Shown: one piece after another, positions 1 through 45,857 of the stretch
How positions within the stretch are numbered: the stretch's first letter is position 1
How the letters are laid out: each line of letters starts with the position of its first letter
NCBI GenBank assembly: GCA_902605035.1
Contig: CACLBB010000010.1
Location: 1-45,857, forward strand
Direction: 5' to 3'
DNA length: 45,857 nt
From: an uncultured Pelagibacteraceae bacterium
GTDB taxonomy: Bacteria > Pseudomonadota > Alphaproteobacteria > Pelagibacterales > Pelagibacteraceae
Translations under genes and position numbers: made by a program
Notes under the pieces: model-generated
What the model saw: only the letters and a program-made list of their open reading frames with translations
Databases searched by the model: none
What the model was told of the DNA's origin: nothing

Positions 1-232
1 TACGGCATCAGTAGAAGAAGTTATAGACGGACATTATAAAGACCAAACTTTCAAATTAGGTAAAGACGAAAAAGAATTAAAAGAAAAGATAATGAAATTT
101 AGACAAGATGAATTGGATCATAAAGATATTGCTTATAATAACGGAGCAACAAAAAAAGGTATATTCGGTGTTTTAGATAAACTTATTAAAACATCTTCAA
201 GGATTGCTATTACAATTTCAGAAAAAATTTGA
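1..232 (+). CDS. coq7: Coq7 family demethoxyubiquinone hydroxylase, 3' end only
   Basis: An open frame enters from the left edge (first full codon at base 2) and ends at TGA 230-232, giving the last 76 residues of a protein whose start lies outside the window. The fragment has EEVIDGHY near its beginning and DELDHKDIA further on, two Glu-x-x-His type motifs that match the second half of the di-iron site of the Coq7 family, and it ends with the usual AITISEKI-like tail. Coq7 hydroxylates the demethoxy-quinol intermediate in ubiquinone synthesis at the membrane surface. The gene converges on the HNH nuclease gene with no bases between the two stop codons. Identification is from remembered family motifs; the missing N-terminal half prevents checking the first pair of iron ligands. 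Confidence 0.85.
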   Translation, partial: TASVEEVIDGHYKDQTFKLGKDEKELKEKIMKFRQDELDHKDIAYNNGATKKGIFGVLDKLIKTSSRIAITISEKI

Positions 233-802
233 TTAAGGTTCTAATTCAATATCCCAATATAAAAAGTCCATCCAACTTTCATGAAGAAAATTAGGTGGAA
301 AATTTCTGCCATTTTTGTGTAAATCTTCAACTGTAGGTGCATAAGGTCTATTTGTTAATTTTAAATCACAGTGTTCGTAAAGCTTCCCGCCCTTCTTAAC
401 ATTACAGTCAGAACAAGCAGTAACAACATTATTCCAGTCTGTAAGACCTCCTTTTGATTTTGGCAACAAATGATCGAATGTTAAATCTTTTTTATCACCG
501 CAATATTGGCAAGTAAATTTATCTCTAAGAAAAACATTAAATCTTGTAAAGTTTGGATTTTTGGATGGTTGTACAAAATTTTTTAATGCTATTACGCTTG
601 GTAAATTCATTTCAAATGATGGACTTCTAATTTTTCTTTTATAGTTTGAAACAATACTTACTCTATTCAAAAAAACTGACTTCACCGCATCTTGCCAACA
701 CCAAAGTGATAAAGGATAATAGCTAAGAGGTCTAAAGTCTGCGTTAAGAACTAGCGCAGGACATTTTTCTAAAGGAACTTTATTTACCGAAGAAATTATC
801 AT
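233..802 (-). CDS. HNH endonuclease
   Basis: The 189-residue protein has a C-terminal HNH nuclease domain (about residues 88-145). C98-x2-C101 and C130-x2-C133 form a zinc-binding frame, and D110-H111 in TFDHLLPKSKGG supplies the metal-binding His. The N-terminal 85 residues (NADFRPLSYYPLSLW region) match the extension seen in a widespread single-copy proteobacterial HNH family whose biological role is not established. There is no partner methylase or toxin-antitoxin gene next to it, so nothing in the context suggests restriction or a mobile intron. The start at 802 places the N-terminal extension intact. Its stop directly abuts the coq7 stop on the other strand. Confidence 0.85.
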   Translation of the reverse strand: MIISSVNKVPLEKCPALVLNADFRPLSYYPLSLWCWQDAVKSVFLNRVSIVSNYKRKIRSPSFEMNLPSVIALKNFVQPSKNPNFTRFNVFLRDKFTCQYCGDKKDLTFDHLLPKSKGGLTDWNNVVTACSDCNVKKGGKLYEHCDLKLTNRPYAPTVEDLHKNGRNFPPNFLHESWMDFLYWDIELEP

Positions 803-826
803 ACTTAAAGCTAACTGAAACAGAAA

Positions 827-832
827 ATTATA
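827..832 (-). promoter_or_regulatory. Possible -10 element of the HNH nuclease gene
   Basis: The minus strand reads TATAAT here, a perfect -10 hexamer, 24 nt before the HNH start codon in the 64-bp gap between the HNH gene and the esterase gene. No good -35 is seen 16-18 bp upstream. The same gap contains a 7-bp inverted repeat (TATCAAG 831-837, CTTGATA 859-865) with a 21-nt loop that overlaps the hexamer. In such A+T-rich DNA a TATAAT can occur by chance. Confidence 0.3.
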
Positions 833-866
833 TCAAGTTATAATTATGTTCCATGTAGCTTGATAA

Positions 867-1520
867 CTAGTATAAATGTTTTTTAATAAATTGAAGGCCA
901 AAACTCGAGCCTTCAGTTGGGATTCTGTGTTCACAATTTTTAAATATTTTCGTTTCTATGTTGTAATTATTTCTGGTGAAAAAATCTTTGGCCTCCAATA
1001 AACCTTCGATAGTAACAACTTGGTCTGCATCGCCATGCATTAATATTATATTCGGTCTAGATATTATATTTTTACCTAAATGCCCTTTATCAATAATTTT
1101 TCCAGAGTAACCAATTATTGAATTAATCTTATCCTTTCTTTTAATTCCTGTTTGAAGAGCGATCATGCATCCTTGGCTAAAACCTCCAATAATAATTTGG
1201 TCGGAAGATAAATTATTTTGTAGCTTAACCTCATCAATAAGTTTATTTAATTTATCTTCTGCAACTAAAGACTTAGATAAAATTTGCTCTGGTGTTTGGT
1301 CTATCAAATCAAACCACTGAAATCCTGATGGACTTGCAGCACATTTTTCAGGAGCATCTGGACAAATAAATATCGTATCTGGTAAATGCGCTTTCCAATA
1401 ACTTGCTAAAAGTGAAATATCTTTTCCATCTCCACCATATCCGTGGCAAAGTATTACAGCATTTTTAGGTTTTGCTTTTGACAAAGGATCTAAAATGGTA
1501 GTATTCAATGAGTAGTTCAT
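867..1520 (-). CDS. Alpha/beta-hydrolase, carboxylesterase/lysophospholipase family
   Basis: This 217-residue protein matches the short phospholipase/carboxylesterase family (YpfH-like). It starts with a core strand and turn ILCHGYGGDG (residues 23-32). The nucleophile motif GFSQG places Ser115, HGDAD places Asp166, and CEHRIP places His198, giving a complete Ser-Asp-His triad in the usual order. No signal peptide is seen, so it is probably cytosolic. The family hydrolyses short acyl esters or lysophospholipids; the substrate cannot be told from sequence. It is divergent from the HIG1-domain gene with only 19 bp between start codons. The triad makes the family call secure, the precise activity not. 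Confidence 0.85.
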   Translation of the reverse strand: MNYSLNTTILDPLSKAKPKNAVILCHGYGGDGKDISLLASYWKAHLPDTIFICPDAPEKCAASPSGFQWFDLIDQTPEQILSKSLVAEDKLNKLIDEVKLQNNLSSDQIIIGGFSQGCMIALQTGIKRKDKINSIIGYSGKIIDKGHLGKNIISRPNIILMHGDADQVVTIEGLLEAKDFFTRNNYNIETKIFKNCEHRIPTEGSSFGLQFIKKHLY

Positions 1521-1539
1521 AACAATTGTTTAATTATAA

Positions 1540-1740
1540 ATGTCAGAGTTTCTTTTTAATTTTATTGGTTTCACTTTACTGGGTGCTGTTGCTATAGTTC
1601 TAGTCATGGGTATTTATACTTTATTTAAAGGTGGAAGTACTAGTAAAAAATATTCCAACAAATTGATGCAGCTTAGAGTTTTGTTACAATTTTTAGCTGT
1701 TATTGTTTTGGTTTTAATGGCTTATTTTTTTAAAAATTAA
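1540..1740 (+). CDS. HIG1-domain small inner-membrane protein
   Basis: A 66-residue protein with two predicted membrane segments (about residues 6-28 and 46-64) joined by a basic loop. The segment SNKLMQLRVLLQ (about 39-50) is the hallmark of bacterial HIG1 (hypoxia-induced gene 1) proteins, in which a NKLMRLRVLLQ-type motif precedes the second helix. In mitochondria and some alphaproteobacteria HIG1 proteins bind cytochrome oxidase or respiratory supercomplexes, so a role near the respiratory chain is a fair inference, not shown here. The stop codon interlocks with that of the convergent TlpA-like gene (shared TTAA at 1737-1740). Despite its small size the family motif and two-helix layout support a real gene. 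Confidence 0.85.
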   Translation: MSEFLFNFIGFTLLGAVAIVLVMGIYTLFKGGSTSKKYSNKLMQLRVLLQFLAVIVLVLMAYFFKN

Positions 1741-2264
1741 ATATACTTTTTTAATATCTCTATAAAATTTTTATCCATAAAATCAATTTCACCTACGACT
1801 CTCCCAAACTCTTTTCCATTTTTATCGATTAGAATGCTTGTAGGTAAACCTCTCATTTTAAATTGTTTTACTAATTTTAACTCTGGGTCAAAATATATAT
1901 CCAGACTTAGAACTCCAATAAATTTAAAAAAGTCTTGAGCTTTGAGTTTATTAGGTTTTTCCATATTTATGGCGTAAACCTTTATTTCGGGATATTTATG
2001 GGTAAGATTTTCTAAAGAAGGCATTTCTCTTCTGCAAGGTGCGCACCAAGTAGCCCAGAAATTAAGGATCATTATATTGCCTTGTTTATTAGTTAGATCC
2101 ACGTTTTGAAGATTTAAATCTTTAAATTTTAATTCTTTAATTACCTTTGGTTTTTCATAAATAACTATGTTTTTTGAAAAATCATTGTCAGCAAAAACGT
2201 TTTTGCTGAACAAAAATACAAATATTATGTGAATATAGGTTTTAAAAGATTTACTAATTTTCAT
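1737..2264 (-). CDS. Periplasmic TlpA/ResA-like thiol-disulfide oxidoreductase
   Basis: The protein has 175 residues. An N-terminal signal peptide (hydrophobic about 9-20, likely cleavage after NVFA near residue 25) is followed by a thioredoxin fold. The redox site is W73-C74-A75-P76-C77 in FWATWCAPCRREMPS, and GLPTSILID further on provides the cis-proline loop. Such proteins act in the periplasm, commonly in reducing apocytochrome c or cytochrome oxidase assembly factors. The gene is divergent from argH (27 bp between start codons), an arrangement seen in other alphaproteobacteria where tlpA lies beside argH-lysA. Which TlpA/CcmG-type role it has cannot be decided from this window; no other cytochrome maturation gene is present. 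Confidence 0.87.
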   Translation of the reverse strand: MKISKSFKTYIHIIFVFLFSKNVFADNDFSKNIVIYEKPKVIKELKFKDLNLQNVDLTNKQGNIMILNFWATWCAPCRREMPSLENLTHKYPEIKVYAINMEKPNKLKAQDFFKFIGVLSLDIYFDPELKLVKQFKMRGLPTSILIDKNGKEFGRVVGEIDFMDKNFIEILKKYI

Positions 2265-2291
2265 ATTAATTTAAATTGAATAACATAGATT

Positions 2292-3680
2292 ATGGTAAAT
2301 AAAAATAAGACTGTTTGGTCAAATAGATTTAAAAGCTCGACTTCTAAATCCTTTCAAAGAATTGGGGCCTCAATAAACGTAGATAAAAGACTCTATGAAC
2401 AAGACATTTTTGCTTCAAAAATTCATACTCAAATGTTAATTAAGAAAAAAATTATACCTACTAAAGAAGGTAGAAAAATACTTAAAGGATTAGATCAAAT
2501 TAAAAGACAGATTAAAAAAGGCAAATTTATTTTTAAAGAAAAATTTGAGGATATCCATTTAAATATCGAAAAAAAATTATACGAAATAATTGGTGACTCA
2601 GCAGGTTATATGCACACTGCTAGATCAAGAAATGATCAAGTAGTTACTGATTTTAAGCTTTGGGTGAAAGACTCATCTCTAGTTTTGATTAAAGAATTAA
2701 ATTCATTAATGAAAAATATTGTAAGTAAAGCAGACAAAAATGTGAGTACTGTAATGCCAGGTTTTACTCATCTTAAAAATGCACAGCCAGTTTCTTTTGC
2801 GCATTATCTCTTGGCTTATTATGAAATGTTAAAAAGAGATAAGAAAAGATTTCAAAATAACTTAGAGTTAATTGATGAGTCTCCACTTGGAGCTGCAGCT
2901 TTATCAGGGACTTCTTATAATATAGACAGAAATTTTACATCTAAGAAATTAGGTTTTAAAAAGCCAACAGATAACTCAATTGATACAGTTTCTGATAGAG
3001 ATTTTGCGATAGACTTTCTTTACGCTTGTGCTGTATGTGCTATGCATTTATCAAGATTGGCTGAAGACTTCATAATATTAAATTCTGATGCTTATCAACT
3101 AATTAGTTTTAATGATAAAATGCTAACTGGTTCTTCTATTATGCCGCAAAAAAAGAATCCTGACCCTGCAGAACTTATTAGAGGAAGAACTGGAATTAAT
3201 TACGGAAAATTAAATTCTATTTTAACAATTATGAAAGGACTTCCAATTTCGTATTTTAAAGATTTACAAGACGACAAAGCCTTAGTATTTGATGGATTTG
3301 ATACTTTAAAAGATACTTTAATTATGAGCAGTGAATTAGTTAAAAATGTTAATCCAAACAAAACTAGAATGTCTAATATGGCAAAAACTGGATATACAAC
3401 TGCAACAGATTTTGCTGACTATCTAGTGAAAGATAAAAAACTATCTTTTAGAGAAGCTTATAAAGTATCATCAAAAATTGTTAATTATGCGGAGAAAAAT
3501 AAAAAAAATTTAGACGAATTAACTTTAAATGAGGTTAAAAAGTTTCATAAACACTTAGATAATAGTGTTTTAAAAATTTTTAATGTTAAAAACTCTATGA
3601 ATTCAAAAAAATCTTATGGAGGAACATCTGAAAGAAATATAAAAAATATGGTAAGAAAATATAAAAAGGAAATTAAATGA
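2292..3680 (+). CDS. argH: Argininosuccinate lyase
   Basis: ArgH splits argininosuccinate into arginine and fumarate, the last step of arginine synthesis, in the cytosol. The 462-residue length is normal for the family. It has the fumarase/aspartase superfamily signature GSSIMPQKKNPD at about residues 280-291, the helix with TARSRNDQ (substrate binding), and PGFTHLKNAQPV containing the catalytic His. The second conserved region reads SPLGAAALSGTSY. The stop overlaps the start of the downstream lipoprotein gene (ATGA at 3677-3680), so argH, the lipoprotein gene and lysA are very likely one transcription unit. Nothing is missing or broken. Confidence 0.97.
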   Translation: MVNKNKTVWSNRFKSSTSKSFQRIGASINVDKRLYEQDIFASKIHTQMLIKKKIIPTKEGRKILKGLDQIKRQIKKGKFIFKEKFEDIHLNIEKKLYEIIGDSAGYMHTARSRNDQVVTDFKLWVKDSSLVLIKELNSLMKNIVSKADKNVSTVMPGFTHLKNAQPVSFAHYLLAYYEMLKRDKKRFQNNLELIDESPLGAAALSGTSYNIDRNFTSKKLGFKKPTDNSIDTVSDRDFAIDFLYACAVCAMHLSRLAEDFIILNSDAYQLISFNDKMLTGSSIMPQKKNPDPAELIRGRTGINYGKLNSILTIMKGLPISYFKDLQDDKALVFDGFDTLKDTLIMSSELVKNVNPNKTRMSNMAKTGYTTATDFADYLVKDKKLSFREAYKVSSKIVNYAEKNKKNLDELTLNEVKKFHKHLDNSVLKIFNVKNSMNSKKSYGGTSERNIKNMVRKYKKEIK

Positions 3681-3787
3681 AATTTACAATTACTCTTATA
3701 ATGATAATGTTTATTTTAGCATCTTGTGGAAAAAAGTCAGATCCGCAATACCAAGGATCGATTAATAGTTTTGCAAAAATAATCTAA
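3677..3787 (+). CDS. Very small lipoprotein, LptM (YifL)-like
   Basis: A 36-codon gene begins at the ATGA overlap with the argH stop and ends at TAA 3785-3787, 3 bp before lysA. The product has a short basic start (MK), a hydrophobic stretch (about residues 5-15), and a lipobox L-A-S-C with the lipidated Cys at residue 17. CGKKSDPQYQ follows the lipobox. E. coli LptM (YifL), encoded just upstream of dapF-lysA and having CGLKGPLY after its lipobox, helps mature the LptD/LptE outer-membrane LPS translocon. Matching size, lipobox, Cys-Gly-x-Lys start and position next to lysA suggest homology. Only about 20 residues follow the Cys, so sequence similarity alone is weak. The translational overlap with argH argues that it is translated. 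Confidence 0.7.
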   Translation: MKFTITLIMIMFILASCGKKSDPQYQGSINSFAKII

Positions 3788-3790
3788 TAT

Positions 3791-5020
3791 ATGTCTTATA
3801 TAAGATATAAAAATAATAATCTATTTGTGGAGAGTGTCTCTGTAAGAAGATTAGCTTCAAAATTGAGTACTCCGTTTTATCTTTATTCTGAAGGTAATAT
3901 TATTAAAAATTATAAATCATTTTTAAGCAATTTCAAAAAATCTAACCCATTAATTTGTTTTTCGGTTAAAGCAAATTCGAATATTCAAATTTTAAAACTT
4001 TTAAAAAAAATGGGTTCAGGTGCAGATGTGGTGTCAGGAGGTGAATTACTTAAAGCTATAAAATCTGGTATAAAACCAAATAAAATTGTTTTCTCTGGTG
4101 TTGGTAAAACAGAAGATGAAATTAAATTAGCAATAAGAAAAAATATTTTATTAATAAATGTGGAGTCAGAAAATGAAGCTGTGCTGATCAATAAAATCGC
4201 AGCTAACTTAAAAAAAAAAATTGCCATTGGTATCAGACTGAATCCTGATATTAATGCTCCAACACATAAAAAAATTTCCACAGGTAAAGCGGAAGATAAA
4301 TTTGGTCTCTCAAAAACAAATTTAATTTCATTTTGCCTTAACATTAAAAAATTGAAAAATTTAAAACTCAATGCAATTAGCGTACATATTGGAAGCCAAA
4401 TATTAAATGAAAATCCTTTTAAAAAAACTTTAAAAGTTTTAGAGGAGATAATCAGAAAAACAAAAATTTATTTCAAGTTTGTAGATCTAGGTGGTGGATT
4501 CGGTATAGCATATAAAAAAAGTGACAGAAAAATAAATCTAAAAAGCTATTCAAATTTAGTAGGAAAATTTAAAAAAAAATATAAATGTAATATTATCTTT
4601 GAACCAGGACGGGCAATTTTAGGTAATACAGCTATTTTAGTAACTAAAGTTCAATATCTAAAAAAAGGTTCTAATAAAACATTTGCAATTTTAAATGCTG
4701 GTATGAATGATTTTATGAGAACTGCACTTTATGATGCTGTTCATAATATAATTCCAGTAATTAAGAATAGTAAAAAAAATAAAGGACCTTTAGAATTCGT
4801 CGGTCCAATATGCGAGACTACATGCAAATTTATTAAATATAATAAATACCAAAGATTAAAACAATCTGATTACGTTGCTATCTCAGATGTTGGAGCTTAT
4901 GGTGCTTCTTTATCTTCAAACTATAATACGAAACCTTTAATAGCAGAGATAATTATAAATAAGTCTAAAGCAAGAGTAATTAGAAAAAAACAGGATATAA
5001 AAAATTTGCTCAAACAATAA
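3791..5020 (+). CDS. lysA: Diaminopimelate decarboxylase
   Basis: LysA removes carbon dioxide from meso-diaminopimelate to make lysine and uses pyridoxal phosphate. The 409-residue protein shows the PLP lysine K60 in FSVKANSN, HIGSQI (about residues 199-204), the glycine-rich phosphate loop DLGGGFG, and EPGR at 271-274. Near the C-terminus it has the CETT and GAYGASLSSNYN segments expected of group IV decarboxylases. It lies directly behind the small lipoprotein gene and its stop overlaps the plsC start by one base (TAATG), so the run argH-lipoprotein-lysA-plsC is probably cotranscribed. Confidence 0.96.
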   Translation: MSYIRYKNNNLFVESVSVRRLASKLSTPFYLYSEGNIIKNYKSFLSNFKKSNPLICFSVKANSNIQILKLLKKMGSGADVVSGGELLKAIKSGIKPNKIVFSGVGKTEDEIKLAIRKNILLINVESENEAVLINKIAANLKKKIAIGIRLNPDINAPTHKKISTGKAEDKFGLSKTNLISFCLNIKKLKNLKLNAISVHIGSQILNENPFKKTLKVLEEIIRKTKIYFKFVDLGGGFGIAYKKSDRKINLKSYSNLVGKFKKKYKCNIIFEPGRAILGNTAILVTKVQYLKKGSNKTFAILNAGMNDFMRTALYDAVHNIIPVIKNSKKNKGPLEFVGPICETTCKFIKYNKYQRLKQSDYVAISDVGAYGASLSSNYNTKPLIAEIIINKSKARVIRKKQDIKNLLKQ

Positions 5021-5727
5021 TGCAATTTATAAGATCTTTTTTATTTACTATATTATTTTATTTCACTTTAATACTAGTTTTTATTATAGCTATACCAACT
5101 TTGATTTTGCCGAATAAAGCTACTTTAATTTGTGGAAAGATATTGGCTCATTTAATTATATTTTTATTAAAGTTTGTATTGAGAGTTAAAGTTACTTTTT
5201 CTGGAATGGAAAACTTAAAAAAAAATGAAAGATTTTTTGTTGCAAGTGCACATCAATCTTTACTTGAAACTTTTATACTCCAAGCGCCTTTACAATATCC
5301 TATTTTTATTCTTAAAAAGGAACTTTTTAAAATCCCATTATTTGGCTGGTATTTAAAAAAAATTGGCTCAATTGATATCGTAAGAGACAAAACTACAAAA
5401 GATAATTTAAATTTTTTTGACAAAATTAAAAATAATGTTGAAATTAGTAAAAGACCTCTATTAATTTTTCCTCAAGGGACTAGAGTAAAATTTGGTGAAA
5501 AACTGCCATTTAAAAAAGGGGCAGGTAGAATTTACGAATTATTAAATTTACCTTGTGTTCCCGTTGCATTAAATACTGGTAAAGTTTGGCCGAAAAATAG
5601 TTTTTTAAAATATAATCATGACATTGAGGTATCTTTCTTAGAACCTATCGAGCCTGGAAAAGATAAAAATGTTTTTTTAAATGATTTAGAAACAAAAATT
5701 TATTCCTCTATTGATAATTTGAATTAA
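5020..5727 (+). CDS. plsC: 1-acyl-sn-glycerol-3-phosphate acyltransferase
   Basis: The product (235 residues) is a membrane-bound acyltransferase that adds the second fatty acid to lysophosphatidic acid in phospholipid synthesis. Hydrophobic helices occupy about residues 5-55. Motif I, normally H-x4-D, is HQSLLE here (H78, E83), so the acidic partner is Glu instead of Asp. The second substrate motif is FPQGTR (150-155) in place of FPEGTR, a variant I recall from other alphaproteobacteria. The gene starts by a one-base stop/start overlap with lysA and its stop interlocks with that of tyrA (TTAA 5724-5727). Substrate specificity cannot be read from sequence. Confidence 0.9.
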   Translation: MQFIRSFLFTILFYFTLILVFIIAIPTLILPNKATLICGKILAHLIIFLLKFVLRVKVTFSGMENLKKNERFFVASAHQSLLETFILQAPLQYPIFILKKELFKIPLFGWYLKKIGSIDIVRDKTTKDNLNFFDKIKNNVEISKRPLLIFPQGTRVKFGEKLPFKKGAGRIYELLNLPCVPVALNTGKVWPKNSFLKYNHDIEVSFLEPIEPGKDKNVFLNDLETKIYSSIDNLN

Positions 5728-6629
5728 TTTTTTTTTCTTCCAAAGTCAGGGGACTCTACATCTTGACCAGCTTTAATAATCTCTTTTCTTACATTCTTAG
5801 TAGAAGCAAATATTTTTAGAAGTTTATCACTATTTTTTTCGTTAATAGCCTTTTTAAAATCGTCTATGTTTTTAGAGAATTCATCTAAGATCTTTATAAT
5901 ATTTTCGCTATTATCAATAAAAATATCCCTCCACATTAAAGGATCAGAAGATGCAATACGAGTAAAGTCTCTTAAACCCCCAGCGCTATATTTGATAATT
6001 TCATTTCTAAATTTTTCATCAGTACTTATTGCTGTTTTTACAATATTATACGCTACCGCGTGAGGTAAATGACTTGTTAAAGCAAGGATTTGATCATGTT
6101 CGTCGATACTCATTAATTTTACATTGCTTCCTAAAAATTCCCAGAATTTTTTTAATTTTTCAATTTTATCTTTGTTTGAGTTTTTGCTTTCACAAATAAT
6201 TGTCCATCTATTTTTAAACAAATCTTTAAAACCTGCAGATGGGCCACTCTCTTCCGTACCTGCTATAGGATGAGATGCTATCCAGGAAATATTTGTTAAG
6301 TTAAAATTTTCAAATATCTTATTTACCTCTTTTTTTACTGACCCAGTATCCGTAATTATAGCATCTTTTTTAAATATGTCTTTTGTAGATAATAAAACTT
6401 CTTTGTAAGAGCTTAAAGGAATAGCGAGAATTATAAGATCTGAATCTTTTACTGCAGATTGAATGTCTTTAGAAACATTGCTACATAAATTTTCTTTTTT
6501 TATAGTTTCTAATACATTTTTTGATTTATCAAAAACTGTGAGCGACTTACTAATTTCATTATTATTTATATTTCTCAAAATTGACGAACCTATAAGGCCA
6601 CAACCGATTATAGTTATTTTTTCAAACAT
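5724..6629 (-). CDS. tyrA: Prephenate/arogenate dehydrogenase (cyclohexadienyl dehydrogenase)
   Basis: The protein has 301 residues and converts prephenate (or arogenate) oxidatively toward tyrosine. An NAD(P)-binding Rossmann motif GCGLIGSSI lies at residues 9-17, followed by the family segments ITDTGSVK and ASHPIAGTEESGP, and the all-helical C-terminal region has LTSHLPHAVAY and GGLRDFTRIASSDP. There is no chorismate mutase or ACT domain, which fits the alphaproteobacterial TyrC/TyrA type. Its start overlaps the hisC stop by one base, so the two are cotranscribed. Because HisC-type enzymes can also transaminate prephenate or aromatic keto acids, the pair may complete tyrosine and phenylalanine synthesis together; that is inference. 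Confidence 0.93.
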   Translation of the reverse strand: MFEKITIIGCGLIGSSILRNINNNEISKSLTVFDKSKNVLETIKKENLCSNVSKDIQSAVKDSDLIILAIPLSSYKEVLLSTKDIFKKDAIITDTGSVKKEVNKIFENFNLTNISWIASHPIAGTEESGPSAGFKDLFKNRWTIICESKNSNKDKIEKLKKFWEFLGSNVKLMSIDEHDQILALTSHLPHAVAYNIVKTAISTDEKFRNEIIKYSAGGLRDFTRIASSDPLMWRDIFIDNSENIIKILDEFSKNIDDFKKAINEKNSDKLLKIFASTKNVRKEIIKAGQDVESPDFGRKKN

Positions 6630-7705
6630 TAAATCATTTTCCTTAAAGTATTAATAAATTTTTTATTTTCTAAATTGTTTCCAATCGTTATTCTTAAAGA
6701 ATTTTTAATCTTATATACATCCATTTTTCTAACCAATATTCCCTTTTTCGCTAATTTCAAAAATATTTTTTTTGCGTTTCCACTAATCTTGTTAAAGTTT
6801 ATCAGTAAAAAATTTCCGTAACTAAAATTTGTTTCAATTCCTAGATTCTTAAAATTATCATAAAAAATTTTAATCCATCTATTGACATGTTTTATTTCTT
6901 TACTTAACCACTTAACATCTTTAATCGACTCCACTGCAGCGAATAAAGCTGCTCTGTTTATATTGAAAGGTGGTTTGACTTTGTTCAATGCATATATCAA
7001 ATTTTTAGGTCCATATCCCCATCCAATTCTTAGTCCTGCAAGACCATAAATTTTAGAAAATGTTCTAGTAACTATAACGTTTTTTGAATTAGAGAATAAA
7101 TCCAATCCGGATAAGTAATCTTTATCTTTAACATATTCAAAGTAAGCATCATCTACAACTAGCAATATATTGTTTCTTAATTTTTTTCTTAAACTTAACA
7201 ACACCTTTTTACCAATAATTGTTCCAGTAGGATTGTTGGGGTTAGCTATAAAAACAATTTTTGTTTTTTTAGTCACCTTAGAAAGAATATTATTAATAGA
7301 TATTCTAAAATTTTTTTCTTTTGCATATTTAACCTTCGCCCCGTAAATTTTGCTGTAAATTCTATAAATTATAAAACTAAACTCAGGAACAATTACCTCG
7401 TCGTTTTTGTTAAGAAATGACTTGCATATTAATTCAAATATTTGGTCAGAGCCTGATCCTAGTATAATTCTTCTAGGATCAAGTTTAAATTTGTTAGCTA
7501 ATACTTTTCTGAGGAACACGCCTTCTGAATCTGGATATCTTTTTAAATTTTTTGATACTTTGCTGAATTCTTTAATTGCCCTTGGACTTGGGCCCAAAGC
7601 AGACTCATTAGCTGACAGTTTAATTTTTACAGTTTTTCGCTTGAATAAACTTAATCCAGCTACATACTTTTCCGCATTAATTTTGTTTGGTTTTGGTAAA
7701 TTCAT
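6629..7705 (-). CDS. hisC: Histidinol-phosphate/aromatic aminotransferase
   Basis: This 358-residue class I/II PLP aminotransferase carries SANESALGPSP near the N-terminus, GSGSDQ (83-88), NPNNPTGT (155-162), DDAYFEY, the PLP lysine K218 in TFSKIYGLAGLRIGWGYG, and a C-terminal RITIG phosphate-binding arginine. The set is typical of HisC. In alphaproteobacteria HisC homologues next to tyrA often act on prephenate, phenylpyruvate or hydroxyphenylpyruvate as well as imidazole-acetol phosphate, so either or both roles are possible. No other his genes are nearby. It is the first gene of the hisC-tyrA unit and is divergent from the metX leader. Confidence 0.92.
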   Translation of the reverse strand: MNLPKPNKINAEKYVAGLSLFKRKTVKIKLSANESALGPSPRAIKEFSKVSKNLKRYPDSEGVFLRKVLANKFKLDPRRIILGSGSDQIFELICKSFLNKNDEVIVPEFSFIIYRIYSKIYGAKVKYAKEKNFRISINNILSKVTKKTKIVFIANPNNPTGTIIGKKVLLSLRKKLRNNILLVVDDAYFEYVKDKDYLSGLDLFSNSKNVIVTRTFSKIYGLAGLRIGWGYGPKNLIYALNKVKPPFNINRAALFAAVESIKDVKWLSKEIKHVNRWIKIFYDNFKNLGIETNFSYGNFLLINFNKISGNAKKIFLKLAKKGILVRKMDVYKIKNSLRITIGNNLENKKFINTLRKMI

Positions 7706-7716
7706 TTTAACTAGTT

Positions 7717-7722
7717 ATTATA
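7717..7722 (-). promoter_or_regulatory. Possible -10 element for hisC-tyrA
   Basis: The minus strand reads TATAAT 11 nt before the hisC start codon. A transcript from it would have a leader of only about five bases, that is nearly leaderless. I find no convincing -35 at 16-19 bp spacing. It is offered because the gap must hold a promoter on this strand and this is the best hexamer in it. Confidence 0.35.
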
Positions 7723-7761
7723 TAAAAAGCTTAAGTAATGCTAGTTTGATTGCATATGAAT

Positions 7762-7790
7762 TTGACAAGTTTACGACTATTTAGTATTAA
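7762..7790 (+). promoter_or_regulatory. Sigma-70 type promoter of the metX leader
   Basis: A perfect -35 hexamer TTGACA (7762-7767) is followed after exactly 17 bp by TATTAA (7785-7790; 4 of 6 matches to TATAAT). The predicted transcription start, about 7796-7798, falls on the first bases of the riboswitch stem, so the RNA would begin with the aptamer and carry almost no extra 5' sequence. That positional agreement supports both calls. Confidence 0.7.
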
Positions 7791-7796
7791 TCTTCT

Positions 7797-7852
7797 TAAA
7801 GCGCCGATTTAACCAAATTGCAGGCGCTTTATAAATTTAGCTAAATAGGAGA
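7797..7852 (+). promoter_or_regulatory. SAM-II (SAM_alpha) riboswitch upstream of metX
   Basis: This is an S-adenosylmethionine aptamer in the 5' leader of metX. The outer stem P1 is AAAGCGCC (7798-7805) with GGCGCTTT (7823-7830), 8 perfect pairs. Between and after it are the segments GATTTAACC, ATTGCA and ATAAATTTAGCTAAA, which match in order and spacing the SAM-II aptamer whose crystal structure came from a Sargasso Sea metX leader. The 3' tail is expected to pair back into the P1 loop as a pseudoknot when SAM binds. The tail holds a Shine-Dalgarno-like AGGAG (7847-7851). Regulating metX by SAM, the downstream product of methionine, is the classic setting. The match was recognised from memory; a covariance-model search was not run. 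Confidence 0.93.
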
Positions 7853-7853
7853 T

Positions 7854-7880
7854 AGCCCAGTTTAGCTGGGCTTTTTTTTT
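7854..7880 (+). terminator. Intrinsic terminator between the SAM-II aptamer and metX
   Basis: AGCCCAG (7854-7860) and CTGGGCT (7866-7872) form a 7-bp stem with a five-base loop, followed by an uninterrupted run of T (7872-7880). This is a textbook Rho-independent terminator and the only clear one I see in the whole window. It begins a few bases after the riboswitch and ends two bases before the metX ATG at 7883. Its position implies conditional termination of metX transcription, though the stem does not obviously overlap the aptamer. Confidence 0.85.
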
Positions 7881-7882
7881 GG

Positions 7883-9022
7883 ATGAATAGTAAAATTGAG
7901 AATATAAAAAAACTTGATGTTTCGAAACCGCTGAAATTAGATTGCGGAAAAACTATTAGTAATTTTCCTTTGGCTTATGAAACATACGGAAAGTTAAATG
8001 CTAACAAGGATAACGCAATACTTGTTTTTCATGCTTTAACTGGAGACCAATTTGTAGCTGGAACTAACCCTATCACTAATAAAGAAGGGTGGTGGGTAAC
8101 AGCAGTTGGTCCTGGCAAAGCCATTGATACAAATAAGTACTTTGTCATTTGTGCTAATGTTATAGGCGGATGTATGGGTTCGCTGGGACCAAGAAATATT
8201 AATCCTGAAAATAAGCAACCATACGGATTAGATTTTCCAGTTATAACTATCAAAGATATGGTACGGGCTCAAGAATCTTTATTGGAATATCTTGGAGTCG
8301 AAAAACTTTTATGTGCTACTGGTGGATCGATGGGAGGCATGCAGTTGTTGCAATTTTGTGCTACATTTCCAGATAAAACTTTTTCTGCAATTCCTATAGC
8401 TTGTAGCTCAAGTCATAGTGCACAAAATATTGCTTTAAATGAATTAGCTCGCCAAGCTATTATGGCTGATCCAGTTTGGGATAATGGTAAATATTTTCTT
8501 AAAAACGTTCAGCCCAAAAATGGTTTAGCAGTCGCTAGAATGGTTGGTCACATTAGTTACTTATCTGAAAAAGGAATGCAAGAAAAATTTGGAAGAAAAT
8601 TACAAGAAAAGGCTGATTATGAATTTAGTTTTAACGCAGATTTTCAAGTTGAAAGTTATTTAAGACACCAAGGATACGCGTTTGTGGAAAGGTTTGACGC
8701 TAACTCTATTCTATATATTACAAGAGCAATGGATTATTTTGATCTTTCAAAACAATTTGGCAACGGGCTAGTAGAAGCTTTTCAAAATCAGAAAACTAAA
8801 TTTTTAGTTATATCTTTCTCATCCGATTGGTTGTACACGACCAAAGAAAATAAAGATATTGTAATAGCATTAAATGCTTCAGGAGCTGATGTTTCTTACT
8901 CTGAAATAACAACAGATAAAGGTCATGATTCTTTCTTAGTTGAGGAACCAGAATTTTTAAACACCCTAAAGGGTTTTATAGATTCAATGCATGACAAATT
9001 TAAAAATGAAAAAAGAATTTAA
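7883..9022 (+). CDS. metX: Homoserine O-acyltransferase
   Basis: MetX acylates homoserine, the committed step to methionine, in the cytosol. The 379-residue alpha/beta-hydrolase fold has the nucleophile Ser149 in GGSMGGMQ, Asp315 in SSDWLY, and His348 in KGHDSFL, a complete triad, plus the early HALTGDQFVAG segment. The acyl donor may be acetyl-CoA or succinyl-CoA; within this family a few residues decide it and I cannot assign them safely. The ATG at 7883 is the only usable start: the frame upstream reaches a stop at 7853 without another start codon. Expression is under the SAM-II riboswitch and terminator just upstream. metW overlaps its 3' end. Confidence 0.95.
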   Translation: MNSKIENIKKLDVSKPLKLDCGKTISNFPLAYETYGKLNANKDNAILVFHALTGDQFVAGTNPITNKEGWWVTAVGPGKAIDTNKYFVICANVIGGCMGSLGPRNINPENKQPYGLDFPVITIKDMVRAQESLLEYLGVEKLLCATGGSMGGMQLLQFCATFPDKTFSAIPIACSSSHSAQNIALNELARQAIMADPVWDNGKYFLKNVQPKNGLAVARMVGHISYLSEKGMQEKFGRKLQEKADYEFSFNADFQVESYLRHQGYAFVERFDANSILYITRAMDYFDLSKQFGNGLVEAFQNQKTKFLVISFSSDWLYTTKENKDIVIALNASGADVSYSEITTDKGHDSFLVEEPEFLNTLKGFIDSMHDKFKNEKRI

Positions 9023-9599
9023 AGTAATAGCAGACTTACTAACTAACAATACTAGAGTTCTAGATGTTGGTTGTGGGGATGGATCTTTAATGAGTCTTCT
9101 AGAAAAAGAAAAAAATATTGAGGTTAGGGGGCTTGAGTTAAACAAAAAAAACGTACAAAAATGTATTCATAAAGGTTTGCCAGTAATTCAAGGAAACGCA
9201 GAAACCGAACTTCATCAGTTTCCAGATAAATCTTTTGACTATGTAGTGTTGAGCCAAACACTGCAGGCCTTTTATGATCCGGATAAAGTTTTAAAAGAAC
9301 TTTTAAGAATTGGTAAATCGGTCATCATTTCAATACCAAATTTTGGATATTGGAGAGTTAGAACAAAACTTTTATTTTTTGGCAAAATGCCGGTCACAAA
9401 AACATTACCGAATACTTGGTATAACACACCTAACTTACATATGTGTACTATAAAAGATCTATTTAATTTTTGTGATGAAAAAAACATCGAAATAAAAAAG
9501 GTGGTTGGTGTAAATGAAGATAAAATATCTTTTATAAAAAGAGGAAATCTAGAAGTTAAAAACCTTTTTTCAAAATTAGGAATTTTCTTGATTGGTTAA
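9006..9599 (+). CDS. metW: MetW, methionine biosynthesis protein (methyltransferase fold)
   Basis: MetW is a class I methyltransferase-fold protein that is found with MetX in many proteobacteria and is needed for MetX-dependent homoserine acylation in several of them. Motif I, VLDVGCGDGSL, is close to the N-terminus, followed by FDYVVLSQTLQAFYDP and SIPNFGYWRVR, segments characteristic of MetW. I chose ATG 9006 (MKKEFKVIADLL, 197 residues) since family members begin shortly before the IADLI-like segment; an in-frame ATG at 8991 would add five residues and lengthen the overlap with metX to 32 bases. Neither start has a clear Shine-Dalgarno sequence. The overlap with metX means both genes are under the same SAM control. 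Confidence 0.93.
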   Translation: MKKEFKVIADLLTNNTRVLDVGCGDGSLMSLLEKEKNIEVRGLELNKKNVQKCIHKGLPVIQGNAETELHQFPDKSFDYVVLSQTLQAFYDPDKVLKELLRIGKSVIISIPNFGYWRVRTKLLFFGKMPVTKTLPNTWYNTPNLHMCTIKDLFNFCDEKNIEIKKVVGVNEDKISFIKRGNLEVKNLFSKLGIFLIG

Positions 9600-9600
9600 A

Positions 9601-10359
9601 ATGAAAATAGAAATTATTCCATGCTTGAGTGATAATTATAGTTATCTTATTTTCGATAAAGAAACTGATACCATTTTGATTGTTGACCCGTCAGATTTTA
9701 ATGTTTGTGATAAAATAATTAAAAAGTATAAAAAATTAGATTATATTTTAAATACTCATCATCATACAGATCATGTAGATGGAAACCTTAAACTAAAAGA
9801 TAAGTATAATGCAAAAATTTTAGGCTTTGAAGGTGATAAAGATCGAATACCAGGTATTGATGTTTTTTTAAAAGATAATCAAAAATTTAATGTTGGGAAT
9901 TTAGGGTTTAAAGTAATTTTTATTCCCGGTCATACTAGAGGTCATATTGCTTTTTATTTTGAAAAAAATAAAGTTGTTTTTACAGGAGATACTTTATTCT
10001 CTTTAGGGTGTGGTAAAGTTTTTGAAGGCTCTAATGAAGAAATGTTTAACTCACTAAATAAGTTAAAAAGTCTTCCATCTGAAACAAAGATTTATTGTGG
10101 CCACGAGTATACAAAAAAAAATTCAAATTTTTGTCTTAAATATGACTCAAATAATCATTCCTTAAAAGAAAAAATTATAACTATTAATTCAAAATTGAAA
10201 AAGAATTTACCTACAATACCTGTTTTATTAGGTGATGAATTGAAAACAAATATTTTTTTAAAATGTAATGATCCTAATATCAAACATTCTATAGGTCATA
10301 AAGACTACTCAGATTTAGAAATATTTAGTAAATTGCGAGATTTAAAAGACAATTTTTAA
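9601..10359 (+). CDS. gloB: Hydroxyacylglutathione hydrolase (glyoxalase II)
   Basis: This metallo-beta-lactamase-fold enzyme hydrolyses S-lactoylglutathione to lactate and glutathione in methylglyoxal detoxification. The 252-residue protein has the two-metal motif H53-x-H55-x-D57-H58 in THHHTDHVDG. IPGHTRGH supplies a further metal His, FTGDTLFSLGCGKVFEG the bridging Asp, and CGHEYT another His. The C-terminal domain (about 170-252) is the family's substrate-binding helical part. ATG 9601 is preferred over an in-frame TTG at 9592, which would overlap metW. The gene follows metW by one base and may share its transcript. Confidence 0.93.
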   Translation: MKIEIIPCLSDNYSYLIFDKETDTILIVDPSDFNVCDKIIKKYKKLDYILNTHHHTDHVDGNLKLKDKYNAKILGFEGDKDRIPGIDVFLKDNQKFNVGNLGFKVIFIPGHTRGHIAFYFEKNKVVFTGDTLFSLGCGKVFEGSNEEMFNSLNKLKSLPSETKIYCGHEYTKKNSNFCLKYDSNNHSLKEKIITINSKLKKNLPTIPVLLGDELKTNIFLKCNDPNIKHSIGHKDYSDLEIFSKLRDLKDNF

Positions 10360-10371
10360 CCTCAAAAAATC

Positions 10372-10399
10372 TTGACTTGATAATATTGATAGCTATATT
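10372..10399 (+). promoter_or_regulatory. Promoter of rplU-rpmA
   Basis: TTGACT (10372-10377; 5 of 6 matches) and TATATT (10394-10399; 5 of 6) are separated by 16 bp in the 66-bp gap between gloB and rplU. Transcription would start near 10406, giving a 20-base leader before the ATG at 10426. Strong ribosomal protein expression and the change of gene function at this point agree with a promoter. Confidence 0.6.
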
Positions 10400-10425
10400 G
10401 CGAAGAAACTAAATATATAGATTTT

Positions 10426-10833
10426 ATGTCATTTGCAATAATTGAAACAGGTGGAAAACAATACAAAGTAACTGCCAGTAAAATATTAGAAATAGAAAAG
10501 TTAAACGCTAAGGTAGGAGAGACAATAAAATTTAAAAATGTCTTGCTTATAAATAATAATTCAACTACTGAAATTGGTAATCCTAATATTGAAGGTGCAA
10601 CAGTTGAAGCTAAACTTTTAGATAATGTTAAAGATAGAACTATATTAGTTTTTCATAAAAGAAGAAGAAAACACTCTAGAAAAAAAAATGGACATAGACA
10701 AAAACATGCAAAGATTCAGATTACAAAAATATTAGCTAAAGGTGGAAAAATAATTGATGAGGCAAAAATTGTTGAAAAAAAGAAAACTAGTAAGATAGAA
10801 AAAAAAATTACTAAAAAAGAAATAAAAAAATAA
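10426..10833 (+). CDS. rplU: 50S ribosomal protein L21
   Basis: L21 is a large-subunit protein that binds 23S rRNA. The N-terminal sequence [13 protein letters not shown] and the basic block [15 protein letters not shown] followed by QITKI are diagnostic of L21. The protein is 135 residues, about 30 longer than the usual bacterial L21: the extra part (from about residue 104) is almost entirely Lys, Ile and Glu and looks like a flexible basic tail. rpmA follows after 8 bp, the near-universal rplU-rpmA pair, with obg behind it. Confidence 0.97.
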
Positions 10834-10841
10834 GAATTAAA

Positions 10842-11096
10842 ATGGCAACAAAAAAAGCAGGTGGATCATCAAAAAACGGCCGAGATAGTAAAGGTAGACG
10901 TTTAGGTGTAAAAAGGTATGGTGATCAGCTGGTAATACCTGGAAACATAATTGTCAGACAAAGAGGAACTAAAATTCATCCTGGTGAAAACGTAGGTATG
11001 GGTAAAGACCACTCAATCTTTTCTTTAATCAAAGGAAAAGTGAAATTTAAAAAATCAAAATTAAACAGAACTTTTGTCTCTGTAATCCCCAATTAA
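10842..11096 (+). CDS. rpmA: 50S ribosomal protein L27
   Basis: L27 reaches into the peptidyl-transferase centre of the large subunit. The 84-residue protein begins [16 protein letters not shown] and continues [12 protein letters not shown] and [10 protein letters not shown], all typical of L27. It starts directly with the mature-type N-terminus and lacks the cleaved N-terminal extension of Firmicutes L27. It pairs with rplU and is followed by an A+T-rich palindrome before obg. Confidence 0.98.
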
Positions 11097-11100
11097 ATCT

Positions 11101-13196
<2,096 letters not shown>

Positions 13197-14438
13197 ATGA
13201 AATATTTATTTAATATTGGCAAAAATGCCAGAAAAGCTTTCGAAGATCTTAAACCTATAAAACACAATAAAATCAAAAAGGTTTTAGATAATTACAACAA
13301 ATCATTATTAAAAAATAAAAGAAAAATAATTAAAGAAAATCAAAAAGATGTAAAAAATGTTAAGCGTAAACATCTTGTGGATAGACTTATTTTAGATGAT
13401 AAACGAATAGACGCAATTAGATACTCAATCAATGAAATAGCAAAATTTAAAAATCCAGTAGGAAGAATCTTAGAAAAATGGGAAAGACCTAATAAATTAA
13501 GAATTAAAAAAGTTTCAACGCCGATTGGGGTTGTGGGAGTTATTTATGAGAGTAGGCCTAATGTAACAGCAGATGTTGCAGCATTAAGTTTGAAGTCTGG
13601 AAATTGTTGTATTTTAAGAGGGGGATCTGAAGCTTTAAATTCTAACAAACTTTTAGCTAATCTTTTTAGAGATGTTTTGCAAAAAAATAATATTAATAAA
13701 AACTGTGTTCAATTTATTAATAAAAAAGATAGAAAAATTGTAGATAATTTGCTTTCAAAAATGAATAAATATATTGATGTAATAGTTCCAAGAGGTGGGA
13801 AGGGATTGGTAGCGAAAGTTCAGAAATTTTCTAACATACATGTTATTGGACACCTAGAAGGTTTATGTCATATATATGTTGATCAAAGTGCTAATTTAAA
13901 AATGGCAAAAAAAATAATAATTAATTCTAAAATGAGAAGAACAAGTATATGTGGAGCTGTAGAAACTCTTTTGATAGATGAAAGGGTTTTAAAATCACAT
14001 GGAATACAGATTATTAACTCACTAATGAAATTAGGATGTGAGGTACGTGTGGATGGCAAAATTAATAAACTTTTTAAAAATAAATTAAAATTTGCGAAAG
14101 AAAAGGATTGGAGAACTGAATATCTTGATGCAATTATTTCAATTAAGACAGTTAAAAATATTCAGGAATGTATCGATCATATTTTGAAATACGGTACAAT
14201 GCATACTGATAGTATCATTACTAATAATTCAAAAAATGCTGAGATTTTTTTAAATAGTGTTAATAGTTCAATTGCGATGCATAATGTTTCTACCCAATTT
14301 GCTGATGGTGGAGAATTTGGTTTTGGTGGTGAAATAGGAATATCAACTAACAAACTCCCACCTAGAGGACCTGTCGGGATAAATCAATTAACTTCTTACA
14401 AGTACATTGTGTCTGGGTCAGGAATTACCAGACAATAA
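13197..14438 (+). CDS. proA: Glutamate-5-semialdehyde dehydrogenase (gamma-glutamyl phosphate reductase)
   Basis: ProA reduces gamma-glutamyl phosphate with NADPH to glutamate semialdehyde, the second step of proline synthesis. This 413-residue aldehyde-dehydrogenase-fold protein has GVVGVIYESRPNVT, LRGGSEALNSN, and the catalytic Cys252 in RRTSICGAVE. It also has HNVSTQFADGGEFGFGGE and GISTNKLPPRGP near the C-terminus, all expected for ProA. It directly follows proB and is 3 bp from nadD. Confidence 0.96.
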   Translation: MKYLFNIGKNARKAFEDLKPIKHNKIKKVLDNYNKSLLKNKRKIIKENQKDVKNVKRKHLVDRLILDDKRIDAIRYSINEIAKFKNPVGRILEKWERPNKLRIKKVSTPIGVVGVIYESRPNVTADVAALSLKSGNCCILRGGSEALNSNKLLANLFRDVLQKNNINKNCVQFINKKDRKIVDNLLSKMNKYIDVIVPRGGKGLVAKVQKFSNIHVIGHLEGLCHIYVDQSANLKMAKKIIINSKMRRTSICGAVETLLIDERVLKSHGIQIINSLMKLGCEVRVDGKINKLFKNKLKFAKEKDWRTEYLDAIISIKTVKNIQECIDHILKYGTMHTDSIITNNSKNAEIFLNSVNSSIAMHNVSTQFADGGEFGFGGEIGISTNKLPPRGPVGINQLTSYKYIVSGSGITRQ

Positions 14439-14441
14439 AAG

Positions 14442-14981
14442 ATGTTTGAAGGAAAAAAAAAATATATAGGAATTCTTGGAGGCAGTTTTGATCCTCCGCA
14501 TCAAGGTCACATTAAGATAACAAAAATTGCTCTCAAAAAAGCAAAGTTGAAAAGAATTTATTGGGTAATTACAAAAAAGAATCCTTTTAAAAAAAAACCT
14601 TTTTTTTCTATAAAAGAAAGGATATCTAAATCAAAAAATGCACTTAGAGGGATTAAAGATACAAATGTCCTATATTTAGATGATAGAATCAAGTCTTCTA
14701 GGACAATTAAAGTAATAAATTATTTTATAAAAATAAAAAGACAAAAAAATCTTTGCCTTATATTAGGATCGGATAACTTATTAAGTTTTCATAAGTGGAC
14801 AAGTTGGAAAAATATAGTTAAAATAACAAAATTATTAGTTTTTTCGAGAAAAGGATTTGATAAAAAAAGTAAAAGATCTATTGTAGTGAGATACTTGAAT
14901 AAAAAAAATATTATATTTATTAAAAACAAGCCAATTAATATATCATCGTCAAATATTAAAAAATTTTCTAATAAATTTTAA
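14442..14981 (+). CDS. nadD: Nicotinate-nucleotide adenylyltransferase
   Basis: NadD transfers AMP from ATP to nicotinate mononucleotide in NAD synthesis. The 179-residue nucleotidyltransferase fold has GGSFDPPHQGH with the HxGH motif at residues 20-23, and the C-terminal ISSSNI motif (167-172), the family's ISSTxIR-type signature. The mid-region LILGSDNLLSFHKWTSWKNI is also typical. It sits between proA and rsfS, an order common in alphaproteobacteria. The stop overlaps the rsfS start by one base (TAATG). Confidence 0.94.
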   Translation: MFEGKKKYIGILGGSFDPPHQGHIKITKIALKKAKLKRIYWVITKKNPFKKKPFFSIKERISKSKNALRGIKDTNVLYLDDRIKSSRTIKVINYFIKIKRQKNLCLILGSDNLLSFHKWTSWKNIVKITKLLVFSRKGFDKKSKRSIVVRYLNKKNIIFIKNKPINISSSNIKKFSNKF

Positions 14982-15328
14982 TGGATATTGTCAATATTAA
15001 AAAACTTATTGAAAAGATTTTAGATAATAATAAAGCTAAAGATATAACAGCAATAGATTTAAAAAATAAATCTTATATAGCTGATTATATGATTATAGCT
15101 TCTGGAACTTCCTCAAGACATCTGCAAGCTTTGTCTGAAATTTTAGTAACAGAACTTAAAAAGAAAGGTCTAGATAATTGCCGGATTGAAGGAAGAGATT
15201 CGAATGACTGGAAGTTAGTAGATACTAACGATATTATAGTTCATATTTTTCACCCTGAAAAACGAGAGTTCTATGATTTAGAAAAAATGTGGTCTGAAGA
15301 AATCCCAAAAGAAAAGGCAATATTATGA
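14981..15328 (+). CDS. rsfS: Ribosome silencing factor RsfS
   Basis: RsfS (Iojap/DUF143 family) binds L14 on the large subunit and prevents subunit joining when nutrients are low. The 115-residue protein has the family blocks ADYMIIASGTSSRHLQAL, EGRDSNDWKLVD and IVHIFHPEKREFYDLEKMW. It follows nadD with a one-base overlap and overlaps ctpA by four bases (ATGA). The gene for the 23S rRNA methyltransferase RlmH, often found right after rsfS, is absent at this position. Confidence 0.95.
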   Translation: MDIVNIKKLIEKILDNNKAKDITAIDLKNKSYIADYMIIASGTSSRHLQALSEILVTELKKKGLDNCRIEGRDSNDWKLVDTNDIIVHIFHPEKREFYDLEKMWSEEIPKEKAIL

Positions 15329-16461
15329 AAAAAATATTTCTTATTGTAATTTTAATTATAAACTTAAGCATTTTATCTTCTCACTCCAAAGATGAGTTAT
15401 ACGAAAAAATTGATCTTTTTGGGGAAGTTATAGAAAATATTAAAAAAGATTATGTTGATGATGTAGATCAATCAAAAATGATGGACTCGGCTATAAATGG
15501 TGTGCTTCAATCGCTAGATCCTTATTCTGCATATATGAGCCCGGAGTTATTTAAAGATATGCAAACTGATACTCGTGGAGAGTTTGGAGGATTAGGTATT
15601 GAAATCGGAATGGAAGCTGGAGTAGTAAAGGTAATTTCACCTATAGATGATACACCGGCATCAAAGGCTGGGATTAAAGCTGGAGATTACATAATCAAGA
15701 TAGGTGATGAACAAGTTCAAGGTAAATCTCTAATGGAAGCAGTTAAACTTATGAGAGGACCTGTGGGAACCTCTATTAAACTCACAATTAGAAGAAAGAA
15801 TGTGAAAAAACCATTAGAATTTAATATAAATCGAAAAATAATTGAAATTAAATCAGTGAGTTCAGAAATTTTAGGTAAAGAAAAAAACTTGGGTTATATA
15901 AGACTAAAGTCATTTAATGAAAATAGTGACAAACAATTTTTAGATATTGTTAAACAATATGAAAAGAAAACAAAAATGATTGGTTATATTTTAGATCTTA
16001 GAAATAATCCTGGTGGATTGTTAACTCAAGCAATCAATATTACAGATTTTTTTCTTGATGACGGAGAAATAGTTTCAACAAAAGGGCGCAAAGCTTCTGA
16101 AACAAGAAAATTCTTTGCTCGAAAAGGTGATGAAGTTAAAGGAAAACCTATAATAGTGATAATTAATAATGGGTCAGCTTCAGCTTCAGAAATATTTGCT
16201 GGTGCGCTTAAAGATCATAAAAGGGCGATTATATTAGGTGAAAACTCATATGGAAAAGGATCAGTTCAGTCAATCATACCTTTAAGAAACGGTGGGGGTA
16301 TGAGACTTACAATATCAAAATACTATTTACCATCCGGTGACTCAATCTCTGAAGTTGGTGTTACTCCAGACATAATTGTTGAAGAAAGCAGTGATAGTTT
16401 TAAAATAAACACTGAAGAAGACAATCAATTACAATACGCTCTCAGTTTATTTAACTCTTAA
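15325..16461 (+). CDS. ctpA: S41 family C-terminal processing peptidase
   Basis: This is a periplasmic serine protease that trims or degrades proteins from the C-terminus. The 378 residues comprise an N-terminal signal peptide (hydrophobic about 4-18), a PDZ domain (about 90-165, with GGLGIEIG and GIKAGDYIIKIGDE), and the S41 core. The catalytic Ser lies in NGSASASEIFAGAL and the partner Lys311 in GENSYGKGSVQ, forming the Ser-Lys dyad. The length is normal for the CtpA/CtpB type. In many relatives an M23 peptidase (EnvC-like) gene precedes ctpA; it is not here. It overlaps rsfS by four bases and precedes rppH by 5 bp. Confidence 0.95.
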   Translation: MKKIFLIVILIINLSILSSHSKDELYEKIDLFGEVIENIKKDYVDDVDQSKMMDSAINGVLQSLDPYSAYMSPELFKDMQTDTRGEFGGLGIEIGMEAGVVKVISPIDDTPASKAGIKAGDYIIKIGDEQVQGKSLMEAVKLMRGPVGTSIKLTIRRKNVKKPLEFNINRKIIEIKSVSSEILGKEKNLGYIRLKSFNENSDKQFLDIVKQYEKKTKMIGYILDLRNNPGGLLTQAINITDFFLDDGEIVSTKGRKASETRKFFARKGDEVKGKPIIVIINNGSASASEIFAGALKDHKRAIILGENSYGKGSVQSIIPLRNGGGMRLTISKYYLPSGDSISEVGVTPDIIVEESSDSFKINTEEDNQLQYALSLFNS

Positions 16462-16466
16462 ATTTA

Positions 16467-16937
16467 ATGAAAAGTAAAAAACTTCCTCTACGAATTGGTG
16501 TAGGAGCAATTGTATTAAATTATGATAATCTAGTTTTTGTTGGAAAACGAAAAGATAATCCTATTGATAAATGGCAAATGCCACAAGGTGGTGTAGAAAA
16601 AAATGAAAATTTATTAAATGCTATGAAAAGAGAATTATACGAGGAAACTAGTATTAAAAGTATAAAGGTTCTTAAAGAGCTAGACAATTGGTTATCATAT
16701 GAATTGCCTGTTGAGCTTCTAGGTAAAATTTGGAAGGGTAGGTTTAGGGGACAAAAACAGAAATGGTTCATCGTTAAATTTACAGGCAGTGAAAATGAAA
16801 TTAATTTAAATACTAAATACCCAGAATTTATCGAGTGGAAATGGATTAATATAGATCAATTACCAGATGTAATCGTTGATTTTAAAAAGAATGTGTATCA
16901 AGAATTAAAAGAGGAAATAAAAAAATTTGTTAATTAA
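16467..16937 (+). CDS. rppH: RNA pyrophosphohydrolase (Nudix)
   Basis: RppH removes pyrophosphate from 5'-triphosphate ends of RNA and so starts 5'-dependent decay. The 156-residue protein starts PLRIGVGAIVLN, then WQMPQGGVEKNE, and has a Nudix box in which the usual G-x5-E-x7-R-E-U-x-E-E-x-G-U reads with Ser in place of the final Gly (RELYEETSI). The metal-binding REx2EE residues are intact. FRGQKQKWFIVKF and WKWINIDQLPDVIVDFK are RppH-typical. Neighbour order ctpA-rppH is conserved in alphaproteobacteria. Its 3' end overlaps atpC by 8 bases tail to tail. Confidence 0.93.
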   Translation: MKSKKLPLRIGVGAIVLNYDNLVFVGKRKDNPIDKWQMPQGGVEKNENLLNAMKRELYEETSIKSIKVLKELDNWLSYELPVELLGKIWKGRFRGQKQKWFIVKFTGSENEINLNTKYPEFIEWKWINIDQLPDVIVDFKKNVYQELKEEIKKFVN

Positions 16938-17319
16938 TCTCTTTGAGGGTATCAATTTTATAAGATAGTAAATATTTTTCTTTATCATTAATGTTATCTT
17001 TATCAAGAAGCTCTTGCGTATTTTTAATAATATTTTCTATATTCTCTTTTTTTAAGTTATCAAATGTCCTCGCTGTAGAAGATAAAATTAATAAATTGTT
17101 TTGGACGAATTCTACTGTTCCTTCCTCAGTAAAAAATTTTACTTCCCCTTTATCATGTTTTACTATGATAACACCTGGTCTCAAAAAAGTAATTAAAGGC
17201 ACATGATCTTTTAGTATTCCCATCTGTCCCTCAAAGGATGGTATTGTTACCTCAGTAGTTTCTGACTTAAATACTGAGCTGTCAGGACTTATGATTTCAA
17301 CAAGAAAATTTTCTTTCAT
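16930..17319 (-). CDS. atpC: ATP synthase F1 epsilon subunit
   Basis: The 129-residue epsilon subunit belongs to the central stalk of F1 and restrains ATP hydrolysis. The beta-sandwich N-terminal domain shows VEIISPDSSVFKSE, PSFEGQMGILKDHVPLIT and FFTEEGTVEFVQNN, as in other epsilon subunits. A short helical C-terminal part follows (about 90-129). It is the last gene of atpHAGDC, 2 bp behind atpD, and its stop region overlaps rppH on the other strand by 8 bases. Confidence 0.95.
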   Translation of the reverse strand: MKENFLVEIISPDSSVFKSETTEVTIPSFEGQMGILKDHVPLITFLRPGVIIVKHDKGEVKFFTEEGTVEFVQNNLLILSSTARTFDNLKKENIENIIKNTQELLDKDNINDKEKYLLSYKIDTLKEIN

Positions 17320-17321
17320 TT

Positions 17322-19620
<2,299 letters not shown>

Positions 19621-19621
<1 letters not shown>

Positions 19622-21150
19622 TATTTATTACCTTTTTTATAATCCTCAATTGTTTGAATTAGAGACTTTTCAGTATTCTCTTCAAGTTTACCGGTTGTTT
19701 CAATAGTATCTATTATTTCAGGTTTATCTGACTTAATTTTTTCTACTAATTCTTTTTCGAATTTTTTAATTTTATTAAGATCAATATCATCAAGATATCC
19801 TTTTACCCCAGTAAATACTGAAATCACTTGTTCTGCTACGGTCATTGGAGAATATTGGTCTTGTTTTAAAAGTTCTGTAAGTTTTGCTCCCCGATTTAAC
19901 AATTTCTGTGTTGATGCATCTAGATCTGAGCCAAACTGTGCAAAAGCCGCCATCTCTCTGTATTGAGCTAATTCTAACTTAATTGAACCTGCAACTTTCT
20001 TCATTGCTTTAGTTTGTGCAGCAGATCCTACCCGTGAAACTGATAGACCAACGTTTACTGCTGGTCTTATACCTTGGTTAAATAATTCTGTTTCTAGAAA
20101 TATTTGTCCGTCGGTTATAGAAATTACATTAGTTGGAATATACGCTGAAACATCCCCCGCCTGAGTTTCAATTATAGGCAAAGCAGTTAATGAACCACCC
20201 CCACTTTTATCATTTAATTTTGCTGCCCGTTCTAACAATCTACTATGTAAATAAAAAACATCACCTGGATAAGCTTCACGTCCAGGTGGCCTTCTAAGTA
20301 ATAAAGACATTTGTCTGTAAGCTACTGCTTGTTTAGATAAATCATCATAAACAATTAAAGCATGCATACCGTTGTCTCTAAAATATTCTCCTATTGTACA
20401 TCCTGTGTAAGGTGCCAAAAACTGTAAAGGAGCGGAGTCCGATGCTGTTGCTGCAACTATAGTAGTATATTTTAAAGCACCCGCCTCCTCTAAAGTTTTA
20501 GTTATTTGAGCTACAGTAGATCTTTTTTGTCCAATAGCTACATAAACACAATATAATTTTTTCTTTTCATCAGAAGACTCATTAATTTTTTTTTGATTTA
20601 TTATAGCGTCAATTGCAACTGCTGTTTTTCCAGTCTGTCTATCACCTATAATTAGTTCACGTTGTCCTCTTCCAATGGGTATAAGTGAGTCGATTGATTT
20701 TAAACCTGTTTGCATCGGTTCATTAACAGATTTTCTTGGAATTATACCAGGAGCCTTTACTTCAACTCGCTTTCTATTTTTAACTGAAAGCGCTCCTTTT
20801 CCATCAATAGGATTTCCTAGTCCATCTACTACTCTGCCTAATAATTCTTTACCAACCGGAACATCTACGATTGCATTAGTTCTTTTAATTGTATCTCCCT
20901 CTTTAATACTTCGGTCATCACCAAAAATTACAACACCTACATTGTCGTTTTCTAAATTTAAAGCCATACCTTTTGATCCATCTTCAAACTCTACCATTTC
21001 ACCGGCTTGAACATTATCTAAACCAAAAACTCTAGCTATTCCATCGCCAACTGATAAAACTTTGCCTATTTCAGAAACTTCAGCTTTTTCTCCAAAATTC
21101 TTAATTTGATCTTTCAATAGTTTTGTTACTTCAGATGGATTAATTGTCAT
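19621..21150 (-). CDS. atpA: ATP synthase F1 alpha subunit
   Basis: The nucleotide-binding but non-catalytic alpha subunit has 509 residues. The P-loop GDRQTGKT is at 169-176, and [12 protein letters not shown] carries the arginine finger acting on the beta-subunit site. [19 protein letters not shown] in the C-terminal domain is typical. It follows atpH by one base and overlaps atpG by one base. As in other alphaproteobacteria, the F0 genes (atpIBEF) are not part of this operon and are not in the window. Confidence 0.98.
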
Positions 21151-21151
21151 A

Positions 21152-21709
21152 TTAATTTTCTAGCATCGCTTGTTCATATTTTTTCAATTTATTTTTTATT
21201 GAAGTATCTATCATGAAGCTGCCGAGTTGTAATTTTAAACCTCCAATAAGTTTCGTATCAACTTTATAATCAAACTTAATAGTTGATCCCATTGATTTTG
21301 ATAAATCGCCGCTGATATCGTCAAGTTCTTTTTGAGATAATTCTTTAGACGAAACGAGAGAAGCTTTAACTTCTCCTCTTTTTAATGAACATAGTTTTAT
21401 AAAACTTTCAAAAATTTTTTTTATAAAGAATATTCTTCTTTTTTTAATTAATAATAAAAAAAAATTTTTTAAGTTTTTTTTAAATTCTAATTTTTCCGAA
21501 AGTAAGCCAATTAATTTATTTTGAGCATTGGTGCTTTGAGTAGGATTTTGTATAAAATTTTTTATTTCTGAACTTTGGTCTAAAAGGAGTTGAAAGTTTT
21601 TTACATCGTTCTCTATTTTCTCCAGCTCGTCAGTTTCTTTTGCGACTTCAAATAATGCACGGGAATACCGTTCTGAGGTTTCAGTAGAAAAAGATTTATT
21701 TGTGCTCAT
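21152..21709 (-). CDS. atpH: ATP synthase F1 delta subunit
   Basis: Delta (OSCP) clamps F1 to the peripheral stalk. The 185-residue protein begins with a helical domain containing [16 protein letters not shown] and ends with [22 protein letters not shown], the signature near the delta C-terminus. The middle is rich in Lys, Phe and Ile and less conserved, as usual for this subunit. It is the first gene of the atp operon; the 81-bp gap upstream to priA is one of the larger intergenic regions here and should contain the operon's promoter. Confidence 0.95.
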
Positions 21710-21746
21710 TTTTTATAGCTTGAAGTAATTGTGAAGTTATGCAGAT

Positions 21747-21775
21747 TTCGTATCACAAGTGTAAAATTTGATCAA
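21747..21775 (-). promoter_or_regulatory. Candidate promoter of atpHAGDC
   Basis: In the gap between priA and atpH the minus strand reads TTGATC (21775-21770; 4 of 6 matches to TTGACA) then, after 17 bp, TACGAA (21752-21747; 3 of 6 matches to TATAAT). The -10 is poor and the call rests mainly on spacing and on the need for a promoter in this gap. Transcription could also run through from priA. Confidence 0.3.
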
Positions 21776-21790
21776 GTTACCAATTTAAAT

Positions 21791-23743
21791 TTATGCAAAA
21801 TTGATAGGATCAACATCAACCGTGAGTTTAATTTTTGATGATATTTTTAGTGTATTAAGCAAATTTGCAATTTTTTTTTGCATTAAAGTATGATTGTTAA
21901 ATCTTATCAAAAGTCTAGTTCTAAAATATTTTTTGATTTTTAAAAGCGGTGAGTCTATTGGTCCCATAATTTCTAGACCATTAATTTGACTTAGTCTTGT
22001 TTTTATTTCTAAAGCTCCTTTTAAACTTAAATCGTGTTTTTTAGATGAAATTATGATTGCAATTAACCTAATGAAAGGTGGTAATTTATTTTTTTTTCTT
22101 AAACTTAGTTCATTATTCAAAAGTTCATCTGATTTATCCTTTATTAATTCATTAAGTATTGGGTTTTGAGGTGATAAAGTTTGATATATTATTAATGAAT
22201 CTGAGCTAAATCTACCAGCTCGACCGCTTAGCTGATGATATAATTGAATATTTTTTTCAGTTGCTCGTAAATCAAAACCTCTGCTAGAAAAATCGGCATC
22301 TACAACTACGACACAATTAAGTTTTGGAAAATTAAAACCTTTTGAAATCATCTGAGTTCCAATTAATATATCAATATTATTTTCCTTTATTTTTTTAAAT
22401 AATTTTTCAGTTTCATCTTTTTTTTTCATGTAATCACTTGAAAATATATTAATGTTATTTTTAGGAAAAATTTCTTTAGCTTCTTCGTATATCTTTTCAA
22501 CACCTGGACCATACATTATAAAATCGCAAAAATTATCTTTTTGACACTTTTTTTTGATACTTCTTTCAAACAAACAGTGATGGCATACTGCTTTATTTTT
22601 CAATTTATGGAAAGTTAAATACATTGAACAATTATTACACTTATGTTTGTAACCGCATTTTTTACAAATTAAGTATGGAGCAAAACCTCTTCTATTAATA
22701 AAAAATAAAATCTGTTCTTTTTTTTGTAAATATTTTTTTACTAAGTTTATAGTATCAGATGAAATATATTTACCCTTTGTATTATTGAAATTTAAATTTA
22801 TAATTTTTGTTTTTGGTAGTGGATAATTTTTAAATCTTTTTAAAATTTTAGTATGTCTATACTTTTTATTTATAATATTATTATATGTTTCAATAGAGGG
22901 AACTGAAGTAATTAAATTTATAGGAATATTTTCAAACGAGGCTCTTGAAATAGCCATGTCCCTAGCATTATAAATAACGCCATCATCTTGTTTGTACGAT
23001 ATATCATGTTCTTCATCTACAATTATTATTCCAAGTTTTTTAAAAGGTAACAATAAAGATGACCTAGCTCCAATTACTAATTTTATTTTGTTATTTATAA
23101 CCCCTTGCCAGATTTCTCTTTTTTGTTTTTGAGTAATTTTAGAATGCCAGATAGCTGGTTCAAATCCAAAAAACTCTTCGAACCTTTGTTTAAACTCATT
23201 AGTTAAGAATATTTCAGGTAGTAAAACTAAAGCTTGTTTTTTATCTTGTATTACCCTTTTAATTCTTTCGAAATAAACTAATGTTTTTCCGGAACCAGTT
23301 GTTCCTTGTAAAACTGATACATCAAATTTATCATTAACTGCTTCAAGAAATTTTAAAGCTAATGATTGTTCTTCGTTTAAATTGAATTTTTTAATTTTAA
23401 TTTGTTTTACTTTAAAATCTTTTTTATCTTTTTTTTTTTTAAAATAATTATAATTACTACCTATAACCATTTTCAAAACCAGACCGATTGGCACCATATT
23501 ATAAACTGAGAACCACTCAATAAATTCAATTAATTTTTTATTAATTGTGTAATTTATTTTATTATTAATATTTTTAATTCTAATATTTTTAGGTACAGGG
23601 TAATTGTTTGTCCATACTACTCCTAGCTCAATTTTAGAGCCAAAAGGTACTTCTACCAAATCCCCAATTTTTAACTTAATTTTGTTTTGATTATAGGTAA
23701 AAGGAAAATTGAATATTTTAGGCAACAAAACTTGTGCTTTCAT
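21791..23743 (-). CDS. priA: Primosomal protein N' (PriA helicase)
   Basis: PriA recognises abandoned replication forks and reloads the replisome. The 650-residue protein has an N-terminal 3'-DNA-binding domain (about 1-105, VLLPKIFNFPFTY), Walker A GTTGSGKT (147-154), Walker B DEEH (243-246) and the later GTQMISKGFNFP and QLSGRAGR helicase motifs. Eight zinc-binding cysteines lie at 360, 363, 369, 372, 387, 390, 400 and 406. Seven keep the E. coli spacing, but the last pair is C-x5-C in place of C-x2-C. At 650 residues it is about 80 shorter than E. coli PriA. It lies between lpdA and atpH; priA upstream of atpH is a common alphaproteobacterial order. Confidence 0.95.
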   Translation of the reverse strand: MKAQVLLPKIFNFPFTYNQNKIKLKIGDLVEVPFGSKIELGVVWTNNYPVPKNIRIKNINNKINYTINKKLIEFIEWFSVYNMVPIGLVLKMVIGSNYNYFKKKKDKKDFKVKQIKIKKFNLNEEQSLALKFLEAVNDKFDVSVLQGTTGSGKTLVYFERIKRVIQDKKQALVLLPEIFLTNEFKQRFEEFFGFEPAIWHSKITQKQKREIWQGVINNKIKLVIGARSSLLLPFKKLGIIIVDEEHDISYKQDDGVIYNARDMAISRASFENIPINLITSVPSIETYNNIINKKYRHTKILKRFKNYPLPKTKIINLNFNNTKGKYISSDTINLVKKYLQKKEQILFFINRRGFAPYLICKKCGYKHKCNNCSMYLTFHKLKNKAVCHHCLFERSIKKKCQKDNFCDFIMYGPGVEKIYEEAKEIFPKNNINIFSSDYMKKKDETEKLFKKIKENNIDILIGTQMISKGFNFPKLNCVVVVDADFSSRGFDLRATEKNIQLYHQLSGRAGRFSSDSLIIYQTLSPQNPILNELIKDKSDELLNNELSLRKKNKLPPFIRLIAIIISSKKHDLSLKGALEIKTRLSQINGLEIMGPIDSPLLKIKKYFRTRLLIRFNNHTLMQKKIANLLNTLKISSKIKLTVDVDPINFA

Positions 23744-23771
23744 AGATTAATTGTATTAGAATTTTTTTTAA

Positions 23772-25175
23772 TTAAAAATGAATTGGTCTTTTATCAACAG
23801 CTAAAGCTGCTTCTTTTATTGCCTCTGTATGAGTGGGATGTGCATGACAAGTTCTTGCGATATCCTCCGCGCTAGCTCCAAACTCCATAGCTAATGCCAT
23901 TTCGGCAATCATATTACCACAATGTGCCCCGATAATATGAACGCCTAAAACTTTATCAGTCGCGCTATCTGCTAAAATCTTAACAAATCCATCGGTCTCA
24001 TTATTTACTTTTGCTCTTGAATTAGCTAGGAACGGAAATTTTCCAACTTTATAATCTTTATTATTGGATTTAAGTTGTTCCTCTGTTTTTCCTACTGACG
24101 CAACTTCTGGTGAAGTATAGATAACTCCGGGTATAACGTCATAATTTACATGCCCCGCTTGTCCTGCTAAAATTTCAGCAACAGCAATACCTTCTTCTTC
24201 AGCTTTATGCGCTAACATTGGGCCATTAATAACATCTCCAATTGCATAAATATTATCTATTGATGTTTGTAATTTTTTGTTAACATCTATTCTTCCTTTA
24301 TCATCTTTTTTAATACCAACTTTAGATAGATTTAATCCTTCAGTATATGGTTTTCGTCCAACTGATACTAATACTTTATCAGCTTCAATTGTTTCTTCTT
24401 CTGAATTTTTGTTGTCAGTAAAATTAATAATAACAGAGTTTTTTTTGTTATTTAAAGAATTTACTTTAGAATTTAATCTAAATTTTATCCCTTGTTTGGT
24501 CAAAATCTTCTGAAATTCTCTAGATATTTCTAGATCCATACCGGGTGTTATATGATCTAAATATTCGATCACTGTTACATCTGATCCCAGTCTTGACCAA
24601 ACGGAACCCATCTCAAGACCTATATAACCTGCTCCAATTATAACTAATTTTTTAGGAACTTCAGCTAAAGAAAGTGCACCAGTTGAAGAAATAACATTTT
24701 TTTCATCTATTTCAATTCCAGGAAGGGATGCAACGCCAGAACCAGTTGCAATTACAATGTTCTTTGATTTATAATTTTTTTTCGTGTTATTATTATAAAC
24801 TACCACATCATTTTTGGATAATAAAACACCTTTGCCTTTTAAATAAGTAACTTTATTTTTCTTGAATAAAAATTCTACACCTTTCGTTAACACTTGAACT
24901 GATTTATTCTTATTGGACATCATCTTAGCAATATTAAGTTTGATATTGCTAATTTCTATACCCTGCTTATCAAAATCTTTTTTTGCTTTATGAAAATTTT
25001 CTGATAGATTTAATAAACTTTTGGATGGAATACATCCTACGTTTAGACATGTTCCTCCTAGGGTGCCTCTTGATTCTACACAAGCTGTTTTTAGCCCTAG
25101 TTGAGCTGCTCTTATAGCACAAACGTAACCGCCTGGGCCACCTCCAATTACAATTAAATCAAAATTATTATCCAT
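23772..25175 (-). CDS. lpdA: Dihydrolipoyl dehydrogenase (E3)
   Basis: E3 reoxidises the dihydrolipoyl group of the 2-oxoglutarate dehydrogenase complex and passes electrons to NAD through FAD. The 467-residue protein has the FAD motif GGGPGGY (11-17), the redox pair C43/C48 in GGTCLNVGCIPSK, the NAD-binding GAGYIGLEMGSVW, and the C-terminal catalytic H446-x4-E451 in HPTHTE. It is directly behind sucB (2-bp gap), so it most likely serves this complex, though a single E3 is often shared with pyruvate dehydrogenase and the glycine cleavage system. Confidence 0.96.
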   Translation of the reverse strand: MDNNFDLIVIGGGPGGYVCAIRAAQLGLKTACVESRGTLGGTCLNVGCIPSKSLLNLSENFHKAKKDFDKQGIEISNIKLNIAKMMSNKNKSVQVLTKGVEFLFKKNKVTYLKGKGVLLSKNDVVVYNNNTKKNYKSKNIVIATGSGVASLPGIEIDEKNVISSTGALSLAEVPKKLVIIGAGYIGLEMGSVWSRLGSDVTVIEYLDHITPGMDLEISREFQKILTKQGIKFRLNSKVNSLNNKKNSVIINFTDNKNSEEETIEADKVLVSVGRKPYTEGLNLSKVGIKKDDKGRIDVNKKLQTSIDNIYAIGDVINGPMLAHKAEEEGIAVAEILAGQAGHVNYDVIPGVIYTSPEVASVGKTEEQLKSNNKDYKVGKFPFLANSRAKVNNETDGFVKILADSATDKVLGVHIIGAHCGNMIAEMALAMEFGASAEDIARTCHAHPTHTEAIKEAALAVDKRPIHF

Positions 25176-25177
25176 TT

Positions 25178-26488
25178 CTATATATTAAGGAAAAGTCTCT
25201 TAGGTTGCTCTAAAGATTCTTTTACAGTCTTTAAAAATGACACAGCTTCTTTTCCATCAATAATTCTATGGTCATATGATAATGCTAAATACATAATAGG
25301 TCTTACTTCAACATTGCCATTAACAACAACTGGTCTTTGAACAATGTTATGCATTCCTAAAACAGCAGATTGAGGTAAATTAAGTATTGGTGTAGATAAC
25401 ATTGATCCATATATTCCACCGTTAGTGATAGTAAAAGTGCCGCCTTGCAGATCATCAATTGTTATTTTTCCATCTCGAGCTTTTTCTCCAAGCTCACTAA
25501 TTTTTTTTTCGATATCAGCAAAGGACATTTCATCCGACTCCCTTAAAACTGGCACAACTAATCCTCTGTCTGTACCTACTGCAATACTAATATTATAATA
25601 GTTTTTATAGACAATCTCATCACCTTGGATTTCAGCGTTAATAGCTGGATAATTTTTAAGTCCTATTATGCAAGATTTGACAAAAAAAGACATAAAGCCA
25701 AGCTTTGTAGAAAATTTATTAATGAATTCCTCTTTATACTGATTTCTCATTTTTATTATCTCACTCATATCAACTTCATTAAAAGTAGTTAGCATTGCTG
25801 CATTTTCTTGAGCTTCTTTTAATCTTTTAGCAATTGTTAGTCTAAGTCTTGTCATTTTAATTCTTTCCTCTGGGCCATGTTTAATCTTTCTTTCAGAAGG
25901 AGATGGTTTTGATCCCATCAAACTCATAATATCTTCTTTTAAAATTACACCATGTTTTCCTGATCCTTGAATCTTATTTAGGTCAATTTGCGCTTCAGCT
26001 GCTATCTTTCTTGCGGCTGGTGATACTGATGATCTTAAATTATTTGATTGCTTTTTAACTTTGACTTTAATTTCTTCGTGAAAATTATCTAGAATAAGTG
26101 GTTCTTCTGATTTGGGTTTTGATTCTTTTGTTATTTCTTTTTCTAATTTGAGTGTCTTAATTTCCTCCTGAGAGCTCTTTGATGCTTGCTTTTTTTGTTT
26201 AGGTGGTGAATACTTTTTAACTTCTTTGACACTTTCACTTAATTTTTTTTCTGACCCATTCACTATACCAAGTAGCGCTCCAACGTTAACTGTTTCTCCT
26301 TCTTTAACTGATATATTTTCTAAAACACCGTTCGATGGGGCTGGAACTTCTACATTTACTTTATCAGTCTCTAATTCTACAATTGGTTCATCTGCAGAAA
26401 CTTTTTCCCCTTGATTTTTGAGCCATTTTGAAACAGTAGCCTCTGTGACCGACTCTCCTAAAGTTGGGACTATAATTTTATCTGACAT
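25178..26488 (-). CDS. sucB: 2-oxoglutarate dehydrogenase E2 (dihydrolipoyl succinyltransferase)
   Basis: E2 forms the core of the complex and transfers the succinyl group to CoA. The 436 residues comprise one lipoyl domain (1-80) with the lipoylated Lys43 in ETDKVNVE, a charged Lys/Glu/Ser linker (about 80-150), and a peripheral-subunit-binding domain ([18 protein letters not shown], about 155-190). The C-terminal catalytic domain has His407 and Asp411 in [24 protein letters not shown] starts the catalytic domain, as in succinyl-type E2. It is between sucA and lpdA with 0-2 bp spacing. Confidence 0.96.
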
Positions 26489-29377
26489 TTAATTTCCTAG
26501 TATCTTTTCTAATATTTCTTTTTGTTGTGCAAGGTGTTTATTTAGATTTCCAGTCGCAGTTGAGGATGAAGCTTTTCTACCCACGTATCTCACTTTATCT
26601 TTAGTAAAATGTATTATTTCTAATGTTCTATCTATATAATTTCTCATTGTATTCCAAGCACCCATGTTTTTGGGCTCTTCTTGGCACCAAATAAACTCGG
26701 CTTTTTCGTATTTTTTAAGTAAATTTGCAAGAGTTTTAGCTGGAAAAGGATATAATTGCTCAATTCGAATAAAAACGACTCTGTCATTTTTAGATTTTTC
26801 TCTTGCTTCGATAAGATCGTAATAGATTTTCCCAGAACACATCACAACTTTTTCAATTTCTCTATCTCTTTTTAACTCAACTAACTTATTATTTTTAAGA
26901 TATGCATCGTCATTCAACACTCTGTGGAATGTGCTTTTTGTAGTAAATTCATTCAAATTTGAAACACATCTTTTATGCCTTAACAAAGATTTAGGTGTCA
27001 TTACTACTAATGGCTTTCTAAAATCTCTATGCATTTGTCTTCTTAAAGCATGAAAATAATTTGCTGGTGTAGTACAATTCACAACTTGAATATTTTCTCC
27101 TGCACATAATTGTAGAAATCTTTCAAGTCTGGCTGATGAATGCTCTGGGCCTTGACCTTCATACCCATGTGGTAATAACAATACTAAACCGCTAGCTCTA
27201 CCCCACTTAGACTCACTTGAAGTTATAAATTGATCAATTATAACTTGCCCACCATTTGCAAAGTCGCCAAACTGGGCCTCCCACAATACTAAAGTTTCAG
27301 GTTCAGATAAAGAGTAACCAAATTCAAAGCCTAAAACTGCTAACTCAGATAATAAGCTATCTATAATTTCAAATTTTTTTTGTTTTTTCTTAATATTATT
27401 CAACGGTACAAATCTATCATGATTTTCTTGATTTCTTAAAACTGCATGTCTTTGACTAAAAGTACCTCTTCCAGAGTCTTGTCCAGATAATCTAACTGAA
27501 AATCCCTCTGTTAACAGAGTGCCAAAAGCTAAATTTTCAGCTGTAGACCAGTCTAAAGAATAATTTTTTTCAAATATTTGAAATCTTATGTCAAAGATCT
27601 TTTTTAAAGTTTTGTGAACAATAAAATTATCTGGAATAGTGAAAATTTTTTTTCCAACTTCTAATAAAATTTCTTTATTAACACCACTTTTTCCCCTTTT
27701 ATCTTTACCTAAACCAGGTTTAAATCGTGACCAGGCTCCCTCAAACCATTTAAGTTCAGATTTATAGGTCTTAGATGAATTTAATTCTTTTTCGAGAAAT
27801 TTTTTAAAACTAGTTTTTTTATTTTCTATTTCTTCTTTTGATATTAATCCTTCATTAATTAATCGATCTCCATAAATTTTTAATGTAGAAGGATGAGATC
27901 TAATTTTTTTGTACATAATTGGTTGAGTAAAAGAAGGTTCGTCTCCCTCATTGTGTCCGTATCGTCTATAGCAAACCATATCTATGACAACATCTCGATT
28001 AAATTTTTGCCTGTATTCAGTTGCAATTTTTGCACAATGAACAACCGATTCGGGATCATCTCCATTTACGTGAAAAATGGGAGCCTGAGCAATCTTCGCC
28101 ACATCTGAAGGATATGGTGAAGATCTAGCGAATCTTGGAGCAGTTGTAAAACCTATTTGATTGTTTACAATTATATGAATTGTTCCTCCAATATTGTGTC
28201 CTGGCAAACCAGACATTGCAAAACATTCAGCTACGATACCTTGGCCAGCAAATGCAGCATCACCATGCATTAAAACTGGTATAACTTTTTTTCTTTCAGT
28301 ATCATGGTGAAAAAATTGTTTTGCTCTTACTTGGCCTAATACTACTGGATTGACTGCTTCTAAATGCGAGGGATTATCAGTCAAACTAATATGAACGGAA
28401 TTACCATCAAATTCTCTATTAGAAGATGCTCCTAAATGATATTTTACATCTCCTTCTAAATCTTGAGTAGATGCTGCACTCTTTCCGAAAAACTCACTGA
28501 AGATCGCTTTGAATGGTTTGCTCATAACGTTTGCTAAAACGTTTAATCTTCCTCTATGAGGCATACCAATCTTTATTTCTTTAGCGCCTAAATTTCCTCC
28601 TCTTTTAATTATTTGTTCTAAAGCAGGAACTAAAGACTCCCCTCCATCTAAGCCAAATCTTTTTGTACCTACAAATTTTACATGTAAATATTTTTCAAAT
28701 CCCTCCGCTTCAATAATTTTATTTAATATAGCTTTTTTACCATTTTCTGTAAAAACTATTTCTTTTTCAGGACCTTCAACTCTATTTCTAATCCAAGTTT
28801 TTTCATCTGGATCTCCCATATGCATAAACTCGTAACCTATTTTTGAACAATAAGTTTTTTTTAGTATATTTAAAATCTCACTTAAGTCTCCATACTGAAG
28901 GCCAAGTACACCATCTAAAAAAATTTTTCTAGAATAATCTTGAGGTTTGAAACCGTAAGTCTCAGGTTTTAATTCTGGATGTTCCTTTTTTTTTTGTAAA
29001 GACAATGGATCTAAATTCGCAATTAAATGCCCTCTTATTCTGAAAGCTCTAATTAACATTATCGCTCTAACAGAGTCTTGAGTGGCTTGTTTAATTGATT
29101 CTGAATTTATATCCTCAGATAATATTTCTATTTTATTTTGTGTTGGTTTTAATATGTTTTTTTTATTTTTTTTTGCTGGCGACCAACTTGGTCCTTTTAA
29201 ATCATCATAAACTAACTTTTGTTCATCACTTAAACCGTCAAAAAATTTTCTCCAACTCTCTGGTAAGGATTTTGGATCTGATAGGTAATCAGCATAAAAT
29301 TCATTTATGAACTCAGTATTATTTCCCATCAAAAAAGATGTTTTTTTGTAAGTATTATTATTTTTAGATGAAGACAT
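26489..29377 (-). CDS. sucA: 2-oxoglutarate dehydrogenase E1
   Basis: E1 decarboxylates 2-oxoglutarate with thiamine diphosphate and loads the succinyl unit on E2 lipoate. The 962-residue length is normal. An N-terminal segment (NTEFINEFYADYLSDP) of the kind that docks on E2 and E3 is present. The thiamine motif begins at HGDAAFAGQGIVAE and runs to VNNQIGFTT, HRGRLNVLANV is a substrate-loop block, and RYGHNEGDEPSFTQP and HGYEGQGPEHSSARLERFLQ lie in the remaining catalytic regions. It follows sucD by 33 bp and is one of the largest genes here. Confidence 0.97.
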   Translation of the reverse strand: MSSSKNNNTYKKTSFLMGNNTEFINEFYADYLSDPKSLPESWRKFFDGLSDEQKLVYDDLKGPSWSPAKKNKKNILKPTQNKIEILSEDINSESIKQATQDSVRAIMLIRAFRIRGHLIANLDPLSLQKKKEHPELKPETYGFKPQDYSRKIFLDGVLGLQYGDLSEILNILKKTYCSKIGYEFMHMGDPDEKTWIRNRVEGPEKEIVFTENGKKAILNKIIEAEGFEKYLHVKFVGTKRFGLDGGESLVPALEQIIKRGGNLGAKEIKIGMPHRGRLNVLANVMSKPFKAIFSEFFGKSAASTQDLEGDVKYHLGASSNREFDGNSVHISLTDNPSHLEAVNPVVLGQVRAKQFFHHDTERKKVIPVLMHGDAAFAGQGIVAECFAMSGLPGHNIGGTIHIIVNNQIGFTTAPRFARSSPYPSDVAKIAQAPIFHVNGDDPESVVHCAKIATEYRQKFNRDVVIDMVCYRRYGHNEGDEPSFTQPIMYKKIRSHPSTLKIYGDRLINEGLISKEEIENKKTSFKKFLEKELNSSKTYKSELKWFEGAWSRFKPGLGKDKRGKSGVNKEILLEVGKKIFTIPDNFIVHKTLKKIFDIRFQIFEKNYSLDWSTAENLAFGTLLTEGFSVRLSGQDSGRGTFSQRHAVLRNQENHDRFVPLNNIKKKQKKFEIIDSLLSELAVLGFEFGYSLSEPETLVLWEAQFGDFANGGQVIIDQFITSSESKWGRASGLVLLLPHGYEGQGPEHSSARLERFLQLCAGENIQVVNCTTPANYFHALRRQMHRDFRKPLVVMTPKSLLRHKRCVSNLNEFTTKSTFHRVLNDDAYLKNNKLVELKRDREIEKVVMCSGKIYYDLIEAREKSKNDRVVFIRIEQLYPFPAKTLANLLKKYEKAEFIWCQEEPKNMGAWNTMRNYIDRTLEIIHFTKDKVRYVGRKASSSTATGNLNKHLAQQKEILEKILGN

Positions 29378-29410
29378 TTATAAGCTTATTTTAACACAAC
29401 TTTTTGAATT

Positions 29411-30286
29411 TTAGCCATTAAGTTTATGCAAAAGTGTTTTTCCTATATCCGCTGGCGACTTTGAAATAGTAATTCCCGCTGATTTCATAATCTCTATTTT
29501 ACCATCGGCACCACCTTTTCCCCCAGAAATTATAGCTCCAGCATGCCCCATTCTTCTTCCTGGAGGTGCTGTAAGACCAGCTATAAAGCCTACCATTGGT
29601 TTTTTAACTTTCTCTCTTTTTAGAAATTCAGATGCTTCTTCTTCTGCTGAACCACCTATTTCTCCGATCATTACTATTGATTTAGTTTCATCATCTTTTA
29701 AAAAAAGTTCAAGGCAATCTATAAAATTTGTTCCATTTATTGGATCTCCTCCGATGCCAATACAAGTTGATTGTCCCATCCCATTTGTAGAAGTTTGGGC
29801 TACTGCTTCATAAGTTAACGTACCTGATCTGGAGACAATTCCTACGTTTCCCTTTTTGTGAATACTTCCCGGCATTATGCCTATCTTACATTCATTCGGA
29901 GTAATAATTCCTGGGCAATTTGGCCCAATCAACCTTGATTTATTTTTTTTTAACTCTTTTTTGACTTTTAACATATCAATTACTGGTATTCCTTCTGTGA
30001 TACATACTATTAATTCTATCCTAGCATCTATTGCTTCAATAATCGCATCAGCTGCAAACTTTGGTGGTACATAGATCATAGTAGCATTAGCATTTGTTTT
30101 ATCCTTTGCCTCTTTAACAGTATCAAATACTGGAAGACCTAGATGTTTTTGACCACCTTTTTTAGGTGTGACTCCTCCAACGAGTTGGGTACCATATTTA
30201 ATCGCCTGTTCAGAATGAAAAGTTCCATGAGTCCCTGTAAAACCTTGGCAAATAACTTTTGTATTTTTATTTACTAGTACTGACAT
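29411..30286 (-). CDS. sucD: Succinyl-CoA synthetase alpha subunit
   Basis: SucD binds CoA and carries the phosphohistidine intermediate in converting succinyl-CoA to succinate with nucleotide synthesis. The 291-residue protein begins with [15 protein letters not shown] (CoA-binding Rossmann fold), then [18 protein letters not shown], and [10 protein letters not shown] with the active His248. All are diagnostic. The start follows directly after the sucC stop with no intervening base. Confidence 0.97.
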
Positions 30287-31447
30287 TTATTTAATTGCCT
30301 CTACTATTTTTTTCGCTGCGTCATTTAGGTCAGATGCAGATAATATTTTCAAATTCGAATTATCTAATATTTCTTTTCCTTCTTTAAAATTCGTTCCAGC
30401 TAATCTCACTACTAAAGGGACAGACAAATTGATTTGTTTGGCAGCCTCTATAACTCCATGCGCAAGAACATCACATCTCATTATTCCTCCGAATATATTA
30501 ATCAAAATTCCTTTTACATTCTTATCTGAAAGAATTAGTTTAAAAGCAGCCGCAACTTTTTCTTTAGATGCTCCTCCACCCACATCTAAAAAATTTGCTG
30601 GTTCTTTTCCATAAAGTTTAATTATATCCATGGTAGCCATAGCTAAACCTGCCCCATTGACCATACAGCCAATTGAGCCCTCTAGTTTTATGTAAGCTAG
30701 ATCATGCTTGCTGGCTTCAATTTCGGATGGGTTTTCCTCATTTAAGTCTCTGAGTTTTAAAATTTCCGGTCTTCTAAAAATTGCATTATCGTCAAAGTTC
30801 ATTTTTGCATCTAAACACAAAATTTTTCCTGCTTTAGTAGTTATTAAGGGGTTAATTTCTATTAAACTGGCATCTTTTTGTATCAAAATTTTATAAAGTG
30901 CTTTTACTAACTCTGATGCTTCTTTTTTTTGAGTTTCATTAAATTCAAAGGAATATAAAATCTTTTCTATATCTTTTTCATTGATTTCATTAGTTAATTC
31001 TATTTTTGTTGTAAGTATCTTTTTTGGATTTTCAGCTGCTACTTTTTCTATATCCATTCCTCCCTCTCTACTGCTTATAAAAGCTATCTTAGAACTTTCT
31101 CTATCCACTAAGCATGACAAATAAAATTCTTTATCAATTTCTGAAGCCTCTTCGATATAAAGTCTTTTTACTTTTTTACCTTCTGGTCCAGTTTGATGAG
31201 TGATGAGCACTTTTCCCATCATTTTTTTCGCTTCTTGTTCTAATTCAGTAATATTTTTGACTAATTTTACACCTCCGGCTTTTCCTCTTCCTCCTGCATG
31301 GATTTGTGCTTTTAAAACAAATTTATCACTTTTTAAATTCGAGATTTTTTCTTTAATTTGATCAACAGATAAAATTGTTACTCCATTAGAAACTGGTGCT
31401 CCAAATTCTTTAAGTATTTCTTTAGCCTGATGTTCGTGTATATTCAT
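30287..31447 (-). CDS. sucC: Succinyl-CoA synthetase beta subunit
   Basis: SucC is the ATP-grasp subunit that binds nucleotide and pairs with SucD. From the start chosen at 31447 the protein has 386 residues beginning MNIHEHQAKEILKEFGAPV, the usual family N-terminus. An in-frame ATG at 31468 would add seven unrelated residues and lies in a TATGAT -10-like hexamer (minus strand 31469-31464), which favours the inner start. QIHAGGRGKAGGVK, EINPL and INIFGGIMRCD motifs are present. It is the first gene after the three-gene interruption, so the suc operon needs its own promoter in the gap to the divergent glycosyltransferase gene. Confidence 0.95.
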   Translation of the reverse strand: MNIHEHQAKEILKEFGAPVSNGVTILSVDQIKEKISNLKSDKFVLKAQIHAGGRGKAGGVKLVKNITELEQEAKKMMGKVLITHQTGPEGKKVKRLYIEEASEIDKEFYLSCLVDRESSKIAFISSREGGMDIEKVAAENPKKILTTKIELTNEINEKDIEKILYSFEFNETQKKEASELVKALYKILIQKDASLIEINPLITTKAGKILCLDAKMNFDDNAIFRRPEILKLRDLNEENPSEIEASKHDLAYIKLEGSIGCMVNGAGLAMATMDIIKLYGKEPANFLDVGGGASKEKVAAAFKLILSDKNVKGILINIFGGIMRCDVLAHGVIEAAKQINLSVPLVVRLAGTNFKEGKEILDNSNLKILSASDLNDAAKKIVEAIK

Positions 31448-31488
31448 TTTAGTTGCTATTACTATCATAAAATTTAGATTATTCCATT

Positions 31489-32364
31489 ATGAAAGCAAAA
31501 ATTATAATTTTAACTCCTGTTTATAATGATTGGAAAAATTTAACTAAGCTTTTAGCTCAAATTGACGTTATATTTAAAAAAGATATAAAAAAAAAATTTG
31601 ATTTAATTGTTGTAAATGATTCTTCAACTGAAAAGTTTAATCACAAAAAGTTAAAATTAGCTACAATAAATAAACTAACTTTAATTTCTCTGTCAAGAAA
31701 TGTTGGTAGTCAAAGAGCATTGGCTATAGGAATACAACATATAAAAAAAACATATAAAAAAAATTACAAAACAATTGTAATAGATTCAGATGGACAGGAT
31801 AATCCCAGGGGAATAAAAATGATGATTGACAAAAGTAAAAAAAAACCAAAATTTTCTATTGTGGTTAATCGTGGACAAAGAAAAGAACCTTTTTGGTTTA
31901 GATTTTTTTATAAGATTTATTGTATTTTAATTAATTTGTTTGCTTTTAAAAAAGTCGAATTTGGAAATTATTGCCTGCTTAACTCTGGAGATATCAATAA
32001 AATTTATTATAAAACTGATCTTCATAGTGCTTTTCCTCCCACAATATCTATTAATATAAAAAAAATTTTACATATTACTTTAGATAGAGAAAAAAGATTT
32101 ACTGGAACATCAAAAATGAATTTTTTAGGATTAGTATTTCATGCTTTTAAAGTTTTTTCAGTTTTTCGTTACAGAATATTATTTTCTACTACCATTTATT
32201 TATTTGTTTGTTACTTTCTTTTTAATGAATATAAGAATATCAATCTATTTTATGTCATTTCTACAATTTTATTTATATTCAATTGTGTGAACTTTTTCAT
32301 TTCATACTTTAGTAATAAATCTACTAAAGACAATTTTAAAAACTATAAAATTAAAAATTATTAG
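31489..32364 (+). CDS. Family 2 glycosyltransferase with C-terminal membrane helices
   Basis: A 291-residue GT-A fold enzyme, like dolichyl-phosphate mannose synthase and GtrB. It starts IIILTPVYNDWKNL, then LIVVNDSS and SRNVGSQRALAIG, and has the nucleotide-sugar and metal-binding DSDGQD with D99-x-D101. About two hydrophobic helices follow at residues 228-246 and 253-274. Such proteins move a sugar from a nucleotide donor to polyprenyl phosphate or a lipid-linked acceptor on the inner membrane face. The sugar is not predictable. It is on the opposite strand to the surrounding TCA genes and shares a TTAG stop-codon overlap with the convergent membrane protein gene, a probable partner using the lipid-linked sugar. 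Confidence 0.85.
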   Translation: MKAKIIILTPVYNDWKNLTKLLAQIDVIFKKDIKKKFDLIVVNDSSTEKFNHKKLKLATINKLTLISLSRNVGSQRALAIGIQHIKKTYKKNYKTIVIDSDGQDNPRGIKMMIDKSKKKPKFSIVVNRGQRKEPFWFRFFYKIYCILINLFAFKKVEFGNYCLLNSGDINKIYYKTDLHSAFPPTISINIKKILHITLDREKRFTGTSKMNFLGLVFHAFKVFSVFRYRILFSTTIYLFVCYFLFNEYKNINLFYVISTILFIFNCVNFFISYFSNKSTKDNFKNYKIKNY

Positions 32365-33968
32365 TTACATTTATTAAGTCTGATTGAATATAACATTTCA
32401 TTATATCTCTCTTTTTCAAAACAGTTACTATTTAATAAATTTTCGAAATTTATGGACCGAAATTCTTTAGGAAGACTTTCTACCAAATATATAATTTCAA
32501 TTTTTTTCCGTTTAACTTTATTATTAAATTTTTTGCTATACTCATCATAATATTTAAAATTAGTTGAGGCTGGAAATGTATTGTTTGGATAATACCATCT
32601 GTTAGGAATATTTAAATTTTCATCCATTATTAATGAAAAAAACTGATAATGTGTAATTAACATTTTTTCTCTGGGATCATCTTGTATTACTTTAATAGAC
32701 TCTTTTAGAAGTTTTATTTCAGAGCTTGGATCAGCATTGTACTTATTTGGAGTTATCCACTTGAGGTTTTTAAATTTAGAGCTTAAAAATTTTGCATCTA
32801 CTGCCTCTGAAAGATTAACATTTTGTAAATCTATAAACTTTCTTTTTTCATTATAAACAAGATGATATTTGAAAGTTGAAAATAATATGAGAGCAATTGA
32901 TAGTAATTTTATCTTATCTTTCATTTTAAATTGTTCAAATTGATCTAACTGTAAAAGAAAAAGGCCGCCTAAAATAGGTATTAATGAGAATATAAATGTT
33001 TGGTTAGCTGTTATAATTTGATGAAATATGAAACTTAGTGAACAAAAAAAAATGAAAATGTTAATTACAATTTTTTTATCAAAAGTAAATTTTTTAAAAC
33101 TCTTTTTGATATAAAGTAACATTAATATTATATTTGCAAACACGAAGAAAAAAATAAATTTAAAGTGTCCTAGCGTTCCTCTTAAAGTCATCTTATTAAC
33201 CATTTTAGCACCCTCAAAGGCAGTCTCTTCGCTTAAAATTCTACCTCTTCCGACCTCAAGTGGAAACAAAATTAGTTGAGAAATAAAATCTTTCAATGTT
33301 ACTCCAGTAATAACAAAATACAAAATTAGTATAAATAAAGAAACTACTGCTCCAGCAAGAAAATAAATAAAAAAATTTCTATCAAAAAAAATAAAATAGA
33401 TTAATAAAAAAAATATTATCATTAAATTAATTATTCCAGAAGGTAATTGCATACTTAAAAAGGATAAAAGCATTAACAAAGGTAATATAAACCAAAGTTT
33501 TTTTTCATCTTTATAAACAGCAAGATAGAAAACTAATAAAGAAATTATGCTTAATATTAATGAATGCTGATATGGAAAAGGAGTCCCGACCACTGGGTAA
33601 CATAAAATTGCTACACAACAAGATAAAATAAAATTGGAGAAAATATTTTTGTTAAATCGATTTAAAAAATAAAAAAAAAATAATGTAATAATTACATTAA
33701 AACTAGATGCATGAAATACATAAGAATTCCAATTTAATCCGAAAATATAAAAAAAAAGCGCTTGAGTATAATCAACAAAAATACCTGAAATGACCCAGAA
33801 GTCTTTAATCGGGTGTTGTCCCTCAGTGATATAGTATGCACTATCAAAAAAACTAAAAGTATCTATTGGATATAAGCCTTTATTTGCATAATAATAATTT
33901 ATATAAAAAGCTAAAAAACCTAGTAAAATTTTTAAAACTAATTGAGAAGGAACTGATTTAATATTCAT
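32361..33968 (-). CDS. Polytopic membrane protein resembling GT-C glycosyltransferases
   Basis: A 535-residue protein with roughly ten or more hydrophobic helices between residues 10 and 370 and a C-terminal soluble part of about 160 residues, probably periplasmic. The first outer loop carries D36, D42 and D56 in the pattern PIDTFSFFDSAYY ... KDFW ... VDYTQALFFYIFG. This resembles the acidic first loop of polyprenyl-phosphate-sugar dependent GT-C enzymes (GT39/ArnT-like). Sequence conservation in this group is low, so the call is by architecture. It is convergent with the GT2 gene and divergent from the methyltransferase gene (41-bp gap), and is the most A+T-rich-looking and Phe/Ile/Asn-rich protein in the window. 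An O-antigen-polymerase or flippase-type function cannot be excluded. Confidence 0.6.
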   Translation of the reverse strand: MNIKSVPSQLVLKILLGFLAFYINYYYANKGLYPIDTFSFFDSAYYITEGQHPIKDFWVISGIFVDYTQALFFYIFGLNWNSYVFHASSFNVIITLFFFYFLNRFNKNIFSNFILSCCVAILCYPVVGTPFPYQHSLILSIISLLVFYLAVYKDEKKLWFILPLLMLLSFLSMQLPSGIINLMIIFFLLIYFIFFDRNFFIYFLAGAVVSLFILILYFVITGVTLKDFISQLILFPLEVGRGRILSEETAFEGAKMVNKMTLRGTLGHFKFIFFFVFANIILMLLYIKKSFKKFTFDKKIVINIFIFFCSLSFIFHQIITANQTFIFSLIPILGGLFLLQLDQFEQFKMKDKIKLLSIALILFSTFKYHLVYNEKRKFIDLQNVNLSEAVDAKFLSSKFKNLKWITPNKYNADPSSEIKLLKESIKVIQDDPREKMLITHYQFFSLIMDENLNIPNRWYYPNNTFPASTNFKYYDEYSKKFNNKVKRKKIEIIYLVESLPKEFRSINFENLLNSNCFEKERYNEMLYSIRLNKCN

Positions 33969-34009
33969 AAAGACTTTATTATCATGAATTCATTATTAGC
34001 AAAATCACA

Positions 34010-34810
34010 ATGTTAAAAATAAAAGATAAAATTAGATTTAAACACTCAGAAAATCTTATGAAACAGGAGGGAGATGTCATGCGCTCAATAGATGACATAA
34101 ATAAAAACAAAAACTTATATATCTTGTTGAAAGAACGATTTAGCTGGATGAATAATTTTATTGATCAAAACGCTAAAGGTATCGAAGTAGGGGCTGCAGC
34201 TGGATTCTCTAAAAAATTTATCAAATCTAAAAATTTTAAAATAAGTGATTTTTCTAATCATAGTCATTTAGATCATAAAAATATTGATGCTCAGGCTACT
34301 GGATTTAAAAATGAGGAGTTTGATTTTGTCATTTCGTCTAATATGATTCATCATCTTCCATTTCCAGTAAAATTTTTTAATGAAATGCATAGAATATTAA
34401 AGAAAGGTGGAAAATTAATTATATTTGATGCACATTGTTCAGTTTTATTACAGTTAGTTTTAATCCTTATGAAACACGAAGGCTTTGATTTTACTAAAAA
34501 TGTTTGGAGTTTAAACGAGCCTTCAACTGGTATTGATGATCCGTGGTCTGGGAACAGTGCTATTCCATATTTAATATTTAACGAAAAAAATGAGTTTCAA
34601 AAAAAATTAGGAGAGAAATTTAATTTGAAATACTTGAAATTATGTGAATGTTTGCTTTTTTTAAATTCAGGTGGAGTAACCTCTAAAACTTTTTATTTTC
34701 CTCTAAATTTTTTTTTCTTAAACATTCTTAAATACTTAGATAAATTTCTTACTTTATTATTCCCTAAAATATTTGCACTAGGTTACAAAATTGTATTAGA
34801 AAAAAAATAA
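34010..34810 (+). CDS. Class I SAM-dependent methyltransferase
   Basis: The protein has 266 residues. Motif I is GIEVGAAAG (57-65), and FDFVISSNMIHHLPFPVKFF (about 104-123) and LKKGGKLIIFDAH form the usual post-motif strands, placing it in the methyltransferase-11-like superfamily. A hydrophobic C-terminal region with FYFPLNFFFLNI and LTLLFPKIFALGYKIVL suggests membrane association. Substrate is unknown; beside two glycosyltransferase-like genes, a sugar or lipid-linked glycan methylation is a reasonable guess. It is on the plus strand, ending 2 bp from the convergent mdh stop. Unlike its neighbours on both sides it has no role in the TCA cycle. Confidence 0.78.
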   Translation: MLKIKDKIRFKHSENLMKQEGDVMRSIDDINKNKNLYILLKERFSWMNNFIDQNAKGIEVGAAAGFSKKFIKSKNFKISDFSNHSHLDHKNIDAQATGFKNEEFDFVISSNMIHHLPFPVKFFNEMHRILKKGGKLIIFDAHCSVLLQLVLILMKHEGFDFTKNVWSLNEPSTGIDDPWSGNSAIPYLIFNEKNEFQKKLGEKFNLKYLKLCECLLFLNSGGVTSKTFYFPLNFFFLNILKYLDKFLTLLFPKIFALGYKIVLEKK

Positions 34811-34812
34811 GT

Positions 34813-35778
34813 TTAAGCTAATTTAGGATCAATTTTTTTTGCTGCATCAAATAATTGTTTAACCGCGTCAATCGATTTCGAAAAGTTACTGTTTTCTTCG
34901 TCTGTTAAATCTAATTCGACAATCTTTTCTACTCCACTTTTTCCAATTATTACTGGAACTCCAGCATAAATTTCTTTAAATCCGTATTCACCAGTTAAAT
35001 ATGCTGCACATGGTAATTGTTTTTTTAAATCTTTTAAATAACTTTCAGCCATTTCAACACCCGAAGCAGCTGGGGCATAAAAGGCTGACCCTTTTTCTAA
35101 AAATTTTACAATTTCAGCACCCCCTTTTTTTGTTCTTTCTACAATTTCTTCTAATTTTTCTTTTTGAATAATGCCTTCCTTCACCAGTTCCTTAATTTTT
35201 TTTCCATCTACCTCGGTTGAACCTAACATGGCTACCATGCTATCACCATGACCACCTAATACAAAAGATTTTATTTTTTGAACGGGTAATTTTAATTCTT
35301 GGGATAAAAAATATATAAATCTTGATGAGTCTAAAATTCCTGCCATTCCAACAATTTTATTTTTGGGCATTCCTGAATATTTTTGTAAAGCCATTACAAT
35401 TACATCTAGTGGATTAGTTATACATATTACAAAAGCGTCAGGAGAAGTTTTTTTTATACCCTCAGCAACTTGTTTTATAATCTTTAAATTTATTCCTAGT
35501 AAATCATCTCTTGTCATGCCAGGCTTTCTTGGAACTCCTGCTGTAACTATTATTACATCTGAATTTTTGGTATCTTCATAATTGTCTGTTCCGATTAAAT
35601 CAATATTAAATTTATTAACGGGTGAGGATTGTGCAATATCTAAAGCCTTCCCTTTAGCTATGCCTGCAGCAACATCAAATAATACAACATTTCCTAACTC
35701 TTTTAATGCAATTAAATGTGCAAGAGTTCCGCCAATTTGACCAGCTCCAATTAATGTAATCTTTTTTTTCATAGTCAA
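34813..35778 (-). CDS. mdh: Malate dehydrogenase
   Basis: Mdh oxidises malate to oxaloacetate with NAD. The 321-residue protein is of the LDH-like MDH type usual in alphaproteobacteria. It has the dinucleotide motif GAGQIGGT near the N-terminus, the substrate loop [15 protein letters not shown] (Arg at the position that selects malate over lactate), [10 protein letters not shown], and the catalytic His in GGHGDSM. It lies 1 bp behind mmsA. In many alphaproteobacteria mdh is followed directly by sucCD; here three unrelated genes separate them. Confidence 0.96.
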
Positions 35779-35779
35779 A

Positions 35780-37273
35780 TTATTTCATAGTTGGCATAAC
35801 AAATTCGGGGTCTGATCTTAAACCAGATGGCCATCTTGATGTTATTGTTTTTAATTTAGTATAAAACCTAACTCCTTCAGGTCCATGCATATGCTGATCT
35901 CCAAATAGAGATCTTTTCCAGCCTCCAAAACTATGAAATGCCATTGGGACTGGGATTGGGATATTTATTCCAACCATTCCAATTTTGGCTTTATTCGAAA
36001 AAGTTCTTCCTGAGTCTCCGTCCCTAGTAAATATACTTACACCATTTCCAAATTCGTGATCATTTACTAATTGTAAAGCCTCATCGAAATTTTTTGCCCT
36101 TACAACTGATAATACAGGTCCAAATATCTCTTCCTTATAAATTCTCATTTTTGCTGTGACATGATCAAACAAACATCCACCGATGTAATATCCATTTTCA
36201 TAACCTTGAAGTTTTAAATTTCTTCCATCGACAATTAGTTTCGCTCCTTCTTTTTCTCCTATATCTACGTAATTTTTAACTTTTTCTAAATGCTCTTTAG
36301 TTACTAACGGTCCCATTTCTGATTTCTTATCCATGCCCGGACCCACTTTTAAAGTTTCTACTTTTTTTGCTAAGTTACTTACTAATTTATCACCAATGTT
36401 ACCAACCGCTACAGCAACTGATTGAGCCATACATCTTTCACCTGCAGATCCGTAAGCAGCTCCCATTAATCCGTTAACTGCTTGATCTAAATCACAATCT
36501 GGCATTACAACACAATGATTTTTAGCTCCGCCTAGAGCTTGAACTCTTTTTTCGTTTTTTGCACAATTTTCATAAATATACTTAGCTATAGGTGTAGAAC
36601 CAACAAAACTCATCGCTACTACTTCCTTATGATTTATAAGTCCGTCTACTGCTTCTTTGCCTCCATTTATAATATTAAAAACACCATCAGGTAAACCAGC
36701 TTCTTTTAGAAGTTTTGCCAATTTCATTGAGCATGAGGGATCTTTTTCAGAAGGTTTCAAAACAAAAGTATTTCCGCAGGCAATTGCCATAGGAAACATC
36801 CACATAGGAACCATGGCTGGAAAATTAAAAGGAGTTACTCCAGCGCAGACACCTAGGGGCTGTCTGATAGACCAACTATCTACATTAGAACCTACATTTT
36901 CTGTATACTCTCCTTTAAGCATTTGTGGAATTCCACACGCATACTCAACAACTTCTAATCCTCGTATTAAAGAGCCTTTAGCGTCTTCATAAACTTTACC
37001 ATGCTCAGAAACAATTATTTTTGTCAGCTCATCTGAATTTTTCTCAATAAGTTCTTTAAATTTAAACATAACCCTGGCTCTTTGTAATGGTGGGGTATTC
37101 GACCAAGATAAAAATGCGTCTTTTGCACTTTTCACCGCTTCATTTACATCTTTGTTATTTGCTAATCTAACTTCTGCTGTTTGGTCACCTGTAGCAGGAT
37201 TAAAAACTTTACCTTTTTCAGCGGAACTTCCAGAAAAGGTTTTTCCATCAATAAAATGTTCTATAATATTCAT
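35780..37273 (-). CDS. mmsA: CoA-acylating methylmalonate-semialdehyde dehydrogenase
   Basis: The enzyme converts methylmalonate or malonate semialdehyde, CoA and NAD to propionyl-CoA or acetyl-CoA plus carbon dioxide. The 497-residue aldehyde dehydrogenase has [17 protein letters not shown] (family-typical), [12 protein letters not shown] (NAD site), [14 protein letters not shown], and the catalytic Cys281 in GERCMAQ. MmsA proteins lack the general-base Glu of ordinary aldehyde dehydrogenases, and GGAKNH replaces the usual ELGG motif here. It works in valine, inositol or pyrimidine breakdown, or in acrylate and 3-hydroxypropionate use. Its place between sdhB and mdh ties it to carbon entry into the TCA cycle. 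Confidence 0.93.
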
Positions 37274-37297
37274 GAAAGTAACTGATTAAATAAGCTT

Positions 37298-38074
37298 TTA
37301 GCTTGTTGCAAGCATTTTTTTTATCGAACTGATAGCTTTTGCTGGATTAAGACCTTTGGGACAAGAATTTGTACAATTCATTATAGTATGACATCTATAC
37401 AACTTCAATTCGTCTGCAACTTTTTTTAATCTTTCTTTTTTATCGTTATCTCTGCTATCATTAATCCAACGATATGCCTGTAGCAAAACCGCCGGTCCTA
37501 AATATTTATCACCATTCCACCAATAGCTTGGGCATGAAGTCGAACAACAGGCACAAAGAATACATTCATAGTAACCATCAAGTTTTTCTCTATCCTTTTG
37601 AGATTGTTTAATTTCCTCTACTTCTTTTTCAGTTTGACCACCTTTGAGCCATGGTTGTATAGACTCATATTGTTTGTAAAGTGTACTCAAATCACCAATC
37701 AAATCTTTTATTACCTTTAAATGTGGAAGAGGATAAATATTTAAATCACCATTAATATCAGTATGAGATTTAATACACGCTAAATTGTTAACTCCGTCAA
37801 TGTTCATTGCGCATGAGCCACAAACTCCATGAGCACATGATCTTCTAAAAGTTAAAGACGGATCAATTTCGTTCTTAATTTTTATTAAAATATCTAAAAC
37901 TTTAGGTCCACAATTATCCATATCAACTTCAAAAGTATCAACTCTAGGATTTTTTCCATTTGATGGATCCCATCTATAAATATTTATTTTTCTTAGATTA
38001 GCAGAATTTGTTTTATCTTTAAAAAATTTACCTACTTCAATTTTAGAATTTTGAGGTAAATTAAATTGCGCCAT
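37298..38074 (-). CDS. sdhB: Succinate dehydrogenase iron-sulfur subunit
   Basis: SdhB passes electrons from FAD to quinone through three clusters. In 258 residues it has the [2Fe-2S] ligands in [15 protein letters not shown] plus a downstream Cys (NNLAC). The 4Fe-4S and 3Fe-4S ligands lie in [16 protein letters not shown] and [17 protein letters not shown]. The quinone-site Trp/Ser region SYWWNGD is present. The start immediately follows the sdhA stop. All cluster ligands appear intact. Confidence 0.97.
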
Positions 38075-39850
38075 TTAATATACTCTCTCTTTTGGAGGAA
38101 AATACTGGACATCGTTTGTTAATGTTCTTGAGTGAACATCTCTATACTTTATTTTAACTTTATTCCCATCTTGCCAAGCTAAAGTGTGTTTCATGAAATT
38201 TTTGTCATCTCTTTTATTAAAATCCTCTCTAGCATGAGCCCCTCTACTTTCTTTTCGATAATATGCAGAATCCATAGTTGTTAATGCTTGACGTATCAAA
38301 TTATCAAATTCTAAAGTTTCCACTAAGTCAGTATTAAACAATAATGACTTATCCTTTACAGATATATCTTCAATTCCCTTAAAAGGATTTCTAATTTGTT
38401 CAACACCCTCTTTTAAAGTTTTTTCAGTTCTAAAAACTGCACATTTAGATTGCATAGTTTTTTGCATAGATAATCTTAATTCTGATGTTTTAGTTGAACC
38501 CTTAGAATTTCTAATTTTATCAAATCTATCAACACATTTGTCCGTTTCATCATTTGAAACTTTTTCATGGGGACTTCCAGGTTTTACAAGCTCTTTAGCT
38601 CTTTTAGCTGCAGCTCTTCCAAATACTACTAGGTCAATCAAAGAATTGGATCCTAAACGGTTTGCGCCGTGAACAGATACACATGCTGCCTCTCCAATTG
38701 CCATTAAACCTGGTACAGTTTTTTCAGATCCATTCAAAGTAAGAACCTCTGCTTTATAATTAGTTGGTATACCTCCCATATTATAATGGACAGTTGGTAC
38801 AACAGGTATAGGATCTTTATTAACATCGACGTTTGCAAAAGTTTTTGCTGCTTCCGCTATACCTGGCAATCTTTCATCAATTACAGTTTTGTCTAAATGA
38901 TCTAAATGAAGATTTATATGATCTTTGTTTTTACCTGCTCCTCTTCCTTCGTTTATTTCAACTTCCATAGATCTGCTTACTACGTCTCTAGAAGCTAGGT
39001 CTTTTGCATTAGGCGCATATCTTTCCATAAATCTTTCGCCTTTCCCATTCACTAAAAAACCACCCTCACCTCTAACTCCCTCAGTAATTAAACATCCAAC
39101 TCCATAAATTCCTGTAGGGTGAAACTGAACAAATTCCATATCTTGTAGTGGAAGTCCAGCTCTTAATACCATTCCATTTCCATCACCTGTACATGTATGA
39201 GCAGAGGTTGCTGAATAATAAACTTTTCCATACCCTCCAGTAGCAACAATTGTTATATGTGATCTAAATCTGTGAAGAGTACCATCTGTAAGATTCCAAG
39301 CAATTACACCTTTGCACTCGCCATTCTTCATAATTAAATCTAGTGCAAAGTATTCAATAAAAAATTCTGTGTTTTGTTTTAGCGCTTGACCATATAATGT
39401 GTGGAGAATTGCATGGCCAGTCCTATCAGCTGCAGCACAAGTTCTTTGGACAATACCATTTCCATAATTTTTTGTCATACCACCAAAAGGTCTTTGATAA
39501 ATTTTTCCGTCCTCAGTTCTACTGAAAGGAACACCGTATCTTTCTAATTCAACAACAGCTCGAGGCGCTTCTTTACACAAATACTCAATAGCATCTTGAT
39601 CGCCCAGCCAATCTGATCCTTTGACTGTATCATACATGTGCCATCTCCAGTCATCTTCTCCCATGTTGCCTAGTGCTGCTGAGATTCCTCCCTGAGCGGC
39701 TGAAGTATGACTTCTTGTCGGAAAAACTTTTGATATACAGGCTGTTTTTAAACCTGCCTCTGATAAACCTACAGCTGCTCTTAGACCTGAACCTCCTGCA
39801 CCAAGAACTACAACATCATATTCATGATCTATAATTTTATATGTACTCAT
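38075..39850 (-). CDS. sdhA: Succinate dehydrogenase flavoprotein subunit
   Basis: SdhA holds covalent FAD and oxidises succinate to fumarate. The 591-residue protein has the dinucleotide motif [11 protein letters not shown] (17-27), the FAD-linked His48 in [20 protein letters not shown], the active-site [33 protein letters not shown], and [11 protein letters not shown] near the end. Length and all motifs are normal. Genes sdhC-sdhD-sdhA-sdhB follow each other with 0-1 bp spacing. Confidence 0.98.
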
Positions 39851-40174
39851 TTATAATTTCAAAATTCCTATAATTGTTACTAAAGGGATTATTATAGCAA
39901 ATATATTTAATAGTTTATTTGCGACATTTTTGATTTTAACATCACCAATATAATCCTCAAATATTTCACTAATCGTTAAAGATGAAAAAAAGTAAGCAAT
40001 TACAACAAATACTGAGAATAAAATTTTTGAAGGCTGATTTGAAAAAAAATCTACAATTGATTGATAATCATTATCATAAATTTTAACAATATGAATAATA
40101 AACCATATCATTGCTGGAATTAAAAAAATTGAACTTATCTTAATAAATAACCATTTTTTTGTAGAGACATGCAT
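39851..40174 (-). CDS. sdhD: Succinate dehydrogenase membrane anchor subunit SdhD
   Basis: The 107-residue protein has three membrane helices (about 8-30, 49-71, 84-105) and lies exactly where SdhD is expected, between sdhC and sdhA. The EDY motif (Asp74-Tyr75) matches E. coli SdhD Asp82-Tyr83, where the Tyr contacts ubiquinone. However, the heme b ligand His71 of E. coli, 11 residues before that Asp, aligns with Phe63 here, and the Gly four residues later is Thr67. Sequence similarity outside EDY is low, so the identification depends strongly on position, size and topology. Confidence 0.87.
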   Translation of the reverse strand: MHVSTKKWLFIKISSIFLIPAMIWFIIHIVKIYDNDYQSIVDFFSNQPSKILFSVFVVIAYFFSSLTISEIFEDYIGDVKIKNVANKLLNIFAIIIPLVTIIGILKL

Positions 40175-40175
40175 A

Positions 40176-40565
40176 TTAAATTAAATTTCTTCCTATTAAG
40201 TAAAATATCACCGTCAATATAAATGAAAAGATAAATACCAAAATTCCAGTTATCTTTGCTATTTTAAGATCAAAGCCATAACCTAAATCCCAAGCTAAAT
40301 GCCTGATCTCGTTTAAAATATGAAAACTAAAAGTCCAACATAAAAAAATTATCAAAAATTTTCCAAGAAAAGAGTTTAATAATACTTTAACAGTCTCATA
40401 AGTATTTTCACCAAACAATAACGATATAATCCAGAAACAAATTAACGTAATGGCTAAAATATTAATTACACCTACTATTCTATGCGTAATTGAGAGAAGG
40501 GATGATATCTGCCATTTATAAATTTGCAAATGTGGACTTAAGGGATTTTGATCTTTTTCTATCAT
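40176..40565 (-). CDS. sdhC: Succinate dehydrogenase cytochrome b556 subunit SdhC
   Basis: The 129-residue anchor has three membrane helices (about 30-52, 64-86, 105-127). SITHRIVG (S26, H28, R29) is the ubiquinone-site motif. FHILNEIRHLAWDLG provides His82, the counterpart of the heme-ligating His84 of E. coli SdhC, and His89. It is the first gene of sdhCDAB and overlaps the asd stop by four bases, so the sdh genes appear cotranscribed with asd and the leu genes upstream. Confidence 0.95.
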   Translation of the reverse strand: MIEKDQNPLSPHLQIYKWQISSLLSITHRIVGVINILAITLICFWIISLLFGENTYETVKVLLNSFLGKFLIIFLCWTFSFHILNEIRHLAWDLGYGFDLKIAKITGILVFIFSFILTVIFYLIGRNLI

Positions 40566-41563
40566 AATTTTTTAAAATTTTTAATCAAACACTCGGCAAT
40601 TTGAATGGAATTAAGTGCTGCGCCTTTTAATAGATTGTCTGATACAACCCAAATATTTATTGCTTTTTCATTAGAGTGATCTCTTCTGATTCTAGAAATA
40701 AATGTTAAGTAATCACCCTCTGCCTCCAAAGGAGTTATATATCCTCCATCCTTTTGTTCATCTATTACTTTGCATCCTGGAGCACCAACTAATATCTTTC
40801 TTACAGTATCTAGGTCATATTCGTTTTCAAATTCAATGTTTACCGACTCAGAATGAGATGTTTTTACTGGAACTCTCACGCAGGTAGCACTTAGCCCTAT
40901 GTTATTATCTAAAATCTTTTTTGTTTCATTCTCCATTTTCCACTCTTCTTTTGTATACCCATCATCAACAAATACATCTATGTGAGGTATTAAGTTAAAA
41001 GCCATTTGTTTTGTAAAATTTTTTGATTTAATTAGTTTATTATCCAAATAATCTTTAGTTTGACTAAACAATTCATCTACTGATGCTTTTCCAGCTCCTG
41101 AAACTGCTTGATACGTTGAAACTATAACTCTTTTAATTTTATATTTGTCGTGCAACGGTTTCAGTGGAAGCATTAGCTGAATAGTTGAACAATTAGGATT
41201 TGCTATAATATTTTTATGATTTTTTAAAGCATTAGAATTTACTTCTGCAACAATTAAAGGAACATCTTTATTCATTCTAAAATGTTTAGAGTTATCGATT
41301 ACAATAGTGTCTTTTGAAGCTTTGGTAGCCCAATTTTTTGAAATTTCACTTCCAGCTGCAAAAATAGTGATCTCAGCTTTAGAAAAATCATATTTTTCGA
41401 GCTGCTCTATATTTATATCTTTATTTTTGAATTTTAATTTTTGTCCGGCACTTTTTTCTGAAGCAACCAAATAAAGATTATCAATCTCTAGCTTTGATTT
41501 TTCTAAAACTTCTATTGTTTTCCTGCCCACATTTCCAGTGGCGCCAATAATTGCGAAATTCAT
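40562..41563 (-). CDS. asd: Aspartate-semialdehyde dehydrogenase
   Basis: Asd reduces aspartyl phosphate to the semialdehyde, the branch point to lysine, threonine and methionine. The 333-residue protein has IIGATGNVGRKT at the N-terminus, the catalytic Cys125 in NPNCSTIQ, YQAVSGAGKASVDE, and RVPVKTSHSESVNIE. It follows leuB by 12 bp and overlaps sdhC by four bases. With lysA, metX and proBA elsewhere in the window it shows an extensive amino acid biosynthesis set. Confidence 0.96.
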   Translation of the reverse strand: MNFAIIGATGNVGRKTIEVLEKSKLEIDNLYLVASEKSAGQKLKFKNKDINIEQLEKYDFSKAEITIFAAGSEISKNWATKASKDTIVIDNSKHFRMNKDVPLIVAEVNSNALKNHKNIIANPNCSTIQLMLPLKPLHDKYKIKRVIVSTYQAVSGAGKASVDELFSQTKDYLDNKLIKSKNFTKQMAFNLIPHIDVFVDDGYTKEEWKMENETKKILDNNIGLSATCVRVPVKTSHSESVNIEFENEYDLDTVRKILVGAPGCKVIDEQKDGGYITPLEAEGDYLTFISRIRRDHSNEKAINIWVVSDNLLKGAALNSIQIAECLIKNFKKL

Positions 41564-41575
41564 ACAGTTTCTATT

Positions 41576-42682
41576 TTATTTCAATTTAGAGATAATTGCA
41601 TCACCCATATCGGTTGTGGTGACTTCTTTTTTACCTTTAGAAATTATATCTTTGGTTCTCAGACCATCATCAAGCACTTTTTGAACAGCTAAATCTAACT
41701 GATCAGCCTCTTTGTCAAGATTCAAAGAATACCTCAAAGCCATTGATAGACTTAGAATAGTAGCTATAGGATTTGCCATATTTTTTCCTGCTATATCTGG
41801 AGCAGACCCATGAACTGGTTCATACAAAGATCTAATTTTACCATTTTTGTCTTTTGCGCCTAAAGAAGCTGAAGGTAAAAGCCCCAAAGATCCAGTTAAC
41901 ATTGCAGCTTCATCAGACAACATATCTCCAAATAAATTGTCTGCCAAAATTACATCAAACTGTTTTGGATTTCTTAATAGTTGCATTGCGCAATTATCAG
42001 CAAGCATGTGATTTAATTCCACTGATTTATAATCTTTATCTTTGACTATTTGAACTTCTTCTCTCCATAAAACTCCGGCTTCCATTACATTGGATTTTTC
42101 ACAGGAAGTAACTTTATTGCTTCTTTTTTTTGCCAAGTCGAAAGCAACTTTAGCAATTCTATGTATTTCATTAGTAGTATAAGTATGAGTGTTTATACCT
42201 TTTCTTTGATTGTTTTCTATTGGTTCAATTCCTCTAGGCTCTCCAAAATAAATTCCTCCAGTCAATTCTCTTACAATCATAATATCTAAACCTGAGACTA
42301 TTTCTGGTTTAAGTGAAGATGAATCAACCAATTGTTTAAAGCAGATTGCTGGTCTTAAATTTGCAAATAATTTAAGTTCTTTTCTAAGTTTCAAAAGTGC
42401 CCTTTCAGGTTTTTTTGAAAACTCTAAGTTATCCCACTTGGGGCCGCCGCACGCTCCTAAAATTACAGCATCTGATTGAAGAGACTTGAAAAAAACTTCA
42501 TCAGTTATTGGTATTTTGTTAGCATCAATTGATGCTCCACCGATTAATTCTTCTTCAAAACTAAAATCTAAGGATTTATTTTTATTGAACCATTCTAAAA
42601 TTTTTTTAACTTCTCGTACCACTTCTGGTCCGATACCGTCTCCTGGAAGTAATAAAATTTTTCTACTATTTGACTTATTCAT
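41576..42682 (-). CDS. leuB: 3-isopropylmalate dehydrogenase
   Basis: LeuB oxidises and decarboxylates 3-isopropylmalate in leucine synthesis. In 368 residues it has [11 protein letters not shown], the substrate segment [18 protein letters not shown] with the conserved arginines, [27 protein letters not shown] (metal-binding Asp residues), and [13 protein letters not shown] (nucleotide binding). These define LeuB rather than isocitrate dehydrogenase. It overlaps the leuD stop region by 8 bases. Confidence 0.97.
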
Positions 42683-43283
42683 TTTTTAAAATCCAAGGTT
42701 TACTTAATTTCATTTCTTTTTCGTAATTTTCTATTTGACTCATCTTTTCCATAGATAAAGCAATATCATCTAAGCCTTCTATCAAACATTTTTTTTTAAA
42801 AGTATCAATTTTAAATTCTATAATTTTGTTACCAGATTTTATTTCTTGTTTTTCTAAATCGATCTCGATTACTTCTTTTCTTTTAGAGTATTCTGATAAT
42901 TCCAAAATTTTTTGTTCATCAAGCTTTATCGGTAAAATTCCATTTTTAAAACAATTATTATAGAAAATATCAGCAAAACTTGGGCTAATTACACATTTAA
43001 TACCAAAGTCTAATAACGCCCAAGGAGCATGTTCTCTTGAGGAACCACATCCAAAATTTTTACCTGAAATTAAAATCTTAGATTTGTTGTAAGGTTCTTT
43101 ATTTAAGATAAAATCTTTTATTTCTTTTCCATTTTCATCATATCGCATCTCAAAAAATAAACTTTTACCCAATCCAGTTCTTTTAATAGTTTTTAAAAAT
43201 TGTTTAGGAATAATCATATCTGTATCAATATTTTGTAAAGAAAGATAAGAGGGTATCGATTTTAAGCTAGTAAACTTTTTCAT
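42675..43283 (-). CDS. leuD: 3-isopropylmalate dehydratase small subunit
   Basis: LeuD is the swivel domain that completes the isomerase active site with LeuC. The 202-residue protein has [14 protein letters not shown], the diagnostic [17 protein letters not shown], and [20 protein letters not shown]. It starts one base inside the leuC stop (overlap at 43283), as expected for subunits made in equal amount. Confidence 0.97.
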
Positions 43284-44683
43284 TACTGAATCTCTCTTAC
43301 ATCTGAAAGATGACCATTAATTGCAGCTGCAATTGCCATTCCGGGACTAACAAGATGTGTTCTTCCTCCTCTACCTTGTCTTCCTTCAAAATTTCTATTG
43401 GATGTGGACGCACACCTTTCTTTTGGTTTGAGTTGATCAGGATTCATTCCAAGACACATAGAACATCCAGGTTCTCTCCATTCAAAACCTGCTTCTTTAA
43501 ATATTTTATCAAGTCCCTCTTTTTCAGCTTGTATTTTAACCAATCCAGATCCAGGGACAACCATAGCGCTTATATTTTTAGCAATTTTTTTTCCTCTCAA
43601 AAGTTCCGCAGCAACTCTTAAATCCTCAATCCTTCCATTGGTACAACTTCCAATAAAAATCTTATCTATTTTTATATCGGATATTTTTGTATTAGCCTTA
43701 AGTCCCATGTAATCTAAAGATCTTTTCATAGCCATTTTTCTATCCACATTTTTCTCCTTTTCAGGGTCAGGCACTAATCCAGTAACAGGTGATACATCCT
43801 GAGGGGATGTCCCCCAAGTAACTAATGGCTCTATATTTTCAGCTTTGATATTTATTTCTTTATCAAATTTACAATCTTTGTCAGAAAAAAGTGTTTTCCA
43901 AAATTCTACAGCCTTATCCCAATTTTCACCGTCTGGAGACATCGTTCTGCCTTTTAAATATTCAAATGTTTTTTTATCAGGGGCAATTAGTCCCGCTCTA
44001 GCGCCAGCTTCAATAGTCATATTGCAAACTGTCATTCTCTCTTCCATGCTTAGGTCTCTAATAACACTTCCGGCATATTCAACTACATAACCAGTCCCCC
44101 CAGCAGTACCTATAGTTCCTATAATCTTTAAAATTACGTCTTTTGCTGTTACACCTTTTGGCAATATACCATTAACATTTATTCGAAAGTTTTTTGTTTT
44201 TTTCTGGATTAATGTTTGAGTAGCTAAAACATGCTCAACCTCTGAAGTTCCTATTCCAAATGCTAAAGCACCGAATGCACCATGAGTAGCAGTGTGACTA
44301 TCTCCACAAACTATAACTGCTCCTGGTTGAGTAAATCCTTGCTCCGGCCCAATTACATGAACGATACCCTGCCTTTTGTCATTTACATCAAAAAGTTCTA
44401 TACCGAACTCTTTGCAATTATTTCTTAAAGTCTCAACTTGAATTTTTGACTCCTCATCATCTATACCCTTAGATCTGTCAGTAGTCGGAACGTTGTGGTC
44501 GGAGACAGCAAGCGTAAACTCGGGTCTTTTAACTTTTCTTTTTTGTAATCTTAAACCCTCAAAAGCTTGTGGACTTGTTACTTCATGAACAAGGTGCCGA
44601 TCTACATAAATTAAAGAAGTACCATCTTTCTGCTCATGAACAAGATGGTTTTCCCATATCTTATCATATAGAGTTTTAGACAT
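43283..44683 (-). CDS. leuC: 3-isopropylmalate dehydratase large subunit
   Basis: LeuC is an aconitase-family enzyme holding a [4Fe-4S] cluster and isomerises 2- to 3-isopropylmalate. The 466-residue protein has [29 protein letters not shown], and the three cluster cysteines in [12 protein letters not shown] and [26 protein letters not shown] near the C-terminus separates it from aconitase. It lies 5 bp behind rplS. Confidence 0.97.
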
Positions 44684-44688
44684 TAATA

Positions 44689-45198
44689 TTATTTTGTTTC
44701 GCTAATTGGTTTTTCGGCTTTAGCTTCGGCTTTCGTAGCTTCTTGTTTAGTTTCCTCAGCTTTAACATCCCCTTTAACAGGAGGAATAGGTTTTGATACT
44801 TGCTCTTCTGTTTTAACTGAAACATCAACGCCAATTTTCTTTTTAATTTTTTCTGCAATTCTAGCTGATTTACCTTTTCGGTCTCTTAAGTAGTAAAGCT
44901 TTGCTCGTCTAACTTTACCTGTTCTTATTACTTTAATAGAGTCAACGTTAGGACTATAAAGCGCGAATGTTCTTTCTACCCCCTCGCCAAATGAAATTTT
45001 TCTGACTGTAAATGAGGAATTTATATCCCTATTCTTTTTGGCAATACAGACGCCTTCAAAATATTGAATTCTTTCTCTTTTCCCTTCTACAATTTTTACA
45101 CCCACTTTAATTGTATCTCCTGGAGAAAAGTCGGTAATTTTTTTATTAGCGACTATCTTTTTTATGGCTTCTTTATTTATATCTTCAATGTTTTTCAT
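44689..45198 (-). CDS. rplS: 50S ribosomal protein L19 with long C-terminal tail
   Basis: L19 lies at the subunit interface of the ribosome. Residues 1-120 are the canonical protein ([63 protein letters not shown]). The total is 169 residues because about 48 more follow, built mainly of Glu, Lys, Ala, Val and Pro and likely unstructured. The trmD-rplS order is conserved in bacteria; the genes overlap by 14 bases here. Confidence 0.96.
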
Positions 45199-45857
45199 TT
45201 TTTTTATCTAAATATTTTTTCCAAAGATCAGGTCTCTGGCGTCGTGTTATAGCCTCAGATTGAGTTAAACGCCACCCCTTAATTTTATCATGATCTCCAG
45301 AAAATAGTACCTCGGGAGGACTTTTACCCTCCCATTCTTTAGGTTTGGTGTATTGAGGATGCTCCAAAAGATCATTCTCAAAACTTTCTTCCTTAATAGA
45401 GTCCTTATTTCCTAATACTCCTGGTAGAAGTCTTATTAAAGCATCTATAAAAACAAAGGATGCTGTTTCACCTCCTGATAGAATAAAATCCCCTAAACTG
45501 TATTCTTCAATATTTCTTGTTTCTAATAATCTTTGATCTATACCTTCAAAATGACCACATAAAATATTCACTTTGTTTAACTTACTTAAAGTTCTTGCTT
45601 TTTTTTGATCAAATTGTTTACCTTTTGGCGACAAGTAAATTATCTTTTCACCTTTTTTTGTATTTTTATCAAGTGCAGAAGCAATTACATCGGGTCTAAG
45701 CAACATTCCACTCCCTCCACCAAAAGGAGTGTCATCCACAGTACTGTGTTTATCTTTTGAATAGTCCCTAATATTTATTACTTTTAAGTCCCAGATTTTA
45801 TTATCTTTGGCCTTTTTATATATTCCAATATTTAAAGGACCAGGAAAAAGTTCTGGA
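45185..45857 (-). CDS. trmD: tRNA (guanine37-N1)-methyltransferase, 5' end outside window
   Basis: TrmD methylates G37 next to the anticodon to prevent frameshifting. The frame stays open past an internal GTG at 45739 to the right edge, where it reads [13 protein letters not shown] and [22 protein letters not shown], normal N-terminal TrmD sequence, so the start lies beyond the window. Conserved knot-region motifs follow: [33 protein letters not shown] and [14 protein letters not shown]. About 223 residues are visible. Confidence 0.96.

Follow-up and report, generated by a model that had tools for sequence, protein, structure and literature searches.

The gap between mdh and sucC in the window, as we call the whole stretch of 45,857 nucleotides of Pelagibacteraceae DNA analyzed here, is probably a slot for an exchangeable glycan-decoration cassette, whose products would make a polyprenyl-phosphate sugar, tailor it and transfer it onto a surface glycan. 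The slot, its modularity, the co-divergence of its GT-C gene (family F1) with F5, F6, F2 and other families, the incongruence of F1 with the flanks, the signature in these flanks and the GT-C fold were computed; the chemistry, the direction of transfer, the acceptor and the role in surface variation we infer.

The gap (31489-34810) contains three intact ORFs on the plus, minus and plus strands, just as a sequence-only reading of the window had proposed. The left flank of the exchangeable site is sucC (30287..31447, minus strand; ATP-grasp_2 and Ligase_CoA domains), which probably starts at 31447 and not at 31468. A divergent spacer of 41 bp (31448..31488), which would have to house both promoters, separates it from the gene for F2, a putative GtrB/ArnC-like GT2 glycosyltransferase of 291 aa (31489..32364, plus strand); in the 64 filled intervals described below, the first called ORF, whatever its family, lies at a median of 42 bp from the sucC match. 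The F2 gene overlaps tail to tail by 4 bp with that of F1, a 535-aa protein of predicted GT-C glycosyltransferase fold and the near-constant gene of the locus (32361..33968, minus strand). According to the ORF coordinates, a second divergent spacer of 41 bp (33969..34009) follows, and then the gene for F5, a putative class I SAM methyltransferase of 266 aa (34010..34810, plus strand). The right flank is mdh (34813..35778, minus strand; Ldh_1_N and Ldh_1_C domains), with its stop at 34813; its listed start is TTG, and an ATG lies two codons further in. The surrounding genes had been described as all minus, which holds from about 16.9 to 45.7 kb for ORFs of at least 100 aa outside the cassette, bar three (103-111 aa) in antisense orientation within larger genes.

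The ends of the cassette are unmarked, in agreement with the sequence-only reading: no integrase was found in the cassette (ORF list and Pfam), no tRNA in the window (ARAGORN), and a repeat search of 30000-36300 gave only degenerate A+T-rich repeats and no terminal repeats. A prophage, integron or integrative element was ruled out on these grounds. In 1-kb windows, the GC content drops to about 22-27% across the cassette, from 33-36% in the adjoining windows on either side. We do not count this as a sign of foreign origin, as low GC is shared by all the island families measured and is general in SAR11 glycan islands, according to the part of PMC11898729 consulted.

In 115 of 116 Pelagibacterales genomes examined outside the genus of the window, mdh lies next to sucC at a distance of 3-95 bp. 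Of the 68 complete intervals within the genus, 64 are filled (922-8480 bp) and four are empty (3-14 bp), with an overall median length of 3306 bp; these counts exclude genomes having mdh and sucC on separate contigs, such that long cassettes may be under-represented; 12 genomes contributed a further 13 partial loci, which were also read. All filled intervals but one (63 of 64) contain the F1 gene; in G012, G102 and G124 it was detected by profile, ORF list or tblastn, and the fragment clusters F14, F21 and F22 were tallied as F1, in agreement with the profile search (F19 was tallied as F3 by eye). Fragments of F1 also occur at contig ends (G107:C17, G001:C12 and G045:C23). The content of the cassette differs between close relatives and the gene families recur, those of the window included; since genes of the same families occupy the interval in related genomes, the cassette of the window is more than a chance arrangement. 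Thus, the comparison gave the opposite of the same three genes everywhere with trees following the species tree.

The cassette was seen at mdh-sucC only in genus g1 and in one g9 genome. Its presence had been read as a later insertion, and the adjacency of mdh and sucC outside the genus, the differing contents and the lack of correlation of F1 with the flanks (see below) support an insertion. A single late event in the window genome did not stand: the sole complete interval of the g9 genus holds the same three families in the same place, therefore the insertion dates to the base of the genus or before, and repeated swapping followed. The four empty intervals look like secondary losses, apparently two or three in the genus; an empty ancestral state within the genus was ruled out because G153/G122, G133 and G109 are nested within the clade that carries the island. 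None of the four belongs to the 88 genomes, which are drafts, with F1 at E <= 1e-15.

The history of F1 departs from that of its flanks. The gene-distance correlation of mdh with sucC is 0.59, against -0.04 for F1 with mdh and -0.08 for F1 with sucC. In AU tests of six core sister pairs, hand-picked after the cassettes had been seen, five were rejected as F1 sisters (p < 1e-4) and the sixth was already together. By nearest-neighbor agreement F1 is not separable from the core genes (mdh/sucC 14, mdh/F1 16 and sucC/F1 15 of 64). On a vertical account, one large ancestral cassette would have diverged rapidly and lost different parts in different lineages, with no exchange between species. Losses from one long array would leave fixed strands and a mostly fixed order, and other observations go with this account: in the core tree, a quick build in which 34 of 72 inner branches are open, the rows with an island group together as a single clade (98) apart from the six outgroup rows; all seven same-cassette sister pairs having F1 are F1 sisters too; and the presence of F2, F3, F5, F11 and F16 shows clustering on the core tree as well (0, 2, 14, 1 and 24 of 1000 shuffles, respectively, reach so low a value), which therefore indicates some inheritance with the host. 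Nevertheless, we hold this account to be very improbable indeed, given the contradicted sister pairs and the correlations near zero with the flanks. Moreover, over 64 genomes the presence of F8 and of F9 each changes once on the F1 tree and seven times on the core (mdh+sucC) tree; the corresponding changes are 4 and 11 for F5, 5 and 11 for F6, and 4 and 9 for F7.

A drop of identity in the flanks also speaks against strictly vertical descent. In the 15 sister pairs with different cassettes, flank identity falls beside the site on both sides, by 5.7 points on average, with no drop in one pair on the mdh side and in three on the sucC side. The eight same-cassette pairs gave +0.5 on the mdh side and +0.2 on the sucC side (contrast p 0.0003 and 0.009), although individual pairs among them fall 3 to 5 points; they are closer on average, which leaves less room for a drop, and several pairs are weakly supported in the core. 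The comparison used one genome per species and refers to site-proximal identity, not to mapped breakpoints. Together with the gene-tree conflict, this is the pattern expected of exchange, and from these sequence comparisons the cassettes appear to pass from species to species through homologous recombination in the two flanking genes, with no need of an integrase.

The 237 ORFs in the slot fall into 18 families, every one of which keeps a single orientation (one family is a single copy), and 45 of the 50 family pairs that co-occur at least twice hold one order. Most are glycosyltransferases, methyltransferases, aminotransferases or oxidoreductases, which are, in our reading, kinds common in glycan clusters. 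The tailoring genes include FkbM and further methyltransferases, a class III aminotransferase, a set of DegT aminotransferase, FAD oxidoreductase and GNAT, and a set of DprE1-like oxidase (F15) and SDR. Several families diverge with F1 more closely than with the core: the distances of F5 correlate with those of F1 at rho 0.89 (core, 0.29), those of F6 at 0.82 (-0.17), F9 at 0.58 (-0.07), F2 at 0.57 (-0.11) and F8 at 0.56 (-0.15). F7 tracks F1 and core alike (0.49, 0.45), and F3 tracks neither (0.14 and 0.04).

Linkage alone can give neighbors a shared history, so this co-divergence within the slot is weaker functional evidence than pairing elsewhere in the chromosome. At a second chromosomal site, an F5 paralogue adjoins an F1 paralogue in all 14 readable loci, with F2 present as well in one of them (G013); at the rpoD/dnaG site, F5 adjoins F1 in only two of four loci. 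This recurrence, the presence of F1 in nearly every filled interval, the fixed strands and mostly fixed order, and the kinds of families make it quite unlikely that the slot is a neutral dumping ground, that is, a tolerated insertion point where genes are linked by place and share no common pathway, even though F3 is almost independent of F1 in its assortment, dispensable islands usually have variable content and low GC, and four of the 68 genomes do without a cassette.

The near-constant protein F1 (P0002) gave a confident AlphaFold2 model (pLDDT 90.9, pTM 0.92). In VIA-align 2, the top row was PMT (Z 17.6, 361 residues, rmsd 4.3), followed by ArnT (Z 17.3, 421 residues, rmsd 5.3) and then by ALG9, DPY19, OST and Emb/Aft; helical models may score Z of about 14 through common arrangement alone, and the top rows exceed that. 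F1 is thus predicted to have a multi-helix GT-C membrane fold of the PMT/ArnT kind, as had been suspected from the sequence, and this fold ruled out an acyltransferase, to which a weak PF01757 match below cut-off had pointed. In GT-C enzymes, an acidic residue of the first periplasmic loop is conserved; in F1, the segment between helices H8-28 and H63-76 of the predicted model contains two aspartates, D36 and D56, which are conserved in at least 90% and in all of 48 aligned sequences, respectively. F1 had no NCBIfam match, a single Pfam match that was below cut-off and no match to an ArnT or PMT family above curated cut-offs in either collection, and its 48-row profile matched no PDB sequence up to E 1. 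Judged by these searches, it represents a putative new GT-C sequence family, one that reaches no Pfam or NCBIfam model.

The fold is about equally like many GT-C families and therefore names neither sugar nor acceptor. F1 could instead be a protein-glycosylating enzyme akin to PMT or an oligosaccharyltransferase, with secreted or outer-membrane proteins and not LPS as its targets, as PMT heads the VIA-align 2 comparison and oligosaccharyltransferase chains ranked first in Foldseek (3.1e-6). We consider this unlikely, since ArnT ties with PMT and the oligosaccharyltransferase rows score lower, with Z of 13.6 to 15.9. In addition, PglB has a large soluble domain that F1 lacks, and at 535 aa F1 is of about the size of ArnT.

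F2 carries the GT2 domain PF00535 (4.5e-11), its profile matched the PDB sequences of sll0501 (7.7e-23), ArnC (8.9e-16) and DPM synthase (2.5e-9), its C-terminal segments read as hydrophobic, and D44, D99 and D101 are invariant in ten sequences. By its domain, Asp positions and solved relatives, F2 is a predicted GT2 polyprenyl-phosphate glycosyltransferase of the GtrB/ArnC/DPM synthase type. F5 carries PF08241 (1.2e-12), and its model of moderate confidence (P0003, pLDDT 74) has a class I methyltransferase fold with Z up to 13.5, for which many methyltransferases tie and no substrate is indicated; it presumably methylates the sugar or its carrier. A defence system was considered and rejected, since all that PADLOC reported for P0003 was an overlap in the methyltransferase domain (mad2, 9.7e-6).

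The small glycan-modifying pathway suggested for these proteins from the sequence alone fits the fold, the families and the gene pairing; its sugar, acceptor and activity are only inferred. F2 would put a sugar on polyprenyl phosphate at the inner leaflet, F5 would methylate the lipid-linked sugar, which would then flip across the membrane, and on the periplasmic side F1 would hand it to an acceptor at the cell surface, LPS or some other envelope glycan being the likeliest. In the cassettes of other species, the tailoring enzymes listed above replace or join F5, and F1 changes alongside; as F1 changes together with the tailoring genes, the cassette would act as a matched set that makes and transfers one donor, and the GtrB/ArnC-like F2 and the DprE1-like F15 hint at the donor chemistry. 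F2 is absent from many cassettes, where the lipid-linked sugar must therefore have another source.

The cassette resembles the ArnT/ArnC system for aminoarabinose transfer to lipid A in combining a GT-C transferase of similar fold and size, an ArnC-like GT2 and sugar-tailoring enzymes; it differs in that F1 lacks a match to the ArnT/PMT sequence families and the cassette has no arn tailoring genes. With the GtrABC modules of phages and prophages it shares a GtrB-like GT2 and a variable membrane transferase that would set the product. However, it has no GtrA flippase (none of the three ORFs is GtrA by Pfam, nor does the small F4 protein of other cassette versions match it) and no prophage genes, and tailoring enzymes are added. 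That the cassette is a phage-borne serotype-conversion module of this type, now resident, is very unlikely. F2 falls in the GtrB-like O-antigen conversion family of PHROG (1.5e-18) and one IMG/VR contig with phage genes holds an F1-like fragment, but this fragment has 34% identity and lies at the contig edge, where a chimera is possible; it is the one F1 relative confirmed in viral scans, which gave none for F5. Furthermore, F1 had no PHROG match, F5 matched generic methyltransferases only, and the cassette of the window lacks integrase, tRNA and GtrA genes.

A close parallel for an exchangeable glycan-decoration cassette is HVR2, named in the consulted parts of PMC2217521 and PMC11898729 as the variable surface-glycan region of SAR11, where it holds the O-chain cluster. 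Both are exchangeable surface-glycan islands of low GC that occupy a set position in a streamlined genome (HVR2 23.8% against 29.4% in the genome, as published; mdh-sucC cassettes 22.8% against 32.7% in the two flanking genes). Unlike HVR2, which comprises replacement islands of 10-90 kb between the 16S-23S and 5S rRNA genes, the locus of the window lies between mdh and sucC, spans 0.9-8.5 kb and has one GT-C gene with modular neighbors in mostly fixed order. For the O-chain cluster, a phage arms race is argued against in those parts of PMC11898729. As in replacement flexible genomic islands, with one conserved place, equivalent function and versions off the phylogeny (PMC10734472, in part), the 68 complete intervals show different content at the same place; the HIMB59 replacement islands in that text concern phosphate, unlike our cassette, and the words 'malate', 'succinyl' and 'mdh' are absent from it. 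The literature search, which covered titles and the starts of abstracts and had supplements, subscription papers and preprints outside its scope, returned no SAR11 variable region at mdh-sucC. The consulted part of PMC7318151 leaves further SAR11 islands of unknown function unnamed, so the mdh-sucC locus could be among them.

SAR11 bacteria rank among the ocean's most abundant cells. We give about even chances to the broader proposal that they have here a second surface-variation locus, independent of the O-chain cluster, in which an undescribed GT-C family co-diverges with interchangeable tailoring enzymes as a combinatorial 'sugar code' swapped by way of genes of the TCA cycle; on this view, phages may carry the F1 family as well. 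A small modular locus in which tailoring enzymes match one core transferase would be tractable, since the neighbors of the transferase would predict the donor chemistry; dozens of neighbor genes are naturally paired with the F1 family. The naturally empty and filled relatives would allow testing what maintains the variability of surface sugars in streamlined bacteria.

ORF calling placed three complete genes in the gap between sucC and mdh: a GT2 glycosyltransferase gene (family F2; 31489-32364, + strand), a gene for a 535-aa membrane protein (F1; 32361-33968, - strand) and a methyltransferase gene (F5; 34010-34810, + strand). Gene spacing across this cassette is minimal. The GT2 gene diverges from sucC across 41 bp and overlaps the tail of F1 by 4 bp, F1 and the methyltransferase gene diverge across another 41 bp, and the latter lies tail to tail with mdh at 2 bp. 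Neither a tRNA nor a convincing terminal repeat at the cassette ends was found in the window. The window belongs to a 1.006-Mb draft assembly of 30 contigs, and the relatives compared are records titled Pelagibacteraceae or Pelagibacterales, some titled MAG and most with AG- or AH- isolate names, which we take to be single-cell genomes. A binning error cannot produce the cassette, because dozens of separate assemblies show it within a contig, with one of the core genes on either side.

F1 did not reach the cut-off of any Pfam or NCBIfam model, and an F1 profile matched no PDB sequence up to E 1. The AlphaFold2 model, built on 48 sequences (pLDDT 90.9, pTM 0.92), aligned with PMT (Z 17.6), ArnT (17.3), ALG9 (16.7), DPY19 (16.1), oligosaccharyltransferases and PglB (about 14-16) and Emb/Aft (about 10.6-13.6). 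By its predicted fold F1 is a GT-C enzyme, whereas its donor type is inferred. The family is uncommon beyond the genus of the window, g1: it was matched in 88 of 121 g1 genomes (E <= 1e-15), in 13 of 147 genomes order-wide, 3 of them non-g1 (E <= 1e-5), and in 2 of 240 class-wide, the window's own and one distant. Distant homologues (28-30% identity) lie elsewhere in the genome in genus g6, two genes from lepA in G173 (L205) and adjoining an F2-like gene (32%) in G182 (L206).

Outside g1, 116 genomes from nine other genera had mdh and sucC matches on one contig, and the gap was 3-95 bp in 115 of them; the sole large one, 3379 bp in G209 (genus g9), holds the window's three families, arranged as they are there. 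Within g1, where mdh was matched in 90 and sucC in 91 of 121 genomes (E <= 1e-60), 68 intervals were complete on one contig, the window's own counted; 64 were filled (922-8480 bp) and four empty (3, 9, 9 and 14 bp). On the mdh+sucC tree the island-bearing clade is separated from six outgroup rows with support 98, and since the empty genomes nest within it, their intervals are apparently losses, in two or three events. The genome G209 (locus L199), coded g9, also nests inside g1 on this tree, which dates the insertion to the common base of g1 and g9 or earlier; its position may reflect either the genus boundary or a transfer of the whole region.

From the 64 filled intervals and 13 partial loci, 237 ORFs of at least 70 aa fell into 18 families once fragments were merged. 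F1 occupies 63 of the 64 filled intervals (three detected by profile or tblastn only), and the remaining one (G025) holds F11 alone. The other counts include partial loci, with annotation from one scanned representative each: F2 (GT2, 25 ORFs), F3 (PMT_2-like membrane protein, 27), F4 (87-aa protein, 20), F7 (FkbM, 12), F8 (DegT, 9), F9 (GMC-like oxidoreductase, sub-cut-off match, 9), F10 (GNAT, 7), F12 (glucose/sorbosone dehydrogenase, 4), F15 (DprE1-like FAD oxidase, 3), F16 (no family match, presumably resembling a formyltransferase, 3), F18 (class III aminotransferase, 2), F20 (SDR, 1) and the methyltransferases F5 (17), F6 (14), F11 (sub-cut-off match, 5), F13 (4) and F17 (2). Every family is confined to one strand, and order is constant in 45 of 50 family pairs, the exceptions being F1/F5 (16:1), F1/F6 (13:1), F3/F7 (6:2), F4/F7 (2:2) and F5/F13 (1:3). 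The unannotated F4 (e.g. L071:3186-3446:+), with only weak sub-cut-off Pfam matches, adjoins F3 or an F3 fragment in 20 of 20 occurrences.

Among 64 genomes (63 of g1 plus G209), F1 distances were uncorrelated with those of mdh (-0.04) and of sucC (-0.08), whereas mdh and sucC distances correlated with each other (0.59). Among six core sister pairs that we picked, F1 sisterhood was rejected in five (AU p < 1e-4); the sixth, the window's genome and G107, were already F1 sisters. All seven same-cassette sister pairs with F1 were also sisters on the F1 tree, and short-range inheritance is therefore vertical. The presence of tailoring genes tracks F1 more than host: changes on the F1 and core trees numbered 1 and 7 for both F8 and F9, 4 and 11 for F5, 5 and 11 for F6, 4 and 9 for F7, 3 and 5 for F10, and 8 and 12 for F2, with little or no gap for F3 (13 and 14), F4 (12 and 14) and F11 (2 and 2). 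Distance rho to F1 versus core was 0.89 versus 0.29 for F5 and 0.82 versus -0.17 for F6, whereas F3 followed neither (0.14 versus 0.04) and F7 both alike (0.49 versus 0.45). However, presence was also clustered on the core tree for F2, F3, F5, F11 and F16 (0, 2, 14, 1 and 24 of 1000 shuffles as low), which speaks against pure exchange.

Nucleotide identity in the 300 bp nearest the site was compared with that farther away in sister pairs. It was lower by a mean of 5.7 points on both the mdh and sucC sides in 15 different-cassette pairs, and differed by +0.5 (mdh) and +0.2 (sucC) in eight same-cassette pairs, which are closer on average (p 0.0003 and 0.009, respectively). Identity did not fall in one different-cassette pair on the mdh side and in three on the sucC side, whereas it fell by 3 to 5 points in a few pairs sharing a cassette. 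The drop in these averages is compatible with recombination in shared flanks.

As linkage alone could give shared histories, independent sites matter, and the window's three families recur as neighbours at other sites. Paralogues that share 35-39% identity with the F1 proteins of the mdh-sucC site adjoin complex I (nuo) genes at 15 loci (L207-L210, L216, L221-L228, L230, L231; neighbours identified by Pfam in L208 and by matching gene-size pattern in the others). There the F5-F1 pair lies between nuo genes and a gene of roughly 848 codons for an epimerase/C-methyltransferase protein; the F5-like gene is adjacent to and co-directional with F1 in 14 of 14 readable loci (a contig end truncates L223), and L230 (G013) has the run F1-F5-F2. 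At a third site, next to rpoD and dnaG (L211-L213, L229; Pfam in L211, gene sizes in the others), F5 adjoins the F1 paralogue in 2 of 4 loci. An IMG/VR contig (L219) carries an F1-like fragment (17-502, 34% identical) at its edge and phage genes at 649-5111 (MazG phrog_229, phrog_455); it is possibly a vehicle for F1, or a chimera.

F2 resembles the GtrB-like sll0501 and ArnC, which make polyprenyl-phosphate sugars. Given a GT-C transferase and the likenesses of F2 and F15, the simplest pathway would be one in which a sugar is loaded onto polyprenyl phosphate, tailored, flipped and then transferred to an envelope glycan; LPS rather than protein as the acceptor is a guess. F15 occurs in the slot at L061, L069 and L092, with an SDR also in L061, and matches the NCBIfam DprE1 model at 9.9e-26, far under its cut-off. 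DprE1 works on polyprenyl-phosphate ribose in mycobacteria, and F15, with the SDR of L061, hints at epimerised polyprenyl-phosphate sugars in SAR11.

In SAR11, variable surface genes are known from HVR2, the O-chain cluster located by the rRNA genes (PMC2217521, PMC11898729), and no description of an mdh-sucC island in SAR11 was found in the excerpts of open-access literature searched. We therefore class the mdh-sucC cassette as a new version of the flexible glycan island, with a new GT-C sequence family, F1, at its core.
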